DNA from: Algimonas ampicilliniresistens
GTDB lineage: Bacteria > Pseudomonadota > Alphaproteobacteria > Caulobacterales > Maricaulaceae
Reading direction: 5' to 3'
Assembly (NCBI RefSeq): GCF_030159955.1
Contig: NZ_BSNK01000001.1
Coordinates: 1,364,001-1,428,000, forward strand
DNA: 64,000 nucleotides
Below are positions 1 to 64,000 of this stretch, piece by piece. The position numbers and the translations under genes were made by a program. Below the pieces are notes generated by a model. The model was not told the DNA's origin. It saw only the letters and a list, made by a program, of their open reading frames with translations, and ran no database searches. The stretch's first letter is position 1. Each line of letters begins with the position of its first letter.

Positions 1-51
1 GCTGCGTTAAATCTCGCTAAGGCGAGCGGATAATTTTCGACGGAGACACCC

Positions 52-537
52 ATGGCGACTACCAAGGGCAATACAGACCTCACTCTCATCAAGGAACTTG
101 CGAAAGTTCTCGAAGGCAGTGAGCTCACAGAAATCGAAATGAAAAAGGGAGACCTGAAGATAAGGGTCTCTAAAAATGGCGGGCCGACCACACAGCATAT
201 TATGGCTGGCACCCCTATGGCCGCGCCAGCTGCAGCCCCTGCCGCCAGCGCGGCTCCCGCAGCCGCAGCCCCCATGCCTACGGCAGCGCCGAAACAAGAT
301 CATCCAGATGCGGTAACATCGCCTATGGTCGGCACTTGCTATCTACGCCCCTCACCAGATGCCGATCTGTTCGCAGAAATCGGGTCTAAGGTGAAAGAAG
401 GCGACACCATCATGCTGGTCGAAGCCATGAAAACGTTCAACTCAATCACAGCCCCGAAATCCGGCACTCTATCCGCCGTCTTCATTGAAGACGTCTCTCC
501 CGTCGAGTTCGGCGATTCGCTGTTCTTGATCGATTAG
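52..537 (+). CDS. accB: AccB, biotin carboxyl carrier protein of acetyl-CoA carboxylase
   Basis: This 161-residue protein carries the biotin that shuttles CO2 from biotin carboxylase to the carboxyltransferase, the first committed step of fatty-acid synthesis in the cytosol. An N-terminal helical segment (about residues 8-42) is followed by an Ala/Pro-rich hinge (about 52-80) and a biotinyl/lipoyl domain. The domain carries the biotinylation motif VEAMKT, with Lys127 as the acceptor. The ATG at 52 has a GGAG Shine-Dalgarno element 7-8 nt upstream. accC follows after 13 nt, so the two subunits are co-expressed. Its promoter lies before or at the window edge. The downstream birA (36.8-37.5 kb) is the likely biotin ligase. 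Confidence 0.97.
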
Positions 538-550
538 GGCTGTTCCACCG

Positions 551-1900
551 ATGATCAGCAAGATCCTCATTGCCAATCGCGGCGAAATCGCCCTCCGCAT
601 CCACCGTGCCTGTAAGGAAATGGGCCTGTCATCCGTGGCGGTCCATTCCACAGCGGATAAAGACGCGATGCATGTACGCTTGGCAGACGAATCCGTCTGC
701 GTCGGCCCACCCTCCAGCACAGATAGTTACCTCAACATCCCAGCGATCATTGCAGCGTGCGAGATCACGGGCGCAGATGCTGTTCACCCCGGCTACGGAT
801 TTTTGTCAGAAAATGCGCGCTTCGCTGAAATCGTTGAAGCGCACGGCCTGACCTTTATTGGCCCGACGGCGGAGCATATCCGCATTATGGGCGACAAAAT
901 CACCGCCAAAGCGACTGTGGCTGCGGCTGGCATCCCGGTTGTACCCGGCAGTGACGGCGAAGTTCATGACTTCGCCGAAGCGAAGGAAATCGCGAAAGAA
1001 ATCGGTTTTCCTGTCCTGATCAAAGCCTCTGCAGGTGGCGGCGGTCGCGGGATGCGGCTGGCTGAAACCGAAGCCGATCTGGACGAAGCCCTACGCTCGG
1101 CCCAAACCGAGGCCGAAGCGGCCTTCGGGAACGGCGCGGTGTATCTGGAACGCTACCTCAAAGGTCCGCGCCATATCGAAATCCAAGTCCTCGCCGATAC
1201 ACATGGCAATGTCGTGCATTTGGGCGAACGAGATTGCTCGCTACAGCGCCGCAATCAAAAAGTTCTCGAAGAAGCCCCTTCTCCCGTTCTGACCCAGAAA
1301 GAGCGCACCGAAATCGGCAATATTACAGCGAAAGCCATCAAAGCGATCGGTTATCGCGGCGCTGGAACCGTTGAATATCTCTATGAGAATGGCGAATTCT
1401 TCTTCATCGAGATGAACACTCGACTGCAGGTCGAACACCCGGTCACGGAAGAAATCACTGGCATCGACCTCGTCCGCGAACAAATCCGTGTCGCGGATGG
1501 GCTAGCGCTTAATTACAAGCAAGCCGACATCAAGTTTAACGGCCATTCCATCGAGTGTCGTATCAATGCCGAACATCCCTTCACCTTCGCACCCTCACCC
1601 GGCAAAGTCGAAGATTTCCATGCGCCCGGTGGGATGAATACACGTATGGATTCAGGCCTCTACACCGGATATTCTGTGCCACCACACTATGACAGTCTGG
1701 TCGGCAAACTGATCGTTTGGGGCCATACGCGCGAGGGCGCAATTTTACGCCTACGCCGTGCATTGGGTGAGATGGTCATCTCCGGCATCACAACCAATAA
1801 GGCGCTGCATGAAGCCTTGATTGAGGATTCAGAGTTCCAATCAGGCGATTACAATATCCATTGGCTGGAAAAGTGGCTTAAGGAGCGCGCGAGCGAGTAA
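551..1900 (+). CDS. accC: AccC, biotin carboxylase subunit of acetyl-CoA carboxylase
   Basis: ATP-grasp enzyme that carboxylates the biotin on AccB using bicarbonate and ATP. At 449 residues it has the normal family length. The N-terminal Rossmann-like domain opens with [13 protein letters not shown]. The ATP-grasp core carries the glycine-rich loop GGGGRGMR (about residue 163-170), and [14 protein letters not shown] provides metal- and substrate-binding residues near 288-301. The stop codon TAA at 1898-1900 shares its last base with the ATG of trpG (TAATG), so the fatty-acid and tryptophan genes are translationally coupled here, which is not the usual arrangement. No promoter fits between the two. 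Confidence 0.98.
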
Positions 1901-2475
1901 TGCTCCTCGTCATCGACAATTACGACAGCTTTACCTTCAACCTCGTCCACTACGCGCAAGAGCTGGGCGCGGAGACTAAGGTTGTGCGCAATGATGAGTT
2001 AAGCGTCGAGGACGCTCTCAACTCGGGCGCGAAGGCAATTCTGCTCTCTCCCGGCCCTCGCACGCCTGACGAGGCCGGCATTTGTCTCGACCTTATTCGC
2101 AAAGCCCCTGACCAACTCCCGATGCTGGGCATCTGCTTAGGTCAGCAAGCCATGGGACAAGCCTTTGGCGGGCACGTTATTCAGGCCAAAGAGATCATGC
2201 ACGGTAAGACGTCGCCGGTTCTACATGACGGCACGGGTCTGTTTGAAGGGCTAGATAGCCCGTTTGAAGCAACGCGCTATCATAGCCTCGCCGTCGAGCG
2301 CGACAGCCTGCCGGGCGAGCTGCTCGTCAATGGATGGACTGAAGATGGTGAGATTATGGGCTTTCGCCACGCGACTCGCCCTATCCATGGCCTGCAATTC
2401 CACCCCGAGAGCATCGCGTCAGAAAACGGTCACGCGCTAATCGCAAAATTCCTCGATATTGCTGAGCTGCGATGA
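1900..2475 (+). CDS. trpG: TrpG, anthranilate synthase glutamine amidotransferase component
   Basis: Class I glutamine amidotransferase of 191 residues that supplies ammonia for anthranilate synthesis. The catalytic triad is visible: nucleophile Cys79 in LGICLGQQAMG, with His168 and Glu170 in LQFHPESI. The protein starts [15 protein letters not shown], typical of TrpG/PabA. Its synthase partner TrpE is not upstream, where accC sits instead, so TrpE must be encoded elsewhere. The protein could also serve PabB in folate synthesis, as amphibolic TrpG/PabA subunits do. It overlaps accC by 1 nt and trpD by 4 nt (ATGA). Confidence 0.95.
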   Translation: MLLVIDNYDSFTFNLVHYAQELGAETKVVRNDELSVEDALNSGAKAILLSPGPRTPDEAGICLDLIRKAPDQLPMLGICLGQQAMGQAFGGHVIQAKEIMHGKTSPVLHDGTGLFEGLDSPFEATRYHSLAVERDSLPGELLVNGWTEDGEIMGFRHATRPIHGLQFHPESIASENGHALIAKFLDIAELR

Positions 2476-3485
2476 GTTTCGATGCAGACATTCTGCGGAC
2501 GCTGAGCCGGAACGAACGACCGAGCGCGGATCAATTACAGGCCGCTTTGAGCACAATACTGGCCGGAGAGGCTCAATCAGAACAGATTAGCGCGTTGCTG
2601 TTGGGTCTTGAAATGATTGGACTTACTGCACGTGAAGTGCGGATTGGAACCGAAGTCATGCGCGCCAACATGATCCCTGTTCACCTATCAAGTGACGTGA
2701 TCGACATTGTTGGAACAGGCGGAACGGGGCTTCACACGCTATCTATCTCGACAGCGACAGCGATTGTCTGCGCCGCCGCCGGAGCCAAAGTGGCCAAGCA
2801 CGGCAACCGCGCCGCGTCCTCTCTAACCGGAACGGCCGACACACTCTCTGAGCTTGGGGTCAATCTCGCCGTGTCTCCTGAGAGAACGGCGGAGATCATT
2901 GAGACGGTCGGTTTGGGCTTTCTCTTCGCACCGAACCACCACCCCGCCATGCGCCATGTCGGACCTGCGCGAAAAGCGCTCGGTATCCGGACGCTGTTCA
3001 ACATGCTGGGACCGATGAGCAATCCGGCAGGCGCGAAGAGGATGCTGTTGGGGGTTTGTGACGACCAATGGCGTCGCCCAATGGCTGAAGCGTTGAGAGA
3101 CATCGGCGTCGATCACGTTTGGCTCGTGCATGGCCATGACGGCATGGACGAGATTACCACGACAGGGCCGACCTCCGTTACCGAAGTCAAAGGGGCAGAT
3201 ATTCGTGAGTTCACCGTCTCACCGCAGAGCTACGGCTTTGAAATGGCTACACTGGATAGCTTACGCGGTGGCGAACCGACCCAAAACGCCGAGGCTCTGA
3301 CGGATTTGCTCAATGGTCAATTCAGCGATTATCGCGACATCGTCGTTCTAAACGCGGGCGCAGCGCTCATGATTGCTGGCATTGCGGCGGATATTCCTGC
3401 CGGGATCGATCTCGCCACTCAGGCGATCGACAGCTTCAAAGCGCGTGACACGCTAGCGGCCCTCGTCACTTCCACCAACGCATGA
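2472..3485 (+). CDS. trpD: TrpD, anthranilate phosphoribosyltransferase
   Basis: Transfers phosphoribose from PRPP to anthranilate, the second step of tryptophan synthesis. At 337 residues it has full family length. The helical N-terminal domain is followed by the PRPP-binding glycine loop DIVGTGGTGLHT (about residues 78-89), then KHGNRAASS and the anthranilate-site segment ARKALGIRTLFNMLGPMSNP. The ATG at 2472 overlaps the trpG stop in an ATGA arrangement and the trpD stop overlaps the trpC start in the same way, indicating translational coupling. No attenuator or leader peptide is seen in front of it. Confidence 0.97.
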   Translation: MSFDADILRTLSRNERPSADQLQAALSTILAGEAQSEQISALLLGLEMIGLTAREVRIGTEVMRANMIPVHLSSDVIDIVGTGGTGLHTLSISTATAIVCAAAGAKVAKHGNRAASSLTGTADTLSELGVNLAVSPERTAEIIETVGLGFLFAPNHHPAMRHVGPARKALGIRTLFNMLGPMSNPAGAKRMLLGVCDDQWRRPMAEALRDIGVDHVWLVHGHDGMDEITTTGPTSVTEVKGADIREFTVSPQSYGFEMATLDSLRGGEPTQNAEALTDLLNGQFSDYRDIVVLNAGAALMIAGIAADIPAGIDLATQAIDSFKARDTLAALVTSTNA

Positions 3486-4261
3486 TGGATGTGCCCGACA
3501 TTCTGGCCAAGATCGCCGCCTATAAGGTTGACGAAGTCGCCGAGATTGATCGCAATTGGGTTGAGGCAACGCTGAAGACTGTGTCCACACCCCTCGGCTT
3601 TCAAAACCGTCTAACCAACAGCCCCTCGCCCGCGCTGATCTGTGAAGTCAAAAAAGCCTCACCCAGCAAAGGCATCATCAGAGAAGACTTCGATCCTGCC
3701 AACATAGCACGCGCTTACCAATCCGGTGGGGCGGCCTGTCTGTCTGTTTTAACAGATGGTCCGGGATTTCAAGGTAGCAAAGTCATTTTCGCCGAGGTTC
3801 GAAACGCGACTGACTTACCCCTGCTTCGCAAGGATTTCATGATCGACCCCCTTCAGGTGCGCGAAGCGCGGGCTATGGGGGCGGACGCGATTTTAGTCAT
3901 CCTCGCCATGACGGACGACACAGTCTCCAAACGCCTGATTGACGAAGCCGAACAGCTCGGCATGGATGTGCTGGTCGAAACGCATGATGAAAGCGAACTC
4001 CAGCGGGCGATTGATCTCGGCGCGACAATGATCGGGGTCAACAATCGCGATCTGCGCACATTCGACACAACGCTTGCAACGTTTGAACGGCTCGCGCCGT
4101 TTGTGCCGTCCGGCGCCTTGCTCGTCGCTGAGAGTGGCATTTTCACACGCGACGATATTGATCGGCTCGCGGCTGCAGGCGCGCAGGCTCACCTCATTGG
4201 GGAGAGCTTGATGCGTCAGACTGACGTTGAAGCCGCCACGCGTGCCCTGAGAGGCCGATAA
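3482..4261 (+). CDS. trpC: TrpC, indole-3-glycerol phosphate synthase
   Basis: A 259-residue (βα)8-barrel enzyme that closes the indole ring from CdRP. Recognisable elements are LICEVKKASPSKGIIREDFD (catalytic lysine region, about residues 50-69), LLRKDFMIDPLQV, ILVILAMTDD, IGVNNRDLRTF and VAESGI near the C-terminus. The start may be the ATG at 3482 or the second Met at 3485; the first gives the ATGA overlap with trpD. It is a stand-alone TrpC without a fused TrpF domain. lexA follows after 72 nt with its own promoter. The moaC-moeA genes that I recall between trpC and lexA in other alphaproteobacteria are absent here. Confidence 0.96.
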   Translation: MMDVPDILAKIAAYKVDEVAEIDRNWVEATLKTVSTPLGFQNRLTNSPSPALICEVKKASPSKGIIREDFDPANIARAYQSGGAACLSVLTDGPGFQGSKVIFAEVRNATDLPLLRKDFMIDPLQVREARAMGADAILVILAMTDDTVSKRLIDEAEQLGMDVLVETHDESELQRAIDLGATMIGVNNRDLRTFDTTLATFERLAPFVPSGALLVAESGIFTRDDIDRLAAAGAQAHLIGESLMRQTDVEAATRALRGR

Positions 4262-4269
4262 ACCTTTCC

Positions 4270-4296
4270 TTGACAGAATCGGAACATTTGTGGAAC
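4270..4296 (+). promoter_or_regulatory. lexA promoter with alphaproteobacterial LexA (SOS) box
   Basis: A consensus -35 hexamer TTGACA lies at 4270-4275. The direct repeat GAAC (4282-4285), seven bases, GAAC (4293-4296) follows, which is exactly the GAAC-N7-GAAC operator known for alphaproteobacterial LexA. The box fills the space where RNA polymerase would contact the spacer and the weak -10 (GAACAG at 4293-4298 for a 17-nt spacer), so LexA binding should block its own transcription. A less perfect GAAT follows at 4303-4306, ten bases on. Confidence 0.9.
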
Positions 4297-4333
4297 AGAT
4301 CGGAATGTTGCTAGTTTGTTCAAGGATATTGTC

Positions 4334-4975
4334 ATGCTGACCAAGAAGCAAAGAGACTTGCTCCTGTTGATCGACACCCGCATCCACGCGGTTGGTGTTC
4401 CCCCCTCCTATGATGAAATGAAGGATGAGCTGGGCTTGGCGTCAAAGTCCGGCATCCACCGCCTGATCACGGCTTTGGAGGAACGCGGTTTTGTCAGGCG
4501 TCTACCGAACAAAGCCCGCGCGCTCGAAGTTATCAAAATGCCGGAAGGCTTACAGAGAGACGAACCGTTAGCGCCCATCCCTGCCAATGACAGTTTCGAG
4601 ATTCCCTTTGTTGGCAAGATCGCGGCCGGTCTGCCCATTTCAGCGATTGAGGATTCTTACAACCTCATGGCTGTTCCCCCCAGCATGCTTGGGAATGGCG
4701 ATCATTACGCGCTCGAAATCGAAGGCGAGTCGATGACGGGTGCCGGTATTATGGATGGTGACGTTGTTGTCGTTCGTAAGACCAATACCGCTCGCAATAA
4801 TGAAATTGTCGTCGCCCTTGTTGATCAAGAAGAAGCGACGCTCAAACGGATTTATACACGCGACGGCATGGTCGAGCTTATTGCCGACAATCCGGATTTC
4901 CCGACCCGGAGTTTCGGCCCAGATCGTGTCGAGGTTCAAGGAGTACTCGTCGGGCTCGTCCGCAACTACCAATAA
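4334..4975 (+). CDS. lexA: LexA, SOS regulon repressor and self-cleaving protease
   Basis: A 213-residue repressor. The winged helix-turn-helix DNA-binding domain spans about residues 1-68 ([17 protein letters not shown] recognition region), followed by a linker and an S24 peptidase domain. The self-cleavage bond is Ala98-Gly99 in KIAAGLPI. The catalytic pair is Ser133 ([11 protein letters not shown]) and Lys171 (EEATLKRIY). The ATG at 4334 is chosen over one 18 nt upstream because [13 protein letters not shown] is the normal family N-terminus. It is autoregulated through the box at 4282-4296 and very likely also controls the operon at 28.8 kb. It converges on comEC with one base between the stop codons. 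Confidence 0.97.
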
Positions 4976-4976
4976 C

Positions 4977-7058
4977 TCACGCACCGCGGCCCCAAGGCCG
5001 TGTTCGCCGTGTGTCTGAGCTTATGGGTGTCAGCCGAATAGGCTCACCCAGACGCAAATGCAGGCCTCCGCTCTGACGGAGGCTTTCGCTATCAATCAAC
5101 AGAGCTTCACAAGCCCGCTTGGCTACAGGCCCAGCCCGCCGAGATGGCAAGATCACCAGATCACTATCCGTGCATGCTTCTGGCACTTCGGAGGGTTCTT
5201 CGATGACCGAGATTGTCGAACCCATCACCGTAAACCGGCAGGCCAGAACATCACACTGCGCCAGCACGTCGCGATAATCCGTCCATTCAACCCCTGAGAC
5301 GCCACTCGCGCGGGCAAATTGGTCGCGGCCATATCGATCCGCGCGGAGTGATGTGGTGACACCGCCACTTGCTGTTAGAAGGCTGACACGGCCATCCTCA
5401 TTGATGCGCAGATCGTAGGTCGGGGCCAACGCCCAGAATGCGAAGACGATGAGCATGGTCAGAATTCCGACGGCTGCGCTGCGAAGCGTGCCAAAACAGG
5501 CGCATGCAAAGCCAAAACCGTAAAGCGCGATCACCCAGGGCTGGCTGGCTTTCACCGTTCCGACCGCCCCCGGTAACCCGCTCACCCAATCCGCGACCAG
5601 CAGCATAAAACTGATCGCTTTGCTCATGGCGAGCAGAGGCAAGGCCTCCGCGCCGAATGGCATGACGATCAGCGATAAGATGCCCAGCGCCATGACGACC
5701 GGAAACACGGTCATGGCAGCCATATTGGCCAGCAGCCCATATTGCGCGATCCGACCGAAATGGAGCAGGGCAAATCCACCCGTCGCAAAGCCCGCAATCA
5801 AGCTGGTGCCAAACAGGGACCCGTAAAAGCTCGTAATCCTATCTCGCAAACCCTGGTTTCGTCGGCGCGGACGATAATCCTGCCACGCGCGGAAGATAAC
5901 CACCATGGCGGCCACAGCAGAAAAGGACATTTGAAACCCAACGCTAAGCAGGGCCTCAGGACGAATGATGAGCGTCAGGAGAGCCGCCACAGCGACAGAC
6001 CGTAGGCTCAGGACACGACGGTCAAGAATGACGGCGAGAAAGGCTATCGTGACCATGATGTAAGCGCGCTGGGTTGCGACCGACGCGCCTGACAGTAGCA
6101 GATAGACCGTCGCTGCGAGAATGCCGATCATAGCCGCGATTTTGCGCACGTCTCGCCCGCGAGACAGGCGTTGAATGGCCGCGAGCAGCATGGATGCGAC
6201 GACATAAACGCCAAAGGCGACCATCCCCATATGTAGCCCTGAAATCGCCAGTATATGAGCTAAACCAGACGCTCTGAGATTGTCAGTTTGTTCTTCGGGA
6301 ATGTTGTCGCGGATACCCGTCAGCAGCGCCGCTTGCAGACCCGCCGTCGCCTCCGGTGATGCTTTGAGTACCCGATCCGCAATCCGGTGACGCGTCAAAG
6401 CGACGTTCGCTTTGACCTTATCAAGACGAGATAAGTCAGGCTCGAACGTTTGAGCGTCTGAAATGGCAAAGCCCGTGCCAGCGAGCCCATCAAAAAAGGC
6501 GCGCCGTCCAGGATCATATCCATGCGGGACGGCAGGCCCCGGCATCGGCCCGATGACGGCATCGACACGGATACCCTCACCCACCTGTAAGTCGGAGAAG
6601 TTTCGACCCACCCGGATTCTGACTTTGGACGGCACGCCTGTCTCAGGAACGGGGTCAACACTGGCGACCTCTATGGAAAGGCGCCGCATTCGTCCGCCGG
6701 TCTCGACGCGCGATACCCATCCATTGACCGTCATCCTTTGTTCGAACGCGACCGGGTTAGGCGACATTAACTGCGTGTGAGCCGCCGACCAAGCGAACCC
6801 GAAGAGTAGGACCGCAAACATCGCAACAGTTCCCGCCCAAGGGTAGCTTAGTCTCGATGCAAAGATCGTAACGATGCCGACCGACAAAAGGGACACAATG
6901 ATGTTGGGTTCAGTTGGCCAAGCAAAATATGTCGCGATACCTATGCCAAACGCGATGATGGCTGTCTCGAATGAGAGAGCCGCACCGAGGCGCTCAGCCC
7001 AGCGAGATCTATCCTTCGCTGCGGACACTCCGGCAAAATGGCTTCCAAAATCGACCAT
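4977..7058 (-). CDS. comEC: ComEC/Rec2-family DNA-uptake channel protein
   Basis: Polytopic inner-membrane protein of about 693 residues in the family that passes transforming DNA into the cytosol. The N-terminus has several membrane spans. An OB-fold-like (DUF4131) section with VNGWVSRVETGGRMRRL follows, then the competence domain with the signature GLAHILAISGLHMGM and many hydrophobic helices. The C-terminus lacks the HxHxDH metallo-β-lactamase motif, as in many alphaproteobacterial members. The start is uncertain: ATG at 7058, or a TTG at 7094 that would leave only 23 nt to the divergent gltX. Conserved neighbour of lexA and gltX in alphaproteobacteria. Natural competence cannot be inferred from this gene alone. 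Confidence 0.88.
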   Translation of the reverse strand: MVDFGSHFAGVSAAKDRSRWAERLGAALSFETAIIAFGIGIATYFAWPTEPNIIVSLLSVGIVTIFASRLSYPWAGTVAMFAVLLFGFAWSAAHTQLMSPNPVAFEQRMTVNGWVSRVETGGRMRRLSIEVASVDPVPETGVPSKVRIRVGRNFSDLQVGEGIRVDAVIGPMPGPAVPHGYDPGRRAFFDGLAGTGFAISDAQTFEPDLSRLDKVKANVALTRHRIADRVLKASPEATAGLQAALLTGIRDNIPEEQTDNLRASGLAHILAISGLHMGMVAFGVYVVASMLLAAIQRLSRGRDVRKIAAMIGILAATVYLLLSGASVATQRAYIMVTIAFLAVILDRRVLSLRSVAVAALLTLIIRPEALLSVGFQMSFSAVAAMVVIFRAWQDYRPRRRNQGLRDRITSFYGSLFGTSLIAGFATGGFALLHFGRIAQYGLLANMAAMTVFPVVMALGILSLIVMPFGAEALPLLAMSKAISFMLLVADWVSGLPGAVGTVKASQPWVIALYGFGFACACFGTLRSAAVGILTMLIVFAFWALAPTYDLRINEDGRVSLLTASGGVTTSLRADRYGRDQFARASGVSGVEWTDYRDVLAQCDVLACRFTVMGSTISVIEEPSEVPEACTDSDLVILPSRRAGPVAKRACEALLIDSESLRQSGGLHLRLGEPIRLTPISSDTRRTRPWGRGA
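4985..5002 (+). terminator. Possible hairpin at the end of the lexA transcript
   Basis: Seven base pairs (one G-U) form between CGCGGCC at 4985-4991 and GGCCGTG at 4996-5002 around a four-base loop, nine bases after the lexA stop. No T-run follows, so it is at best a weak or protein-assisted stop. The hairpin lies inside the 3' end of comEC on the opposite strand. Confidence 0.3.
5064..5086 (+). terminator. Possible terminator of the lexA transcript inside the comEC 3' end
   Basis: A perfect seven-base-pair stem forms between GCCTCCG at 5064-5070 and CGGAGGC at 5077-5083, with a six-base loop and a short TTT on the + strand. It lies about 90 nt past lexA and within the comEC coding sequence. 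The short T-run makes it a moderate candidate only. Confidence 0.4.
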
Positions 7059-7117
7059 GATCTTGCATAGAGCGCGCTCTGGCGAATGACACAAGCGCCT
7101 TGCTAGAGAACCTCTAA

Positions 7118-8524
7118 ATGACCCGTCCTATCCGCACGCGTTTTGCCCCATCCCCAACTGGCTTTCTCCACATTGGAGGAGCGCGGACGGCTTTGTTCAA
7201 TCGTTATTTCGCCGATCATATGGGCGGCGAAATGCTGCTCCGGATCGAGGATACGGACAAGGCGCGTTCCACAGACGCCGCGACACAAGCAATCATTGAC
7301 GGACTCGACTGGCTGGGCGTTCACCATGAAGGCGAAATTGTCTTTCAGAGCCAAAACCAAGCGGCGCATACTGACGCCGCGAAAAGACTTCTCGATAATG
7401 GCGCAGCCTTCAAATGTTATCTCAGCGGCGATGAGCTTGAGGCTCAGCGCGCGAAGGCCAGAGAGGCTGGCACAGCCTTCCGCTCTCCCTATCGCGATGG
7501 TCAAGATGGTGCAGGTGAGTTCGTCGTACGCTTTCGTGTCCCCGATGGCTCCACCTCTATAAAGGACGCCGTTCAGGGTGATATCGTCTGGGACAACACA
7601 AATTTTGACGACCTAGTTTTGCTGCGGGCGGACGGAACGCCAACCTATATGCTGGCTGTCGTGGTTGATGATCACGATATGGGCATCACTCATGTCATCC
7701 GGGGCGACGACCACCTGATCAATGCAGGCCGTCAGCAGCAACTCTATGATGCGTTAGGCTGGGACGTCCCCGTGTGGGCGCATGTCCCGCTAATTCACGG
7801 CCCGGACGGGAAGAAACTCTCCAAACGCCACGGCTCACTCGGAGCCGAAGCTTACCGCGATATGGGGTATCTCGCGTCGGGCCTTCGCAATTATCTCGTG
7901 AAGCTAGGTTGGGCGCATGGTGATCAGGAAATCTTTCTCAACGACGAAGATATTGCCCAAGCCTTCACCTTAGAGGGTATTAATGCGGCGCCATCTCGGC
8001 TCGATTTCGACAAGATGGATCACATTAATGCTCAGCATATCGCAGAGCTGTCCGCAGACGCCCTGCTCACTGCCGCCGAACCCTTTCTCCAAGCTGAAGC
8101 GGGCAATGATTTGTCTGATCAAGTTCGGGAGCGGGTTGCGCATGCCCTGCCAACGCTGCGGCCTCGCTCAAAAACCCTTGTCGAACTCGCTCATAATGCG
8201 GCCTATCTATTTGACGTTCGCCCGCTTGAAATCACAGGAAAAACAGCGAAATCGTTACGCCGAGACGGCACGGCAGCTCTCGTCGCCGCTTTGACATTTC
8301 AGCTAGAATCCTTAGAAGACGCCTCGTGGACGGCAGACAGGTTGCAAACGGTTCTTGCGGACTTCGTCGCTGATCAAGAGATAGGCTTTGGTAAGATTGG
8401 CGCGCCCGTAAGGGCCGCTCTCACCGCTGGAGCCCCCTCGCCCGATTTGCACGAAGTTCTGGCCTTTTTGGGCCGGACGGAAACACTCGGTCGTATCAAA
8501 GATGCAACGCCCCTTATGGGCTGA
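7118..8524 (+). CDS. gltX: GltX, glutamyl-tRNA synthetase
   Basis: Class I aminoacyl-tRNA synthetase of 468 residues that charges tRNA-Glu. The HIGH-type motif is in [18 protein letters not shown] (HIGG) near the N-terminus and the KMSKS-type motif is KLSKRHG at about residue 235. No glutaminyl-tRNA synthetase is visible in this window, so it may be non-discriminating and work with an amidotransferase; this is inference. The start ATG at 7118 is divergent from comEC, and the two genes must share a very short promoter region. gltA follows 13 nt after the stop. Confidence 0.96.
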
Positions 8525-8537
8525 ATTGAAGAGAATT

Positions 8538-9842
8538 ATGGAAAACAAAGTCAAGCAGACAGGCAACTCAACAATTTCCATCGAAGGTGGCAAGGGTGTG
8601 GAATTCCCCGTCCTGTCAGGCACGATGGGTCAACCGGCGATCGATATTCGTACTCTGTCCAAGAACACTGGGCATTTCACATTCGACCCTGGTTACACCT
8701 CGACCTGCTCGACCGAATCCCAGATCACGTTTATTGACGGCGGCAAGGGCCAGCTTCTCTATCGCGGCTACCCGATTGAACAACTCGCTGAGCAATCGAC
8801 CTTCCTTGAAGTGGCTTACCTGCTGATCAACGGCAACCTGCCCAGCGAAGGCGAGTTCAAGACCTTCAACAACACAATCACCAATCACACAATGTTGCAC
8901 GACAAGGTGGAAAGCTTCTTTCATGGCTTCCGCCGTGATTCCCATCCTATGGCGATGCTGACAGGCACAGTTGGCGGTTTGTCCGGCTTTTATCACGATG
9001 ATCAGCACACAACCGAAGATGAGGCTCGCAACATTGCGATCCACCGCCTCATTGCCAAGATTCCGACACTCGCGGCGCGTTGCTACAAATACCGTATCGG
9101 ACAGCCGCATATGTATCCGGATAATTCGCTGTCCTATGCAGGCAATTTCCTGCGGATGTGTTTCGCTGTCCCGGCCGAACCCTATGTGCTCAATCCGGTC
9201 ATTGAAAAGGCCATGGACAAGATCTTCATTTTGCATGCCGATCACGAACAGAATGCGTCGACATCGACCGTCCGACTGGCTGGCTCATCGGGGGCTAACC
9301 CCTATGCGTGTATCGCGGCTGGTATTGCCTGCCTATGGGGACCGAGCCATGGCGGTGCCAATGAGGCGGCCCTCAATATGCTACGTGAAATTGGCACGGT
9401 TGATCGCATCCCCGAATATATCGCCCGCGCCAAAGATAAGTCAGATCCGTTCCGTCTGATGGGCTTTGGCCACCGCGTTTACAAAGCGACGGACCCACGC
9501 GCGACCGTGATGCGTAAGACGACACACGAAGTGCTCGGCGAACTGGGTATCAATAATCCTGTTCTTGAAGTCGCAATGGAACTCGAAAAGATTGCCACGA
9601 ACGAAGACTATTTCGTTAAGCGCGGTCTTTACCCGAATGTCGACTTCTATTCGGGTATCGTGCTGTCGGCTCTGGGCTTCCCGACTGACATGTTCACGGT
9701 TCTCTTTGCTCTTGCCCGCACAACGGGTTGGATCAGCCAATGGAACGAGATGTTGGAAGACCCAAGCCAACGCATTGGTCGTCCCCGTCAGCTCTATACC
9801 GGCGCAACTGAACGGGACTATGTTCCGATGGCAAACCGCTAA
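8538..9842 (+). CDS. gltA: GltA, citrate synthase
   Basis: Condenses oxaloacetate with acetyl-CoA at the entry of the TCA cycle. At 434 residues it has the length of the type II (hexameric, NADH-sensitive) family. Active-site residues are in [21 protein letters not shown] (oxaloacetate and CoA histidines) and NVDFYSGI (catalytic Asp). The ATG at 8538 (MENKVKQTG) is preferred over an in-frame ATG 36 nt upstream that lies inside gltX, because GAAGAG gives it a Shine-Dalgarno site. The TAA stop interlocks with the TAG stop of convergent lpxB. Confidence 0.96.
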
Positions 9843-11002
9843 GCTAAAATTGACATAATCGCGTCGGCCGCTCGGTCAGACGCACTTCCAGACCCGGCGC
9901 CCATGCGTCGGGTTTCGTGTTTCAGCGCTTCACGTACGGCCTCTGCCATGCCGGGGTTTCCAATGATGTCGATTAAAGCCTGGCTAGGCGCGTCCGTCAT
10001 GATGTCGTCTTGAACGAATTCGGGCATCAACGGATCCTCCAGATCGGGATCGCTTGCAACCGCCGAAATATTGACCAGCGAGAAGAAGGGCGGCTTAAAT
10101 AGCCGACTGGCGACAACATAGGTCAAGGGCGAAAGCCTATAGAGCACCGACGTGGGTACACCGGCTGCGGCAAGTTGGGTCGTAATCGTTCCAGAGCAGG
10201 CCATCGCCCCGTCCATCACTGACATCGCGTCGATTAGCTCATCTTGATCGATCAGGTGAACGTCCCGCCCCTCTAGTTGTGGCTCCACAAGATGCCGGAC
10301 TGGATCGGCGATCACACAAAGCGCTTGCAGATCTGGGTATTCAGCACTCAGCCTATCATGGGCCAAAATGAGTGCCGGTCCGACGCGTTCGATTTCAGAC
10401 GGGCGACTGCCGAAAAAGAACCCAACTGTCATCGCAGTCGATTTGAGGTTATGACGTGAGAGAAAGGCTAAACGGTCACCGGCCGAGTAATCTGTATCCA
10501 GAACGGGATTGCCAACGAAGGTTTGAGGTAATCCGGCTGCTTCAAAAAATGGCGCGTCCATAGGCTGTGTCGATAGCAAATGATCAACATAACGCGCGAG
10601 GATTTTTGCCCGACCAGAGCGCATGGCCCACACTTGAGGCGCGACATATTTTATAATGTGACCCGTATAACCACGCGCTTTCAGAGCCTTCGCAATGCGG
10701 ACCATGAACCCCCAACTATCGATCAGGATGACAGATTGAGGGTTGGTTTTCATAATTATCTCAGTAGCTTCACGAACTTTCTTGAGCACGAATCCATAGG
10801 CTTTCAGGCCTTCGACAAAGCCGAGGATCGCCAAGCCGTCTATATCCATTCGGCTCTCGAGACCGGTCTCTTTTAGGGCTGACCCGCCAATCGCGGAGAG
10901 TTTTAAATTTGGGTTTTTGCGATTGAGCGCGTGCGCTAATCCTGCACCCAATTGATCGCCAGATGGCTCCGCCGCCACGATAAAAATATCAGGTCGATCC
11001 AC
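9839..11002 (-). CDS. lpxB: LpxB, lipid-A-disaccharide synthase
   Basis: Peripheral membrane glycosyltransferase (GT19) of 387 residues that joins UDP-2,3-diacylglucosamine to lipid X. Family segments are [16 protein letters not shown] at the N-terminus, [30 protein letters not shown] and [21 protein letters not shown]. The GTG at 11002 is chosen: it begins [16 protein letters not shown], has GAAGAG upstream and overlaps lpxI by 14 nt. An in-frame ATG at 11047 would add 15 atypical residues. It is the last gene of the long envelope operon, and its stop codon interlocks with that of gltA. Confidence 0.95.
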
Positions 11003-11846
11003 GGGACGTTCTCTTCGGTAGGCCAACAATAAACACGCCATGTTCATCGGCCAGACGGATCGTCTCAGCCCGGTCGATCACAAAGGCTTCGCCAGCATCA
11101 GCAATGATCCCTGCCAATCCAGCATGCGCTGCGAGCTCGATTGTCCGAGGTCCGATCGTTGGAAGGTCAACGCGGCTGTCTTGACCGGGCTTGACCCGCT
11201 TGGCGAGCACACCGACACGTTGGACGGGATTCCCACGCAGCGCGTCAGGCAGCGTTGCCACGCGTTCCAACATAGCGTCCGTGCCTTCCTGGGCCTCGAC
11301 GGCCAGCACAACACCATCTGCGACGACAGCCCCCTGCCCGATATCCTTCTCCCCAATGAATTCCGCGATCTCCATTGCGCGCTGAGCATCCTCGCGATGA
11401 TCTTTAGACATAGAATGGAGGCCGAGAGGACCATCGCGCAGAAGAAGGGTTTGGCAAAGATCCTGAGCAGACACGATTTCAAATCCTCGGGATTCGAAAA
11501 TGCCTAAGACATGTCGGAGTAAGGCATCATCCCCGGATTTAGCCGCAACCAGTGTGCCCGGCAAATAGCGCATGGCACTCATATCTGGTTTGAAGTTAGA
11601 GAAATCTGGACGCCCGACTGTACCGGCGAGGCAGACATGGGTGATCCGCGCTTTCTCCAAAACTTTCATGATCTTGCCGAATTTCGCCAGAGGAAACCTC
11701 TGTGAGTTAGAAAACCGACCCGGTTTGGAGTCTGGGTCAATCTCGATGATCGTCAGCTCTGTTTCGCTTTGACGTAAGGACTGAGCGACATAGAGGGGGA
11801 GATCTCCGCCTCCTGCGATCAAGCCAACATGGCGTGTTTTGGACAT
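10989..11846 (-). CDS. lpxI: LpxI, UDP-2,3-diacylglucosamine pyrophosphatase
   Basis: Hydrolyses UDP-2,3-diacylglucosamine to lipid X and UMP. This is the alphaproteobacterial replacement for LpxH and is unrelated to it in fold. The 285-residue protein starts KTRHVGLIAGGGDLPLYVAQ and contains the family segments HVCLAGTVGRPDF, AKSGDDALLRHVLG and a C-terminal part with KRVKPGQDSRVDLPTIGP. It lies between lpxA (2 nt gap) and lpxB (14 nt overlap), which fits its step in lipid A synthesis. Confidence 0.95.
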   Translation of the reverse strand: MSKTRHVGLIAGGGDLPLYVAQSLRQSETELTIIEIDPDSKPGRFSNSQRFPLAKFGKIMKVLEKARITHVCLAGTVGRPDFSNFKPDMSAMRYLPGTLVAAKSGDDALLRHVLGIFESRGFEIVSAQDLCQTLLLRDGPLGLHSMSKDHREDAQRAMEIAEFIGEKDIGQGAVVADGVVLAVEAQEGTDAMLERVATLPDALRGNPVQRVGVLAKRVKPGQDSRVDLPTIGPRTIELAAHAGLAGIIADAGEAFVIDRAETIRLADEHGVFIVGLPKRTSRGST

Positions 11847-11848
11847 GA

Positions 11849-12652
11849 CTATCGCCGCATATCCGGCATGGTCAGGTTACGTCCGCTACTTTGTGCTTGG
11901 ATAAACGCGATAATTTCCATCACGAGTGGCTCATCTGCATAAAGCCGTGTTGCGTCCTCAATCCGTTCTGCGAGCGTTCCTTCATAGGCAAATAATTGCC
12001 GATATGCGGCACGCATCCGGTGAATTTGAGATCGGTCGAACCCTCGGCGCTTCAGGCCAACAATGTTCAAACCCTGAAGCTGCGCAGCATTTCCCATAAC
12101 AAGGCCATAAGGAATGACATCATTGGTCACCAAGGCCATCCCAGCAATAAAGGCGTAATGGCCAATACGCGTATGTTGATGAACGGCACACACGCCGCCA
12201 AGCGTCACATAATCGCCAATCGTTACATTCCCGCCGACCTGCGCATAGTTTGACAACGTCACATGATGACCGACCTGACATTCATGCGCGATGTGAGAGC
12301 CAACCATGAAATAGCAATCGGTCCCGATACGGGTCACAGGTTTGCCGACATCGGTTCCAGGATGGATATTGACCATCTCTCGGAACGTGCAGCGATCTCC
12401 GATCTCGATGCCGATCTTGGCTTTACCCTTATGTTTGAAGTCCTGCGGCGGGTATCCCATTGAGACTTGGGGGTAGAGCAGACAGTCCGCCCCGATCTTC
12501 GTATGACCATCAAGCGTGACATGGCTGACCAATTTTGTCCGGTCGCCCAGTTCAACGGATGGACCGACCGTACAAAACGGACCAACCTCAACATTGTCAC
12601 CCAACTTTGCGGCGGGATCGACGATCGATGTCGGATGAATGAGAGCCGTCAT
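11849..12652 (-). CDS. lpxA: LpxA, UDP-N-acetylglucosamine 3-O-acyltransferase
   Basis: First enzyme of lipid A synthesis; it transfers a 3-hydroxyacyl chain from ACP to UDP-GlcNAc. The 267-residue protein begins IHPTSIVDPAAKLGDNVEVG, with hexapeptide repeats of a left-handed β-helix through about residue 190. HIAHECQVGHH contains the catalytic histidine region. A helical C-terminal domain follows (LKRRGFDRSQIHRMRAAY). Three nt separate it from fabZ, and both draw on the same hydroxyacyl-ACP pool. Confidence 0.96.
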   Translation of the reverse strand: MTALIHPTSIVDPAAKLGDNVEVGPFCTVGPSVELGDRTKLVSHVTLDGHTKIGADCLLYPQVSMGYPPQDFKHKGKAKIGIEIGDRCTFREMVNIHPGTDVGKPVTRIGTDCYFMVGSHIAHECQVGHHVTLSNYAQVGGNVTIGDYVTLGGVCAVHQHTRIGHYAFIAGMALVTNDVIPYGLVMGNAAQLQGLNIVGLKRRGFDRSQIHRMRAAYRQLFAYEGTLAERIEDATRLYADEPLVMEIIAFIQAQSSGRNLTMPDMRR

Positions 12653-12655
12653 AAT

Positions 12656-13105
12656 TTACAGGTCATAAGTCAGTGGACTGGCAAGAAACTCGACGCTTAA
12701 AGCTCTGACGCCATTACATTCGGCGCGCCCTTTAAACCGATAAATATTTCGACGAACATCGATGAGTTCGGCATGCAAGTCGAGTGTCTCCCCAGGAACG
12801 ACTGGACGGCGAAAACGCGCTTTATCAATCCCAGTAAATGCCAGAAACGCATCGTCTTTGACCATACCGCCAAGGACACCAATCAACGCCCCAGTCTGAG
12901 CGACCATTTCGATCATGAGAACACCTGGTAAAATAGGCCGATCTGGGAAATGCCCACGAAAGACATCCCACTCAGGCGAAATATGAACCTGAGCGTGCGT
13001 GGCTTTTCCATCAAATGAGAGCACCCGATCAACCAACATGGCGGGCGGGCCGTGCGGCAACAACTCGGACACCTGCGCCTTTTCAATTGGGAATCTATGG
13101 GTCAT
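12656..13105 (-). CDS. fabZ: FabZ, 3-hydroxyacyl-ACP dehydratase
   Basis: Hot-dog-fold dehydratase of 149 residues acting in fatty-acid elongation. It competes with LpxA/LpxD for 3-hydroxyacyl-ACP. The active-site helix motif [17 protein letters not shown] carries catalytic His52 and Glu66, preceded by the family opening [14 protein letters not shown]. The ATG overlaps the lpxD stop by 4 nt and lpxA follows after 3 nt, so the balance of fatty-acid and lipid A synthesis is probably set by coordinate translation. Confidence 0.96.
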
Positions 13106-14034
13106 TTTTTCAATGCGCGTTTCGCTTGGGCCACAATCTTCATATGCTCACGTATTGGCATAGCTGGAATCCCCGACCAAGTCTCACCCGCCGGAACATC
13201 ATGCATAACACCCGCGAATGCCGCGAGACGCGCGCCCGCACCAACTGTGATATGGTCAGCAAGACCCGCACTCCCGCCCATCATGACGCCTTCTCCAATG
13301 TGGCATGATCCAGACAGACCCACGCGCCCGGCCAAGAGGCAACCTCGCTCTAGCACGCAGTTATGAGCAATCTGGACCAAATTGTCGATTTGGCAGTCAT
13401 CCCCAATCGTCGTGTCTCCAAGCTGCCCCCGATCGATACAAACGTTGGACCCAATTCCGACTCTATCGCCGATCACAACACGACCTACATGAGGAACAGG
13501 AAGAATGGAGCCGTCAGGCCCCACCACAACACCAAAGCCAGCACCACCGACAACGGTACATGCACCAATATTGACGTTATCTCCGATGACCGCGTTTTCG
13601 ATGACTGTATTGGGGCCGATAACGGTGTTTTCGCCGATCGTGACCCCCGGTCCGATGTGCACGGACGGATGTATCTTTGCCGTTGAAGCAATGTTGGTTG
13701 GGGTTTCGGCACAGTCCACCAAAATGTCTGTCGAACGAGCCAGATGGTATTTCGGCAGTTTACAGATGATCGGTATAATATTGCGTGCCGCAACGGCTTC
13801 GGACAGGCTAGCTGTAACGAAGCAGGCCGAAGCCTTAGCGGTTTCAAGTGCGCCGACATTTCGGCGACTATCTAAAAAAGTGATATCGGACGGTTTAGAT
13901 TCAGCCAAAGATGATGGCTGACATATCTTCTCTTCGCCAAAGCTACCCTCAGGCGGCGTCAGATCCAGTCTAACGCAGAGTTCCGACACGGTCATGTCGG
14001 CTTCCCGCAGGGAATAAAAGCGCGTGTCGATCAT
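13102..14034 (-). CDS. lpxD: LpxD, UDP-3-O-acylglucosamine N-acyltransferase
   Basis: Third lipid A step: N-acylation of the 3-O-acyl-glucosamine. The 310-residue protein has an N-terminal uridine-binding domain (about 1-105), then a left-handed β-helix of hexapeptide repeats ([20 protein letters not shown] onward). The region [20 protein letters not shown] holds the catalytic histidine. A short C-terminal helix ends it. The N-terminus [19 protein letters not shown] fits the family better than the internal Met14. A stable hairpin lies between skp and this gene. Confidence 0.95.
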
Positions 14035-14046
14035 ATAAAATGGATA

Positions 14047-14066
14047 AGGGGCGGATGTCCGCCCCT
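14047..14066 (-). terminator. Hairpin between skp and lpxD
   Basis: A perfect eight-base-pair GC-rich stem (AGGGGCGG at 14047-14054, CCGCCCCT at 14059-14066) encloses a four-base loop in the 82-nt gap between the skp stop and the lpxD start. Read in the gene direction it is followed by TTATCCATTTTAT, not a clean T-run. It may be a partial terminator or an RNA-stabilising hairpin that sets different levels of bamA/skp and lpxD-lpxB. Confidence 0.55.
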
Positions 14067-14116
14067 CAAAACACGTCGCGTGTCAGCAGGTAACCGACCA
14101 ATTGTCGGGTGCCGTT

Positions 14117-14701
14117 TTAGCCGCGTGGAAGTCTTTCGCGTGTCACGGGAACAGTCGTCATTTGCGAGTTAAGGCGCGCAAGGACCGTTGTCGTGATGTC
14201 GGCAGGCTCACCGTAAATGACAAGCTGACGCTCAAGAACAACATCGGCGTTCCGCTCTTTAGCGATTTGGTCGATGATGGACTTGATCTTAGCATTCACG
14301 AGCTGACGCGCCTTGCCTTCCGTCATCTGCAATTCCCGTTGCGCAATCGCCATTTCTTGCTGAAGCGCTTGGGTGTCTTTTTGGTAGGTCAGGATCTGTG
14401 ATTTCAGAGCAGCATCCGCCAAAACTTGCTGCTGGGACTTCCCATCAACAGCGACTTCAATCGTTTTACCGCGAGATTGCAAAGGGTCGGCTTTCGCTTT
14501 CAACTGAGTGCCTGTCGTTTCGGCCATGGTTTTGAGTTGACGTGTGACGTGCTGACCAACGGAGCTATCATTATAGACCTTTGCCGTATCAACGACGAGA
14601 ATAGTGCTCTGCGCAAAGGCCGAAACACTCGTCAAAGCCGCCAATGTAACGCCAGCAAATGCCGTCAATGTTGCGCGGTAAGTATATTTGAAATTGAACA
14701 T
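14117..14701 (-). CDS. skp: OmpH/Skp-family periplasmic chaperone
   Basis: Periplasmic chaperone that holds unfolded outer-membrane proteins on their way to BamA. The 194-residue protein has a signal peptide (MFNFKYTYRATLTAFAGVT…SAFAQ, cleavage near residue 30). The OmpH-type start STILVVDTAKVYNDSS follows, then a long charged helical region rich in Gln, Lys and Glu, as in Skp tentacles. The ATG at 14701 is chosen because the upstream in-frame region overlaps bamA and has no signal sequence. It begins one base after the bamA stop, consistent with their joint role. Confidence 0.9.
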   Translation of the reverse strand: MFNFKYTYRATLTAFAGVTLAALTSVSAFAQSTILVVDTAKVYNDSSVGQHVTRQLKTMAETTGTQLKAKADPLQSRGKTIEVAVDGKSQQQVLADAALKSQILTYQKDTQALQQEMAIAQRELQMTEGKARQLVNAKIKSIIDQIAKERNADVVLERQLVIYGEPADITTTVLARLNSQMTTVPVTRERLPRG

Positions 14702-14702
14702 T

Positions 14703-17213
14703 CTAGAACCTCGTACGGGTTGTGAACTGGAACGACTGTCTGTCGTCAAAAGGTTGTTTGACGATCGGCTGCGTGAAGTCGAAGCGGATCGGGCCAAACG
14801 GGCTCTCCCAGAAAATACTGGCCCCGGCTGTGACACGTGGATCGAGTGTGTCGATTGTGCGCTGACAAATAACACTAGCTGTCGTCACACCTTCACAACT
14901 CGCACCTGCCGTCAGTCCTGACGTGCCAGGATCGATGACAATATTATACTGGAAGTCTTCGTCCAGCAAACCGACTGTGCCGGCCTCAATGAAAATAGAG
15001 CCCAGAAGCTGCGGAACACCAACCGGAAAACTCACCTCCGCTGCAGCTAGGCCAAACAGATTGCCACCCAAAGCCTGACGTCTGCCATCAACACCGCCGC
15101 TAGTGCCGGTCGGAATCAACGTCGAACCGCTGTCGGCTACATAGTTGATAACGCGCGGGCCAATCCCGGCATTATCGAAGCCGCGAAATTCGAAATTACC
15201 CTTAAAGTAGCGATCATTGACTTGGACGGGATCTCCGCCCCAGCCACGAATATAACCGCCAGAGAGGGCTGCAGAGGCAATAACGCCCGGGAACAGACCT
15301 TTGTAGTAATTGCCTCGAACATCGGTCCGCAGATAGCGAACGTCACCACCAACACCGGCGACATCTTGGCTAAAGCGGAAGTCGAAGCCGCCTGTCGGCG
15401 TGATCGGATCGTTTCGGCGATCCCAAGCAAACGTGTATCCAAGGATCGACGAGAGCCGCCCCCCAACCTGCTGGCAGAGGGATAGAAGCTGCGTGTTTTG
15501 AGCCGTCAGCGTGTTATCGAGTGAACTCTGCAACACTTGATCACATTGATTTTCCTGTGGAAACTCAATCGACTCGGATCGGAGCGAGTATCGCCCCGAC
15601 AGATTTGTATTCTGGGTCAATGGGAAGGCGAGACTGACCTGACCACCTGTACGGGTTGAGCGGAAGCCAGCTTCATCCAAGAAGTCAATAATGACGTCGA
15701 ACAACTCAACACTACCGGCAAGGTTTCGGCCCAAAAAGCGTGGCTCAGTGAAGCGGAGATCGATTTCCCGACGATTTGACGAGGCCCGAATAACGAACCG
15801 CATAAGCTGACCACGGCCACGAAGGTTTCGTTGTGTGATTGATAGATCGACGAGGAATGCGTCCGCTGAAGAGAAACCCGCAGAAAAGGATAGCTCACCC
15901 GTGGGCTGCTCTTTAACACTAACTTCGACCACGGCGCGATCTGGCGAAGACCCTTGTGTCTCTTCAATTTCAACTTCTTCGAAGAAGCGAAGCGCCCGAA
16001 CGCGGTTTCTCGATCGGTCTAATAGAATCCGGTTGAATGCGTCGCCTTCAACCAGCTCCATCTCGCGGCGAATAACGTAATCGAGTGTTGTCGTATTCCC
16101 GACAATATCAATCCGTTCAATGTAGACGCGCGGGCCTTCAACCACGTTGAAGACAAGGTCTACAGTTTTGCTATCCCGATCAAGGCGAAGATCCTGCTGG
16201 ATATCGACAAAGGCATAACCGCTAGTGCCAGCCGCGAAGTTGAGATTGTCAATCGCCGACTCGATTTGAGACGAGTTGAACACTTCGCCTTCTTGAATAT
16301 TGACGAGGCGTTCGAGGAAATCCTTGTTGAGCGCTTCCAACTCGGTCTCAACCGAAATGTCGCCCCAACGATATTCGCCGCCTTCATCCAATGTGAAGGT
16401 GACATAGAAGTCTTCTTGGTCGGGCGTTAGCTCTGCGACAGCCGAGACCACTCTGAAATCAGCGAAACCACGGTCTGTGTAAAACGTCCGCAACTGCTCG
16501 CGATCAAATTCCAGACGGCCTGGATCATAATTATCGTTCGAGCTGAAGAGCTTCCACCAAATCGACTCTGCGGTGACGATTTCTTTGCGCAGTTTGCGGT
16601 CAGAGAACTCGGAATTGCCGATAAAGTTGATTCGTTTGATCCCAGTGACGGGGCCTTCTGAGATTTCAAAAATGAGATCGACGCGGTTTTGCGGCTGCTC
16701 GATGACTTTTGGTTCCACAGTCGCACCAAAACGACCAGACTGGCGATAAAGTTCGATGATCCGCTGAACATCTTCCTGAACTTGAGCGCGGGTGAAGAGT
16801 GAACGCGGTTCTGCCGTGATCTCATCATTGATCTTGTCGGTCTTGAGGGACTTATTCCCTTCAAAAATCACACGGTTGATGATCGGATTTTCAATCACTT
16901 GGATCAGAACATTGCCATCGCGTGGGTCAATGATGACATCGGCGAATAAGCCTGTTGCATAAAGCGTTTTCAGGCTGAGATCGATCCGGTCCTCTGAATA
17001 GGGATCACCGGGGGCAAACAGTAGGTAGGACGCGACCGTATTGGCCTCAACGCGCTGGTTACCAATGACCTGAATATTCCGGATACGTGTTGGAGGCTGA
17101 TAGGTCGGCGCTTGAGCCGTTGGCGAGCCGACATCCTGCGCGAAGGCAGGCGCGCCCATCATTCCAAAGCAAAGGGCGACCACCAAACCAAGCCAAAGCT
17201 TCGCTTGGCTCAT
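14703..17213 (-). CDS. bamA: BamA, outer-membrane protein assembly factor
   Basis: Core of the BAM complex that inserts β-barrels into the outer membrane. The 836-residue precursor has a signal peptide MSQAKLWLGLVVALCFGMMG…AFAQ, five POTRA domains (IRNIQVIGNQRVEANTV begins the first) and a 16-strand Omp85 barrel. The conserved loop-6 motif RGF is in NFEFRGFDNAG, and the protein ends with the aromatic signature TTRTRF. The ATG at 17213 gives a proper signal peptide; another ATG at 17252 would add 13 residues. It sits between rseP and skp, the classic envelope order. Confidence 0.96.
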   Translation of the reverse strand: MSQAKLWLGLVVALCFGMMGAPAFAQDVGSPTAQAPTYQPPTRIRNIQVIGNQRVEANTVASYLLFAPGDPYSEDRIDLSLKTLYATGLFADVIIDPRDGNVLIQVIENPIINRVIFEGNKSLKTDKINDEITAEPRSLFTRAQVQEDVQRIIELYRQSGRFGATVEPKVIEQPQNRVDLIFEISEGPVTGIKRINFIGNSEFSDRKLRKEIVTAESIWWKLFSSNDNYDPGRLEFDREQLRTFYTDRGFADFRVVSAVAELTPDQEDFYVTFTLDEGGEYRWGDISVETELEALNKDFLERLVNIQEGEVFNSSQIESAIDNLNFAAGTSGYAFVDIQQDLRLDRDSKTVDLVFNVVEGPRVYIERIDIVGNTTTLDYVIRREMELVEGDAFNRILLDRSRNRVRALRFFEEVEIEETQGSSPDRAVVEVSVKEQPTGELSFSAGFSSADAFLVDLSITQRNLRGRGQLMRFVIRASSNRREIDLRFTEPRFLGRNLAGSVELFDVIIDFLDEAGFRSTRTGGQVSLAFPLTQNTNLSGRYSLRSESIEFPQENQCDQVLQSSLDNTLTAQNTQLLSLCQQVGGRLSSILGYTFAWDRRNDPITPTGGFDFRFSQDVAGVGGDVRYLRTDVRGNYYKGLFPGVIASAALSGGYIRGWGGDPVQVNDRYFKGNFEFRGFDNAGIGPRVINYVADSGSTLIPTGTSGGVDGRRQALGGNLFGLAAAEVSFPVGVPQLLGSIFIEAGTVGLLDEDFQYNIVIDPGTSGLTAGASCEGVTTASVICQRTIDTLDPRVTAGASIFWESPFGPIRFDFTQPIVKQPFDDRQSFQFTTRTRF

Positions 17214-17266
17214 TGGCTGTCGCCGTTCCGTCCATGTGTGGAGAAGTCCCATGCGTGGCAGTCCGG

Positions 17267-18439
17267 TTATAAGCTTCTGAAATAGCCGATGTCGTTGATG
17301 GTCAGGACAACAAAAAGCGCAAGTAACACAGCCATCCCCAACCTGAAACCGAGCTCCTGCTTTTTCTGGCTCAACGGCTTCCCGGCGATGGCTTCATACG
17401 CATAGAAGACGAGATGTCCACCATCCAGCATAGGGATCGGGATTAAATTCGCGAAACCCAATGCGACAGATATAGCGGCGCCTAGCTGCAACATGCGCAA
17501 AGCGAACGCTTTTAGCTTCTCTGAGACAGGGCGTTCGGCCTTCGCAACATCAACAGTCGACTTCCCGACCATAGTCGCAATCCGACCAATACTGCCTAAT
17601 TTTTCACCGTCCTCTTTGCCTGTAAATATCCGGCCGATATAATGTCCAGTAGAGGAAATAGTGAACACAACTTGTTTTGAACCAAAAACTAAAGCATCTA
17701 CAGGGCTATAATGACGACGCTCGATTTTAGCATCAGGTGAAATGCTGACCCCAAACTGACCGCGAGTCATGCGCCCACCGATAAAATCTTTATCTTCGAT
17801 CAGTCGGGGTGTGACAGTCACCTCAACACGCTCTGATCCGCGCTCAATGACCGTTTCAATCGGCGTATTACTGCGCATCTGGATATGTTGGCTCATATCA
17901 ACCCAGTCCCGAATGGTGCGCCCATCCATGGCAACAATACGGTCCCCGGACTGAACACCTGCGGCCGCAGCTGGACTTCCCTCTTCCACATCCCCGATTA
18001 ATGCCTCTGGATGAATCGTCTCGACCCATAAAACGACAATAGCGAACAGGATCACCGCTAAAATGAAGTTCGCCACTGGACCTGCTAAAACAACAAGCGC
18101 CCGTTGCCAGACAGGTCTGAAGTGAAAAATGTCGCTGACATCACCCTCTTCAGCTTTAATCGCCTCAAGCGCTTCGGCGTCAGGATTTGAGGCTGCGCCT
18201 GCATCGCCGGCGAACTTCACATACCCGCCCAGCGGAATCCGCGAGATCATCCAGTTTGTACCCGACTTCGCTTTGCGCTGATAAATGGCCCTCCCGAACC
18301 CAATGGAGAAGCGCTCAACCCGAATACCGAAAAACCGCGCAACGCTATAGTGACCTAGCTCGTGAAAGAAGATCAGCGCGGAGATCACCCCGAAAAAGGT
18401 AAGCGCGGCCAAGAAGATATAGATGATATCGGTAAGCAC
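17267..18439 (-). CDS. rseP: RseP, site-2 intramembrane zinc metalloprotease
   Basis: Inner-membrane S2P protease of 390 residues that cuts anti-sigma factors or signal-peptide remnants within the membrane. The zinc site HELGH is in the first membrane span (about residues 26-30). The second active-site motif NLIPIPMLDGGH (about residue 333-344) supplies the Asp ligand. A PDZ domain (DVEEGSPAAAAGVQSGDRIV) lies between. It follows dxr and precedes bamA, the usual envelope cluster. Its natural substrate cannot be told from this window, where no sigma-E/anti-sigma pair is present. Confidence 0.95.
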   Translation of the reverse strand: MLTDIIYIFLAALTFFGVISALIFFHELGHYSVARFFGIRVERFSIGFGRAIYQRKAKSGTNWMISRIPLGGYVKFAGDAGAASNPDAEALEAIKAEEGDVSDIFHFRPVWQRALVVLAGPVANFILAVILFAIVVLWVETIHPEALIGDVEEGSPAAAAGVQSGDRIVAMDGRTIRDWVDMSQHIQMRSNTPIETVIERGSERVEVTVTPRLIEDKDFIGGRMTRGQFGVSISPDAKIERRHYSPVDALVFGSKQVVFTISSTGHYIGRIFTGKEDGEKLGSIGRIATMVGKSTVDVAKAERPVSEKLKAFALRMLQLGAAISVALGFANLIPIPMLDGGHLVFYAYEAIAGKPLSQKKQELGFRLGMAVLLALFVVLTINDIGYFRSL

Positions 18440-18502
18440 AATGTCCTGCGTTTGGTCGTCCGATTCCGGACACGCAAGGCGATTGCCCGGATTGCAAAGC
18501 GC

Positions 18503-19675
18503 TTACAAGTTTACAATATGCTCATTAGCAGTCGCACGGGCGCGCTGATCCGCTCCGATAACCGCTTGCATATCGATTGGCGTGCGAGAAAACCCGGCAG
18601 TTCCAGCTAGTTTATCCAGCGCCTGCTCGCACGTTCGAGCGATATCGAGGAAACTAATGCGGCCCTGCAGGAAAGCCTCAACAGCGACTTCGTTGGCCGC
18701 ATTGAGTACGCAAGCAGCTTCACCGCCAGCCTCAAGAGCTTCGCGAGCTAAGCGCAGGGCCGGGAATCGCTCAAGATCAGGCTCAAAGAACGTCATTTGG
18801 CCAATTCTGGCGAAATTCAGGGGCTCAACGGGTGTCGCCATCCGTGACGGCCAAGCCAAGGCATAGGCAATCGGCGTGCGCATGTCCGGGGATCCCATTT
18901 GTGAGAGCACGGATCCGTCAACATACTCGACCATGGAATGAATGATGGATTGAGGATGAACGACGACATCAATTTCGGATGACGGTCGGTTGAACAACCA
19001 AGCTGCTTCAATCAACTCTAGTCCCTTATTCATCAAAGTCGCAGAATCGATGCTGATTTTTGAGCCCATGCTCCAGACGGGGTGCGCGAGGGCGTCTTCG
19101 CGGGACACTTGCTTTAAGGCCTCCATCGACGTTTCACGAAACGGTCCGCCCGACGCGGTCAGGATCAGTTTGCGGATCCCCTCTGGGCGCTCTGTGTCCA
19201 ACACCTGAAAGATCGCATTATGCTCAGAGTCGACAGGTAGTAGTGTTGTGCCGTGCCGTCTCACCGCATCCATGAAGGTTTCGCCGGCACAAACGAGGCA
19301 TTCCTTATTGGCCAAGGCAATTGTATTGCCCTGCGCTACAGCCGCCAGAGTTGGCTCTAATCCGGCTGCGCCAACAATCGCCGCCATTGTAATATCAGCG
19401 GATCGTCTAGCGAGTTCCACAAGCCCATCAGGCCCCGCTAATACTTCCACATCATAAGCTGACAACTTGGCGGTTAGTTGTGATTCGAGCGTTGCATCCG
19501 CGATGGCCACATGTTTCGCGGCAAATTGGATCGCCTGCTCCGCCAGCAAGTCGACATTCTTGTTGGCTGACAGGCCCACAACGTTGAAGGCTCCCGGCTC
19601 AGCGCGCCCGAGTAAGTCAAGCGTATTGAGCCCGATCGAACCCGTCGAACCCAGAATCGTAATCGACCGCGTCAT
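18503..19675 (-). CDS. dxr: Dxr, 1-deoxy-D-xylulose 5-phosphate reductoisomerase
   Basis: Makes MEP from DXP with NADPH in the non-mevalonate isoprenoid pathway. It feeds UppS two genes upstream. The NADPH-binding start is [18 protein letters not shown]. Metal and substrate residues are in [21 protein letters not shown] and [18 protein letters not shown]. The ATG at 19675 (390 residues) forms an ATGA overlap with the cdsA stop; a longer reading frame upstream runs through cdsA and has no family similarity. rseP follows after 63 nt. Confidence 0.96.
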
Positions 19676-20502
19676 CCGATTGGCCACCGATCGCCAATCA
19701 GCATGAAGATAATGGCTCCGCCAACAACGGCGGCCATAAGGCTGTCGAGCCGATCTAATAACCCACCATGGCCAGGCAGAAGTGTGCCTGTGTCTTTGAC
19801 GCCGATCTTTCGTTTCACCATGCTCTCCGCCAAATCCCCAAGGACTGAGAGAACAACCAGTGGAAGCGCCAACAAAGCCGACAACCAAACTGGTAGGCCC
19901 ATGAAAAGCCCCGCAATCATTGCCAAAATACAGCCTGCAATCAGGCCAGACACTGCCCCAGACCATGTCTTGTTCGGCGATAAAGTGGGTGCCAATTTCG
20001 GCCCACCGATCGTCGATCCGCCAAAATAGGCCCCAACATCTGCACCGATGACAACAAGAACAATGAATATGAGCTGCGTAAATCCGCGCGTGTCGAACCC
20101 TATATCCGTACCGCGCAGCAAGATGATCACGACCGCAGGGACAATCACGTAAGGAAGGCCCAACGCTGTCCAGAATGGATTACCACGCCGCAATCGCTCC
20201 GCCACCGCGAACATGGTCACCGCAATCATGGCCCCAATAGCCCAAAATAGCAGACCTTGTGCCGCATAAAGAAGCGAAATGAGGAGACCTAAAATCGCGA
20301 GGACGAAGGCAATCGTCGTGGCTTCGGGATCCGTCATCCGGACCCATTCATACATCATCCGAGCAGAGAAAACCGCGACCAACGCTGCCCAAACATACCC
20401 CCCAATGTAAAAAGGCGCCAGGCAGACGAGAACGACGACTATCGCGGTCATTAAACGCGCACCTAGGCCACTCCAACGTGGCTTGATCGAACTTGTTGCC
20501 AT
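19672..20502 (-). CDS. cdsA: CdsA, phosphatidate cytidylyltransferase
   Basis: Polytopic inner-membrane enzyme of 276 residues that makes CDP-diacylglycerol for all phospholipids. Multiple hydrophobic spans run through the protein. The C-terminal signature is visible as [18 protein letters not shown] followed by [13 protein letters not shown], containing the conserved Asp residues for metal and CTP. The ATG shares a base with the uppS stop (TAATG) and the stop overlaps dxr, so uppS-cdsA-dxr are tightly coupled. Confidence 0.95.
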
Positions 20503-21230
20503 TACGCGACCTCTGTCGCGTCCGAGGCACCAAAACGGCGATTACGACCTGTATATTCGTCCAAAGCTGCGATTAGATGGGTCCGGTTGAAGTCTGGCCA
20601 TAAAACGTCAGTAAAGACGAATTCGGCATAGGCAGCTTGCCAAAGTAGAAAGTTCGAGACGCGTTTTTCGCCGCTCGTGCGGATCACAAGGTCCGGATCA
20701 GGTTGGCCCACCGTATCAAAAAACTCAGCGAACCGGCTTTCACTTATCTGAGACATATCTTCTCCCGCGGCAATCGCACGCTGAACCGCTCGGAGAATTT
20801 CGTTCCGGCCGCCATAATTGAACGCAATGTTCAAGTTAAAGCTACGGTTGGATTGGGTCTCTCGTTCCGCTTTTTCAATCATCTTCAGAACATCTTTAGA
20901 CAAGCCGTCCCGTGTTCCGAGGATTCTGATCCGAACATCTTCGCGTGACAGACGCGCCAGATCCGCCTCGATATATTCACGCATCAAAGCCATAAGCGCG
21001 GCAATTTCAGCCCGAGGTCGCGTCCAGTTTTCAGTCGAAAAACTGTAGAGTGTCAGATGTTTAATGCCGATTTCGGAGGCATCTTCGACAATCCGCCGGA
21101 CCGTTTCCACACCAGCGCGATGACCAAATCGACGTGGTCGATGGCGCGCTTCTGCCCAGCGGCCATTCCCGTCCATAATGACGGCGACGTGCTGCGGGAT
21201 TGCGCCCCGATATGTTTCAGCCTCAGCGAT
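20502..21230 (-). CDS. uppS: UppS, undecaprenyl diphosphate synthase, with apparent non-canonical start
   Basis: Cis-prenyltransferase that builds the C55 lipid carrier for peptidoglycan and other surface polymers. Motifs visible are [13 protein letters not shown] (substrate Asp), [34 protein letters not shown] and [19 protein letters not shown]. The first ATG in frame (21176) falls inside HVAVIMDGN and would delete the first β-strand. The conserved PQHVAVI codes continue upstream, but no ATG, GTG or TTG lies between them and the in-frame stop. ATC at 21228-21230, three bases after the frr stop with AGG 7 nt upstream, gives a normal 242-residue protein. The start is therefore inferred; function is certain. 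Confidence 0.85.
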
Positions 21231-21232
21231 CG

Positions 21233-21790
21233 CTAGACCTGCATGATCTCTGCTGATTTTTGAGTAAGAGCGTCATCGATCTTACCGACAAATTCGTCTG
21301 TGGCCGACTGAACATCTTTCTCGTGAGCTTTCTGCTCATTCTCACTCATGTCGCCGTCCTTTTCGAGGCGCTTGAGTGTCGTCATGGCGTCGCGACGAAC
21401 GTTGCGAACAGCAATCTTAGCGTTTTCGGAATAGGTGCCCGCAACTTTGGTCAGATCGCGACGGCGCTCTTCCGTCAAGGGCGGCATCGGAATTCGAAGC
21501 GTTGTGCCGTCTGTGACCGGGTTGAGACCTAGGCTACTTTGGCGAAGAGCCTTCTCGACCGCGGCCACCATGGTCTTATCCCAGACAGTCACGACCAGCA
21601 TCCGGGATTCCGGAACGGAGACAGAGCCAATCTGGTGGATCGGCATTTCTGACCCATACGCGTTGACAACAAGGCCATCTAAAAGTGCCGCATTGGCCCG
21701 ACCCGTGCGGAGCCCACCAAACTCTTTCCGAAGAGAATCGAGCGCGCCATCCATGCGCTTACGATAGTCTGAGATCTTAAACGGGGTCAT
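21233..21790 (-). CDS. frr: Frr, ribosome recycling factor
   Basis: Releases ribosomes from mRNA after termination together with EF-G. The 185-residue length is exactly the family norm. It has the N-terminal helix [20 protein letters not shown], then [14 protein letters not shown], and the C-terminal helices with [20 protein letters not shown]. The ATG at 21790 has AAGGA 7 nt upstream and is preferred over a GTG at 21805. It lies 42 nt after pyrH, and its TAG stop is followed almost at once by uppS. Confidence 0.96.
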
Positions 21791-21832
21791 AAGCCTGTCC
21801 TTCACTGTCTTTTAGCGATCATCAAGGCCGAA

Positions 21833-22549
21833 TCAGGCCTTTATGATGGTGGACGTACCATGACCGGCCATAACCGCGTCTAACCCACCTGTTTCATGTA
21901 AAGAAAAGACGATAATCGGGATATCGTTTTCCCGCATCAACGCGATTGCTGACGCATCCATCACTTTGAGGTCGTCCGATAACACTTTGTGATAGCTAAG
22001 AGAATCATATCGCGTCGCGTCTGGATTGGTCTTTGGGTCATCATTGTAAACCCCATCAACCTGCGTGCCCTTTAGAAGCGCGTCGCAATCCATTTCTGCG
22101 GCGCGGAGTGCCGCCGCCGTATCGGTTGTAAAATATGGATTGCCGGTGCCTGCGGCAAAAATCACCACGCGCCCTTTTTCCATATGCCGGACAGCACGGC
22201 GCCTGATGTAGCTTTCGCACACTGTCTGCATCGGAATAGCGGATTGCACACGTGTCGGCACGCCGAGTTGTTCGAGAGCACTCTGCATCGCCAGCGCATT
22301 CATTACGGTCGCCAGCATGCCCATATAATCCGCTGTGGAGCGTTCAATGCCTGTCGCTTGGGCAGAAAGTCCTCGGAAAATATTCCCGGCCCCGATGACT
22401 AAAGCAATCTGCAGCCCCTTGGCATGGCTGGCGGCCACCTCACCCGCAATACGGGTCACTGTAGGCGTATCAATACCGTAGTCCTGATCGCCCATTAGGG
22501 CTTCACCAGAAATCTTCAGCAGGACTCTGTTATATTGGTAGTTTGACAT
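21833..22549 (-). CDS. pyrH: PyrH, uridylate kinase
   Basis: Phosphorylates UMP to UDP, a step needed for RNA and for UDP-sugars used in lipid A and peptidoglycan. At 238 residues it has normal length. Amino-acid-kinase motifs are visible: [12 protein letters not shown] at the N-terminus, [31 protein letters not shown] and [13 protein letters not shown]. It begins a new transcription unit after the tsf terminator, with a candidate promoter about 40 nt upstream. Confidence 0.97.
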
Positions 22550-22588
22550 TAGTCCGTTTGCCTATCTCGTCATTCATGACTGTTGGCG

Positions 22589-22617
22589 GCTCTATCGTAG
22601 CCTGAGCGCTTATCCAA
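22589..22617 (-). promoter_or_regulatory. Candidate promoter of the pyrH-lpxB operon
   Basis: Reading the minus strand, TTGGAT (22617-22612) is separated by 17 bases from TAGAGC (22594-22589). It lies in the gap between the tsf terminator and the pyrH start, where a promoter is expected. Hexamer matches are moderate. Confidence 0.35.
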
Positions 22618-22628
22618 GCAGCGCGCAC

Positions 22629-22664
22629 AAAAAAGCCTGCCCCGAAATATACATCGGAGCAGGC
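22629..22664 (-). terminator. Rho-independent terminator after tsf
   Basis: Reading the minus strand, an 11-base-pair stem (one G-U) formed by 22664-22654 and 22645-22635 encloses an eight-base loop and is followed by six T residues (22634-22629). It begins 20 nt after the tsf stop. This is the cleanest intrinsic terminator in the window and separates rpsB-tsf from pyrH. Confidence 0.9.
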
Positions 22665-22684
22665 CTAAAATTTACAGACAGGGA

Positions 22685-23599
22685 CTAGCCTTTAAGGGCC
22701 GCCACCTCTTCCGCGAAGTTTTCTTCTTTTTTCTCAATGCCTTCACCCACAGCCATACGGACAAAACCCGTCAGCTTGATGTCCGCACCGAGAGCTTTGC
22801 CTTCGTCTTCGAGAACTTTCTCAATGGAGCGTTCGCCGTCCATCACAAAGATCTGAGTCGCTAACACGCTCTCTTTAAAGAACTTCTGCATACGACCGTC
22901 GACCATCTTGTCGACGATGTTCTCTGGCTTGCCAGATTCAAGAGCTTCCGCTTTCAGCATCTCACGTTCCTTCGACACAAGCGTCGCATCAAGGTCTTCA
23001 ACCGTGTTCGCCAAAGGTGCCGTCGCAGCGACATGCATCGCGATTTTCTTCGCCAGATCATCAAGCTTCGAAACATCACCAGACGATTCGAGCGCGACCA
23101 ACACGCCGATTTTACCCATGTCTGTCGCAACAGAATTATGGATGTAAGACGCAACGATACCCTCGCTAACTTCCAGTGTTTCCATACGACGGAACGTCAT
23201 GTTCTCGCCGATTTTACCAACCAGTTCACTCAGATATTCAGTGACAGTCTTACCGCCTTCTAGCTCAGTAGACGCTAGCGCCTCCGAACTGTCGACATCC
23301 AGACCGCGTGTAGCGATCTTCGCAACGGTCGCTTGGAAAATGTCATTCCGAGCAACAAAGTCCGTTTCCGAGTTCACTTCGACCACGACACCCTTTGTGC
23401 CTTTGGTCGTCGCGGCCACGAGGCCCTCAGCAGCAACGCGGGACGCTTTCTTGTCCGCTTTTGCGATGCCTTTGGTGCGCAGCCAATCAACCGCGGCGTC
23501 CATGTCGCCATTGGTTTCGTTGAGCGCTTTTTTGCAGTCCATCATACCTGCGCTGGTTTTATCGCGCAGCTCTTTGACCATTGCGGCAGTGATCGCCAT
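22685..23599 (-). CDS. tsf: Tsf, translation elongation factor Ts
   Basis: Guanine-nucleotide exchange factor for EF-Tu, 304 residues. The N-terminal UBA-like domain contains VKELRDKTSAGMMDCKKALN and is followed by NSETDFVARND, the EF-Tu contact region, then the dimerisation subdomains. The ATG at 23599 (MAITAAMVKELR) has GGAGAG directly upstream and is preferred over ATGs 12-15 nt earlier. It is transcribed with rpsB across a hairpin and ends at a strong terminator. Confidence 0.97.
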   Translation of the reverse strand: MAITAAMVKELRDKTSAGMMDCKKALNETNGDMDAAVDWLRTKGIAKADKKASRVAAEGLVAATTKGTKGVVVEVNSETDFVARNDIFQATVAKIATRGLDVDSSEALASTELEGGKTVTEYLSELVGKIGENMTFRRMETLEVSEGIVASYIHNSVATDMGKIGVLVALESSGDVSKLDDLAKKIAMHVAATAPLANTVEDLDATLVSKEREMLKAEALESGKPENIVDKMVDGRMQKFFKESVLATQIFVMDGERSIEKVLEDEGKALGADIKLTGFVRMAVGEGIEKKEENFAEEVAALKG

Positions 23600-23632
23600 G
23601 GGTCTCTCCATCATTGGAATCTAATAGGGGTT

Positions 23633-23656
23633 CGCGCCGCAGATAGGTGCGGCGCG
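23633..23656 (-). other. Intercistronic hairpin between rpsB and tsf
   Basis: A perfect nine-base-pair GC stem (CGCGCCGCA at 23633-23641 and TGCGGCGCG at 23648-23656) with a six-base loop lies 18 nt after the rpsB stop. No T-run follows in the gene direction. It is more likely an mRNA processing or stability element, or a partial attenuator, than a full terminator, since tsf must be read through. Confidence 0.6.
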
Positions 23657-23674
23657 TAAGGTTTTAAAGAGGGA

Positions 23675-24736
23675 CTAGCCCGCTAGCAAAGTCTTGGCTT
23701 GTTTGACCCACTCGCCAGATTCGATTTTACCGCCCAAGCTAAGCGCTTCGTCAATCTCCGCGATCTTTTCAGCAGAAAGATTGGCGATAACTTCCAGAGA
23801 GTTGATGCCCAACTCTTCCAGCTTTTCCTTATAAACAGGACCAATGCCGTCGATCAGCGCAATATCGCTGAGTGTCGGGGCAGTTGCCGCCATTTGCTCG
23901 GAGGTTGCCGGCTCAGTTGTGAGAGGCTCTGCCGCAGGAGCGGGAGCCGCTTCAACGGGTGCAGGCGCTGCAGCTTCTTCTGGGGCAGCCATATCCATAG
24001 CCAGCTCTTCAGGATTCTCAGACGCGCCCATATCTTGACCCAAAGCGGCTTGAGCTTCGGTCATACCATCAAGGACGGCGTCAGCCATGAGTTCGCAATA
24101 GAGTTGGATGGCGCGTGCAGCGTCATCATTGCCTGGGATAGGGATATCGGCTTCAGCTGGATCGCAATTCGTGTCGAGGATCGCGACAACCGGAATACCG
24201 AGACGACGCGCTTCCTTGATCGCAATGCTTTCCTTGTTCGTGTCGATCACAAACATCAGGTCGGGTTTGCCGCCCATATCCTTGATACCGCCGAGTGTCC
24301 GGTCAAGCCGTTCACGTTCGCGAGCCAAGTTCAACAGTTCTTTCTTAGTCAGACCTGCTTCGTTCGGGTCCATGCTGTCCAGCTGCTTAAGGCGGGCGAT
24401 GGATTTAGACACAGTCTGCCAGTTGGTCAGCATGCCGCCGAGCCAACGGTGATTGACGTAATATTGCGCACAACGCTGTGCCGCTTGAGCTACAGGATCA
24501 GACGCTGCACGCTTAGTGCCGACGAACAGAACGCGGCCGCCTTTAGCAGCTACATCGCGAACTTCCTTGAGCGCCTGGTGCAGGAGCGGAACTGTCTGTG
24601 ACAGATCGAGAATATGAATATTGGAGCGAGCCCCGAAGATGTACGGAGCCATTCTCGGATTCCAGCGGTGAGTCTGGTGGCCGAAGTGAACGCCTGCTTC
24701 GAGCAATTGGCGCATTGAAAAGTCTGGAAGAGCCAT
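23675..24736 (-). CDS. rpsB: RpsB, 30S ribosomal protein S2 with a C-terminal helix-hairpin-helix extension
   Basis: Ribosomal protein S2, normally about 240-260 residues; this one has 353. Residues 1-250 are ordinary S2 ([60 protein letters not shown]). An Ala/Glu/Pro-rich linker follows (about 250-285). The last 65 residues form a helix-hairpin-helix-like module with [17 protein letters not shown] and a WVKQAK ending. The same module ends NuoE in this window. The ATG has a strong GAAGGAG site. The leader holds a small GGGAG/CTCCC hairpin (24777-24790) that could take part in S2 autoregulation; that is inference. Confidence 0.96.
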
Positions 24737-24920
24737 GGATATCTCCTTCTTCCGGTTAGCCTAAGTGCGGGGTTGAGGGAGAAACCTCCCACCGGAACTG
24801 ACCTCTGAGCTATATGCACAGTGCCAAAACCCGCACGCGAATTGATGCGCGCCGTATACTGTTCAAAAGACTGGATGCAAGGGGTTTGTGCGGTGGATGC
24901 GAAGCGCTTATCAAGGCGTA

Positions 24921-25256
24921 ATGCAAGCCAGTTCTACAAACATTCTCTTTGTGTGCTCACGCAATCAGTGGCGAAGTCCCACAGCCGAACGCATTTATCG
25001 CAAAGATGATAGCCTCAATGTTCGCTCAGCCGGAGTCAGCGCATCGGCAAAAAGGCGGGTGTCAGAACGCGACCTTATCTGGGCTGATATAATCATCGCT
25101 ATGGACGCGTCGCACGCTGATCGATTGAGATCGATGATCAGACACACAAAAACGAACGCTAAACTCCATACACTCGATATACCGGACCTCTATCAATTCA
25201 TGGATCCAGAATTGATCAATTTATTGAAAAAAAGAATCGATCCCATTTTGCCTTAG
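24921..25256 (+). CDS. Low-molecular-weight protein-tyrosine-phosphatase-like protein
   Basis: A 111-residue protein of the small predicted tyrosine phosphatase group (COG4551 type, from memory). The P-loop ILFVCSRNQWRSPTAE has the CX5R(S/T) catalytic signature at about residues 10-17, and IPDLYQFMDPELI is the characteristic C-terminal segment. The ATG at 24921 (MQASSTNILFVC) is preceded by AAGG; an upstream in-frame ATG adds unlikely residues. It is divergent from rpsB and tail-to-tail with dnaE, with interlocked stop codons (TTAG). Substrate unknown. Confidence 0.8.
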   Translation: MQASSTNILFVCSRNQWRSPTAERIYRKDDSLNVRSAGVSASAKRRVSERDLIWADIIIAMDASHADRLRSMIRHTKTNAKLHTLDIPDLYQFMDPELINLLKKRIDPILP

Positions 25257-28200
25257 GCAGCGATCTCTTCAATCGTTTCAATCGACTGATTAGCTTTCAA
25301 TGCCTTGCGGATATCCGGATCGATCGCCCAACGCCCCTGCAATTGCCATCGCGCTTCACGGTCAGGCGTCAAAGGCGCTGACAGTTCAATAACCCCGGAC
25401 TGGAGATGTGGGGCATCCCTCAACTTACAGAGCATGGCTTCCAACTCATCTAGCGTGTTTGCATCAACGTCGCGGAGCCGAATACGCAAACCTCTCGGCG
25501 GGGTCGTGTCATCCTTATCTGAGCCAGACCCTGACAGGAGTTGCACGGATTGTGCAAAAAAGCGCATATCGCCGCCCTCACCCTCAACACGGACTTCGCA
25601 AATGACGGCATTTCCAACCGTCATCACATCACGTTTGGAGAAGAGTAAATCTTCGCGAACGAAAAGCTCATACTCGCCCGTTGGGTCAGACAGTCCGAGA
25701 TAGGCAAATCGTTTGCCGTGTTTGGAACTGCGTTCTTGGCGTCGCCGGACAATTCCGGCCATGCGGAAATTCTTCTTTCCGGACGCTGCCAGATCCTCCA
25801 ATTTATCGGAGAAGACCACCGTGTCGGTCTTGCCCTTCATATGCTCTTCGAGCGGATGCCCCCCTAGATAGAAACCGACCGCGCCAAACTCATGCTCTAA
25901 TCCTTCGACGGTTGACCAGTCCGACTGCACCACCAAATCTGGATCCGGAGTGGCCTCGGCAATACCGCCAAACAGATTGACCTGCGCAGACTCGCGTTCT
26001 TCAGCAGCCAGAGCCCCCACTTTTTGAAGCATGCCAGCAGACGCGAGCGCCGTCGCACGGGGGACGCCGAGACAATCGAACGCCCCTGCACGTGCCAAAT
26101 TCTCCATCGCGCGCTTATTGATGACACGCATGTCGACGCGTCGCGCGAAATCATAGATGTCAGCAAAAGGCCCGCCGCTTTCTCGAACCGAGACGACGTG
26201 TTTCATTGCCTCAAGACCGACATTTTTGAGGGCGCCCAAGGCGTAAAGCACTTTGCCATCCGCGACATCAAAATCCGCCATGGACCGATTAACGCAGGGC
26301 GGAAGGATTTCGACATCGATCCGTTTGGCCTCCTGGAAGAAAAAGGCGAGCTTCTCCGCCACACTGAGATCCAGGCTCATCACCGCCGCCATGAAATGCG
26401 CCGGATAGAGAGCCTTCAAATAGGCGGTCTGGAAGGAAATCAACGCATAGGCCGCGGCATGGGATTTGTTAAAGCCATAGCCCGCAAATTCATTGACCAG
26501 ATCGAAGATACCCGCCGCTTGATGGCGATCGACACCACGTTCGACCGCCCCATCGATAAATTTGTCTTTCTGGCGGTCCATTTCCGCCTGATCCTTCTTA
26601 CCCATAGCGCGGCGCAAAAGATCAGCATCGCCAAGCGTAAATCCCGACAGGATTTTGGCGATTTCCATCACCTGCTCCTGATAGATAATAATGCCGTACG
26701 TCTCCTCAAGCAGTTCTTTGAGGGCGGGATGTGGGTAATCGATCTCTTGGCGACCGAACTTTCGTTCGATGAAGTCCGGGATGTTGCGCATTGGGCCCGG
26801 GCGGTAGAGCGAGATAATCGCTGTCAGCTCTTCAATGGAATCCGGTTTTAGCTTGCGAAGCGCATCCCGCATGCCTGAACTTTCCAGTTGGAAAACCCCC
26901 GCCGTCAGCCCTTTAGCCAGAGGCTTATAAGCGTCGGGTTGATCCGGACTGATTGTGGCAAGATCAATATCAATCTTATCCTTACGGAGTAAGCGCAGGC
27001 ACCGATCAATAACGGTCAGCGTTTTGAGACCCAAAAAATCGAATTTTACCAGACCGGCCTTCTCAGCCCATTTCATCGTGAACTGGGTCGCAGGAACTTC
27101 TGAACGCGGATCACGGTAGAGCGGGACAAGCTCTGTTAGGGGTCGATCGCCGATGACAACGCCCGCCGCATGAGTAGAGGCGTTCCGGTAGAGGCCTTCA
27201 AGGGACAATGCGGTGTTGAGGAGGCGTTTGACTTTTGGGTCAGAACGCCGGGCATCCTGCAGAGACGATTCCATATTGATCGCCTGTTGTAAGGTCACCG
27301 GACTGGCTGGATTGTTCGGAACCATCTTGGCCAGACGGTCAACTTGACCGAGCGGCATCTGCATGACCCGACCCACATCGCGCACAACCGCGCGCGCTTG
27401 CAACGTTCCGAATGTAATGATCTGGGCGACCTGCCCGTCACCATATTTGGTTCGGACATAGTCGATTACCTCGCCGCGACGTTCTTGACAGAAATCGATA
27501 TCGAAATCGGGCATAGAGACCCGTTCTGGGTTCAGGAACCGCTCAAACAGAAGGCCATATCGGAGTGGGTCAAGATCGGTGATGGTCAAAGCCCACGCCA
27601 CAACAGAGCCGGCACCAGACCCCCGGCCCGGCCCAACTGGAATCTCTTGTTCTTTCGCCCATTTGATGAAGTCGGAAACGATCAAGAAATAGCCCGGAAA
27701 ACCCATTTCCGTAATAATGCCGATTTCATAATCGAGGCGATCGAAATAGGCCTCGCGCGGTTCTGCCAGTTCTACGGCGTCTAACCGAGCTTCAAGCCCC
27801 GCCCGGGCCGCGTCTGCTAAAATCTGGTCTTCAGATTGCGACCCATCTCCGAAGTTCGGCAAGATAGGCGGCCGCTTGGGAGATCGAAACGCACAGCGTT
27901 GGGCAATGACGAGCGTATTGAGGATCGCTTCAGGTATGTCCTCAAACAGAGCCGTCATCTCTTCCGTCGATTTGAGATAGTGACGCGGCGTCAGTTTACG
28001 GCGATCCTGCTCCAGCACATAAGAGCCCTCACCCATGGCAAGCAAAACGTCATGGGCATCATACATTTCAGGCCCAAGGAAGTAAGGTTCGTTGGTCGCC
28101 ACCACCGGAACATCCAATCGGTAGGCCATCTCAATCAAAGCCGGTTCGACCTGAGCCTGTTGCGGCAGACCGTGACGTTGCAATTCGATGTACAGACGGT

Positions 28201-28708
28201 CCGGGAACAGAGCCGTCAGCCTGTTTAACCAGCGCTCCGCTTCTTCCGGACGTCCAGACGCGAGCAACTTGTCTAAAGCGCCATCTGCCCCGCCCGTCAG
28301 AGCAATCACCCCGTCCGTGCGCCCTTCAAAGGCACTGATTTTCACATGGGGGAGATCTGTCGCATCGACGTCGAGATAGGCCGCCGAAGATAGCGCCATC
28401 AGATTACTATAGCCGAGCTCATTCTGAGCCAGCAGGACAATCGTCCCGTCGGGCTCGCGGCGCAACTGACCGGGCTGCCGTTCACCTTCCAGATCGACCG
28501 ACAAAGTGACCCCTATAATGGGCTGCACACCGGCACTGCTCATTACTTCGGAAAATTCCAATGCTCCGCAAAGATTGTTGGTGTCTGTGATGGCGATGGC
28601 AGGCTGGCGATATTTCGCCACACACGTCGCCGTTTCCTTCATCTTCAGCGCGCCCTCAAGCATCGAATAGGGAGAGCGCATCCGCAGATGAACGAAATCA
28701 CGAACCAT
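25253..28708 (-). CDS. dnaE: DnaE, DNA polymerase III alpha subunit
   Basis: Replicative polymerase subunit of 1151 residues. The PHP domain is at the N-terminus (FVHLRMRSPYSMLEGALKMK). The C-family polymerase core carries VGPGRGSGAGSVVAWAL and the catalytic aspartates in MPDFDIDFCQERRGEV (about residues 399-406), plus STHAAGVVIGD. A tandem HhH and an OB-fold follow (MAGIVRRRQERSSKHGKRFA). Length and motifs fit housekeeping DnaE1 rather than the mutagenic ImuC/DnaE2. The ATG lies 9 nt after a 31-codon membrane peptide gene, and the nearest promoter carries a LexA box, suggesting SOS-boosted expression. Confidence 0.96.
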   Translation of the reverse strand: MVRDFVHLRMRSPYSMLEGALKMKETATCVAKYRQPAIAITDTNNLCGALEFSEVMSSAGVQPIIGVTLSVDLEGERQPGQLRREPDGTIVLLAQNELGYSNLMALSSAAYLDVDATDLPHVKISAFEGRTDGVIALTGGADGALDKLLASGRPEEAERWLNRLTALFPDRLYIELQRHGLPQQAQVEPALIEMAYRLDVPVVATNEPYFLGPEMYDAHDVLLAMGEGSYVLEQDRRKLTPRHYLKSTEEMTALFEDIPEAILNTLVIAQRCAFRSPKRPPILPNFGDGSQSEDQILADAARAGLEARLDAVELAEPREAYFDRLDYEIGIITEMGFPGYFLIVSDFIKWAKEQEIPVGPGRGSGAGSVVAWALTITDLDPLRYGLLFERFLNPERVSMPDFDIDFCQERRGEVIDYVRTKYGDGQVAQIITFGTLQARAVVRDVGRVMQMPLGQVDRLAKMVPNNPASPVTLQQAINMESSLQDARRSDPKVKRLLNTALSLEGLYRNASTHAAGVVIGDRPLTELVPLYRDPRSEVPATQFTMKWAEKAGLVKFDFLGLKTLTVIDRCLRLLRKDKIDIDLATISPDQPDAYKPLAKGLTAGVFQLESSGMRDALRKLKPDSIEELTAIISLYRPGPMRNIPDFIERKFGRQEIDYPHPALKELLEETYGIIIYQEQVMEIAKILSGFTLGDADLLRRAMGKKDQAEMDRQKDKFIDGAVERGVDRHQAAGIFDLVNEFAGYGFNKSHAAAYALISFQTAYLKALYPAHFMAAVMSLDLSVAEKLAFFFQEAKRIDVEILPPCVNRSMADFDVADGKVLYALGALKNVGLEAMKHVVSVRESGGPFADIYDFARRVDMRVINKRAMENLARAGAFDCLGVPRATALASAGMLQKVGALAAEERESAQVNLFGGIAEATPDPDLVVQSDWSTVEGLEHEFGAVGFYLGGHPLEEHMKGKTDTVVFSDKLEDLAASGKKNFRMAGIVRRRQERSSKHGKRFAYLGLSDPTGEYELFVREDLLFSKRDVMTVGNAVICEVRVEGEGGDMRFFAQSVQLLSGSGSDKDDTTPPRGLRIRLRDVDANTLDELEAMLCKLRDAPHLQSGVIELSAPLTPDREARWQLQGRWAIDPDIRKALKANQSIETIEEIAA

Positions 28709-28717
28709 ATGTCTGAT

Positions 28718-28813
28718 CTAGCCTCCAATCACCATCATCCAGACCGACATCATGGTCACGAATGCTGCCAAAACGATAGCGGCTCCAAGGTCCTGCGCGA
28801 ACTGCTTCATCAT
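28718..28813 (-). CDS. SOS-controlled 31-residue single-span membrane peptide, SidA-like candidate
   Basis: A short gene read ATGATGAAGCAG… from 28813 to the TAG at 28718. The predicted peptide begins MMKQFAQDLG and continues with an uninterrupted hydrophobic helix of about 20 residues (AAIVLAAFVTMM, then a VW and MMVI stretch) ending in Gly-Gly. This is a cytoplasmic N-terminal turn plus one membrane span. AAGGGG lies 7-8 nt before the first ATG. A LexA box and a TTGACT -35 lie 40-65 nt upstream, and dnaE starts 9 nt downstream. Caulobacter SidA is a 29-residue, LexA-controlled inner-membrane inhibitor of division. Size, topology and regulation match; homology is inference. Confidence 0.75.
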   Translation of the reverse strand: MMKQFAQDLGAAIVLAAFVTMMSVWMMVIGG

Positions 28814-28853
28814 GGTTATCCCCTTTTCTCTTCCTATGTTGCTACTTTGTTCT

Positions 28854-28877
28854 GTTCTTACTTTGTTCTAGAGTCAA
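28854..28877 (-). promoter_or_regulatory. LexA (SOS) box and promoter of the membrane peptide-dnaE operon
   Basis: Reading the minus strand, TTGACT (28877-28872) is followed three bases later by GAAC (28868-28865), seven bases (AAAGTAA) and GAAC (28857-28854). This is an exact GAAC-N7-GAAC alphaproteobacterial LexA operator, with one more GAAC overlapping at 28852-28849. The layout copies that of lexA: a TTGAC(A/T) -35 with the operator filling the spacer and -10. It lies 41 nt upstream of the 31-codon gene. The divergent permease gene starts about 100 nt away on the other side. Confidence 0.88.
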
Positions 28878-28971
28878 GCGTGTAGGAATAATTTCCCTGA
28901 TTCGCAGGCACGAGATGTGGATAAGGCGGGGTGACCTTGCCTTTATGGGCTCTGCGGCTCACGGATGTGGG

Positions 28972-30279
28972 ATGAGCGTCAACTTTCGTCCCCGAACTGC
29001 AACGGCCATTATTGTTGCGAATATGATTGGGACGGGTGTCTTTACGTCTCTCGGCTTTCAACTGCTCGATATCGGATCCCCGTTCGCCATTCTGATGCTT
29101 TGGGCGATTGGTGGGCTGGCGGCTTTGTGCGGCGCTCTCAGTTATGCGGAACTAGGCACGCGATTGCCCCGGTCAGGCGGAGAGTATAATTTTCTCGGCA
29201 AAATCTATCATCCGGCGGCTGGGTTTGTGTCGGGGTGGATATCGGCGACGATTGGATTTGCCGCTCCCATTGCGGCGGTAGCCCTCGCCTTTTCCAAATA
29301 TACCGCGGCTATTCTGCCGTCCGGCCTCTCCCCGACAGCTCAAACGGGACTGGCTTTGGCGCTCGTCCTGTCGATGGCAGGGCTTCACGCTCGCTCGCGC
29401 CGGTTGTCTGGGGGGTCCCAGACCGCGCTGACAGCCGTCAAAGTCGGGTTGATTTTGGCGTTCTGTCTTGCAGGGCTCTTCATTGTCCCTGACCCGCAAC
29501 CTGTCAGCTTCTTACCGAAAGCGGGGGACGCCAGCGTTCTTACCTCTCCGGCTTTTGCGATTGCACTGATCTATGTGTCCTACGCCTATACGGGCTGGAA
29601 TGCGGCGACCTATATATCGGGGGAACTAAAAGACCCCCAGCACTCCCTGCCCCGCATCCTGATCAGCGGAACCTTGCTTGTCGCAGGCCTCTATATCCTC
29701 CTTCACGTCGTCTTCCTTCGCGCAGCGCCGATGGACGCGATGCGCGGACAAGTCGAGATCGGCTATATTGCAGCGCGGGGTATCTTCGGCGATGACGGCG
29801 GCAGGATCGCAGGCGGAATGCTCGCCCTACTTCTGATCAGCTCAGTCTCGGCGATGACCTTGGCTGGACCGCGCGCCTTGCAAGCCATTGGTGAGGACTT
29901 CCCGGCGTTGCGTTGGCTATCCCGGACCAACAAAGATCAAGTCCCGAGAAATGCCGTTCTATTTCAATCAGCTGTGGCGGGTTTCTTCGTCATAACCCAA
30001 AGCTTTGAAACGATTATTGTGTTTGCGGGGAGCTTGCTGGCCTTCAACAGCCTGCTTGCAGTTATTGGTTTATTTGTTCTGAGGCGGCAGCAACCAGACG
30101 ATGATATTCCATTCCGAGTGCCGCTCTACCCTATCGTCCCGCTGATCTATCTGACAATCACAGCGTTCACGCTCGTCTTTGTTGTCGCAACCAAGCCTGT
30201 CACGGCATTAGCGGCTGCGATTTTAATCTCGGTTGGTTTAGTTTTCTATGCGGTCAGTAGGAGATTGGAGCGGGCGTAA
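28972..30279 (+). CDS. APC-superfamily amino acid permease
   Basis: Inner-membrane transporter of about 435 residues with roughly twelve hydrophobic spans. The first-span motif is ANMIGTGVFTSLGFQ, the glycine-rich unwound helix typical of amino acid-polyamine-organocation carriers. Further family segments are SYAELGTRLPRSGGEYNFLG and SYAYTGWNAATYISGELKDP. The substrate cannot be assigned; it resembles cationic or neutral amino acid exchangers. The ATG at 28972 (MSVNFRPRTATAI) is preferred, with alternatives at 28945 and 28915. It is divergent from the SOS-controlled unit, and its 3' end overlaps lolD tail-to-tail by 26 nt. Confidence 0.85.
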   Translation: MSVNFRPRTATAIIVANMIGTGVFTSLGFQLLDIGSPFAILMLWAIGGLAALCGALSYAELGTRLPRSGGEYNFLGKIYHPAAGFVSGWISATIGFAAPIAAVALAFSKYTAAILPSGLSPTAQTGLALALVLSMAGLHARSRRLSGGSQTALTAVKVGLILAFCLAGLFIVPDPQPVSFLPKAGDASVLTSPAFAIALIYVSYAYTGWNAATYISGELKDPQHSLPRILISGTLLVAGLYILLHVVFLRAAPMDAMRGQVEIGYIAARGIFGDDGGRIAGGMLALLLISSVSAMTLAGPRALQAIGEDFPALRWLSRTNKDQVPRNAVLFQSAVAGFFVITQSFETIIVFAGSLLAFNSLLAVIGLFVLRRQQPDDDIPFRVPLYPIVPLIYLTITAFTLVFVVATKPVTALAAAILISVGLVFYAVSRRLERA

Positions 30280-30955
30280 ACGGGACGATGAGACCTTCAC
30301 GCACCGTCAGCAAACGATCCATATAGCTTGCCAATTGCATATTATGCGTAGCGACCAGAGCTGCGACGCCTTCCTGACGGGTGAGCTGGTAGAGTTGGTC
30401 GAACACGACCGCGCTCGTCGCAGGATCAAGATTGCCCGTCGGTTCGTCCGCGAGCAGGATCTGGGGTCGGTTGGCAAGCGCCCGCGCAATGGCAACCCGT
30501 TGCTGTTCCCCGCCGGACATCTGGCTTGGACGATGGGTTAGCCGTTCCGCCAGTCCCATCGCAGTCAACAATCGACGGGACTCAGCGCGCGCGGCCCGTG
30601 ACGTCTGGCCCGCAATCATTTGCGGGACCATGGCGTTTTCTTCTGCTGTGAATTCCTTCTGGAGATGGTGGAATTGATAGACCATGCCGATCCGTTGGCG
30701 GCGAATGGCCGTCCGCTCATCATCAGACAGCTTCAAACATTCTTTGCCATTGATGAACACTTCACCCGCATTCGGTTTTTCAAGCAAACCAGCTGCGTGT
30801 AGCAAGGTCGATTTACCCGAGCCCGAAGGTCCGATCAGTCCGACCATCTCACCAGGGAAGATATCGATATCTGCACCAGCCAGCACCTTTAACATGCCGC
30901 CGCCCGACTTGTAGGCGCGGTGCAGGTTTCGAACAGAGAGAACCGGCCTAATCAT
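30254..30955 (-). CDS. lolD: LolD, lipoprotein-releasing ABC transporter ATPase
   Basis: ATPase of the complex that extracts outer-membrane lipoproteins from the inner membrane. In 233 residues it shows Walker A GPSGSGKST, ABC signature MSGGEQQRVAIARAL, Walker B ILLADEPTGNLD and H-loop ATHN. It starts within the last codons of lolC (8-nt overlap), so the two are coupled. The 3' end overlaps the convergent permease gene by 26 nt. Confidence 0.95.
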   Translation of the reverse strand: MIRPVLSVRNLHRAYKSGGGMLKVLAGADIDIFPGEMVGLIGPSGSGKSTLLHAAGLLEKPNAGEVFINGKECLKLSDDERTAIRRQRIGMVYQFHHLQKEFTAEENAMVPQMIAGQTSRAARAESRRLLTAMGLAERLTHRPSQMSGGEQQRVAIARALANRPQILLADEPTGNLDPATSAVVFDQLYQLTRQEGVAALVATHNMQLASYMDRLLTVREGLIVPFTPAPISY

Positions 30956-32237
30956 AGCGGAGCGCCTCGACAGGATCGATCTTGGATGCCTGCCACGCGG
31001 GCCAGAACACAGCCATCGCCGATATCATGAAGCCCCACATCGCGACGGAGGCCACTTCGGACCAGACGATTTTCACCGGGATCCGGTCGGTTAGCTGGTA
31101 AACATCCTGCGGGAAGAGCTGAACGCCCATCATGCCTTCAATGAATAATTGGATCGAATAGAGGTTCAAACAAAAGACAACACCAACAATCAACCCGACC
31201 AGCGTCCCGAGCACGCCCACGGTAGCCCCGCTCATCAGGAAGATACGCAGGATCGCCCCGCGGGTTGTGCCGATGGTACGTAGGATCGCAATATCGCGCG
31301 ACTTGTTCTTCACCAACATGATCATTGAAGCGAGCACGGGAAAAGCAGCAATCACCACGACAATCATAAAGATTAGTCGCATGGCGATCTGTTCAATACG
31401 AAGCGCGCTGGCGGTCGATTGATTTCGTTGTTTCCAAGTCGATTGATAGATCGGCTGATCAGCCGCTTCGAAAATAGGCTGGCGAAGCGCGTCGATTTGG
31501 TCCGGGTCTATGAGCCGGAGTTGTACATCGCCTTGCACTTGGCCCGCTTCAAACAACAGCGTGGCTTCCTCTAGGTCCATATAAATATAGGTCAGGTTGG
31601 TTACATAGAGACCCACATCGAAGACCGCGCCGATCGTATAGGTTTTACGTACTGGCACAGCGCCCGAGATCGTCTGCCGCGTGCGCGGAGAGTAGACCAG
31701 CAACTTGTCGCCCGCCTGAACGCCGAGGTTAGCCGCCATAGCAGAGCCGATGGCGATATACTGATCAGCTCCGCTCCCCTCGCTAAGTGATCTCAAATCA
31801 CCTTGTATCACGCCGCTGGAGATGAGCTCAAACGCCATCAAATTATCTGTCTCAATGCCGATAACTTGAGCCAAGGCGAACTGCCCGTTCGCCTGCACTC
31901 CGGTATAATGCTGGGTGAACTGGAAGGCATTTTCAACGCCCTGCACAGCTTTCATCCGGGCCTCTAAATCCTGAATCTGTTCTAAGGTTGGATCGGGCTG
32001 CGCGGGCGACACATAGATGTGGCCTTCGCTGCCAATCGTCAGGCGGATCATGTCAGACCGGAACCCGTTCATGATCGACATAATGGTGATCATCGCTGCA
32101 ATGGCGAGCATGATACAGGTGAAGCTGATCACCGCGATGAAACCAACGCCGCCCTGATTTTTCTTCGCGCGCAGATAGCGCATCGCGATCATGCGTTCGA
32201 TCAGGCCGAAAGGCGAGTTTTGTAGTGTCTCTGTCAA
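30948..32237 (-). CDS. lolC: LolC/LolE-family lipoprotein-releasing permease
   Basis: Membrane subunit of the lipoprotein-releasing transporter, 429 residues. Topology is one N-terminal span (FIAVISFTCIMLAIAAM), a large periplasmic MacB-like domain (about 50-260) and three C-terminal spans (FMIVVVIAAFPVLASMIMLV onward) in the FtsX/MacB arrangement. Only one LolC/E gene is present, as in many alphaproteobacteria where a homodimer is expected. It lies 3 nt after proS and overlaps lolD. Confidence 0.93.
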   Translation of the reverse strand: MTETLQNSPFGLIERMIAMRYLRAKKNQGGVGFIAVISFTCIMLAIAAMITIMSIMNGFRSDMIRLTIGSEGHIYVSPAQPDPTLEQIQDLEARMKAVQGVENAFQFTQHYTGVQANGQFALAQVIGIETDNLMAFELISSGVIQGDLRSLSEGSGADQYIAIGSAMAANLGVQAGDKLLVYSPRTRQTISGAVPVRKTYTIGAVFDVGLYVTNLTYIYMDLEEATLLFEAGQVQGDVQLRLIDPDQIDALRQPIFEAADQPIYQSTWKQRNQSTASALRIEQIAMRLIFMIVVVIAAFPVLASMIMLVKNKSRDIAILRTIGTTRGAILRIFLMSGATVGVLGTLVGLIVGVVFCLNLYSIQLFIEGMMGVQLFPQDVYQLTDRIPVKIVWSEVASVAMWGFMISAMAVFWPAWQASKIDPVEALRYD

Positions 32238-32240
32238 AGT

Positions 32241-33557
32241 CTACGCCGTCAGTTTTGCCAGCGCCGCATCAGGCGAAAGATTTTCGCGTTCACCTGTCTT
32301 GCGGGTCTTCACTTCGACAATACCATCTTTCAGCCCGCGCGGGCCGATGATGATTTGATAGGGCAATCCAATTAGGTCCATGCGCGAGAACTTCACCCCG
32401 CCCCGATCCGACGTGTCGTCATAGAGAGGGTCAAGACCAGCTGCCTGCGCTTTTGCGTAAAAGTCATCGCAAGCGGCGTCGCACTCTGCGTCACCAGCGC
32501 GCATATTGATGATACCTACATCAAATGGCGATACTTCAGTCGGCCAGATAATACCGTTCTCGTCGTGACTGGCTTCTATGATACCGCCAACCAGTCGGGA
32601 GACCCCGATGCCGTAGCTCCCCATCTCCACCAGATTGGGCTTACCATCTGGCCCCATAACGGTCGCGTCGAAGGGTTCGGAGTATTTAGTACCGAAGTAG
32701 AAGATGTGACCAACTTCGATCCCCCGCGCTTCCATACGTTTGTCTTCGGGGATCGCGGCGAACGCCTCAGCATCATGCATTTCGTCAGCGGCAGAATAAA
32801 AGGCCGTGCGCTCATCCACGACCGATTGCAGATCGCCATCAAAATCAATGTTCGTCCCCGGCGCATCCATTTCGACAAGATCGCGGTGCGCGTAAACGGC
32901 GCTTTCGCCGCTCTCCGCCAAAATGACGAATTCATGCGACAGATCGCCGCCAATAGGTCCGGTATCAGCCCGAACGGGAATGGCCTTCAGTCCTAAACGC
33001 TCGAACGTATTCAGATAAGCCACAAACATCTTGTTATAACTCTTACGGGCCTCCTCTGGCGTGACGTCAAAACTATAGGCGTCCTTCATCAGAAATTCGC
33101 GACCCCGCATCACGCCAAAGCGCGGACGCCGCTCATCCCGGAATTTCCACTGAACATGGTAGAGAATTTTTGGCAGGTCTTTGTAGGATCGCACGAAGCT
33201 TGAGAAGACATCGGTCAGCATCTCTTCATTGGTCGGACCAAACAGCATTTCGCGGTCGTGTCGGTCTGTAATACGAAGCATCTCTGGCCCGTAGGCATCG
33301 TAACGCCCAGACTTCTTCCAGAGTTCAGCCGACTGAATGGTCGGCATCAACATTTCGATGGCGCCCGCGCGGTTCTGTTCTTCGCGAACGATCTGTTCGA
33401 TCCGTTTGAGAACCTTATGGCCCAGTGGCAACCAGGTGTAGATTCCGGCACTATTTTGGCGAACCATCCCCGCTCTGAGCATCAGCTGATGGCTGGCAAT
33501 CGTCGCATCCGACGGGGTCTCTTTAAGAAGAGGTAGAAAATAGCGTGAGAGTCGCAT
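32241..33557 (-). CDS. proS: ProS, prolyl-tRNA synthetase, short alphaproteobacterial type
   Basis: Class II synthetase of 438 residues that charges tRNA-Pro. It has motif 2-like [21 protein letters not shown], motif 3-like [18 protein letters not shown] and a C-terminal anticodon-binding domain. It lacks the large editing insertion of the E. coli enzyme (about 570 residues), which is usual in alphaproteobacteria. Misacylated Ala-tRNA-Pro must then be cleared in trans; no such factor is in this window. It lies between the DUF1467 gene and lolC. Confidence 0.96.
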
Positions 33558-33614
33558 GCACCGCGCTTAGCGGCGCGTCTCACTGCGGGCAAGCGAGCGC
33601 TTACAGCGTTTTTG

Positions 33615-33884
33615 CTATTCGCGGAATCCGACCCAGCGACCCATACGCTCCCAAGTTAGCCAGCCGCCCGAAATCACGAAATAGGTAATCAAGAAAAAAA
33701 CAATGGCGAGCCCGGTCGCCCACAGAGCTTTACGAGCCATGTTTGCCCTTGTGGGCGCGCCTGGCTCCGTACCCGGCGAGATGTCACTCGCTTCCGCCTG
33801 CCCGCGCACACCAATCGGCAAGACGATGAACAGCGAGAGCCACCAGAGGATCATGAAAGTCGCAAGGCCAGTAAACCAGTTCAT
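33615..33884 (-). CDS. DUF1467-family small membrane protein
   Basis: An 89-residue protein with two predicted membrane spans: TGLATFMILWWLSLFIVLPI at the N-terminus and ALWATGLAIVFFLITYFVI later. They are joined by a polar loop ending in PGAPTRANMARK. The family is confined mainly to alphaproteobacteria and is usually found next to mce and proS, as here. Its function is unknown. It starts 9 nt after the mce stop. Confidence 0.88.
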   Translation of the reverse strand: MNWFTGLATFMILWWLSLFIVLPIGVRGQAEASDISPGTEPGAPTRANMARKALWATGLAIVFFLITYFVISGGWLTWERMGRWVGFRE

Positions 33885-33893
33885 GATGTCGCC

Positions 33894-34313
33894 CTATTCG
33901 TGCTCAGCCTGAGGGGTTTCCATCAATTCAATCAGAACACCGCCACTATCGCCGGGGTGCAGGAAGATGACTAACGTTCCGTGGGCGCCGATACGGGGCT
34001 CATTCAGCACCCGCATACCGCGCGCTTCCATAGTCGCCTTGGCCTCATGGATGTCTTTAACTTCGAAACAGATATGGTGCTGACCCCCCTTGGGGTTTCG
34101 TTCCAGATATTTCAGGATTGGTGAGGTCTCACCATAAGGCTCGATCAGCTCGACCTGACCGCTTGGTAGGGTCACGAAGGCATAGGTGACGCCCTGCGGC
34201 GCTAAGACTTTGGGCTCAGTGATATCTGTCGCGCCCAGCACGTCCCGATAGAAGTCGATCGCTTTGCCGATATCCGGCACGGCGACACCGACATGGTTGA
34301 GCGGTCCAATCAT
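33894..34313 (-). CDS. mce: Methylmalonyl-CoA (ethylmalonyl-CoA) epimerase
   Basis: Vicinal-oxygen-chelate enzyme of 139 residues that interconverts the 2R and 2S forms of methylmalonyl-CoA in propionate metabolism. Metal ligands are visible in LNHVGVAVPD (His), QVELIEP (Glu), GGQHHICFEV (His) and GVLIELME (Glu). No methylmalonyl-CoA mutase gene is nearby. The gene is immediately after rnj, with start and stop adjacent. Confidence 0.93.
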   Translation of the reverse strand: MIGPLNHVGVAVPDIGKAIDFYRDVLGATDITEPKVLAPQGVTYAFVTLPSGQVELIEPYGETSPILKYLERNPKGGQHHICFEVKDIHEAKATMEARGMRVLNEPRIGAHGTLVIFLHPGDSGGVLIELMETPQAEHE

Positions 34314-36005
34314 TCAGGCAGCCTTTTTCACAATATGTGCGTGGATCTCTACGATAGCACGTTTGCCCGTGCGGTCCCGCACGACGCGTTTGACGCGACC
34401 GCGAAGCTTCTCCTCAATCGCGTCTTCGTCTTTGCGCGACTTGGAGGGTAATTCATTGAAGGCGCGTTCAGCCGCATCAACGACAGCATCCAAAAGGTCG
34501 TCCATCACCTCCCCGTCGCCCCCTTCGGGAAAACCAGCGATTCGTGGTTCTGGCCCGCTGACGATTTTGCCACTCGTGTTGACAACAACACTGACGCCGA
34601 CGTGACCCGCATAGGCCATTTTACGGCGCAAACGCATGCCATCGTCGGTCGAAGAGACGATCTGACCGCCATCTTCATACAGACGGCCTGTTGGGACAAT
34701 ATCTACGACGGTTGGACCGTTTGGCGCGATACGAACCATCTCACCATTTCGGCCCGGCATCGACCTGCCAGCACCGACTGTCTTGGAAAAACGGGCGTGT
34801 TCGAGCAAATGACGTCGTTCGCCATGCACGGGGATCGCGATCTCTGGCCGGACCCACTCATACATGCGTTTGAGTTCATCGCGATTGGGGTGCCCCGAAA
34901 CATGGATCGGACGATCCTTTTCCGTAACAATTTCAACACCGTCATCGGCGAGCGCATTCTGCAAAGCGAAAATACCCAACTCATTGCCCGGAATGATTTT
35001 GGAGCTGAAGATAACGACGTCGCCCTTTTTGAACTTTACGGTCCGGTGCGATCCTGACGCGATCCGCGACAGAGCGGCTCTCGGCTCGCCCTGACTACCT
35101 GTACAGAGATAGAGGACATGGGCAGCGGGCATCGCTGCAGCCGCGTCTTCTGACAGAAGATGGCCAACATCGTTCAAAAGGCCAACAGCCTTCGCGGCCG
35201 CGGTCATGCGCTTCATTGAGCGACCGATAAGACAGACAGAGCGATTATTTTCTTTCGCCGCATACATAACGGACTGCAGCCGAGCGACATTCGACGCAAA
35301 CGTCGCTACGGCCACGCCGCGACCATCATATTCGCTGATCGCCTTGGAGAGTTCTAATCGAACACCCTCTTCCGAGCCACTTTCACCGGGCGAAAAGACA
35401 TTCGTGCTATCGCAAATCATAGCGAGAACACCCTCGTCACCGAGGGCTTTCAGCGCTTCTTCATCCACGGCCTCCCCAATCTGCGGGTTCGGGTCAATCT
35501 TCCAATCGCCGGTATGCAGAATGGTGCCGAGATCAGTTTTGATCACAAGCGCATTCGGTTCCGGGATAGAATGGTTCAATGTGATCAAATCGAAGCGGAA
35601 GGGGCCGAGATCGAAGCCGCCCTGTAGCGGGATCTCAATCAATTCAACTTCATCCAGCAAGCCTGCCTCCGCGAGACGGTCCTTGACCAGCCACATGGTA
35701 AAGGGTGTGGCGTAGACGGGACAGCGCAGGCGCGGCCACAGGCGGGCGAGCGCACCCATATGGTCTTCATGCGCATGGGTCAGCACGATACCGAGCAGAT
35801 CGTGGCGATGTTCCTCGATATAGGCTGTATCCGGCATGATGATGTCAACGCCGGGCGTTTCGGCATTGCCGAACGTCACACCAATATCGACAATCACCCA
35901 CTTCCGCCGTGCGGGCCGGCCATAGCCGAACAGGTTGAGATTCATGCCGATCTCACCGGATCCTCCCAATGGAAGGAAGGTAAGCTCTGTTTCAGGTTTG
36001 GCCAT
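34314..36005 (-). CDS. rnj: Ribonuclease J
   Basis: A β-CASP metallo-β-lactamase RNase of 563 residues acting in mRNA decay and rRNA maturation by 5'-3' exo- and endonuclease action. The zinc site is [13 protein letters not shown] (HxHxDH, about residues 75-80), with the opening [19 protein letters not shown]. The β-CASP region includes [13 protein letters not shown] and [20 protein letters not shown]. The start overlaps the coaX stop by 14 nt. RNase J in place of a sole reliance on RNase E is common in alphaproteobacteria. Confidence 0.95.
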
Positions 36006-36774
36006 TCGGTCCGTTCAATTTCCAGATTTCCAGCAACCCCCGGATCGTCAAATCCGCATCATAATGCTGTATTGTTTCGCTTGCGCCTTCGAATAGGCTC
36101 GCAACGCCGCCAGTGCCGACAACCGTGAAATCACGACCATCTTCCTCACGGATTCGTTCAACGATGCCGTCTATCAGACCGATATAGCCCCAGAACACAC
36201 CCGACTGCATGGCAGACACAGTATCCGTACCAACGACTGTCTCGGGCCGCTTTATCGCAATACGCGGGAGTTGTGCCGCAGCTTCGTGTAAAGCCCGCAT
36301 GGAGAGGTTAATTCCCGGCGCGATGATACCGCCTTCAAAGTGACGGTCCGCAGATACAATATCGAAAGTAGTCGCCGTGCCGCTATCGATCAGGATCAAA
36401 GGCCCGTCGAACACAACTGCCGCGCCAAGCGCATTGACCAATCGGTCAGCCCCAACTTGTCCAGGGTTATCCAGACGGACCTTCACGCCAAGATCTACAT
36501 CCGGCTCCCCGACGATCAGCGGCTCAACGCTCATATGACGTCGGGCGAGGTTTCTTAGATTGAAAAGAGATTGCGGCACGACTGTCGAGATCACGCAATC
36601 CGAAATGTCTTCGAAGCGCAGACCCGCCATGTGCATCAACTGGTAGAACCAGACCGCATATTCATCCGCCGTCCGGGCTGAGTCCGTCGCAATACGCCAC
36701 TGTCCAGCCCAGCCATCCTTATTGTGAATGGCGAAGAGCGTGTTGGTATTCCCACTATCGATAACAAGCAGCAT
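35992..36774 (-). CDS. coaX: CoaX, type III pantothenate kinase
   Basis: First step of coenzyme A synthesis. The 260-residue protein has the ASKHA-fold phosphate motif [16 protein letters not shown], the substrate region [11 protein letters not shown] and [15 protein letters not shown]. The ATG at 36774 is chosen because it gives the standard N-terminus and starts 5 nt after the birA stop; a longer reading frame runs back into birA with no similarity. It forms an operon with birA and rnj. Confidence 0.95.
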
Positions 36775-36779
36775 GACGG

Positions 36780-37523
36780 TTACCCGAACGAAACGTCGCC
36801 CGCGTGGACGCGGGTCTCTGTGCCATCGTCCAGCGTCAGGCACAACGCGCCATCCGGTCCCAAGTCGACAAATCGGCCCATCTTTCCATTTACGCTCACT
36901 ATCTTGTTAAGATGATGGGCGCGAGCCAACCAATCCTTGCGAATAGGGTCAAAGTCGTGGGTCCGTAGCGTGTCTATTCGTGCCGTGATTGACTGCGACA
37001 GCACGGCCAGCACGGCCGCCGCGCCCGTAAACATAGGCTCGGCAGCGGACAGATCAGATTGTCGCATTTCCTGAACCAAATGTGTGGCTGGGTAAGGTGT
37101 ATCATCAGGGTGAGAGACGAGATTGATACCGATTCCAATAAGGAGCGCTTCGGGTTCACGCTCGATCAATAAACCGCTGATTTTTGCGCCGCCAACCAGA
37201 ACATCGTTCGGCCATTTCAACGTCACAGGCTGGACTGGATTATAAGCGGCCAACGTATCAGCGATAGCCAGTGACGCGGCGAACCCGAACAGTGCGGACG
37301 TCGATGGGTCGCTATCATTGGGCAGGACAAGGCTTGCGTAAAGATTACCGCGCTCGCTCACCCATTGCCGGGCACGTCGCCCTCGCCCTTTGGTCTGGAC
37401 ATCAGCCCGAACCCAGACGGGACCGCGATCACCCTTCCGGTAGAGCGCGCGCGCTTCGTCTTGTGTGGAACCGACTGTGTCGAGCTGGATAAATCGCAAG
37501 CTAGAACAACGCCGCAGCCGCAC
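36780..37523 (-). CDS. birA: BirA, biotin–[acetyl-CoA-carboxylase] ligase
   Basis: Attaches biotin to AccB, encoded at the start of this window. Class I type without the N-terminal DNA-binding domain, 247 residues. It has the biotin/ATP loop [11 protein letters not shown], the active-site motif [19 protein letters not shown] and a C-terminal SH3-like domain. The start may be the ATG at 37523, overlapping nuoN by 23 nt, or a TTG at 37499 ([12 protein letters not shown]) just after the nuoN stop. Gene order nuoN-birA-coaX-rnj is a known alphaproteobacterial arrangement. Confidence 0.92.
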
Positions 37524-38937
37524 TATCCAGCAAGCCCTGAGCCGGAATAGTCACGAAAGGCAGCAGGATCAGCAACGTCAATATCAGCGCCGATGACGTA
37601 GTAATCCAGCGCAGTGAACGCGGTGCGTCGACAAATTCCTGCGACGGCTCTTCAAACCACATCGTCTTGATAACCCGCAGATAATAGAAGGCTCCGATCA
37701 CAGAGGCGACCAGCGCCGCGACGACGAGCCACCACAGATCAGCCTGAAGCGCTGGGCCGAAAGCATACCATTTGCCAAAGAAGCCGAGGAAGAACGGAAT
37801 GCCAGCGAGCGAGAAGAAGAACACGGTCAGCACTAACGCCATGCCGCGATTGGTTTGAGACAGGCCTGATAAGTCGGTGATCTGTTCAACCATGCCGTTG
37901 CGGATGCGCATCTGCAGGATCGCTGAAAATACGCCAATGGAAGTGATGACGTAGATCGTCATGAAGATCAGCATACCTTTGAGACCCAAGACCGTTCCCG
38001 CCGCCAATGGCACGAGCGCGTAGCCCATATTGGCAATCGAGGAGTAAGCCATCAGGCGCTTGATATTGCGTTGGCTGAGTGCGCCAATCGCGCCGACAAA
38101 CATGGAGACGAGCGCCAGTGATACAACGATTTGCTGCCATTGGTCGAACACGCCTTCCAGCGGCCCGAAGAGCAGTCTCGCAATCAGAGCCATAGCGGCA
38201 AATTTCGGTACAGAGGCGAAGAAGCCCGTTACTGGTGTCGGTGCACCTTCGTAAACATCCGGCGTCCACATATGGAAAGGGGCAGCCGAAATCTTGAAGG
38301 CCAAGCCGCACATCATGAAGACCATGCCGCCAATGATACCCACATTGAGCCCGTCGGCTTCGATCACAGCCGCAATACCGGCAAAGTCGAGATGGCCGGT
38401 GAAGCCGTAAATCAGCGACATGCCGTAGAGCAGCAAACCCGATGAGAGCGCGCCGAGAACAAAATACTTCAAGCCTGCTTCGGAGGCGCGTAGACTGTCC
38501 CGGTTGAACGCGGCCATGATGTAAAGCGCCAAGGCCTGCATTTCGAGGCCGAGATAGAGCGCGAGTAGATTGTTCGCGCTGACCATGATCGACATGCCAA
38601 GCACGGCGTAGATCATCAGAACAGAAAACTCGAACCGGTCCAGCCCTTCAGTTTTGAAGTAAGAGCGCGAAAAGACGAGCGCGAGCGCAGCTGTCAAACC
38701 GATGATCAATTTGGCATAATGCGAGAAGTCATCGACGATCAAAAGCCCGTTAAAGGATGTGCCTTCTGGACGGCCGAGCACAAACCCGGTCAGAGCAAAA
38801 GTGATCAGCATCGCAATCGCGATCCAGCGCATCACGTCGGCTTGTTTGTCGCCCTTAACGAGCAAGCTCATCAAGACCACAAAAATGGTTTGGCCTGCGA
38901 GCAAAAGCTCTGGCGCCATGAGGGAAAAAGCTTCCAT
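37501..38937 (-). CDS. nuoN: NuoN, NADH-quinone oxidoreductase subunit N
   Basis: Antiporter-like proton-channel subunit in the membrane arm of complex I. The 478 residues form about fourteen spans. Family segments include LALYLGLEMQALALYIMAAF, ALSSGLLLYGMSLIYGFTG, LAFKISAAPFHMWTPDVYEG (key lysine and histidine) and QRNIKRLMAYSSIANMGY. It starts one nt after the nuoM stop. It is the last nuo gene, and its stop lies inside the birA 5' end. Confidence 0.96.
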   Translation of the reverse strand: MEAFSLMAPELLLAGQTIFVVLMSLLVKGDKQADVMRWIAIAMLITFALTGFVLGRPEGTSFNGLLIVDDFSHYAKLIIGLTAALALVFSRSYFKTEGLDRFEFSVLMIYAVLGMSIMVSANNLLALYLGLEMQALALYIMAAFNRDSLRASEAGLKYFVLGALSSGLLLYGMSLIYGFTGHLDFAGIAAVIEADGLNVGIIGGMVFMMCGLAFKISAAPFHMWTPDVYEGAPTPVTGFFASVPKFAAMALIARLLFGPLEGVFDQWQQIVVSLALVSMFVGAIGALSQRNIKRLMAYSSIANMGYALVPLAAGTVLGLKGMLIFMTIYVITSIGVFSAILQMRIRNGMVEQITDLSGLSQTNRGMALVLTVFFFSLAGIPFFLGFFGKWYAFGPALQADLWWLVVAALVASVIGAFYYLRVIKTMWFEEPSQEFVDAPRSLRWITTSSALILTLLILLPFVTIPAQGLLDSAAAALF

Positions 38938-38938
38938 C

Positions 38939-40504
38939 TTAATTCACTCCAGCCAATTCAGGGGCCAGTTCTGGGGCTTCCACAGGCACAGCCGTGGCGG
39001 CTTGGAATTCGGAAATCAACTGTTCGACACTCGCCGCTGTTACGTCTGTAACAAGGGCCGGATAAACACCGAGCAAGATCGTAAAGAACGCCAACAATCC
39101 TAAGATCAACCATTCTCGACCCGTGACATCCGTAATCACATCAAGCTTCTCATTGACCTGCTCACCGAAAATTGTCTCGCGGTAGAGATGCAAGGCATAC
39201 ATGGCTGACAGGATCATGCCGAGCGCAGCGCCGGCGGCAACCCATGGGCTAACCTGATAGGCGCCGATCATGGTCAGGATTTCACCCACAAAACCGGATG
39301 TGCCGGGCAATCCAACATTTGCCATGGTGAAGAGCAAGAAGAAGGCCGCGAAGATCGGCATGCGCTTCACCAAACCGCCATAGAAAGCGATGTCGCGCGT
39401 ATGCATCCGGTCATAAACGACACCGACGCAGAAGAAGAGCGCACCAGACACCAGCCCGTGACTGATCATCTGGAACAGACCGCCCTGAATACCCTGCATA
39501 TTGAAAGCAAAAATCCCCATCGTCACGAAGCCCATATGAGCAACGGAACTGTAGGCGATCAGCTTCTTCATGTCGGTCTGACGATAAGCCACCAATGACG
39601 TGTAGATGATCGCGATCACCGACAAGGTGAAGATCAGCGGCGCAAATTGGACAGAGGCGTCCGGGAAATAGGGCAGCGAAAAGCGCAAGAAGCCATAGCC
39701 GCCGAGCTTCAGCAAAATGCCCGCCAGAATAACCGACCCGGCGGTCGGAGCCTGAACGTGCGCATCCGGCAACCAAGTATGGACCGGCCACATCGGCATT
39801 TTCACCGCGAAGGACGCGAAGAAGGCCAGCCACAACCACGTTTGCACATTACCCGGAATATCGAGGTTCTTAAGCGCACGCATATCCGTCGTCGCGTCGG
39901 CAAACTGAACGCCGCTTTGCGCATAGAGCCACAAGATCGCAGCCAACATCAACACAGATCCGAGCAGCGTGTAGAGGAAGAACTTATAAGAGGCGTAGAT
40001 GCGGTTCGCCCCGCCCCACACACCAATGATCAAAAACATCGGGATCAGGACCGCCTCGAAGAAGATGTAGAACAGTACCAGATCAAGCGCGCAGAACACA
40101 CCGATCATCAGGCTTTCCAGCAATAGGAAAGCGATCATGTAATCGGTTTTCCGTTCTTTGATGGATATCTCTGAGGCCAAAATACAGAGCGGGGTCAGGA
40201 AGGCCGTCAGCAGAATGAACAACACAGAGATGCCGTCAACACCCATACGGAAATCGATCCCGCCGCCGAGCCATGGGGCTTCGTCAACGAACTGAAAACC
40301 CGGATTTGACGCATCGAAGTCGATGACAAGCACAACGGACAACAGCAATACGATCAGGCTGACCAACAAAGCGGTACGCGGCGCATTGCGCTCCATCTGA
40401 TCACGGCCATCGGCCTGTGTCAGGCGCGAGACGAAAGCGAGGAACAGCGCCCCAATAAGCGGAATGGCAACCAATGCCGGAAGAATGGGAAGGTCTGAGA
40501 ACAT
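38939..40504 (-). CDS. nuoM: NuoM, NADH-quinone oxidoreductase subunit M
   Basis: Antiporter-like membrane subunit of complex I, 521 residues and about fourteen spans. Characteristic segments are [20 protein letters not shown] (conserved Glu on helix 5), [20 protein letters not shown] (lysine and histidine for proton transfer) and [18 protein letters not shown]. The C-terminus ends in a Pro/Glu/Ala-rich tail ([13 protein letters not shown]) of no known role. It sits between nuoL (4 nt gap) and nuoN. Confidence 0.96.
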
Positions 40505-40508
40505 CGAC

Positions 40509-42557
40509 TTAACCCCCGAAACCGCGAAGGCCGATGACGATCAGGATAGACACCCCGATCAACATGACGAAAGCATAGTGAAAGACCTTACCAGACTGCA
40601 GTCTGGACAGACGGCGGGATGCACCCGCTGTGAAGGCGGCAACACCGTTCGGACCAAACCGGTCGATGATACCAACGTCGATAACTTTCCAGAACACATC
40701 GCCGAGCCAGCGTGCGCCGCGCACGATCGTCACGTCATAAAGCTCGTCAATATACCATTTGTTGAGCAGGAACTGATAGATTGGCGAGCCGCCCGTTTCT
40801 GCTGCATGCGCGATGCGGCGCTCCGTCCCGCCGTTGCGATACATGAAGAAGGCCAAAACAAAGCCGAGCGCTGAAACGACTAGCGGTGAGAATAGAACCC
40901 AGAGTGGGAAGTGATGTCCGCCGCCATGGTCTTCGCCAGCGCTCTCATAACCTTCGGCAGCCGCGTAGAGGTTTGTTGGGGCCATCGCATGCTCTGCGCC
41001 ACCTTCGATTGGCAGTGCGCCGTGCCAGAAGCCGCCATAGCCATACATGAAGCTCTTATAGAAGATCGCCCCGGCGAAGATTGCCCCAATCGAAAGAACG
41101 ATGAGCGGGACCCGCATCGACCACGGGCTTTCATGCGCATGCTCGAACGTATGGTGATCGCTGCGATAGCGGCCGTGGAACGTCATAAAGATCAGGCGCC
41201 AGCTATAAAAGCTGGTCATGAAGGCGGCAATCAGCCCCATCCAGAAGGCAAACACAGCCGCATTATTGCCGCCGCCTGCACCCACCGCATAAGCGGCTTC
41301 GATGATGGCGTCCTTCGAGAAGAAGCCAGCAAAGCCCCAACCCAGTAACGGCATACCAATACCGGTCAGGGCCAAGGTACCGATAATCATCCCGGCATAG
41401 GTCCACGGAACCTTGCGCCAGATACCGCCCATTTTGCGCATATCTTGTTCGTGGTGGAGGGCATGAATGACAGACCCAGCCCCGAGGAAGAGCAATGCTT
41501 TAAAGAACGCGTGCGTAAAGAGGTGGAACATGGCTGCATTATAAGCGCCAACGCCCGCTGCGAAGAACATGTAGCCGAGCTGCGAACAGGTCGAATAGGC
41601 AATGACCCGTTTAATGTCATTTTGCACCAGACCGACGGTCGCGGCGAAGAAGGCTGTAAACGCGCCAACAATGGTGATGAAGCCCGACGTGATCGGGGCG
41701 ACTTCGTAAATTGGGAATGCGCGACATACGAGGAAAACACCCGCTGTCACCATGGTCGCAGCGTGAATCAAGGCCGAAACAGGTGTCGGGCCTTCCATCG
41801 CATCCGGCAACCACACATGCAGCACGAACTGCGCCGACTTACCCATTGCACCGATGAAGAGCAGCATCGCGATCAACTCGATGGCATTGACATCAAGGCC
41901 AAGGAAATCGAGGCGGCGGTCACTATTCTCGGCAATCGCTGCGAATACGACGTCGAATTCGACCGAGCCGAAAACGAGGAAGATCGTCATGATGCCGAGC
42001 GCGAGGCCAACATCGCCGACCCGGTTGGTTACAAAGGCTTTGATCGCAGCCGCATTGGCGGACGGTTTTTTGTAATAATAGCCAATCAACAGATAGCTGG
42101 CGAGGCCAACCCCTTCCCAACCGAAGAAGAGCTGGATGAAGTTATCCGACGTCACCAGCATCAGCATGGCGAACGTAAAGAGCGACAAATAAGCGAAGAA
42201 GCGCGGCTTGTAAGCGTCATCCTCCATATAGCCCCAGCTATAAAGATGGACGAGCGCAGAGACCGTGTTCACGACGATCAGCATCACGGCTGTCAGCGTG
42301 TCGATTTTCAGTGCCCAGTCAGCTTTCAGCCCGCCAATATCCATCCAGCGCATCAGCGTGATGGTGGTATCCGGCGCATCGCCGAACCCGATCCTAGCGA
42401 AAGCGACCCATGATAGGATCGCAGACAGAAACAACAGCCCGGTCGTGACGATCATGCTGGCCTTTTCGGGCAAGCGAGCGCCGCCAAAGCGCGTGCCCGC
42501 CAGGCCGGCAATGATAGCGCCAATCAGCGGGGCGAAAACGATTGTTTGGTAGAGCAA
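40509..42557 (-). CDS. nuoL: NuoL, NADH-quinone oxidoreductase subunit L
   Basis: The distal proton-pumping subunit of complex I, 682 residues with a long lateral helix near the C-terminus. Motifs are [59 protein letters not shown] and [20 protein letters not shown]. The C-terminal section includes a His-rich loop ([13 protein letters not shown]). The start is 4 nt after the nuoK stop. Confidence 0.96.
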
Positions 42558-42561
42558 CGGA

Positions 42562-42891
42562 TCAGCCCTTCATCAGGTCGATGTCTTCGACCTGGATGTT
42601 GCCGCGATTGCGGAAGTAAACGACGAGGATGGCGAGACCGACAGCCGCTTCAGCAGCCGCAACAGTCAAAATGAATAGAGCGAAGATTTGCCCGTCAATC
42701 GGGTTCACACCCGGAGCGGCAGGCATATGCGCTGAGAAAGCCACGAAATTAATGTTCACGGCGAGCAGGATTAGCTCGACGCACATCAGGATGACGATCA
42801 CATTCTTGCGGTTCACAAAAATGCCGAACACGCCGATCATGAACAAGATCGCGGCAACGATCAGGTAATGTGAAAGTCCGATTGCCATCAT
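42562..42891 (-). CDS. nuoK: NuoK, NADH-quinone oxidoreductase subunit K
   Basis: Small membrane-arm subunit with three spans, 109 residues. The conserved glutamates appear in [20 protein letters not shown] and in [20 protein letters not shown]. Either of the two tandem ATGs (42891 or 42888) may be used, and GGGAGGGG lies just upstream. The C-terminal DLMKG extends slightly past the usual end. Confidence 0.95.
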
Positions 42892-42911
42892 TCCCCTCCC
42901 AGCCGCGCGGG

Positions 42912-43511
42912 CTAGCCGAGCCCCTGTCCGGGTTCGATATCAACAAGTTCCACACCCTCTTCGCGGGTGCGGGCCATCTGTGCATTAGCGTCCTGACGAC
43001 GCACGCCTTCGCGGTCACGCAAGGTCAGAACAATCGCGCCAATCATAGCGACAAGTAGAATAAACCCAGCCGCTTCGAACGCACCCGCATATTTGGTGTA
43101 GAGCACCGCGCCAAAGGCTTCGAGATTGCTCATCGTCGGATCTGCGGGGACGAGTGGACGTCCACCCTCTGAGAAATAGGCCGCGCCGAGAAAGATCATT
43201 TCGATCAGCAATATCCCGGCAATAATGGCCCCGATGGGCGCGTAGGATAGAAAGCCCTTCTTGAGTTCGACAAAATCAACGTCGAGCATCATCACCACGA
43301 ACAAGAACAACACCGCGACCGCGCCGACGTAAACCATTACCAAAAGCAGCGCGAGAAACTCAGCGCCCATAAGAATGAAAAGACCTGCCGCACTGAAGAA
43401 AGTGAGGATCAGGAACATCACTGAATGCACAGGGTTACGTGATGCGACGACCATGAAGGCGGCTGCGATAGCAACAGTGGCGAGTATGTAGAATGCGATG
43501 GCCGCGATCAC
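42912..43511 (-). CDS. nuoJ: NuoJ, NADH-quinone oxidoreductase subunit J
   Basis: Membrane-arm subunit of complex I carrying the helix that forms a π-bulge near the quinone side, 199 residues with five spans. Family segments are [40 protein letters not shown] and VVMMLDVDF. The start codon is GTG at 43511. It lies 57 nt after nuoI, the largest gap inside the nuo operon except where the leader precedes nuoA. Confidence 0.95.
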
Positions 43512-43568
43512 GTCTGGCTCTCTTCTTTCTGTCCACTTCCGGAACCCCGGAGGCGGAATCGCGCCCCT

Positions 43569-44057
43569 TTAACGGTAGGGCGCATCCATGGCTAGGTTCT
43601 TGGCAATTTCAGTCTCCCAACGATCCCCATTCGCGAGCAGCTTTTCTTTGTCATAGTAAAGCTCCTCACGGGTTTCGGTGGCAAATTCGTAATTCGGCCC
43701 TTCGACAATCGCGTCGACGGGACAGGCTTCCTGACACAGGCCGCAATAAATGCATTTGACCATGTCGATATCGTAGCGAGTCGTGCGGCGCGATCCGTCA
43801 GGGCGCGGCTCGGCTTCAATGATGATCGCCTGCGCCGGGCAAATCGCTTCACACAGCTTGCACGCAATGCAGCGTTCTTCGCCGGACGGATAGCGACGCA
43901 AGACGTGCTCCCCGCGAAAACGTGGGCTGAGCGGCCCCTTCTCGTTCGGATAGTTGATCGTCACTTTGGGACGGAATAAAAACTTCATGGCGAGGCCGAA
44001 AGCGCTCACAAATTCGAGCAGCAGAGCACCCCGAATGAATTGCTTTACACGGGACAT
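43569..44057 (-). CDS. nuoI: NuoI, NADH-quinone oxidoreductase subunit I
   Basis: Peripheral subunit holding iron-sulfur clusters N6a and N6b. The 162 residues contain two 4Fe-4S ferredoxin motifs, [16 protein letters not shown] and [16 protein letters not shown], after the family segment [17 protein letters not shown]. The ATG at 44057 shares one base with the nuoH stop (TAATG); the in-frame region upstream lies within nuoH and is not part of the protein. Confidence 0.97.
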
Positions 44058-45163
44058 TATGTGGCTCCCGTAAAGACGACGACGCCAGAAACGATCAACA
44101 CAGCGACGATAGAGGTCGGCAAGAACACCTTCCAACCCAGACGCATCAGTTGGTCATAGCGGTAACGCGGCACAATCGCCTTCACCATCGCAAACAAGAA
44201 GAAGATGAACGCCGTTTTGAGGAAGAACCAGAAGACACCGGGCAGGAACTGGACCCCAATATCGATTGGCGCGTGCCAGCCGCCGAGAAACAGGATCACC
44301 ATCATCGCTGAAAGCAGCATGATGTTCACATATTCAGCAAAGAAGAACATCAGGAATGGGGTCGAGGAATACTCAACCTGATAGCCCGCGACGAGTTCTG
44401 ATTCCGCTTCAGGCAAGTCAAATGGTGGGCGGTTAGTTTCCGCGAGTGCGCTGATGAAGAACAACACACCCATATAGAACAGGACCGGAGTCAGAATGTA
44501 GTTCGCCAGCCCCAACTCTGTGGACGGGTTCAACCGGAACATGTTCCAGTTCCAGAAACCACCAGCTTGCGTGTTGACGATTTCAGTTAAGTTCATCGAG
44601 CCGGTGACGAAGATCACGGTCAGAATGATAAAGCCAATCGACACTTCGTAAGACACCATCTGCGCAGCAGAACGAAGCGCGCCCATGAAGGGGTATTTAG
44701 AGTTAGACGCCCAACCGCCAATCATGATGCCGTAAACGCCGAGCGAACTGATCGCGAGCACGTAGAGAACACCGATATTAATGTCTGAGATCACCCAACC
44801 CGGGGCGACAGGAATCACAGCCCAAGCCAGAAACGCCATTACTAGCGCAATGAGCGGCGCGAGGATAAACAAGAACTTGTCCGAGCCAGCAGGCACGACA
44901 ATTTCCTTGAAGAAGAACTTGAGCGCATCCGCGATCGTCTGAAGCAACCCAAAAGCACCGACGACATTGGGGCCGCGTCGCATCTGAACGGCGGCCCAGA
45001 TCTTCCGATCCGCGAGCACCAACGCAGCCACCAGCAATGCCAGAACAATAACGAAACCAAGCACTTGCAGAAGTTTTAGGAGAAGCCAGAGACCCCAATT
45101 CGGTTCGTCCGCAGCGACGCCAACGACAGCTTGGAAAATCGGCATGTTAATCAGCTCGATCAT
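44057..45163 (-). CDS. nuoH: NuoH, NADH-quinone oxidoreductase subunit H
   Basis: Membrane subunit that, with NuoB and NuoD, builds the quinone chamber. In 368 residues and about eight spans it shows [77 protein letters not shown] and [12 protein letters not shown]-like [13 protein letters not shown]. The start overlaps the nuoG stop by 4 nt (ATGA). Confidence 0.97.
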
Positions 45164-47268
45164 TCCGCTGCCTCCGGAAAGGTCTGCTCATCCAACACGG
45201 CGGAACATTCTGCCATGACATTGGACGCACGCGCGATTGGGTTCGTCATATAGAAGTCGCCAATTGGGCTTTTGAGAGGCGCATCTGAAAGCGGGCCGTC
45301 CGTTCCCAGTTGAGTGAGGTCGAACGCCGCAGCCCCGACCGCGCCCGGCGCATAGCCCAGCGATCCGAATGTCGGATGTTTCTCAACCATCTGATCGCGA
45401 AGATCCGACTGATTGTCGAAGGGCAGGACCCGACCGACCGCAGCAGACAAAGCCCGCAAAATAGCCCAATCTTCTTTGGCCATACCTTTTGGCGGCACAG
45501 CACGAATGCCCATCTGCACTCGGCCTTCCGTATTCACGTAAAGGCCGTCTTTTTCAGTGTAGGCGCAGCCCGGCAGAATGATGTCAGCGACATGCGCGCC
45601 CGCATCGCCGTGATGGCCCTGATAGATGACGAAGCTGTCTTTCAATCGGTCCGTATCGAATTCGTCGGCGCCCAGTAGGTAAACCGTTTCAATGTCGCCG
45701 CTCTCAGCACCCGATAGAATATCGGCCGTGCTCTTACCGTCTTCGCCTGGAATAAATCCAAGGTCGAGACCGCCAACGCGAGCCGCCGCGCTGTGCAGCA
45801 CGTTGAATGCATTCCAGCCGTCGCGAACAAATTTCGGACCGCTCATCAGATTAGCCAAGGCGGAGAGAAGCGTTTGCCCCTCATCGCCGATCAGTGCCCC
45901 TACCCCGACGATGACCATCGGGTTTTCGGCCTTTTTAAAGACTGAGGCGAAGCCTTTGCGAGCCCGACTAAATTTAGCGAGATCAGCGGCGGACGTACCA
46001 ACTTGATCATAATCATAGGTCAAATCGACGGCATCGCCGAGCATGCCCAAGGACAGCTCACCAGTTAGCCAACGCTGACGGATACGCGCATTGATAATCG
46101 GAGCCTCCAGACGCGGATTAGTGCCTACGAATAAAATAGCGTCGGCCTCATCGACCCCTGAAATCGTCGAATTAAAGAGATAGGTTTCGCGCGCGCCAGA
46201 GCCGATTAAGCTACCGTCCTGACGGCAATCAATATTCTGCACACCCAAAGAACCCATCAGTTCCTTCAGCGCATACATAGATTCAGCATCGCAAAGATCG
46301 CCAGCAATCGCGGCGATTTTGCTTGGATCACCCTTCAGCTTTTCGGCCGTGAGTGCGAGCGCTTCATCCCAACCGGCCTGACGTAATTTTCCGTTCTCAC
46401 GAATGAACGGGCGGTCGAGACGCTGGCGAGCCAGGCCGTCCCAGACGAACCGCGTTTTATCGGATATCCATTCTTCGTTCACATCATCATTGACGACCGG
46501 AAGGATGCGCAGAACCGCATCCCGGCGACTATCGACCCGGATGTTAGACCCGACCGCATCCATCACATCGACACTCTCGACTTTGTCGAGTTCCCATGGC
46601 CGCGCATTAAACGCGTAAGGCTTGGACGTCAGAGCCCCGACGGGACAGAGATCGATGACATTGCCGGACAGTTCCGAGGTCAGAGACTTTTCGAGATAGG
46701 TCGTGATGGCGGCATCTTCACCGCGATTAACGAGCCCGATTTCCTGCACGCCCGCGACTTCGGTGATGAACCGAACACATCGCGTGCACTGGATACAGCG
46801 GGTCATGATCGTATTGACCAACGGTCCCATATGCTTGTCGTCAACGGCGCGTTTATTCTCCTCAAAGCGAGAGAAATCACGGCCATAAGCCATCGCTTGA
46901 TCCTGAAGATCGCATTCACCGCCTTGATCACAGATTGGACAATCGAGCGGGTGGTTGATCAGGAGGAATTCCATCACCCCTTCACGGGCCTTTTTGACCA
47001 GTGGGGAATTAGTTTTGATGTGGGCCGGGCTACCATCCCGGTTGGGGCGCAAGTCTTTGACCTGCAGTGCACAGGACGCTTGCGGCTTCGGCGCGCCTTC
47101 CCATTCGACCAGACACATGCGGCAGTTACCCGCCACTGACAGACGCTCATGGTAACAAAAGCGCGGAATCTCCGCCCCACCATATTCTTCACACGCCTGC
47201 ATCAGCGTATACTCAGCCGGCACTTCATGTTCGGTGCCATCGATCCTGATTTTGCGAAGGTCGGTCAT
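45160..47268 (-). CDS. nuoG: NuoG, NADH-quinone oxidoreductase subunit G
   Basis: Largest peripheral subunit, 702 residues. The N-terminal 2Fe-2S domain has cysteines in [18 protein letters not shown] His/Cys 4Fe-4S site follows ([20 protein letters not shown]), then a 4Fe-4S pair region ([14 protein letters not shown]). The molybdopterin-oxidoreductase-like domain makes up the rest (about 220-690) but lacks an enzymatic role in complex I. It starts 2 nt after nuoF. Confidence 0.97.
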
Positions 47269-47270
47269 GT

Positions 47271-48578
47271 CTATTCAGCTGCCTGCACGAAAACCGGACG
47301 ACCGGCGCGGTAGAGGTCGATGCGATCTTCGATCTCGTGGCGGAAATGGCGGATGAGGCCTTGGATCGGCCATGCGGCGGCGTCGCCAAGGGCGCAGATC
47401 GTATGACCTTCCACCTGTTTAGTCACATCGAGCAACATGTCGATTTCCTTGGTCTCGGCTTCGCCGCGTACCATCCGCTCCATGACGCGCCACATCCAGC
47501 CTGTGCCCTCGCGGCACGGCGTACACTGTCCGCAACTCTCATGTTTGTAGAAATAGCTCAGCCGAGCGATCGCCTTAATAATATCCGTCGAATTATCCAT
47601 GACAATGACAGCGGCTGTCCCCAGCCCGGATTGATGTTCGCGCAGCGCGTCAAAATCCATCAATACCGTATCGCAAATCTCTTTCGGCAAGAGCGGAACA
47701 GAGGAACCGCCAGGAATAATAGCTTTGAGATTGTCCCAGCCGCCACGAACACCTCCCGCATGAGTTTCGATCAATGTTTTCAGTGGGATAGAGAGCGCTT
47801 CCTCAACGTTACACGGCTTATTCACATGACCGGAGATTGAGAAGACTTTCGTGCCTTTATTGTTGTCACGTCCAAAGCTCGCGAACCAGTCCGCGCCGCG
47901 GCGCAGGATTGTCGGAACAACCGCAATCGACTCGACATTATTCACTGTAGTCGGGCAGCCATAGAGGCCAGAGTTGGCCGGGAATGGTGGTTTAAGACGT
48001 GGCTGTCCTTTTTTGCCTTCAAGACTCTCAAGTAGAGCCGTTTCTTCCCCGCAAATATACGCGCCCGCACCATGATGAACGTAAAGATCAAAATCCCAAC
48101 CCGTTCCGCACGCATTCCGGCCGATCAGACCTGCCGCGTAGGCTTCATCGACAGCAGCCTGCAAACGTTGCCGCTCGAACGTATACTCCCCACGAAGATA
48201 TATGTAACAGGCATTGGCCTGCATCGCGAAGGACGCGACGAGACAGCCTTCGATCAGCAGATGCGGATCATGCCGCATCATTTCGCGATCTTTACATGTA
48301 CCCGGTTCAGACTCGTCAGCATTCACGACCAGATAATGCGGACGCTCGCCGACTTCCTTGGGCATGAAAGACCATTTCAACCCCGTCGGGAAACCCGCAC
48401 CGCCGCGACCGCGTAGTCCAGAGGCCTTGACCTGATCAATGATCCAGTCACGTCCCTGGGCCAGCATTTCTGATGTGCCGAGCCATGCGCCCCGGCCGCG
48501 CGCTGCATCCAAGGACCAATCTTGATGACCATAGAGATTAGTAAAAATCCGGTCCTTATCTTGTAGAAGCTGAGGCAT
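47271..48578 (-). CDS. nuoF: NuoF, NADH-quinone oxidoreductase subunit F
   Basis: NADH-binding subunit with FMN and cluster N3, 435 residues. Visible motifs are [16 protein letters not shown] (NADH/FMN glycine loop), [20 protein letters not shown] and the 4Fe-4S motif [16 protein letters not shown] with the final ligand in HTICALGD. It starts 2 nt after nuoE, with which it forms the NADH dehydrogenase module. Confidence 0.97.
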
Positions 48579-48580
48579 GA

Positions 48581-49753
48581 TTAGGCCTTGTCCTTCATTG
48601 CGCGCTTACGCCGAACTGGGGCCTGTTTCGCACCCTTGGGATCTGGCTTGGACTTAGCAGCCCCCTTAGCAAGCACTTTAGCTTGCTTCACCCAATCGTC
48701 ACGCTCAATGCGCCCTGGAAACTTGTCGATGATGGATTCAACGGCCTTGATGTCGGATTTTTTCCAAGCCGCGATCTGTCGGTAATAATACACGCCCTTA
48801 TCGTTTAGATCTGCTTCAAAGACAGGACCGACACCTTTGATTTTCTTGAGATCGTCTGGCGTGCCGTCGCTTGGGCCATCTGTATAGATGAGCTGAGGCT
48901 TCGCCTTAGCTGTCGTGCGTCCCGGAAGTCCTTTTTTAGGCTCGTCTTCGACCAGACCTTTACTGAGGTCCCGTCCAAGATTGCTTGCGCGCTTTTTAGG
49001 GTCGGGGCTCGCTTTACGTTTCGGATCAACCCACCCGCCGCGTGTCGCGCGACGTTCTTTTGGGTCCCATTCGTAATAGTTTAGCTTCACAGATTTTTCG
49101 GCATTCGGAAGCTTCACGAGTTTCTCGATATGAAAGGCCCCTTTGCCGATGAGTGTCTTTTGTCCGCCTTCGGGGGCGGAGTTAAGACGGTCGATTTGTT
49201 GCGGTCCGCGCTCAACGGCCTTCCCAGCAGCCAGATTATCAATCAGAGCCTCAAACGATTCCGGCGTCAGGTCTTCATAGTAGGGATCTTCATCAACATC
49301 GGTTGAAATCTGACACATCGGTGCATTGGCACACGCACCCAAACACTCAACTTCTATCCAGCTAAACTTACCGTCTGCGCTGACAGTGTTTTGCGGACCA
49401 ACTCGCCGGGTCAAAACATCTTTGAGCGCGTCCGAGCCACGCAACCAGCAGGGCGTCGTGCCACACAGTTGGATGTGGTACTCCCCGACCGGGGCCAGGT
49501 TAAACATGGTGTAGAAGGTCGCGACTTCATAGACACGAATATAAGCCATACCGAGCCTGTCGCCGACTTCGCGGAGGATCATCTCCGGCAGCCAACCGCC
49601 AGCGTCCTTTTGGGCAATCCACAGAGCCGGGATCAGCGCAGAGCGCTGCCGATCCGCCGGATACTTCTTGGTCCAACGTGCAATATCAGCCTGTGCTTCA
49701 GGAGACAATTTGACGTCAGTCGGTTGAACGGATGCAAGACGGCGCGCGCTCAT
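48581..49753 (-). CDS. nuoE: NuoE, NADH-quinone oxidoreductase subunit E with long basic and helix-hairpin-helix tail
   Basis: Thioredoxin-like subunit carrying 2Fe-2S cluster N1a, normally about 160-240 residues but 390 here. Residues 1-205 are canonical: [20 protein letters not shown], then the four cysteine ligands in LCGTTPCWL and [12 protein letters not shown]. Residues 206-300 form a Lys/Arg/Pro-rich low-complexity region. About 303-366 is a helix-hairpin-helix-like module ([20 protein letters not shown] … [10 protein letters not shown]) like the one that ends S2 in this window. A highly basic tail follows. Such extensions occur in alphaproteobacterial NuoE. The start overlaps the nuoD stop by 4 nt. 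Confidence 0.95.
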
Positions 49754-50949
49754 CGGTCGACCTCCCCAAACACGATGTCGAGCGAGCCAAGAATGGCGGA
49801 TACGTCAGCCAGCATATGACCCTTATTAAGATAGTCCATCGCCGCGAGATGCGGGAAGCCCGGCGCGCGGATCTTACAACGATAGGGCTGATTGGTGCCG
49901 TCAGAGACGAGGTAGACCCCGAATTCACCCTTGGGCGCTTCGACAGCTGTGTAGACTTCGCCTTCCGGAACTTTAAACCCTTCAGTGTAAAGCTTGAAGT
50001 GATGGATAAGCGCTTCCATCGACTGCTTCATTTCGGCGCGACGCGGCGGAACAAACTTATTGTTCTGGGTCATGACCGGACCTTCCGGCATCATTTCCAG
50101 CGCCTGCTTCATGATCTTCACAGATTCGTACATTTCATCGACGCGGCATAGATAGCGATCATAACAATCGCCATTTTTCCCGAGCGGAATTTTGAAATCG
50201 AGTTCGTTATAGACTTCGTATGGCTGATTGCGACGCAAATCCCACGGGATACCAGAGCCACGGACCATCACGCCCGTGAAACCGAGATCGTAGCAATCCT
50301 GTTTTGACACGACGCCAATATCGACATTGCGCTGTTTGAAAATCCGGTTTTCGGTCAGCAGCGTTTCAATTTCCTGCAGCTTCTCAGGAAATTGGTCGCA
50401 CCAGACTAGCAGGTCATTGATCAGCGCAGGCGGGAGGTCTTGATGCACACCGCCGGGACGGAAATAATTTGCGTGCATGCGCGATCCGCACGCACGCTCA
50501 TAAAACACCATCAACTTTTCGCGCTCTTCAAAACCCCAAAGCGGCGGCGTCAGTGCGCCCACATCCATGGCTTGAGTCGTGATATTGAGCAGATGCGAAA
50601 GAACCCGTCCGATTTCACAATAGATCACGCGAATGAAAGATGCGCGACGCGGCACTTCGATACCGGCCAGTTTCTCAATCGCCATGCAGAACGCATGCTC
50701 TTGGTTCATCGGCGCGACATAATCGAGCCGGTCAAAATATGGGATCGCTTGCAGATAAGTCTTATGTTCGATCAGCTTTTCAGTGCCGCGGTGCAGCAGG
50801 CCAATATGCGGGTCGACACGGTCAACAATCTCACCTTCCAACTCCAACACAAGGCGCAGCACGCCATGCGCCGCCGGGTGTTGCGGGCCGAAATTGATCG
50901 TAAAGCGACGATCTTGCTCGTCCGTGATGAGGGCTTCGGTACTGGCCAT
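49750..50949 (-). CDS. nuoD: NuoD, NADH-quinone oxidoreductase subunit D
   Basis: 49-kDa subunit lining the quinone site, 399 residues. Family segments are [20 protein letters not shown] (quinone-proximal His), [39 protein letters not shown] and [12 protein letters not shown] at the C-terminus. The ATG shares a base with the stop of the embedded GFA gene, so its translation is coupled to that gene rather than directly to nuoC. Confidence 0.97.
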
Positions 50950-51371
50950 TATGCGCCCTGCCCTTCAGAGACCATTTTCATAACGTCCGCTTCGGTCATC
51001 TTGGTCGTGTCTTGTGCAAAGTCGTAATAGTCCGGCTTAGAGTCTATATAAACTTCGTGATCCAAGCGCAGATCGCCGACGCCTTCGATTAGATCGACGG
51101 CGACAATATTGATCGACTTATCCTTCAAGCGCCATGCGATAGAGCCGCCGCAGTTCTTACAAAACAGGCGATCTGCCCATTCCGATGAGTTGTATACCGC
51201 CAGCCCGTCTTCCTTGGTGAAGCTCAACGTATCACCGCAATCGAGAGCGAAAAATGGCCCAGCATTGCTTTTGCGGCACATGTCACAGTGACACACACCG
51301 ACATCGCTGTTTTTCGGCACAACCGTGAAGGCCACGGAACCGCACAGACACTGACCTTGATGTTGAGACAT
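50949..51371 (-). CDS. GFA/CENP-V-family zinc protein embedded in the nuo operon
   Basis: A 140-residue protein of the glutathione-dependent formaldehyde-activating enzyme-like (GFA/CENP-V) family. Zinc ligands are visible in [26 protein letters not shown] and [14 protein letters not shown]. Most members of this family have no proven formaldehyde activity, so no reaction is assigned. It overlaps both neighbours by one base (TAATG at nuoC/GFA and GFA/nuoD), so it is made together with complex I. The rest of the operon has the standard order. Composition looks like its neighbours. Confidence 0.9.
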
Positions 51372-51991
51372 TACTTCGGCGCCTCACTCTTCTCGTCACC
51401 CGGCAGGATATATTTTGCGCCTTCCCACGGGCTCAGGAAATCGAAGCTGCGATATTCTTGCTGCAAGGTAACGGGCTCATACACCACTTCTTTGCGTTCC
51501 TGATCATAGCGAACTTCGACAAATCCGGTCAGCGGGAAGTCCTTGCGCAGTGGATAGCCCTCAAAACCATAATCCGTCAGAATGCGGCGCAAATCGGGAT
51601 GCTGATCGAAGACGATGCCGTACATATCGAAGGTTTCACGCTCATACCAATCCGCATTCGGAAACAACGACACGATCGACATGACCGGTGCGTCCTCATC
51701 CGTCGTGCATTTGACCCGGATACGGGTGTTATGTGCCATGCTGAGGAAGTGGTAGACGACATCAAAGCGCCGAGCACGGGCTGGATAATCGACCCCACAC
51801 AGATCGATCAGTTGATTGAACTTGCAGATCGGATCGTCGCGCAAAAAGCCAATGATTTTAAGAATAGACGCGCGGCGCACCGTAATCGTCAGCTCGCCAA
51901 AGCTCTCAGACATATCTCGCACATCGTCGGCGTGATGCGCCTCGATATGGTCTTTGATGTCAGCCCATTTTTCTTCTTCTTGGCGAGTCAT
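51371..51991 (-). CDS. nuoC: NuoC, NADH-quinone oxidoreductase subunit C
   Basis: 30-kDa peripheral subunit, separate from NuoD as in alphaproteobacteria and mitochondria, 206 residues. Signature segments are [21 protein letters not shown], split here as [10 protein letters not shown] and [10 protein letters not shown], and [20 protein letters not shown] followed by [15 protein letters not shown]. The ATG overlaps the nuoB stop by 4 nt and its TAA overlaps the GFA start. Confidence 0.96.
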
Positions 51992-52554
51992 CGGATGATG
52001 CTCCCCTCGCGGCGAATTTTCTTCTGCAATTGCAAAATACCGTAGATCAACCCTTCGGCGGTTGGCGGGCAGCCCGGCACATAGACATCAACCGGGACGA
52101 TCCGATCACAACCGCGCACGACGGAATAGCTATAATGATAATATCCGCCCCCATTGGCGCAAGATCCCATCGAGATCACATAACGCGGGTTTGGCATCTG
52201 ATCGTAAACTTTACGGAGCGCCGGAGCCATCTTGTTGGTCAAAGTGCCCGCGACGATCATCACGTCTGATTGACGGGGGGACGCGCGCGGCGCGAAGCCA
52301 AATCGTTCCACATCATAACGCGGCATGGACGCTTGCATCATTTCGACGGCGCAGCAGGCAAGACCAAAGGTCATCCACATGAGAGAGCCAGTCCGCGCCC
52401 ATGTGACGAGATCGTCAGACGCGGCAGTGATGAAACCCTTATCAGCCAACTGGTCAGACAGACCGTCAAATCCAGCATTATGGAGCTCAGGCGAAAAGGC
52501 AGGCGTGCCGAGATCGCGCGCTGCCGTGCCATTAGGTGTCAGAATATTGGCCAT
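51988..52554 (-). CDS. nuoB: NuoB, NADH-quinone oxidoreductase subunit B
   Basis: Carries 4Fe-4S cluster N2, the last electron donor to quinone. The 188 residues contain the ligands in [13 protein letters not shown] (adjacent Cys pair), [20 protein letters not shown] and [15 protein letters not shown]. The N-terminal 40 residues are variable. It lies 18 nt after nuoA and overlaps nuoC. Confidence 0.97.
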
Positions 52555-52572
52555 ATCGGTTCTCTTGGTCCC

Positions 52573-52938
52573 CTATTCCCAGTCCAAGGCGCCAATCTTC
52601 CACGCATAAACAAGCCCGGCGAGCAGCTCTAGCAGGAAAATGACCATGATGACCCAGCCATACACACCGACAGCATCAAGACTGACAGCGATTGGGAAAA
52701 GGAACGCTACCTCGATATCGAAAATGATAAATAAAATCGCGACCAAGTAGAAGCGAACATCAAATTTCATGCGCGAGTCATCGAAAGCCTCAAACCCGCA
52801 TTCATAGGTCGAGACCTTCTCGGCGTCCGGATCAGCCGGCGCAACAATGGCCGGGACCAGCAGGAAGACGAGCGATAGAACCAAGGCGATAGAAAACATC
52901 ATCACGACTGGCAGATATTCGATCAGAAGATCGGGCAT
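52573..52938 (-). CDS. nuoA: NuoA, NADH-quinone oxidoreductase subunit A
   Basis: First gene of the complex I operon, a three-span membrane subunit of 121 residues. Family signature is STYECGFEAFDDSRMKFDVR followed by FYLVAILFIIFDIEVAFLFP. The ATG at 52938 is preceded by a leader of about 70 nt carrying two inverted repeats and by a candidate promoter at 53009-53037. Confidence 0.96.
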   Translation of the reverse strand: MPDLLIEYLPVVMMFSIALVLSLVFLLVPAIVAPADPDAEKVSTYECGFEAFDDSRMKFDVRFYLVAILFIIFDIEVAFLFPIAVSLDAVGVYGWVIMVIFLLELLAGLVYAWKIGALDWE

Positions 52939-52952
52939 TCGAACCTCAAAGG

Positions 52953-52987
52953 CTTAGCTAAGGTCGGCGTCAGTCAGAGTGACTCAC
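52953..52987 (-). promoter_or_regulatory. Two inverted repeats in the nuoA leader
   Basis: A perfect ten-base palindrome CTTAGCTAAG lies at 52953-52962. An imperfect one follows at 52969-52987: GT-c-AGTCA, three bases, TGACT-c-AC. Both lie between the candidate nuo promoter and the nuoA start. They could bind a regulator or form part of the leader RNA; no factor can be named. Confidence 0.3.
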
Positions 52988-53008
52988 GTGGGCCTTGAAA
53001 TCGCTCGG

Positions 53009-53037
53009 AACCTAGTTGGGGGCTTCTCGCATTGCAA
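53009..53037 (-). promoter_or_regulatory. Candidate promoter of the nuo operon
   Basis: Reading the minus strand, TTGCAA (53037-53032) is separated by 17 bases from TAGGTT (53014-53009). The remainder of the gap between nuoA and the UPF0260 gene (52939-53169) holds no gene that I can support. Confidence 0.4.
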
Positions 53038-53169
53038 CGGCGTAATCTGCGGAAATCACGGGATGAACTGCGACGTTTTCGGCGACTAGTCTTTGAAACC
53101 GCTCAGATTCTCAGATCAAAACCGCAATTGAAAATCGTTCGCAAATATTACCTCGCTCACACGCGAATC

Positions 53170-53643
53170 TCACTCATCCCAATCGGGCTCTCCCGGCCAC
53201 ACGGTAATGCGGGAAATCAGTTCGTCTTCAGAAAGGCCGACTTCGCTTACGGTTGCACCCTGCACACTCATGCCGACCTCGTGGATCGTCTCGAACCGCC
53301 CCGTCTTCAGATGATGCCAATCCGGCAAGTCCTTCCCTTCCGACACGAGACGATAGGCACAAGTCCGAGGCATCCATTTAAGCGCTGAGACCGTTGAGGG
53401 TTTCAAAATCACGCAATCCGGCACTTTGGCCTTCCGATTTTCATAGTCGGAACATCGACAGCTGCCATTATCAAACAAGCGGCAATGGGCGTCAGTCGTG
53501 TAGACTTCGTTGGTTTCATCATCCTCCAAACGGATCAGACAACATTTACCGCAGCCATCACACAGACTCTCCCATTCATCGGGCGATAACGCGCTCATCG
53601 CTTTGGTTTTCCAGAACGGAAGAGACGGATTGGTTTGGGTCAT
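53170..53643 (-). CDS. UPF0260 (YcgN-like) cysteine-cluster protein
   Basis: A 157-residue member of the UPF0260/YkgJ group with a zinc- or iron-sulfur-binding cysteine cluster. It has the family opening FWKTKAMSAL, then WESLCDGCGKCCLIRLEDD, with further cysteines in DAHCRLFDNGSCRCSDYENR, PDCVILKP and PRTCAYRL. Its function is unknown. The ATG at 53643 is preferred (MTQTNPSLPFW); an ATG at 53661 would add six residues and bring it closer to the divergent PBP gene. It stands alone between nuoA and the PBP gene. Confidence 0.88.
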   Translation of the reverse strand: MTQTNPSLPFWKTKAMSALSPDEWESLCDGCGKCCLIRLEDDETNEVYTTDAHCRLFDNGSCRCSDYENRKAKVPDCVILKPSTVSALKWMPRTCAYRLVSEGKDLPDWHHLKTGRFETIHEVGMSVQGATVSEVGLSEDELISRITVWPGEPDWDE

Positions 53644-53688
53644 GATGAAGGCGGTTATCAATTAGGCAAAAGCCGGGTATGCGGCCCT

Positions 53689-55671
53689 ATGGCGACCTAT
53701 CGGGCCGATATCAATGTCGAGCAGACCTCGAACCGCAGACGTCGGTCTGCGTGGGTACTCGGTATCCTCGCCTTTCTGACCGTCAGCAGCGCCGCGGCGT
53801 TTGGACTCGGCCGGGCTTACCTTCTCGATGGCATGCCCGACCTCCCCGACAAGGAGACGATGTGGCAGCTCAACCTGCAGGATACAATCACCCTCATCGA
53901 CCATAAGGGACGGATGATCGGGCATCGTGGGCCTTGGATCGGTCAACCGCTCAAATTGAACGAAATGCCTGCACATCTTCCCAACGCTGTTCTGGCGATT
54001 GAGGATGAGCGTTTCTTCGAACATGAAGGGGTCGACAACCGCGCGATCATTCGCGCGATGCTGAGCAATGCGCGCAGTGGCCAGCGCAGCCAAGGCGGCT
54101 CCACGCTGACGCAACAGCTGGTCAAGCTAATGATCCTGACACCAGAGAAAACCTATCGGCGGAAATTTCAGGAAGCGCTTCTAGCGCGAGATATGGAGGC
54201 CATCCTCTCTAAGCCCGAAATCCTTGAGCTTTATGTCAACCGCGTCAGTCTCGGTCCGCAGATTTTCGGCGCAGAAGCAGGCAGTCAAATCTATTTCGGA
54301 AAAAGCGCGCGCGACCTTAACTTGGCTGAGGCTGCGATGCTGGCGGGCCTCGCCCAAGCGCCGAGCCGGTTTAATCCCACGCGTCATTATGAACGTGCAC
54401 TGACCCGATCCCATCTTGTGCTCAGACGGATGCGCGCCAATGTCTTCATTACTGAAGCTGAATATGAAGCCGCGCTCGCGAACCCACCCGAGATCGCAGA
54501 AGAACCAAATTTGGGCTTGGATGAAGCCATTCTTGGCTACGCTTTTGATTATATCGCCGAGCAGGCTAGGGACCGCGCCGGACTACGGCACCCGGACCTT
54601 GTCGTCACAACAACCCTCGATGCCGACTATATGCAACAAGCGCATAAGAGCCTGAATAAGATCATCGACCAGAGCGGCAAATCGAGACGGGTGGCGCAAG
54701 GCGCGCTTGTCACGCTCGACAATGAAACGGGGGGTATTCGCGCGATGATCGGGGGTCGCGATTACGTGACCAGCAAGTTTAACCGATCCATCCAAGCGCA
54801 ACGCCAACCCGGCTCAAGCTTTAAAACCTTCGTCTACGCCGCCGCGCTTGAGGATGGATTTACGCCTGCGACTGTTCGGGTCGACCAACCGACCAACATC
54901 AATGGCTGGCAACCGAAAAACTACACGCTACGCTATCGCGGGCCGCTGACATTGCGCGAAGCCTTGAAGCTCTCAATCAATACTGTGGCCGCCAAAGTTG
55001 GCGCTGAAATTGGGGCCGACAGGATCGCTGAGACCGCCGAGCGTTTCGGGATCAACTCTCCCCTTCGCCCTCACCTATCTCTTGCCTTGGGCGTGGCAGA
55101 AGTGAACTTGTTAGAGTTATCAAGCGCCTATTCCGTGTTCCCGAATGAAGGCCTGCGTCGGCGCCCCTACATTATCCAGCGCATTGAAACGACCAGCGGC
55201 GAAGAAATTTACGCTAAACGCAACACGCAAGGCGAACGCGTCTATCCCGTGCCCTACGCCCGTCAGATGACGTCAATTCTGCAAGAGACAGTGGAAAGCG
55301 GGACCGCGCATGGCGCTCGCATGCTGCCGCGGATCGTCGCCGGTAAAACTGGGACATCACAAGATTATCGCGACGCCTGGTTCATGGGTTTTACCAATCA
55401 GCTAACGAGTGGCGTCTGGATGGGTAATGACAATAATAGTCCGATGAACGAGGTCACAGGCGGTCTCCTGCCCGTTGATGTGTGGAAGGATTATATGAGC
55501 GTCATACATGAAGGCCTTCCGCAAGAACCGCTAGCTGCCCCGGATCTAACCCGAACCGATGAGCGGGCTTCAGAGGTCATGGCGTTTTACAGCCGTCTTG
55601 CGGCAGCCATGCGAAGTGAACGCGATATCGCTTCTGGTGTAGGCGGTGGCGGGGTTAGCGCCGGACGGTAG
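53689..55671 (+). CDS. Class A penicillin-binding protein (PBP1 family)
   Basis: Bifunctional peptidoglycan synthase of about 660 residues anchored by one N-terminal span (AWVLGILAFLTVSSAAAFGL). The GT51 transglycosylase domain has VLAIEDERFFEHEGVD (catalytic Glu) and GGSTLTQQLVKLM. The transpeptidase domain shows SxxK in RQPGSSFKTFVYAA, SxN in ALKLSINTVAAKVG and KTG in IVAGKTGTSQDYRDAWF. It has no OB-fold insert of PBP1a size. The ATG at 53689 avoids overlap with the divergent UPF0260 gene. It ends in a Gly/Ser-rich tail. Lipid II made with UppS-derived carrier is its substrate. Confidence 0.92.
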   Translation: MATYRADINVEQTSNRRRRSAWVLGILAFLTVSSAAAFGLGRAYLLDGMPDLPDKETMWQLNLQDTITLIDHKGRMIGHRGPWIGQPLKLNEMPAHLPNAVLAIEDERFFEHEGVDNRAIIRAMLSNARSGQRSQGGSTLTQQLVKLMILTPEKTYRRKFQEALLARDMEAILSKPEILELYVNRVSLGPQIFGAEAGSQIYFGKSARDLNLAEAAMLAGLAQAPSRFNPTRHYERALTRSHLVLRRMRANVFITEAEYEAALANPPEIAEEPNLGLDEAILGYAFDYIAEQARDRAGLRHPDLVVTTTLDADYMQQAHKSLNKIIDQSGKSRRVAQGALVTLDNETGGIRAMIGGRDYVTSKFNRSIQAQRQPGSSFKTFVYAAALEDGFTPATVRVDQPTNINGWQPKNYTLRYRGPLTLREALKLSINTVAAKVGAEIGADRIAETAERFGINSPLRPHLSLALGVAEVNLLELSSAYSVFPNEGLRRRPYIIQRIETTSGEEIYAKRNTQGERVYPVPYARQMTSILQETVESGTAHGARMLPRIVAGKTGTSQDYRDAWFMGFTNQLTSGVWMGNDNNSPMNEVTGGLLPVDVWKDYMSVIHEGLPQEPLAAPDLTRTDERASEVMAFYSRLAAAMRSERDIASGVGGGGVSAGR

Positions 55672-55806
55672 CCCGCGAGCGATCCGACAACCGACAGGCG
55701 TGAACACTTAAAGTCCCACAAAATATGTCCGATAGTTAAGGTCAATTTCAACGATTTCCTAGGATTTGGACTGCCTAATGGCCTTTCGATCTAGGGAGGG
55801 CACTTT

Positions 55807-56529
55807 ATGTTTAGTCGGATGAGGATGGGGATTTTTGCCGCGATCGCGCTGCCAATCATCGCGCTGACGACACTGCCTGCCGCCGCCACAACTGGCACGG
55901 CTAGAACCGTATTTAAACCGGATGATGGGACGTACAAAGTCGTCCCGATCTCAAAACCGGACCAATGTTCCGCAATTTGCAAGGCTGATCCAAAATGCCG
56001 TGGCGCGGTTACTTATCAACCGGACGTTCGCAAACCTGACGCGGTCTGCCGATTGAATAATGGATTTGGGTCTAATCCCGTTTTCCCTCAAGTCCCGCCA
56101 AAACCCTTTGATATTAGACGCGCGGTCAACGACCTGAACAATTATCGGGCTCAACATGGCCTTGGCCCTGTCAAGATCGAGCCTCGCCTAATCGAGGCCT
56201 CACGTATTCACGCAGACGATCTCGCCAAAGCCGGAATAATCTCCCACAACGGGACAGACGGATCCACGCATGGCGACCGAGCGCACCGCGTTGGCTATAA
56301 CTTTACGATCGCCGGAGAGAATGTCGCGACAGGCCAGAAAAGCTGGGAGCAGGTTTTCAAAGCGTGGCAGGAGAGCCCGGGACATAATGACAATCTACTC
56401 CGCCCGGACGTGTCGGAATTTGGCATTGCTTTGGTCTATGAGCCGAAGACGACCTATTCGACTTATTGGTCCATGCTTGTGGCTGAGCCTATGGATATGA
56501 GCTTTCTTGAGGCCGATAACGTCTTTTAG
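55807..56529 (+). CDS. Secreted PAN/Apple-CAP domain protein
   Basis: A 240-residue exported protein. The signal peptide covers about residues 1-28 (MGIFAAIALPIIALTTLPAA, ending near AAA). A PAN/Apple-like module follows with cysteines in DQCSAICKADPKCRGAVTY and AVCRLNN. Residues about 100-230 form a CAP/SCP domain: NNYRAQHGLGPVKIEPRL, HADDLAKAGIISHNG, AGENVATG and SPGHNDNLLRPDVSEFGIA, with the His and Glu residues of the CAP cavity. AGGGAGGG lies 7 nt upstream. The 135-nt gap before it carries a possible TTGGAC -35. Role unknown. It converges on the next gene with a 9-nt gap. Confidence 0.85.
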   Translation: MFSRMRMGIFAAIALPIIALTTLPAAATTGTARTVFKPDDGTYKVVPISKPDQCSAICKADPKCRGAVTYQPDVRKPDAVCRLNNGFGSNPVFPQVPPKPFDIRRAVNDLNNYRAQHGLGPVKIEPRLIEASRIHADDLAKAGIISHNGTDGSTHGDRAHRVGYNFTIAGENVATGQKSWEQVFKAWQESPGHNDNLLRPDVSEFGIALVYEPKTTYSTYWSMLVAEPMDMSFLEADNVF

Positions 56530-56538
56530 ACGCGTTTA

Positions 56539-58188
56539 TCAGCTGCCACCCACGTCAATCCCGAGCGCGTTCCAACCCTGCAAAATCTGTGTCTTCAGAG
56601 CGTCGGGCACATGCCAGAACTCCAATGTTCGCATCGATTCCGCCGCATAAGTTGGATTATTAGCCGCGAGCTTTTTGTATAAAGCCCGCCCCTCTTCGAT
56701 CCGTCCGAGATGGCCCAGCGATACAATCCGGACAATCGAAAAGGCGAGCGTTGAACTCTCGTCGATCTCGTGAATTGATTCGACAATCGCCTCATACTTC
56801 TCTTCTTGAAACAGCATGGCATGGCGCGCAGCGTCAAACCAATGCGGAGGATTGGCGACCAAACTTCGCGCCGCTTCGTCGCAGGATTGCGCCGTTTCTA
56901 GGTCACCCGTATAGGCCCGGGTCGCGGCGAAATATGACAGCATCGAATAGTCATTCGGGTTTAGCATCATGGCGCGTTTCGCCATGATGTTCGCCTCACC
57001 AGCCTCCCCACTATGATGCAAGGCTTGGAAGCGCGCAAAAAAGGCCAAGGAATTTTGCGGATCAATCCGCGTCGCTCTCTCCGAAAGCGACAGGGCAGCC
57101 TTTAAATGCACATCTGGATCCGCTGGCGGCACACATTGCGTGCAGAGAAAAGTGTGGAGCATGGCTTGGATTGCAAATCCGGAGGAGAAGTCCGGATTAT
57201 CCGCCGTGATAGCCTCGATATCGCTGAGCAATGCTTTGGCCTTTTCCAAGCTCGGGCTCAAACCCATCTGATAGAAGCGGAGGACTGCTTCATAGGCAGA
57301 GATAGACTGCCTACGCCCGCCGAGAAGACGGCGATTAAATCGATTAATTTGCCCAAATGGAGCCGCAACAGTTGCCGCGACGTTCGAAGCTATCGACTCC
57401 TGCAGCTCGAATAATGTGTCAGGCGAGTAGGCCCGATCAAAACTTTGCGTGTAAAGGATCTGGCCTGTATCTGCCGCTGTCAGATTGACGACAACGCGGA
57501 ACATGTCGCCGGACCGACGGACACTCCCAGAGAGGACGAATTGGACATCGTGCGATTCACCAACCCTATCCCGAACTGAAGAAGGGTCGCAATCTAGCTG
57601 GGTCGAGCGCAGCGCAATGACACGAATATGTCGAAACTGTACCAGCGCGGAGACGATCTCCGCCGTCAGACCTTCCGCGAAAAACTCGCTATAATCAGAA
57701 TCCGCTAGTGTTTCGAGGGTTAGGATCGCAACGCCAGGGAAGCTAGAGACAATGTCCCGGTCATTGGCTGGCTCAAGATCGCTTGGCGCGGGCAGACGGG
57801 CCGTCTCAGATGTTCGAACCTCAAACCGGGGCGCATAACGGCCTTTCGGGATGGTCAGTCGGATCGGATCAGACTCGCCAGAGCCTGCGTAATAGAGATC
57901 GAGTCGGCGACGTAATTGCCCGGCCTGTACCCGCACGATAGTATCGAGTTGAGGATCAAAGTCCGGCGGCTTGTCAAACACCTCAAGGCCAACCGTATAG
58001 CCCTTTAACCGCGCGCCCCGCCCCGCCAGTGTTTCTTCAGTCACATAACGCAAAAAACGCTTAATCCGCGTTGTGTCGCGAAAAAGTGGGTCTTCGAGAA
58101 TCGTTTCAATTTGTGCGCGAACAGCATCGGCCTGCTCAGGAGCAAGGCCGGCCTGCCTGTCATCTTTGTCCCGCAAGGGGCCTGACAT
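56539..58188 (-). CDS. TolB-like and tetratricopeptide-repeat protein with a conserved N-terminal domain
   Basis: A 549-residue soluble protein. Residues about 15-125 match a domain I recognise from many proteobacterial TPR/adenylate-cyclase-like proteins: ILEDPLFRDTTRIKRFLRYV, LKGYTVGLEVFDKPPDFDP and DTIVRVQAGQLRRRLDLYY. About 145-260 is a TolB-N/FlgO-like region (GVAILTLETLADSDYSEFFA, VQFVLSGSVRRSGDMFRVVV). The C-terminal half consists of TPR-like helical repeats. No cyclase domain or membrane span is seen. The ATG at 58188 has GGAGG upstream; one at 58239 would add 17 residues. Function unknown, possibly regulatory. Confidence 0.8.
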   Translation of the reverse strand: MSGPLRDKDDRQAGLAPEQADAVRAQIETILEDPLFRDTTRIKRFLRYVTEETLAGRGARLKGYTVGLEVFDKPPDFDPQLDTIVRVQAGQLRRRLDLYYAGSGESDPIRLTIPKGRYAPRFEVRTSETARLPAPSDLEPANDRDIVSSFPGVAILTLETLADSDYSEFFAEGLTAEIVSALVQFRHIRVIALRSTQLDCDPSSVRDRVGESHDVQFVLSGSVRRSGDMFRVVVNLTAADTGQILYTQSFDRAYSPDTLFELQESIASNVAATVAAPFGQINRFNRRLLGGRRQSISAYEAVLRFYQMGLSPSLEKAKALLSDIEAITADNPDFSSGFAIQAMLHTFLCTQCVPPADPDVHLKAALSLSERATRIDPQNSLAFFARFQALHHSGEAGEANIMAKRAMMLNPNDYSMLSYFAATRAYTGDLETAQSCDEAARSLVANPPHWFDAARHAMLFQEEKYEAIVESIHEIDESSTLAFSIVRIVSLGHLGRIEEGRALYKKLAANNPTYAAESMRTLEFWHVPDALKTQILQGWNALGIDVGGS

Positions 58189-58300
58189 CGCGCCTCCGTT
58201 GATAAATCTATTTATAACGGATGTGAGCCTTAACAGCAATCAGCCTCTTGGTCGCGCGAATGATTGCCTTTAAGCCAGCCGATCACGACCGGAGTCACTC

Positions 58301-58753
58301 ATGCGCTATAGTCTTCTTATGGCTGCGATTTTACTGTCTGCCTGTTCAACAACACCAGATCCGGCGGAGGTCTGCACATCGGAATGGATCGCGCCGCGAG
58401 TCGACCAGGCGGTTGACCGGATCGAGACCCGATTGGAGAAGGCGCTAAAAGCCTTTCGATCGGTGGCGGAAAGTCGCCTGTCAGGGAAAACGCCCGGCCC
58501 AATTCAGATGTTTAGATTATCAAATGCGGCTAAGGCTCTTGAGAAAGAACTCGAAAATGGGCGCGGGATTAAAGACCTTCGGGTCATCGCAGCAACGTGC
58601 AACGATCCCGACCTGATTCAAGATCAAATCTTCGCTTTACTAAAGCGCGAAGGCTTGTCGGACGGTCAGATCGATTTCCTCGACACGATCGGCATACTCG
58701 ATCGTCTGATTAGAACTGCTGAGGGCGTTCAACCGAGTGCCCCCGATGGTTGA
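58301..58753 (+). CDS. Hypothetical small lipoprotein
   Basis: A 150-residue protein with a lipoprotein signal: MRYSLLMAAILLSACSTTPD, where LSAC is the lipobox and Cys15 is the predicted lipidated residue. The mature part is mainly helical and charged (DRIETRLEKALKAFRSVAES), with two further cysteines. I recognise no family. It is 31 nt upstream of trhO and divergent from the TolB/TPR gene. The lolCD system in this window would decide its membrane location; the residues after Cys (STTP) do not suggest an inner-membrane retention signal. Confidence 0.7.
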   Translation: MRYSLLMAAILLSACSTTPDPAEVCTSEWIAPRVDQAVDRIETRLEKALKAFRSVAESRLSGKTPGPIQMFRLSNAAKALEKELENGRGIKDLRVIAATCNDPDLIQDQIFALLKREGLSDGQIDFLDTIGILDRLIRTAEGVQPSAPDG

Positions 58754-58784
58754 CCTGCCCCGACGCTATGCCTAGCTCGCCGCT

Positions 58785-59690
58785 ATGCGTTATAAGATCG
58801 CCGCACTCTATAAGTTTGTCAGCCTGCCTGATTATGCCGAGCTTCAACCTTGGTTGAAAGCGATGGGCGATCAGCTCGGTGTTCGTGGGACTGTGCTTTT
58901 GGCAACAGAAGGCATCAATGGCACTGTCGCCGGTGCACCAGAGTCCATAGATGCGTTAATGGACTTTCTTCGAAGCGACCCTCGGCTAGCAGATCTAGAT
59001 GCGAAATTCAGTGAGAGCGAGGACCAACCTTTTCTGAGATTCAAGGTTCGACTAAAACGCGAAATCGTCACGCTCGGTGTTGCTGGCACCGACCCCACTC
59101 AGACGGTCGGCACCTATGTCAATCCGGACGATTGGAATACGGTCATTGAGGATCCCAACACGGTCGTGATTGATACGCGTAACCGTTATGAAGTCGGCGT
59201 CGGCAGCTTCAAAGGCGCACTCGACCCGATGACGGACTCGTTTCGTGACTTCCCGACCTGGGTCGAACAAAACCGCGATCAGTTGGCGGGTAAGCGCGTC
59301 GCCATGTTCTGCACGGGCGGCATTCGCTGCGAAAAAGCATCGTCCTACATGCTGTCTGAAGGATTCCCAGAGGTCCTACATCTTAAGGGCGGCATTCTAA
59401 AATATCTTGAAACACAGGATGAAGACAAAAGTCTGTGGCAGGGCGACTGTTTCGTGTTCGATCAGCGGGTCGCTGTCGGCCACGGCCTATCCGAGACCAA
59501 TTGGGAGCAGTGCTTCGCCTGTCGCGTGCCATTATCCCCGGAGGATCGGGCATCGGACCAATATGTCGAGGGCGTGTCCTGCCCGCATTGCTATAAGCCA
59601 GACGCGGACCGGACCCGATTTGAGGAACGGCAACGTCAGATCGAACTCGCCAAAGCACGGGACGAGGCCCATCTTGGCCGGAAAGCTTAG
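58785..59690 (+). CDS. trhO: TrhO, tRNA uridine(34) hydroxylase (rhodanese-like, YceA)
   Basis: Oxygen-dependent hydroxylase that forms ho5U34 in tRNA anticodons. The 301-residue protein has an N-terminal acylphosphatase-like domain ([19 protein letters not shown]), a rhodanese domain with active-site loop [16 protein letters not shown], and a cysteine-rich C-terminus ([20 protein letters not shown]) that likely binds zinc. It lies in a + strand run followed by the GST gene after 9 nt. Confidence 0.95.
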
Positions 59691-59699
59691 GCGATAAGC

Positions 59700-60341
59700 G
59701 TGACCTTGCCTGTCCTCTATTCATTCCGCCGCTGCCCCTATGCAATGCGCGCGCGGATGGCACTGGATGCGGCGGGCGTGGCTGTCGAGCACCGAGAAGT
59801 CCTCTTGCGCGACAAACCAACAGAGATGTTGGACGCCTCACCCAAAGGCACTGTGCCTGTGCTGGTGACACCAGAAGGCAATGTCATCGACGAAAGCCTC
59901 GACGTCATGCAGTGGGCGCTCACGCAGTCCGATCCTGACGGCTGGCTCATCGAAGGGGGGCAAGACCGTATCGACGTCGAAGCTTTCCTTGCAGGCTTCA
60001 AGGGTCAATTAGATCGATATAAATATGCGAGCCGTTACGATCCGTCTGCGCAGCGTGGGGCTGTTGATCTCAACAGGCGCGCCGACGCGATGACCTTGCT
60101 GACACAATTTACGGCCCCACTTCAGAACACAGCCTATCTCCGTGGACCAGCCCCAAGACTGATCGATATCGCTACATTCCCATTCATCCGCCAGTTTGCA
60201 GCCGTTGAACCAGATTGGTGGAAGGAGATGGCACCGCAATCACTGCAACAATGGTTGGCTGGCCTTGTGCAGTCCGAACGGTTCCGCCGAATTATGACCA
60301 AACACCCGCTCTGGGCATCAAACCCAGACCCAGAGGGTTAA
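59700..60341 (+). CDS. Glutathione S-transferase-like protein
   Basis: A 213-residue protein with an N-terminal thioredoxin-fold GST domain (LPVLYSFRRCPYAMRARMAL, where RRCPYAMRAR resembles the CPYC/CPxA glutaredoxin-like site) and GTVPVLVTPEGNVIDESLDV at the glutathione site. An all-helical C-terminal domain follows. The start codon is GTG at 59700. It follows trhO closely, which suggests co-transcription. Substrate unknown. Confidence 0.85.
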   Translation: MTLPVLYSFRRCPYAMRARMALDAAGVAVEHREVLLRDKPTEMLDASPKGTVPVLVTPEGNVIDESLDVMQWALTQSDPDGWLIEGGQDRIDVEAFLAGFKGQLDRYKYASRYDPSAQRGAVDLNRRADAMTLLTQFTAPLQNTAYLRGPAPRLIDIATFPFIRQFAAVEPDWWKEMAPQSLQQWLAGLVQSERFRRIMTKHPLWASNPDPEG

Positions 60342-60444
60342 TGTTCACCGACAAATACGGTTATCAACACACGACTTAGCCCAGAAACTTGCCAGGACAG
60401 CCGAATTGCTTAGCGGTTTAATTAATAGATTCGCGGGATTTTAA

Positions 60445-60978
60445 ATGGCTTACGCCGACGACAGATGCATCCGGCCTATGCCGAGCCTCAAGGCGTCATC
60501 CGTCGTACGCGACAATCCCATCGAAACATTTGTCCGCATCGCGACCGCCGAAAGCTACGCCTATGAGCGGATCGGCGATCAGGAAGTTCATATCAGCCTG
60601 ACTGGCCTCTGGTGTGATCACGACCTGTCGCTGTCTTGGAATGCGGCAGAAGAGCAGCTTTCATTATTCATTCTTTTCGACGGCAAAGTGCCTGGCGGAC
60701 GGTCTGATTCCATCTGCCGCCTTTTGTCGCTGCTCAATGAGCGCCTCACCGCGGGCCATTTCGACTTTTGGCAACGCAATAGCGCGCTCGTTTATCGCCA
60801 TGCCGTGTCCCTTCGTGGCGGCGCCAAAATCTCTGTCGATCAGGCGCTCGATGTCATGAGCCAAGCTTTGGATGCGGCGGAACGTGGCTATCCAGCCGCG
60901 CAATATGTGATTTGGGCGGGTAAGTCCCCCGAAGACGCGCTCGCCGAAGCGCTTGTAGACATCGCCTCTCACAGCTAG
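60445..60978 (+). CDS. YbjN-domain protein
   Basis: A 177-residue protein of the YbjN family (type III secretion chaperone-like fold). Typical segments are VHISLTGLWCDHDLSLSWNA, DSICRLLSLLNERLTAGHFD and ALVYRHAVSLRGGAKI. The family's biochemical role is not settled. It lies 9 nt upstream of proC, a pairing I recall from other alphaproteobacteria. The 103-nt gap before it holds only a twelve-codon reading frame that I do not accept as a gene. Confidence 0.85.
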   Translation: MAYADDRCIRPMPSLKASSVVRDNPIETFVRIATAESYAYERIGDQEVHISLTGLWCDHDLSLSWNAAEEQLSLFILFDGKVPGGRSDSICRLLSLLNERLTAGHFDFWQRNSALVYRHAVSLRGGAKISVDQALDVMSQALDAAERGYPAAQYVIWAGKSPEDALAEALVDIASHS

Positions 60979-60987
60979 CGTAGGCCC

Positions 60988-61797
60988 ATGGGGCAGACAC
61001 ACCTGATCGTTGGCGCTGGGAATATGGGCGGCGCGCTGCTTTCTAGCTGGTTGAAAAGTTCACTCATAAACCCGAAAAACGTTGCCATTCTCGACCCGTC
61101 TCCGGGTGTCGAAGCCGTCTATGCGATTGAGCGCGGTGCCAAGCATCTAGGCAGCGTCGAGGACATCCCCAAAAACATCAACACCGTTCTGCTTTCAATC
61201 AAGCCGCAACTCTTCCCAGAAATTCGGCGGCAATTGGTCGATGTGCTGAATGATGATACACTGATCCTATCCATTATGGCCGGGGTGTCCCTAAAGGCCT
61301 TAGACGCCACATTTCGTAAAACGGACGTAGTCCGTGCCATGCCGAACATGCCCGCCGCCATCGGTCAGGGCATCACCGCCTATGTCGCCAACGCGACGAT
61401 GGATAAAACCGTGATAAAGAGAGCTGAAGCGCTTTTGGCGGCGAGCGGGAAAGTCATTCGCGTTGACACAGATGACCAGATTAATGCCGTGACGGCGGTC
61501 TCAGGATCTGGTCCAGCTTATCTCTTCCATCTCTGTGAGACACTCGCCAATGCGGGCAAAGCGGTCGGATTATCACCTGAAACGGCGGCAAAGCTCGCGC
61601 GCGAAACCATTATCGGCGCCAGCGCCCTTATGGCAGACTCAGACAAATCTCCTACCGATCTGCGCGAGGCGGTCACTTCGCCTGGCGGTACAACACAGGC
61701 AGCTCTTGATGTTCTCATGGATAATGAGGGGCAGGAACAATTGATGCGCAAAGCAGTTAAGGCCGCTTTTGAGCGGGCTCGCGAGCTCTCAAACTGA
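60988..61797 (+). CDS. proC: ProC, pyrroline-5-carboxylate reductase
   Basis: Last step of proline synthesis: NAD(P)H-dependent reduction of pyrroline-5-carboxylate. The 269 residues show the Rossmann motif LIVGAGNMGGALL, VVRAMPNMPAAIGQGITAYV, VSGSGPAYLFHLCE and the C-terminal signature DLREAVTSPGGTTQAALDVL. It is transcribed with the YbjN gene and converges on the histidine kinase with 10 nt between stop codons. Confidence 0.96.
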   Translation: MGQTHLIVGAGNMGGALLSSWLKSSLINPKNVAILDPSPGVEAVYAIERGAKHLGSVEDIPKNINTVLLSIKPQLFPEIRRQLVDVLNDDTLILSIMAGVSLKALDATFRKTDVVRAMPNMPAAIGQGITAYVANATMDKTVIKRAEALLAASGKVIRVDTDDQINAVTAVSGSGPAYLFHLCETLANAGKAVGLSPETAAKLARETIIGASALMADSDKSPTDLREAVTSPGGTTQAALDVLMDNEGQEQLMRKAVKAAFERARELSN

Positions 61798-61807
61798 AGC
61801 TAGAACA

Positions 61808-63109
61808 CTAACGCGGCAATTGTATCGTCGCGCGCAAGCCGCCGCTGGGACTATCGTCCAGTTTCAGACGACCGCCATGCAATTGCGCAATATCGCGGGC
61901 GACCGCCAGTCCGAGCCCGACTCCCTCAATATTCTGTGTGCGCGCATCATCCAAACGCGAAAATGGGCGCAGAACATCGTCCCGCTTATGGGCCGGAATA
62001 CCGCCACCCTCATCATCAACATGAATGAAGACATGCGTCGTCGTGAATTCCAGTGTGATCGCAGGCTTGGTTGCATATTTCCTAGCATTGCCCACCAGGT
62101 TCAATACGGCGCGGCGCAATTGCTGAGGCCGAGCTTCGATCGATATGGGCTCGCTCATATGGAATGGAATACCTTCTTCCTCAGCAATATTAGAGAGCAG
62201 CAGATCCGCTTCAACGAGTTCAGCGTCTCCTTCCCCTGCCCCTCGAGCAAAATCGAGATAGGCAGACAACATGGCCTCCATCTCATCCAGGTCGCGTTTG
62301 GCGTCTTCAATATCTTCCTTGGTTTCTGCCATCGACAGCGCCAGCTTCAATCGGGTTAGGGGCGTTCGTAAATCGTGGCTAACCCCTGCGAGCATCAAAG
62401 TACGTTGATCGAGATGACGACGAATACGCTGCCTCATCTTCAAAAATGATTGACCCGCGCGCCGCACTTCGACCGCGCCATGCGGCTTATAGGTTCCGAT
62501 ATCCTGTCCCTTGCCAAACGCGTCGGCGGCATCGGCTAATTCTCGAATTGGAAGACTTTGCCGGCGGATATAGACGACCGAGACCAACGTCAGCAGGATG
62601 GTGGCCGTGATCAACCAGAAGATGAAAACAAAGCCGGTCGGGGCAAACACCCGATCTGTCGCGGCATAGAACTGCAACACACCCTCATCCACTTGGACAC
62701 GGATATCGATGTGATGCGGATAGCGCGTCGTATCGAACCAAAAGGGTTGATCGATGGCGTTGGAGAGCGCGCGGCCAATCGATTTGTCCAGAACAGAGAA
62801 GAAGTTGCGACGCCGCGAGGTTGGTAAGGTCTCACTTGGTTTTAACCTCACGGACAATTGCATGTCCGGCCTGAGAAGATCATCCAACGCGTCAGCGTTT
62901 TCGACTGTTGGGTCGCGACTATAAAGCTGTGTTGCCACGGCAACATCAGCCGCGACAGACTCCGTTAAATTAGCCGTTACTGTCGCCCAGTGTGCATTGA
63001 AGAATATATAGGCGACGATCATCTGCATCACGATGATCGGCAGGATTATGATAAGTAAGCTTCGTCCGAAAATCGATTTCGGGGCAATCTGGCGCAGGGT
63101 GAGCGCCAT
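61808..63109 (-). CDS. EnvZ/PetP-like sensor histidine kinase
   Basis: Membrane histidine kinase of 433 residues. Two spans (SLLIIILPIIVMQMIVAYIF and FVFIFWLITATILLTLVSVV) flank a periplasmic sensor domain of about 125 residues. A HAMP linker follows, then H-box LAGVSHDLRTPLTRLKL (phosphorylated His), N-box LNLVGNARKYA and G-boxes DDEGGGIP and GVGLGLAVARDI. The ATG at 63109, one base after the regulator's stop, is preferred to one at 63139 inside that gene. Partner of the preceding response regulator. The stimulus is unknown. Confidence 0.92.
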   Translation of the reverse strand: MALTLRQIAPKSIFGRSLLIIILPIIVMQMIVAYIFFNAHWATVTANLTESVAADVAVATQLYSRDPTVENADALDDLLRPDMQLSVRLKPSETLPTSRRRNFFSVLDKSIGRALSNAIDQPFWFDTTRYPHHIDIRVQVDEGVLQFYAATDRVFAPTGFVFIFWLITATILLTLVSVVYIRRQSLPIRELADAADAFGKGQDIGTYKPHGAVEVRRAGQSFLKMRQRIRRHLDQRTLMLAGVSHDLRTPLTRLKLALSMAETKEDIEDAKRDLDEMEAMLSAYLDFARGAGEGDAELVEADLLLSNIAEEEGIPFHMSEPISIEARPQQLRRAVLNLVGNARKYATKPAITLEFTTTHVFIHVDDEGGGIPAHKRDDVLRPFSRLDDARTQNIEGVGLGLAVARDIAQLHGGRLKLDDSPSGGLRATIQLPR

Positions 63110-63110
63110 A

Positions 63111-63824
63111 TCAGCTCTCGGTCGTGGGTTCAGCGACAAGGCGGTAGCCCTTGCCTCGAACAGTCAACAGGTAGCGCGGTTCCGACGGGTTTTCTTCTAA
63201 CTTGCGCCGCAACCGCGTCATCTGAACATCGACCGCCCGTTCACTATCGCCATTGACGTTCTCAGATAGGACAAAACGCGTCACGGTTCCGCCGCCTTGT
63301 CGCGCTAACAGGTCCAACAAGGCTGTCTCACTTGTTGTCAGGCGCACAATCTCTCCGTCGCGCGTCAGCACACTATTGCGAAGATCATAGGAGAAACGCC
63401 CAAACGAAATCTGATCACTGACAGTCTTGCGTCCAGTTCGGCGAAAAATTGCATCCATCCGCAAGAGAAGTTCCTCTGGCTCGAAAGGTTTGGACAGATA
63501 ATCATCCGCCCCAGCCTTCAAACCGCGAATCCGTTGGGCCGGATCCCCAAGCGCCGTCAGCAGGATCATTGGAATATCCATATAGGCCCGCAAATCGGCC
63601 ACGAGGCTGACTCCGTCTTCGCCCGGCATCATCACATCGACGATCAATAGGTCGTAAGCGAGACTCGCCATTTTGGCCCGCGCGTCAGACGCATCGCGGG
63701 CGGTCGAGACGCGGTAACCAGACCGTCCCAAATATTTCGCGAGCAGGTCGCGAATACGGTCATCATCGTCAATAACGAGCACATGCGTATCGCTACGTTC
63801 TAAGAATGTTGTTTGCTGATCCAA
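63111..63824 (-). CDS. OmpR/PetR-like response regulator
   Basis: A 237-residue transcription regulator. The receiver domain has the acidic pair in VLVIDDDDRIR, the phosphoacceptor Asp in LLIVDVMMPGEDG and Lys in DDYLSKPFEPEEL. The winged-helix DNA-binding domain includes VRLTTSETALLDLLARQGG and RAVDVQMTRLRRKLEENP. It is first in an operon with the sensor kinase. The divergent gap to ilvE carries a symmetrical inverted repeat that may be its operator. Similar regulators next to ilvE are called PetR or OmpR in other alphaproteobacteria. Confidence 0.93.
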   Translation of the reverse strand: MDQQTTFLERSDTHVLVIDDDDRIRDLLAKYLGRSGYRVSTARDASDARAKMASLAYDLLIVDVMMPGEDGVSLVADLRAYMDIPMILLTALGDPAQRIRGLKAGADDYLSKPFEPEELLLRMDAIFRRTGRKTVSDQISFGRFSYDLRNSVLTRDGEIVRLTTSETALLDLLARQGGGTVTRFVLSENVNGDSERAVDVQMTRLRRKLEENPSEPRYLLTVRGKGYRLVAEPTTES

Positions 63825-63853
63825 TTTTTACTCCTCTACCGCTCTTATGACGG

Positions 63854-63877
63854 TTGACTTGCTGCGCTCCAAGTCAA
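63854..63877. promoter_or_regulatory. Symmetrical inverted repeat between the response regulator and ilvE
   Basis: TTGACTTG (63854-63861) and CAAGTCAA (63870-63877) are perfect inverted repeats around an eight-base spacer. Each outer end supplies a TTGACT that could serve as -35 for the gene on that side: ilvE to the right and the regulator to the left. It may combine a divergent promoter pair with an operator; its protein partner is inferred only. Confidence 0.45.
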
Positions 63878-63905
63878 GAATAGGCGGCTTCTCAGGAGAG
63901 CGTTC

Positions 63906-64000
63906 ATGCTAGAAAAACCTTATCACGATCGAGATGGATATATCTGGGTCGATGGCGAATTTGTCGATTGGCGCGACTCAAAGGTCCATGTGCTGACGCA
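63906..64000 (+). CDS. ilvE: IlvE, branched-chain amino acid aminotransferase (N-terminal part, cut by the window end)
   Basis: The first 31 codons of a gene that runs past the window. The predicted start YHDRDGYIWVDGEFVDW followed by DSKVHVLT is the typical N-terminus of class IV aminotransferases of the branched-chain type, which make Leu, Ile and Val. AGGAGAG lies 7-8 nt upstream of the ATG at 63906. The assignment rests on a short segment. Confidence 0.75.
   Translation, partial: MLEKPYHDRDGYIWVDGEFVDWRDSKVHVLT

Follow-up and report, generated by a model that had tools for sequence, protein, structure and literature searches.

To our knowledge, the inhibitors that halt cell division during the SOS response have for the most part been identified in only a few model bacteria, and since they evolve fast, sequence comparison seldom reveals them. 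The closest described system is SidA from Caulobacter crescentus, encoded by CCNA_02004 according to the accessible portion of PMC10769358. The available text of PMC4211646 describes SidA as a 29-aa inner-membrane inhibitor that binds FtsW and is proposed to stabilise FtsW/FtsI/FtsN in an inactive form, and reports that changes at F145 and A246 of C. crescentus FtsW suppress SidA. The same bacterium possesses DidA, a second small inhibitor of division that also has a single span and acts on FtsW/I/N; it differs from the peptide studied here in its length of 71 aa, its independence of SOS, its binding to FtsN and its control by DriD (PMC4211646, same portion). YneA from Bacillus and SosA from Staphylococcus are SOS-induced membrane division inhibitors as well, and FtsW is the reported target of YneA (PMC13396833 and PMC6851548, both in excerpt). 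Judging from their description, however, these are unrelated Gram-positive proteins, and yneA is so grouped in the available text of PMC4211646.

Within a 64,000-nt stretch of Algimonas ampicilliniresistens DNA (hereafter the window), an initial annotation had pointed out a 31-codon, ATG-started reading frame with a Shine-Dalgarno site, a hydrophobic core and an exact GAAC-N7-GAAC box upstream. All of these elements were found again. The peptide gene (MMKQFAQDLGAAIVLAAFVTMMSVWMMVIGG), read directly on the minus strand at 28718..28813, comprises 31 codons, or 30 when counted from the second codon, which is likewise ATG and at the equivalent of which numerous relatives start. A Shine-Dalgarno-like AGGGG, also read directly (28820..28824, minus strand), is separated from the first ATG by 6 nt, and a G-rich stretch is found 5' of the ATG in most members of the genus. 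The 31-aa product carries one predicted membrane span with a best 15-residue Kyte-Doolittle mean of 2.19. The predicted LexA box of the GAAC-N7-GAAC pattern (GAACAAAGTAAGAAC; 28854..28868, minus strand) is located 40 nt upstream of the ATG, and just upstream of it lies TTGAC (28873..28877, minus strand), a putative −35 element. Since TTGAC stands at the same place, shortly 5' of the box, in most of the 23 loci inspected, the box is probably situated within or beside a promoter. A gap of 9 nt separates the stop codon of the peptide from the start of dnaE (25253..28708, minus strand; NCBIfam NF004226, 1386 bits versus a cut-off of 1002), which encodes the replicative DNA polymerase III alpha and is followed on the same strand by rpsB, tsf and pyrH.

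The 31-codon frame is clearly a real gene whose amino acid sequence is under purifying selection, and this holds for this frame only. For 15 genus members and 28 common codons (39 closer pairs, which are non-independent), the pooled pS amounts to 0.519 and the pooled pN to 0.093, i. e. a pN/pS of 0.18; read in the alternative frames, the same DNA gives 1.64 and 4.05. Loss of the frame in close relatives, named in the initial annotation as a possible refutation, was not what was found. Among 24 relatives, Trp25 is invariant and Asp8, Val14, Phe18, Val28 and Gly31 are near-invariant; a conserved-residue face on the helix was not detectable by permutation (p 0.43). A profile of the window's group (24 sequences, hereafter A1), which like that of a sister group (13 sequences, A3) was assembled by hand, matches the own genome at one place, namely this gene, with 62 bits. 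Pfam gave no match for six relatives of the peptide; its single match for the peptide itself, to diacylglycerol kinase, was sub-threshold (E 0.03, 14.6 versus 22.3 bits) and was rejected as a membrane-helix coincidence. With dnaE only 9 nt away, the frame could conceivably be a leader, i. e. an upstream ORF that acts merely in cis and tunes translation or transcription of dnaE, and the GGAGG in its last two codons could then be the ribosome site of dnaE. The selection on amino acids and the conserved Trp, Asp, Phe and Gly residues make such a role very improbable, as does the distance to dnaE, which is not fixed (5–9 nt in the closest relatives, 146–217 nt in several Maricaulis and about 300 nt in the genome G047). 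In addition, curated SidA, which works as a protein in C. crescentus according to the available text of PMC4211646, has the same locus as detailed below.

In contrast to the frame, the box does not stand out by its count. Three GAAC-N7-GAAC matches occur in the window versus 2.09 expected, and the genome-wide number of 87 (53+34) shows no excess over the 91 (54+37) matches of a reversed-pattern control. The notion that the box is significant on its own was hence rejected, as both counts are at chance level, and its significance derives from the joint conservation of box and single-span peptide upstream of dnaE. Besides the box discussed here, the window contains one inside another gene (11965) and one before lexA, the presumed regulator (4334..4975, plus strand; frame 4316–4975 with the ATG at 4334, TIGR00498 over cut-off at 4337–4969). 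The latter box, at 4282–4296, lies about 37 nt before the lexA ATG. Repair-type genes were found at nine of 17 boxes of the own genome, which had been chosen by eye among the 87 for AT-rich spacers. Five of these nine sites belong to recA, uvrA/ssb, comM (YifB), radA and a gene for a radical-SAM repair protein; the other four lie at two genes resembling polymerase IV, at an imuA/imuB-like pair and at an endonuclease III-like gene, and the names towards the end of this list derive from sub-cut-off matches.

The initial annotation had suggested looking upstream of dnaE in related bacteria, and this search was productive both within and beyond the order. The genus comprises 19 members including the window's own; four gave no dnaE match, and all 15 others carry a box and a single-span peptide upstream of dnaE. 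From 61 genomes of the order that were searched, dnaE was found in 56. Box and frame are both present in 42 of these, including two (L039 and L098) in which the longest frame begins before the box, so that an inner ATG behind the box was used; six genomes have the frame without an exact box, two the box without the frame, and six neither. A single-span frame thus precedes dnaE in 48 of the 56 genomes, compared with 8.2 expected from dinucleotide shuffles. That frame and box are both products of chance, as the unremarkable number of GAAC-N7-GAAC matches might suggest, has next to no probability given this conservation, the coding selection and the shared locus with SidA, and was rejected on the pN/pS ratio and the 48 of 56 versus 8.2. 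One family, f2, deviates in all six genomes examined (L097, L103, L104, L105, L107 and L108), which contain neither the peptide nor a GAAC-N7-GAAC box and retain lolC-lolD-dnaE. This state reflects either a clean loss or the use of another division inhibitor. Two further genomes, G020 (locus L059) and G059 (locus L087), have a box before dnaE and no single-span frame between the two, a constellation that possibly places dnaE alone under SOS control. In the six f2 genomes as well as in G020 and G059, the A1 model detected no convincing copy elsewhere (best E 0.48).

For the view beyond the order, the sample numbered 134 genomes, of which 132 came from other orders; dnaE was obtained from 127, and the best-scoring 89 of these 127 were examined. 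A box within 450 nt of dnaE together with a single-span frame was found in 16 of these best 89, with homology established for not every one of the 16. The frame starts with ATG in 15 of these cases and with another start codon in L142; named records from Parvibaculum and Rhodobiaceae (L073, L076 and L078) are among them. A frame was present in 14 of the 73 box-less genomes, which is about the chance level (13.9 expected per 89), and the association of frame and box has a Fisher p of 2.7e-8.

The curated SidA model NF033228 (cut-off 35 bits) leads to the same place. Three 29-residue peptides encoded upstream of dnaE in family f3 score over its cut-off, and of the 61 genomes, three contain a match over the cut-off, each time adjoining dnaE. 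In a positional sample of 40 genomes of family f3, which bears curated SidA, 25 genomes exceed the cut-off, and in every one of the 25 the match immediately precedes dnaE, as do 31 of 32 matches at E≤0.001. Hence, the SidA locus is the leader position of dnaE, and the gene in the window occupies it. Eight f3 genomes with dnaE yielded no NF033228 match at E≤0.001; six of them (G038, G042, G058, G203, G216 and G224) have a SidA-like frame at the same place, and the stretches fetched from G205 and G206 contain none. An exact box was present in 16 of 33 short stretches fetched from the SidA family, and among 14 named control genomes, Caulobacter vibrioides is the only one over the NF033228 cut-off. 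SidA-like peptides (M...HNxLSFAAVxxFV...) that NF033228 misses are encoded upstream of dnaE at the f3 loci L270, L273 and L274, so that the model is incomplete even for the family in which it was curated to find SidA.

The wider surroundings are shared in part. A lolD-like gene is located at 30254..30955 on the minus strand (its best NCBIfam hit is LolD with 248 bits, short of the cut-off of 308), and lolC-lolD-peptide-dnaE are contiguous in the genus members G015 and G018 as well as in the SidA-bearing G046. This is the only one of three SidA-bearing genomes compared in which lolC-lolD lies beside SidA; in G050, lolD is about 2.8 kb away, and the stretch fetched from G054 contains no lolD. 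In the window, unlike next to SidA, a divergent amino-acid permease gene (28915–30279, plus strand; Pfam AA_permease_2) is inserted between the peptide gene and lolD. It is present in many, though not all, relatives, and in genomes without it lolD is the upstream neighbour of the peptide. Since the permease ATG is just 46 nt away from the predicted LexA box, LexA might touch this gene, too.

At the sequence level, the relation to SidA is visible only between groups. NF033228 does not match the window peptide at E≤1 or, when run over the genome, the position of its gene at E≤10, and it matches none of the 24 relatives in A1. We therefore do not class the peptide as an NF033228 equivalog, but solely as an ortholog within a SidA group of wider scope, and being missed by the curated model, it may indeed be undescribed in this lineage, as the initial annotation had supposed. 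Comparing A1 by hhalign with an alignment of 32 distinct SidA sequences gave a score of 27.2, which none of 200 column shuffles reached (maximum 18.9); A3 scored 30.0 (shuffle maximum 20.7) and A1 plus A3 32.0 (17.8). The match between A1 and SidA spans only the first 22 residues, and the C-terminal part differs. When the SidA profile was applied to the window peptide alone, it scored 0.7 bits and fell inside the decoys (best decoy 6.1). As the single peptide is not separable from decoys, the link to SidA needs profiles or intermediate sequences. In a ranking with the combined A1 and A3 profile, five of six f3 SidA-family peptides come out ahead of all 261 single-span decoys, among which one true peptide (L124) was still included, rendering the control slightly harsher. 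Conversely, with a deep SidA profile, the best decoy is outscored by three of 24 A1 sequences, six of 13 A3 sequences and five of 23 further peptides encoded upstream of dnaE. A peptide found in another order (L197) bridges the two groups, as it scores with either of them.

The selection on the coding frame, the conservation of the box, the locus shared with curated SidA and the profile similarity together lead us to regard the gene with good confidence as a divergent ortholog of sidA, the gene for the SOS-induced division inhibitor of Caulobacter, whose product would act at FtsW/FtsI/FtsN here as well. The resemblance to SidA, which the initial annotation had drawn by analogy, thereby gains support from the shared position and the profiles. 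Like SidA (29 aa, as given in the available text of PMC4211646), the peptide is short with its 30–31 aa, has one span and begins with a short basic/acidic N-terminus; both genes have a box of the GAAC-N7-GAAC type, and are situated directly upstream of dnaE, and the profiles of their groups resemble each other across the first 22 residues. The two differ in that the window peptide stays below NF033228 detection and in the C-terminal half, which reads WMMVxGG versus CSxAxLVx in SidA. TisB is a small single-span peptide under SOS control, and a membrane-disturbing peptide of the TisB/DinQ sort (DinQ: PMC3567139, in excerpt) would be alike in size, topology and SOS control without inhibiting the divisome. 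This identity is very unlikely in view of the locus and profile shared with SidA. Furthermore, no Rfam family was found within 28500–29100 at E≤1 and accordingly no known antisense RNA, and the tandem arrangement with an essential gene would suit a peptide of low general toxicity.

For a sidA ortholog, the following course of events can be envisaged. LexA bound to the box would repress the promoter until DNA damage causes RecA-stimulated cleavage of LexA, upon which the promoter would be released and the peptide of about 30 residues be made. It would then insert into the inner membrane as a single helix and, if its target corresponds to that in C. crescentus, keep the late divisome FtsW/FtsI/FtsN inactive, so that cells would elongate without dividing until repair is complete. 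The host genome encodes two FtsW/RodA-type proteins, the better of which scores 332 bits versus a cut-off of 337.5, and one SPOR-domain protein, an inventory that, as far as the genome tells, would be permissive for a SidA-like action and does not prove it. The better-scoring of the two FtsW/RodA-type proteins has F and A at the equivalents of C. crescentus F145 and A246, a numbering that was checked on G046, where both residues fall exactly at 145 and 246; since FtsW proteins in general probably conserve these sites, the agreement says little. A sidA ortholog might also inhibit division through a shifted partner, for instance FtsN or FtsI alone or an elongation factor. The deviating C-terminal half and the alignment limited to the first 22 residues are compatible with this, and DidA attains the same outcome via FtsN in C. 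crescentus (PMC4211646, available text). We consider such a shift unlikely; the FtsW sites tied to SidA suppression are unchanged in the host.

The 9-nt distance suggests that the transcript starting at the putative LexA-controlled promoter probably carries dnaE too. On a larger scale, SidA may belong to an old alphaproteobacterial cassette of LexA box, SidA-type peptide and dnaE, in which one SOS-controlled transcript would both arrest division and supply the replicative polymerase. This cassette would have been lost repeatedly, and it would have been overlooked because the gene has only about 30 codons and the curated model is too narrow. The 42 of 56 genomes in the order, the 16 of the best 89 outside and the bridging peptides speak for this scenario, to which we give an even chance; that dnaE is induced jointly with the peptide is a guess. 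In the literature searched, no account of SidA outside Caulobacter or of its link to dnaE was found, though the original SidA paper from 2011 may have it; the regular pairing of SidA with dnaE and the spread beyond the curated family hence seem to be new. SidA-type genes whose shortness and divergence defeat present models can be sought by a simple criterion of position, namely the dnaE locus with its LexA box. Should the wider group be confirmed, the control of division after DNA damage becomes directly testable in many Alphaproteobacteria, and a possible SOS-dependent increase of the replicative polymerase becomes a concrete question.

As a further observation on the arrangement of these genes, lexA is located about 24 kb from dnaE in the window. 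By gene number, the two are near each other in C. crescentus as well, where the accessible portion of PMC1839093 lists dnaE as CC1926 and lexA as CC1902.
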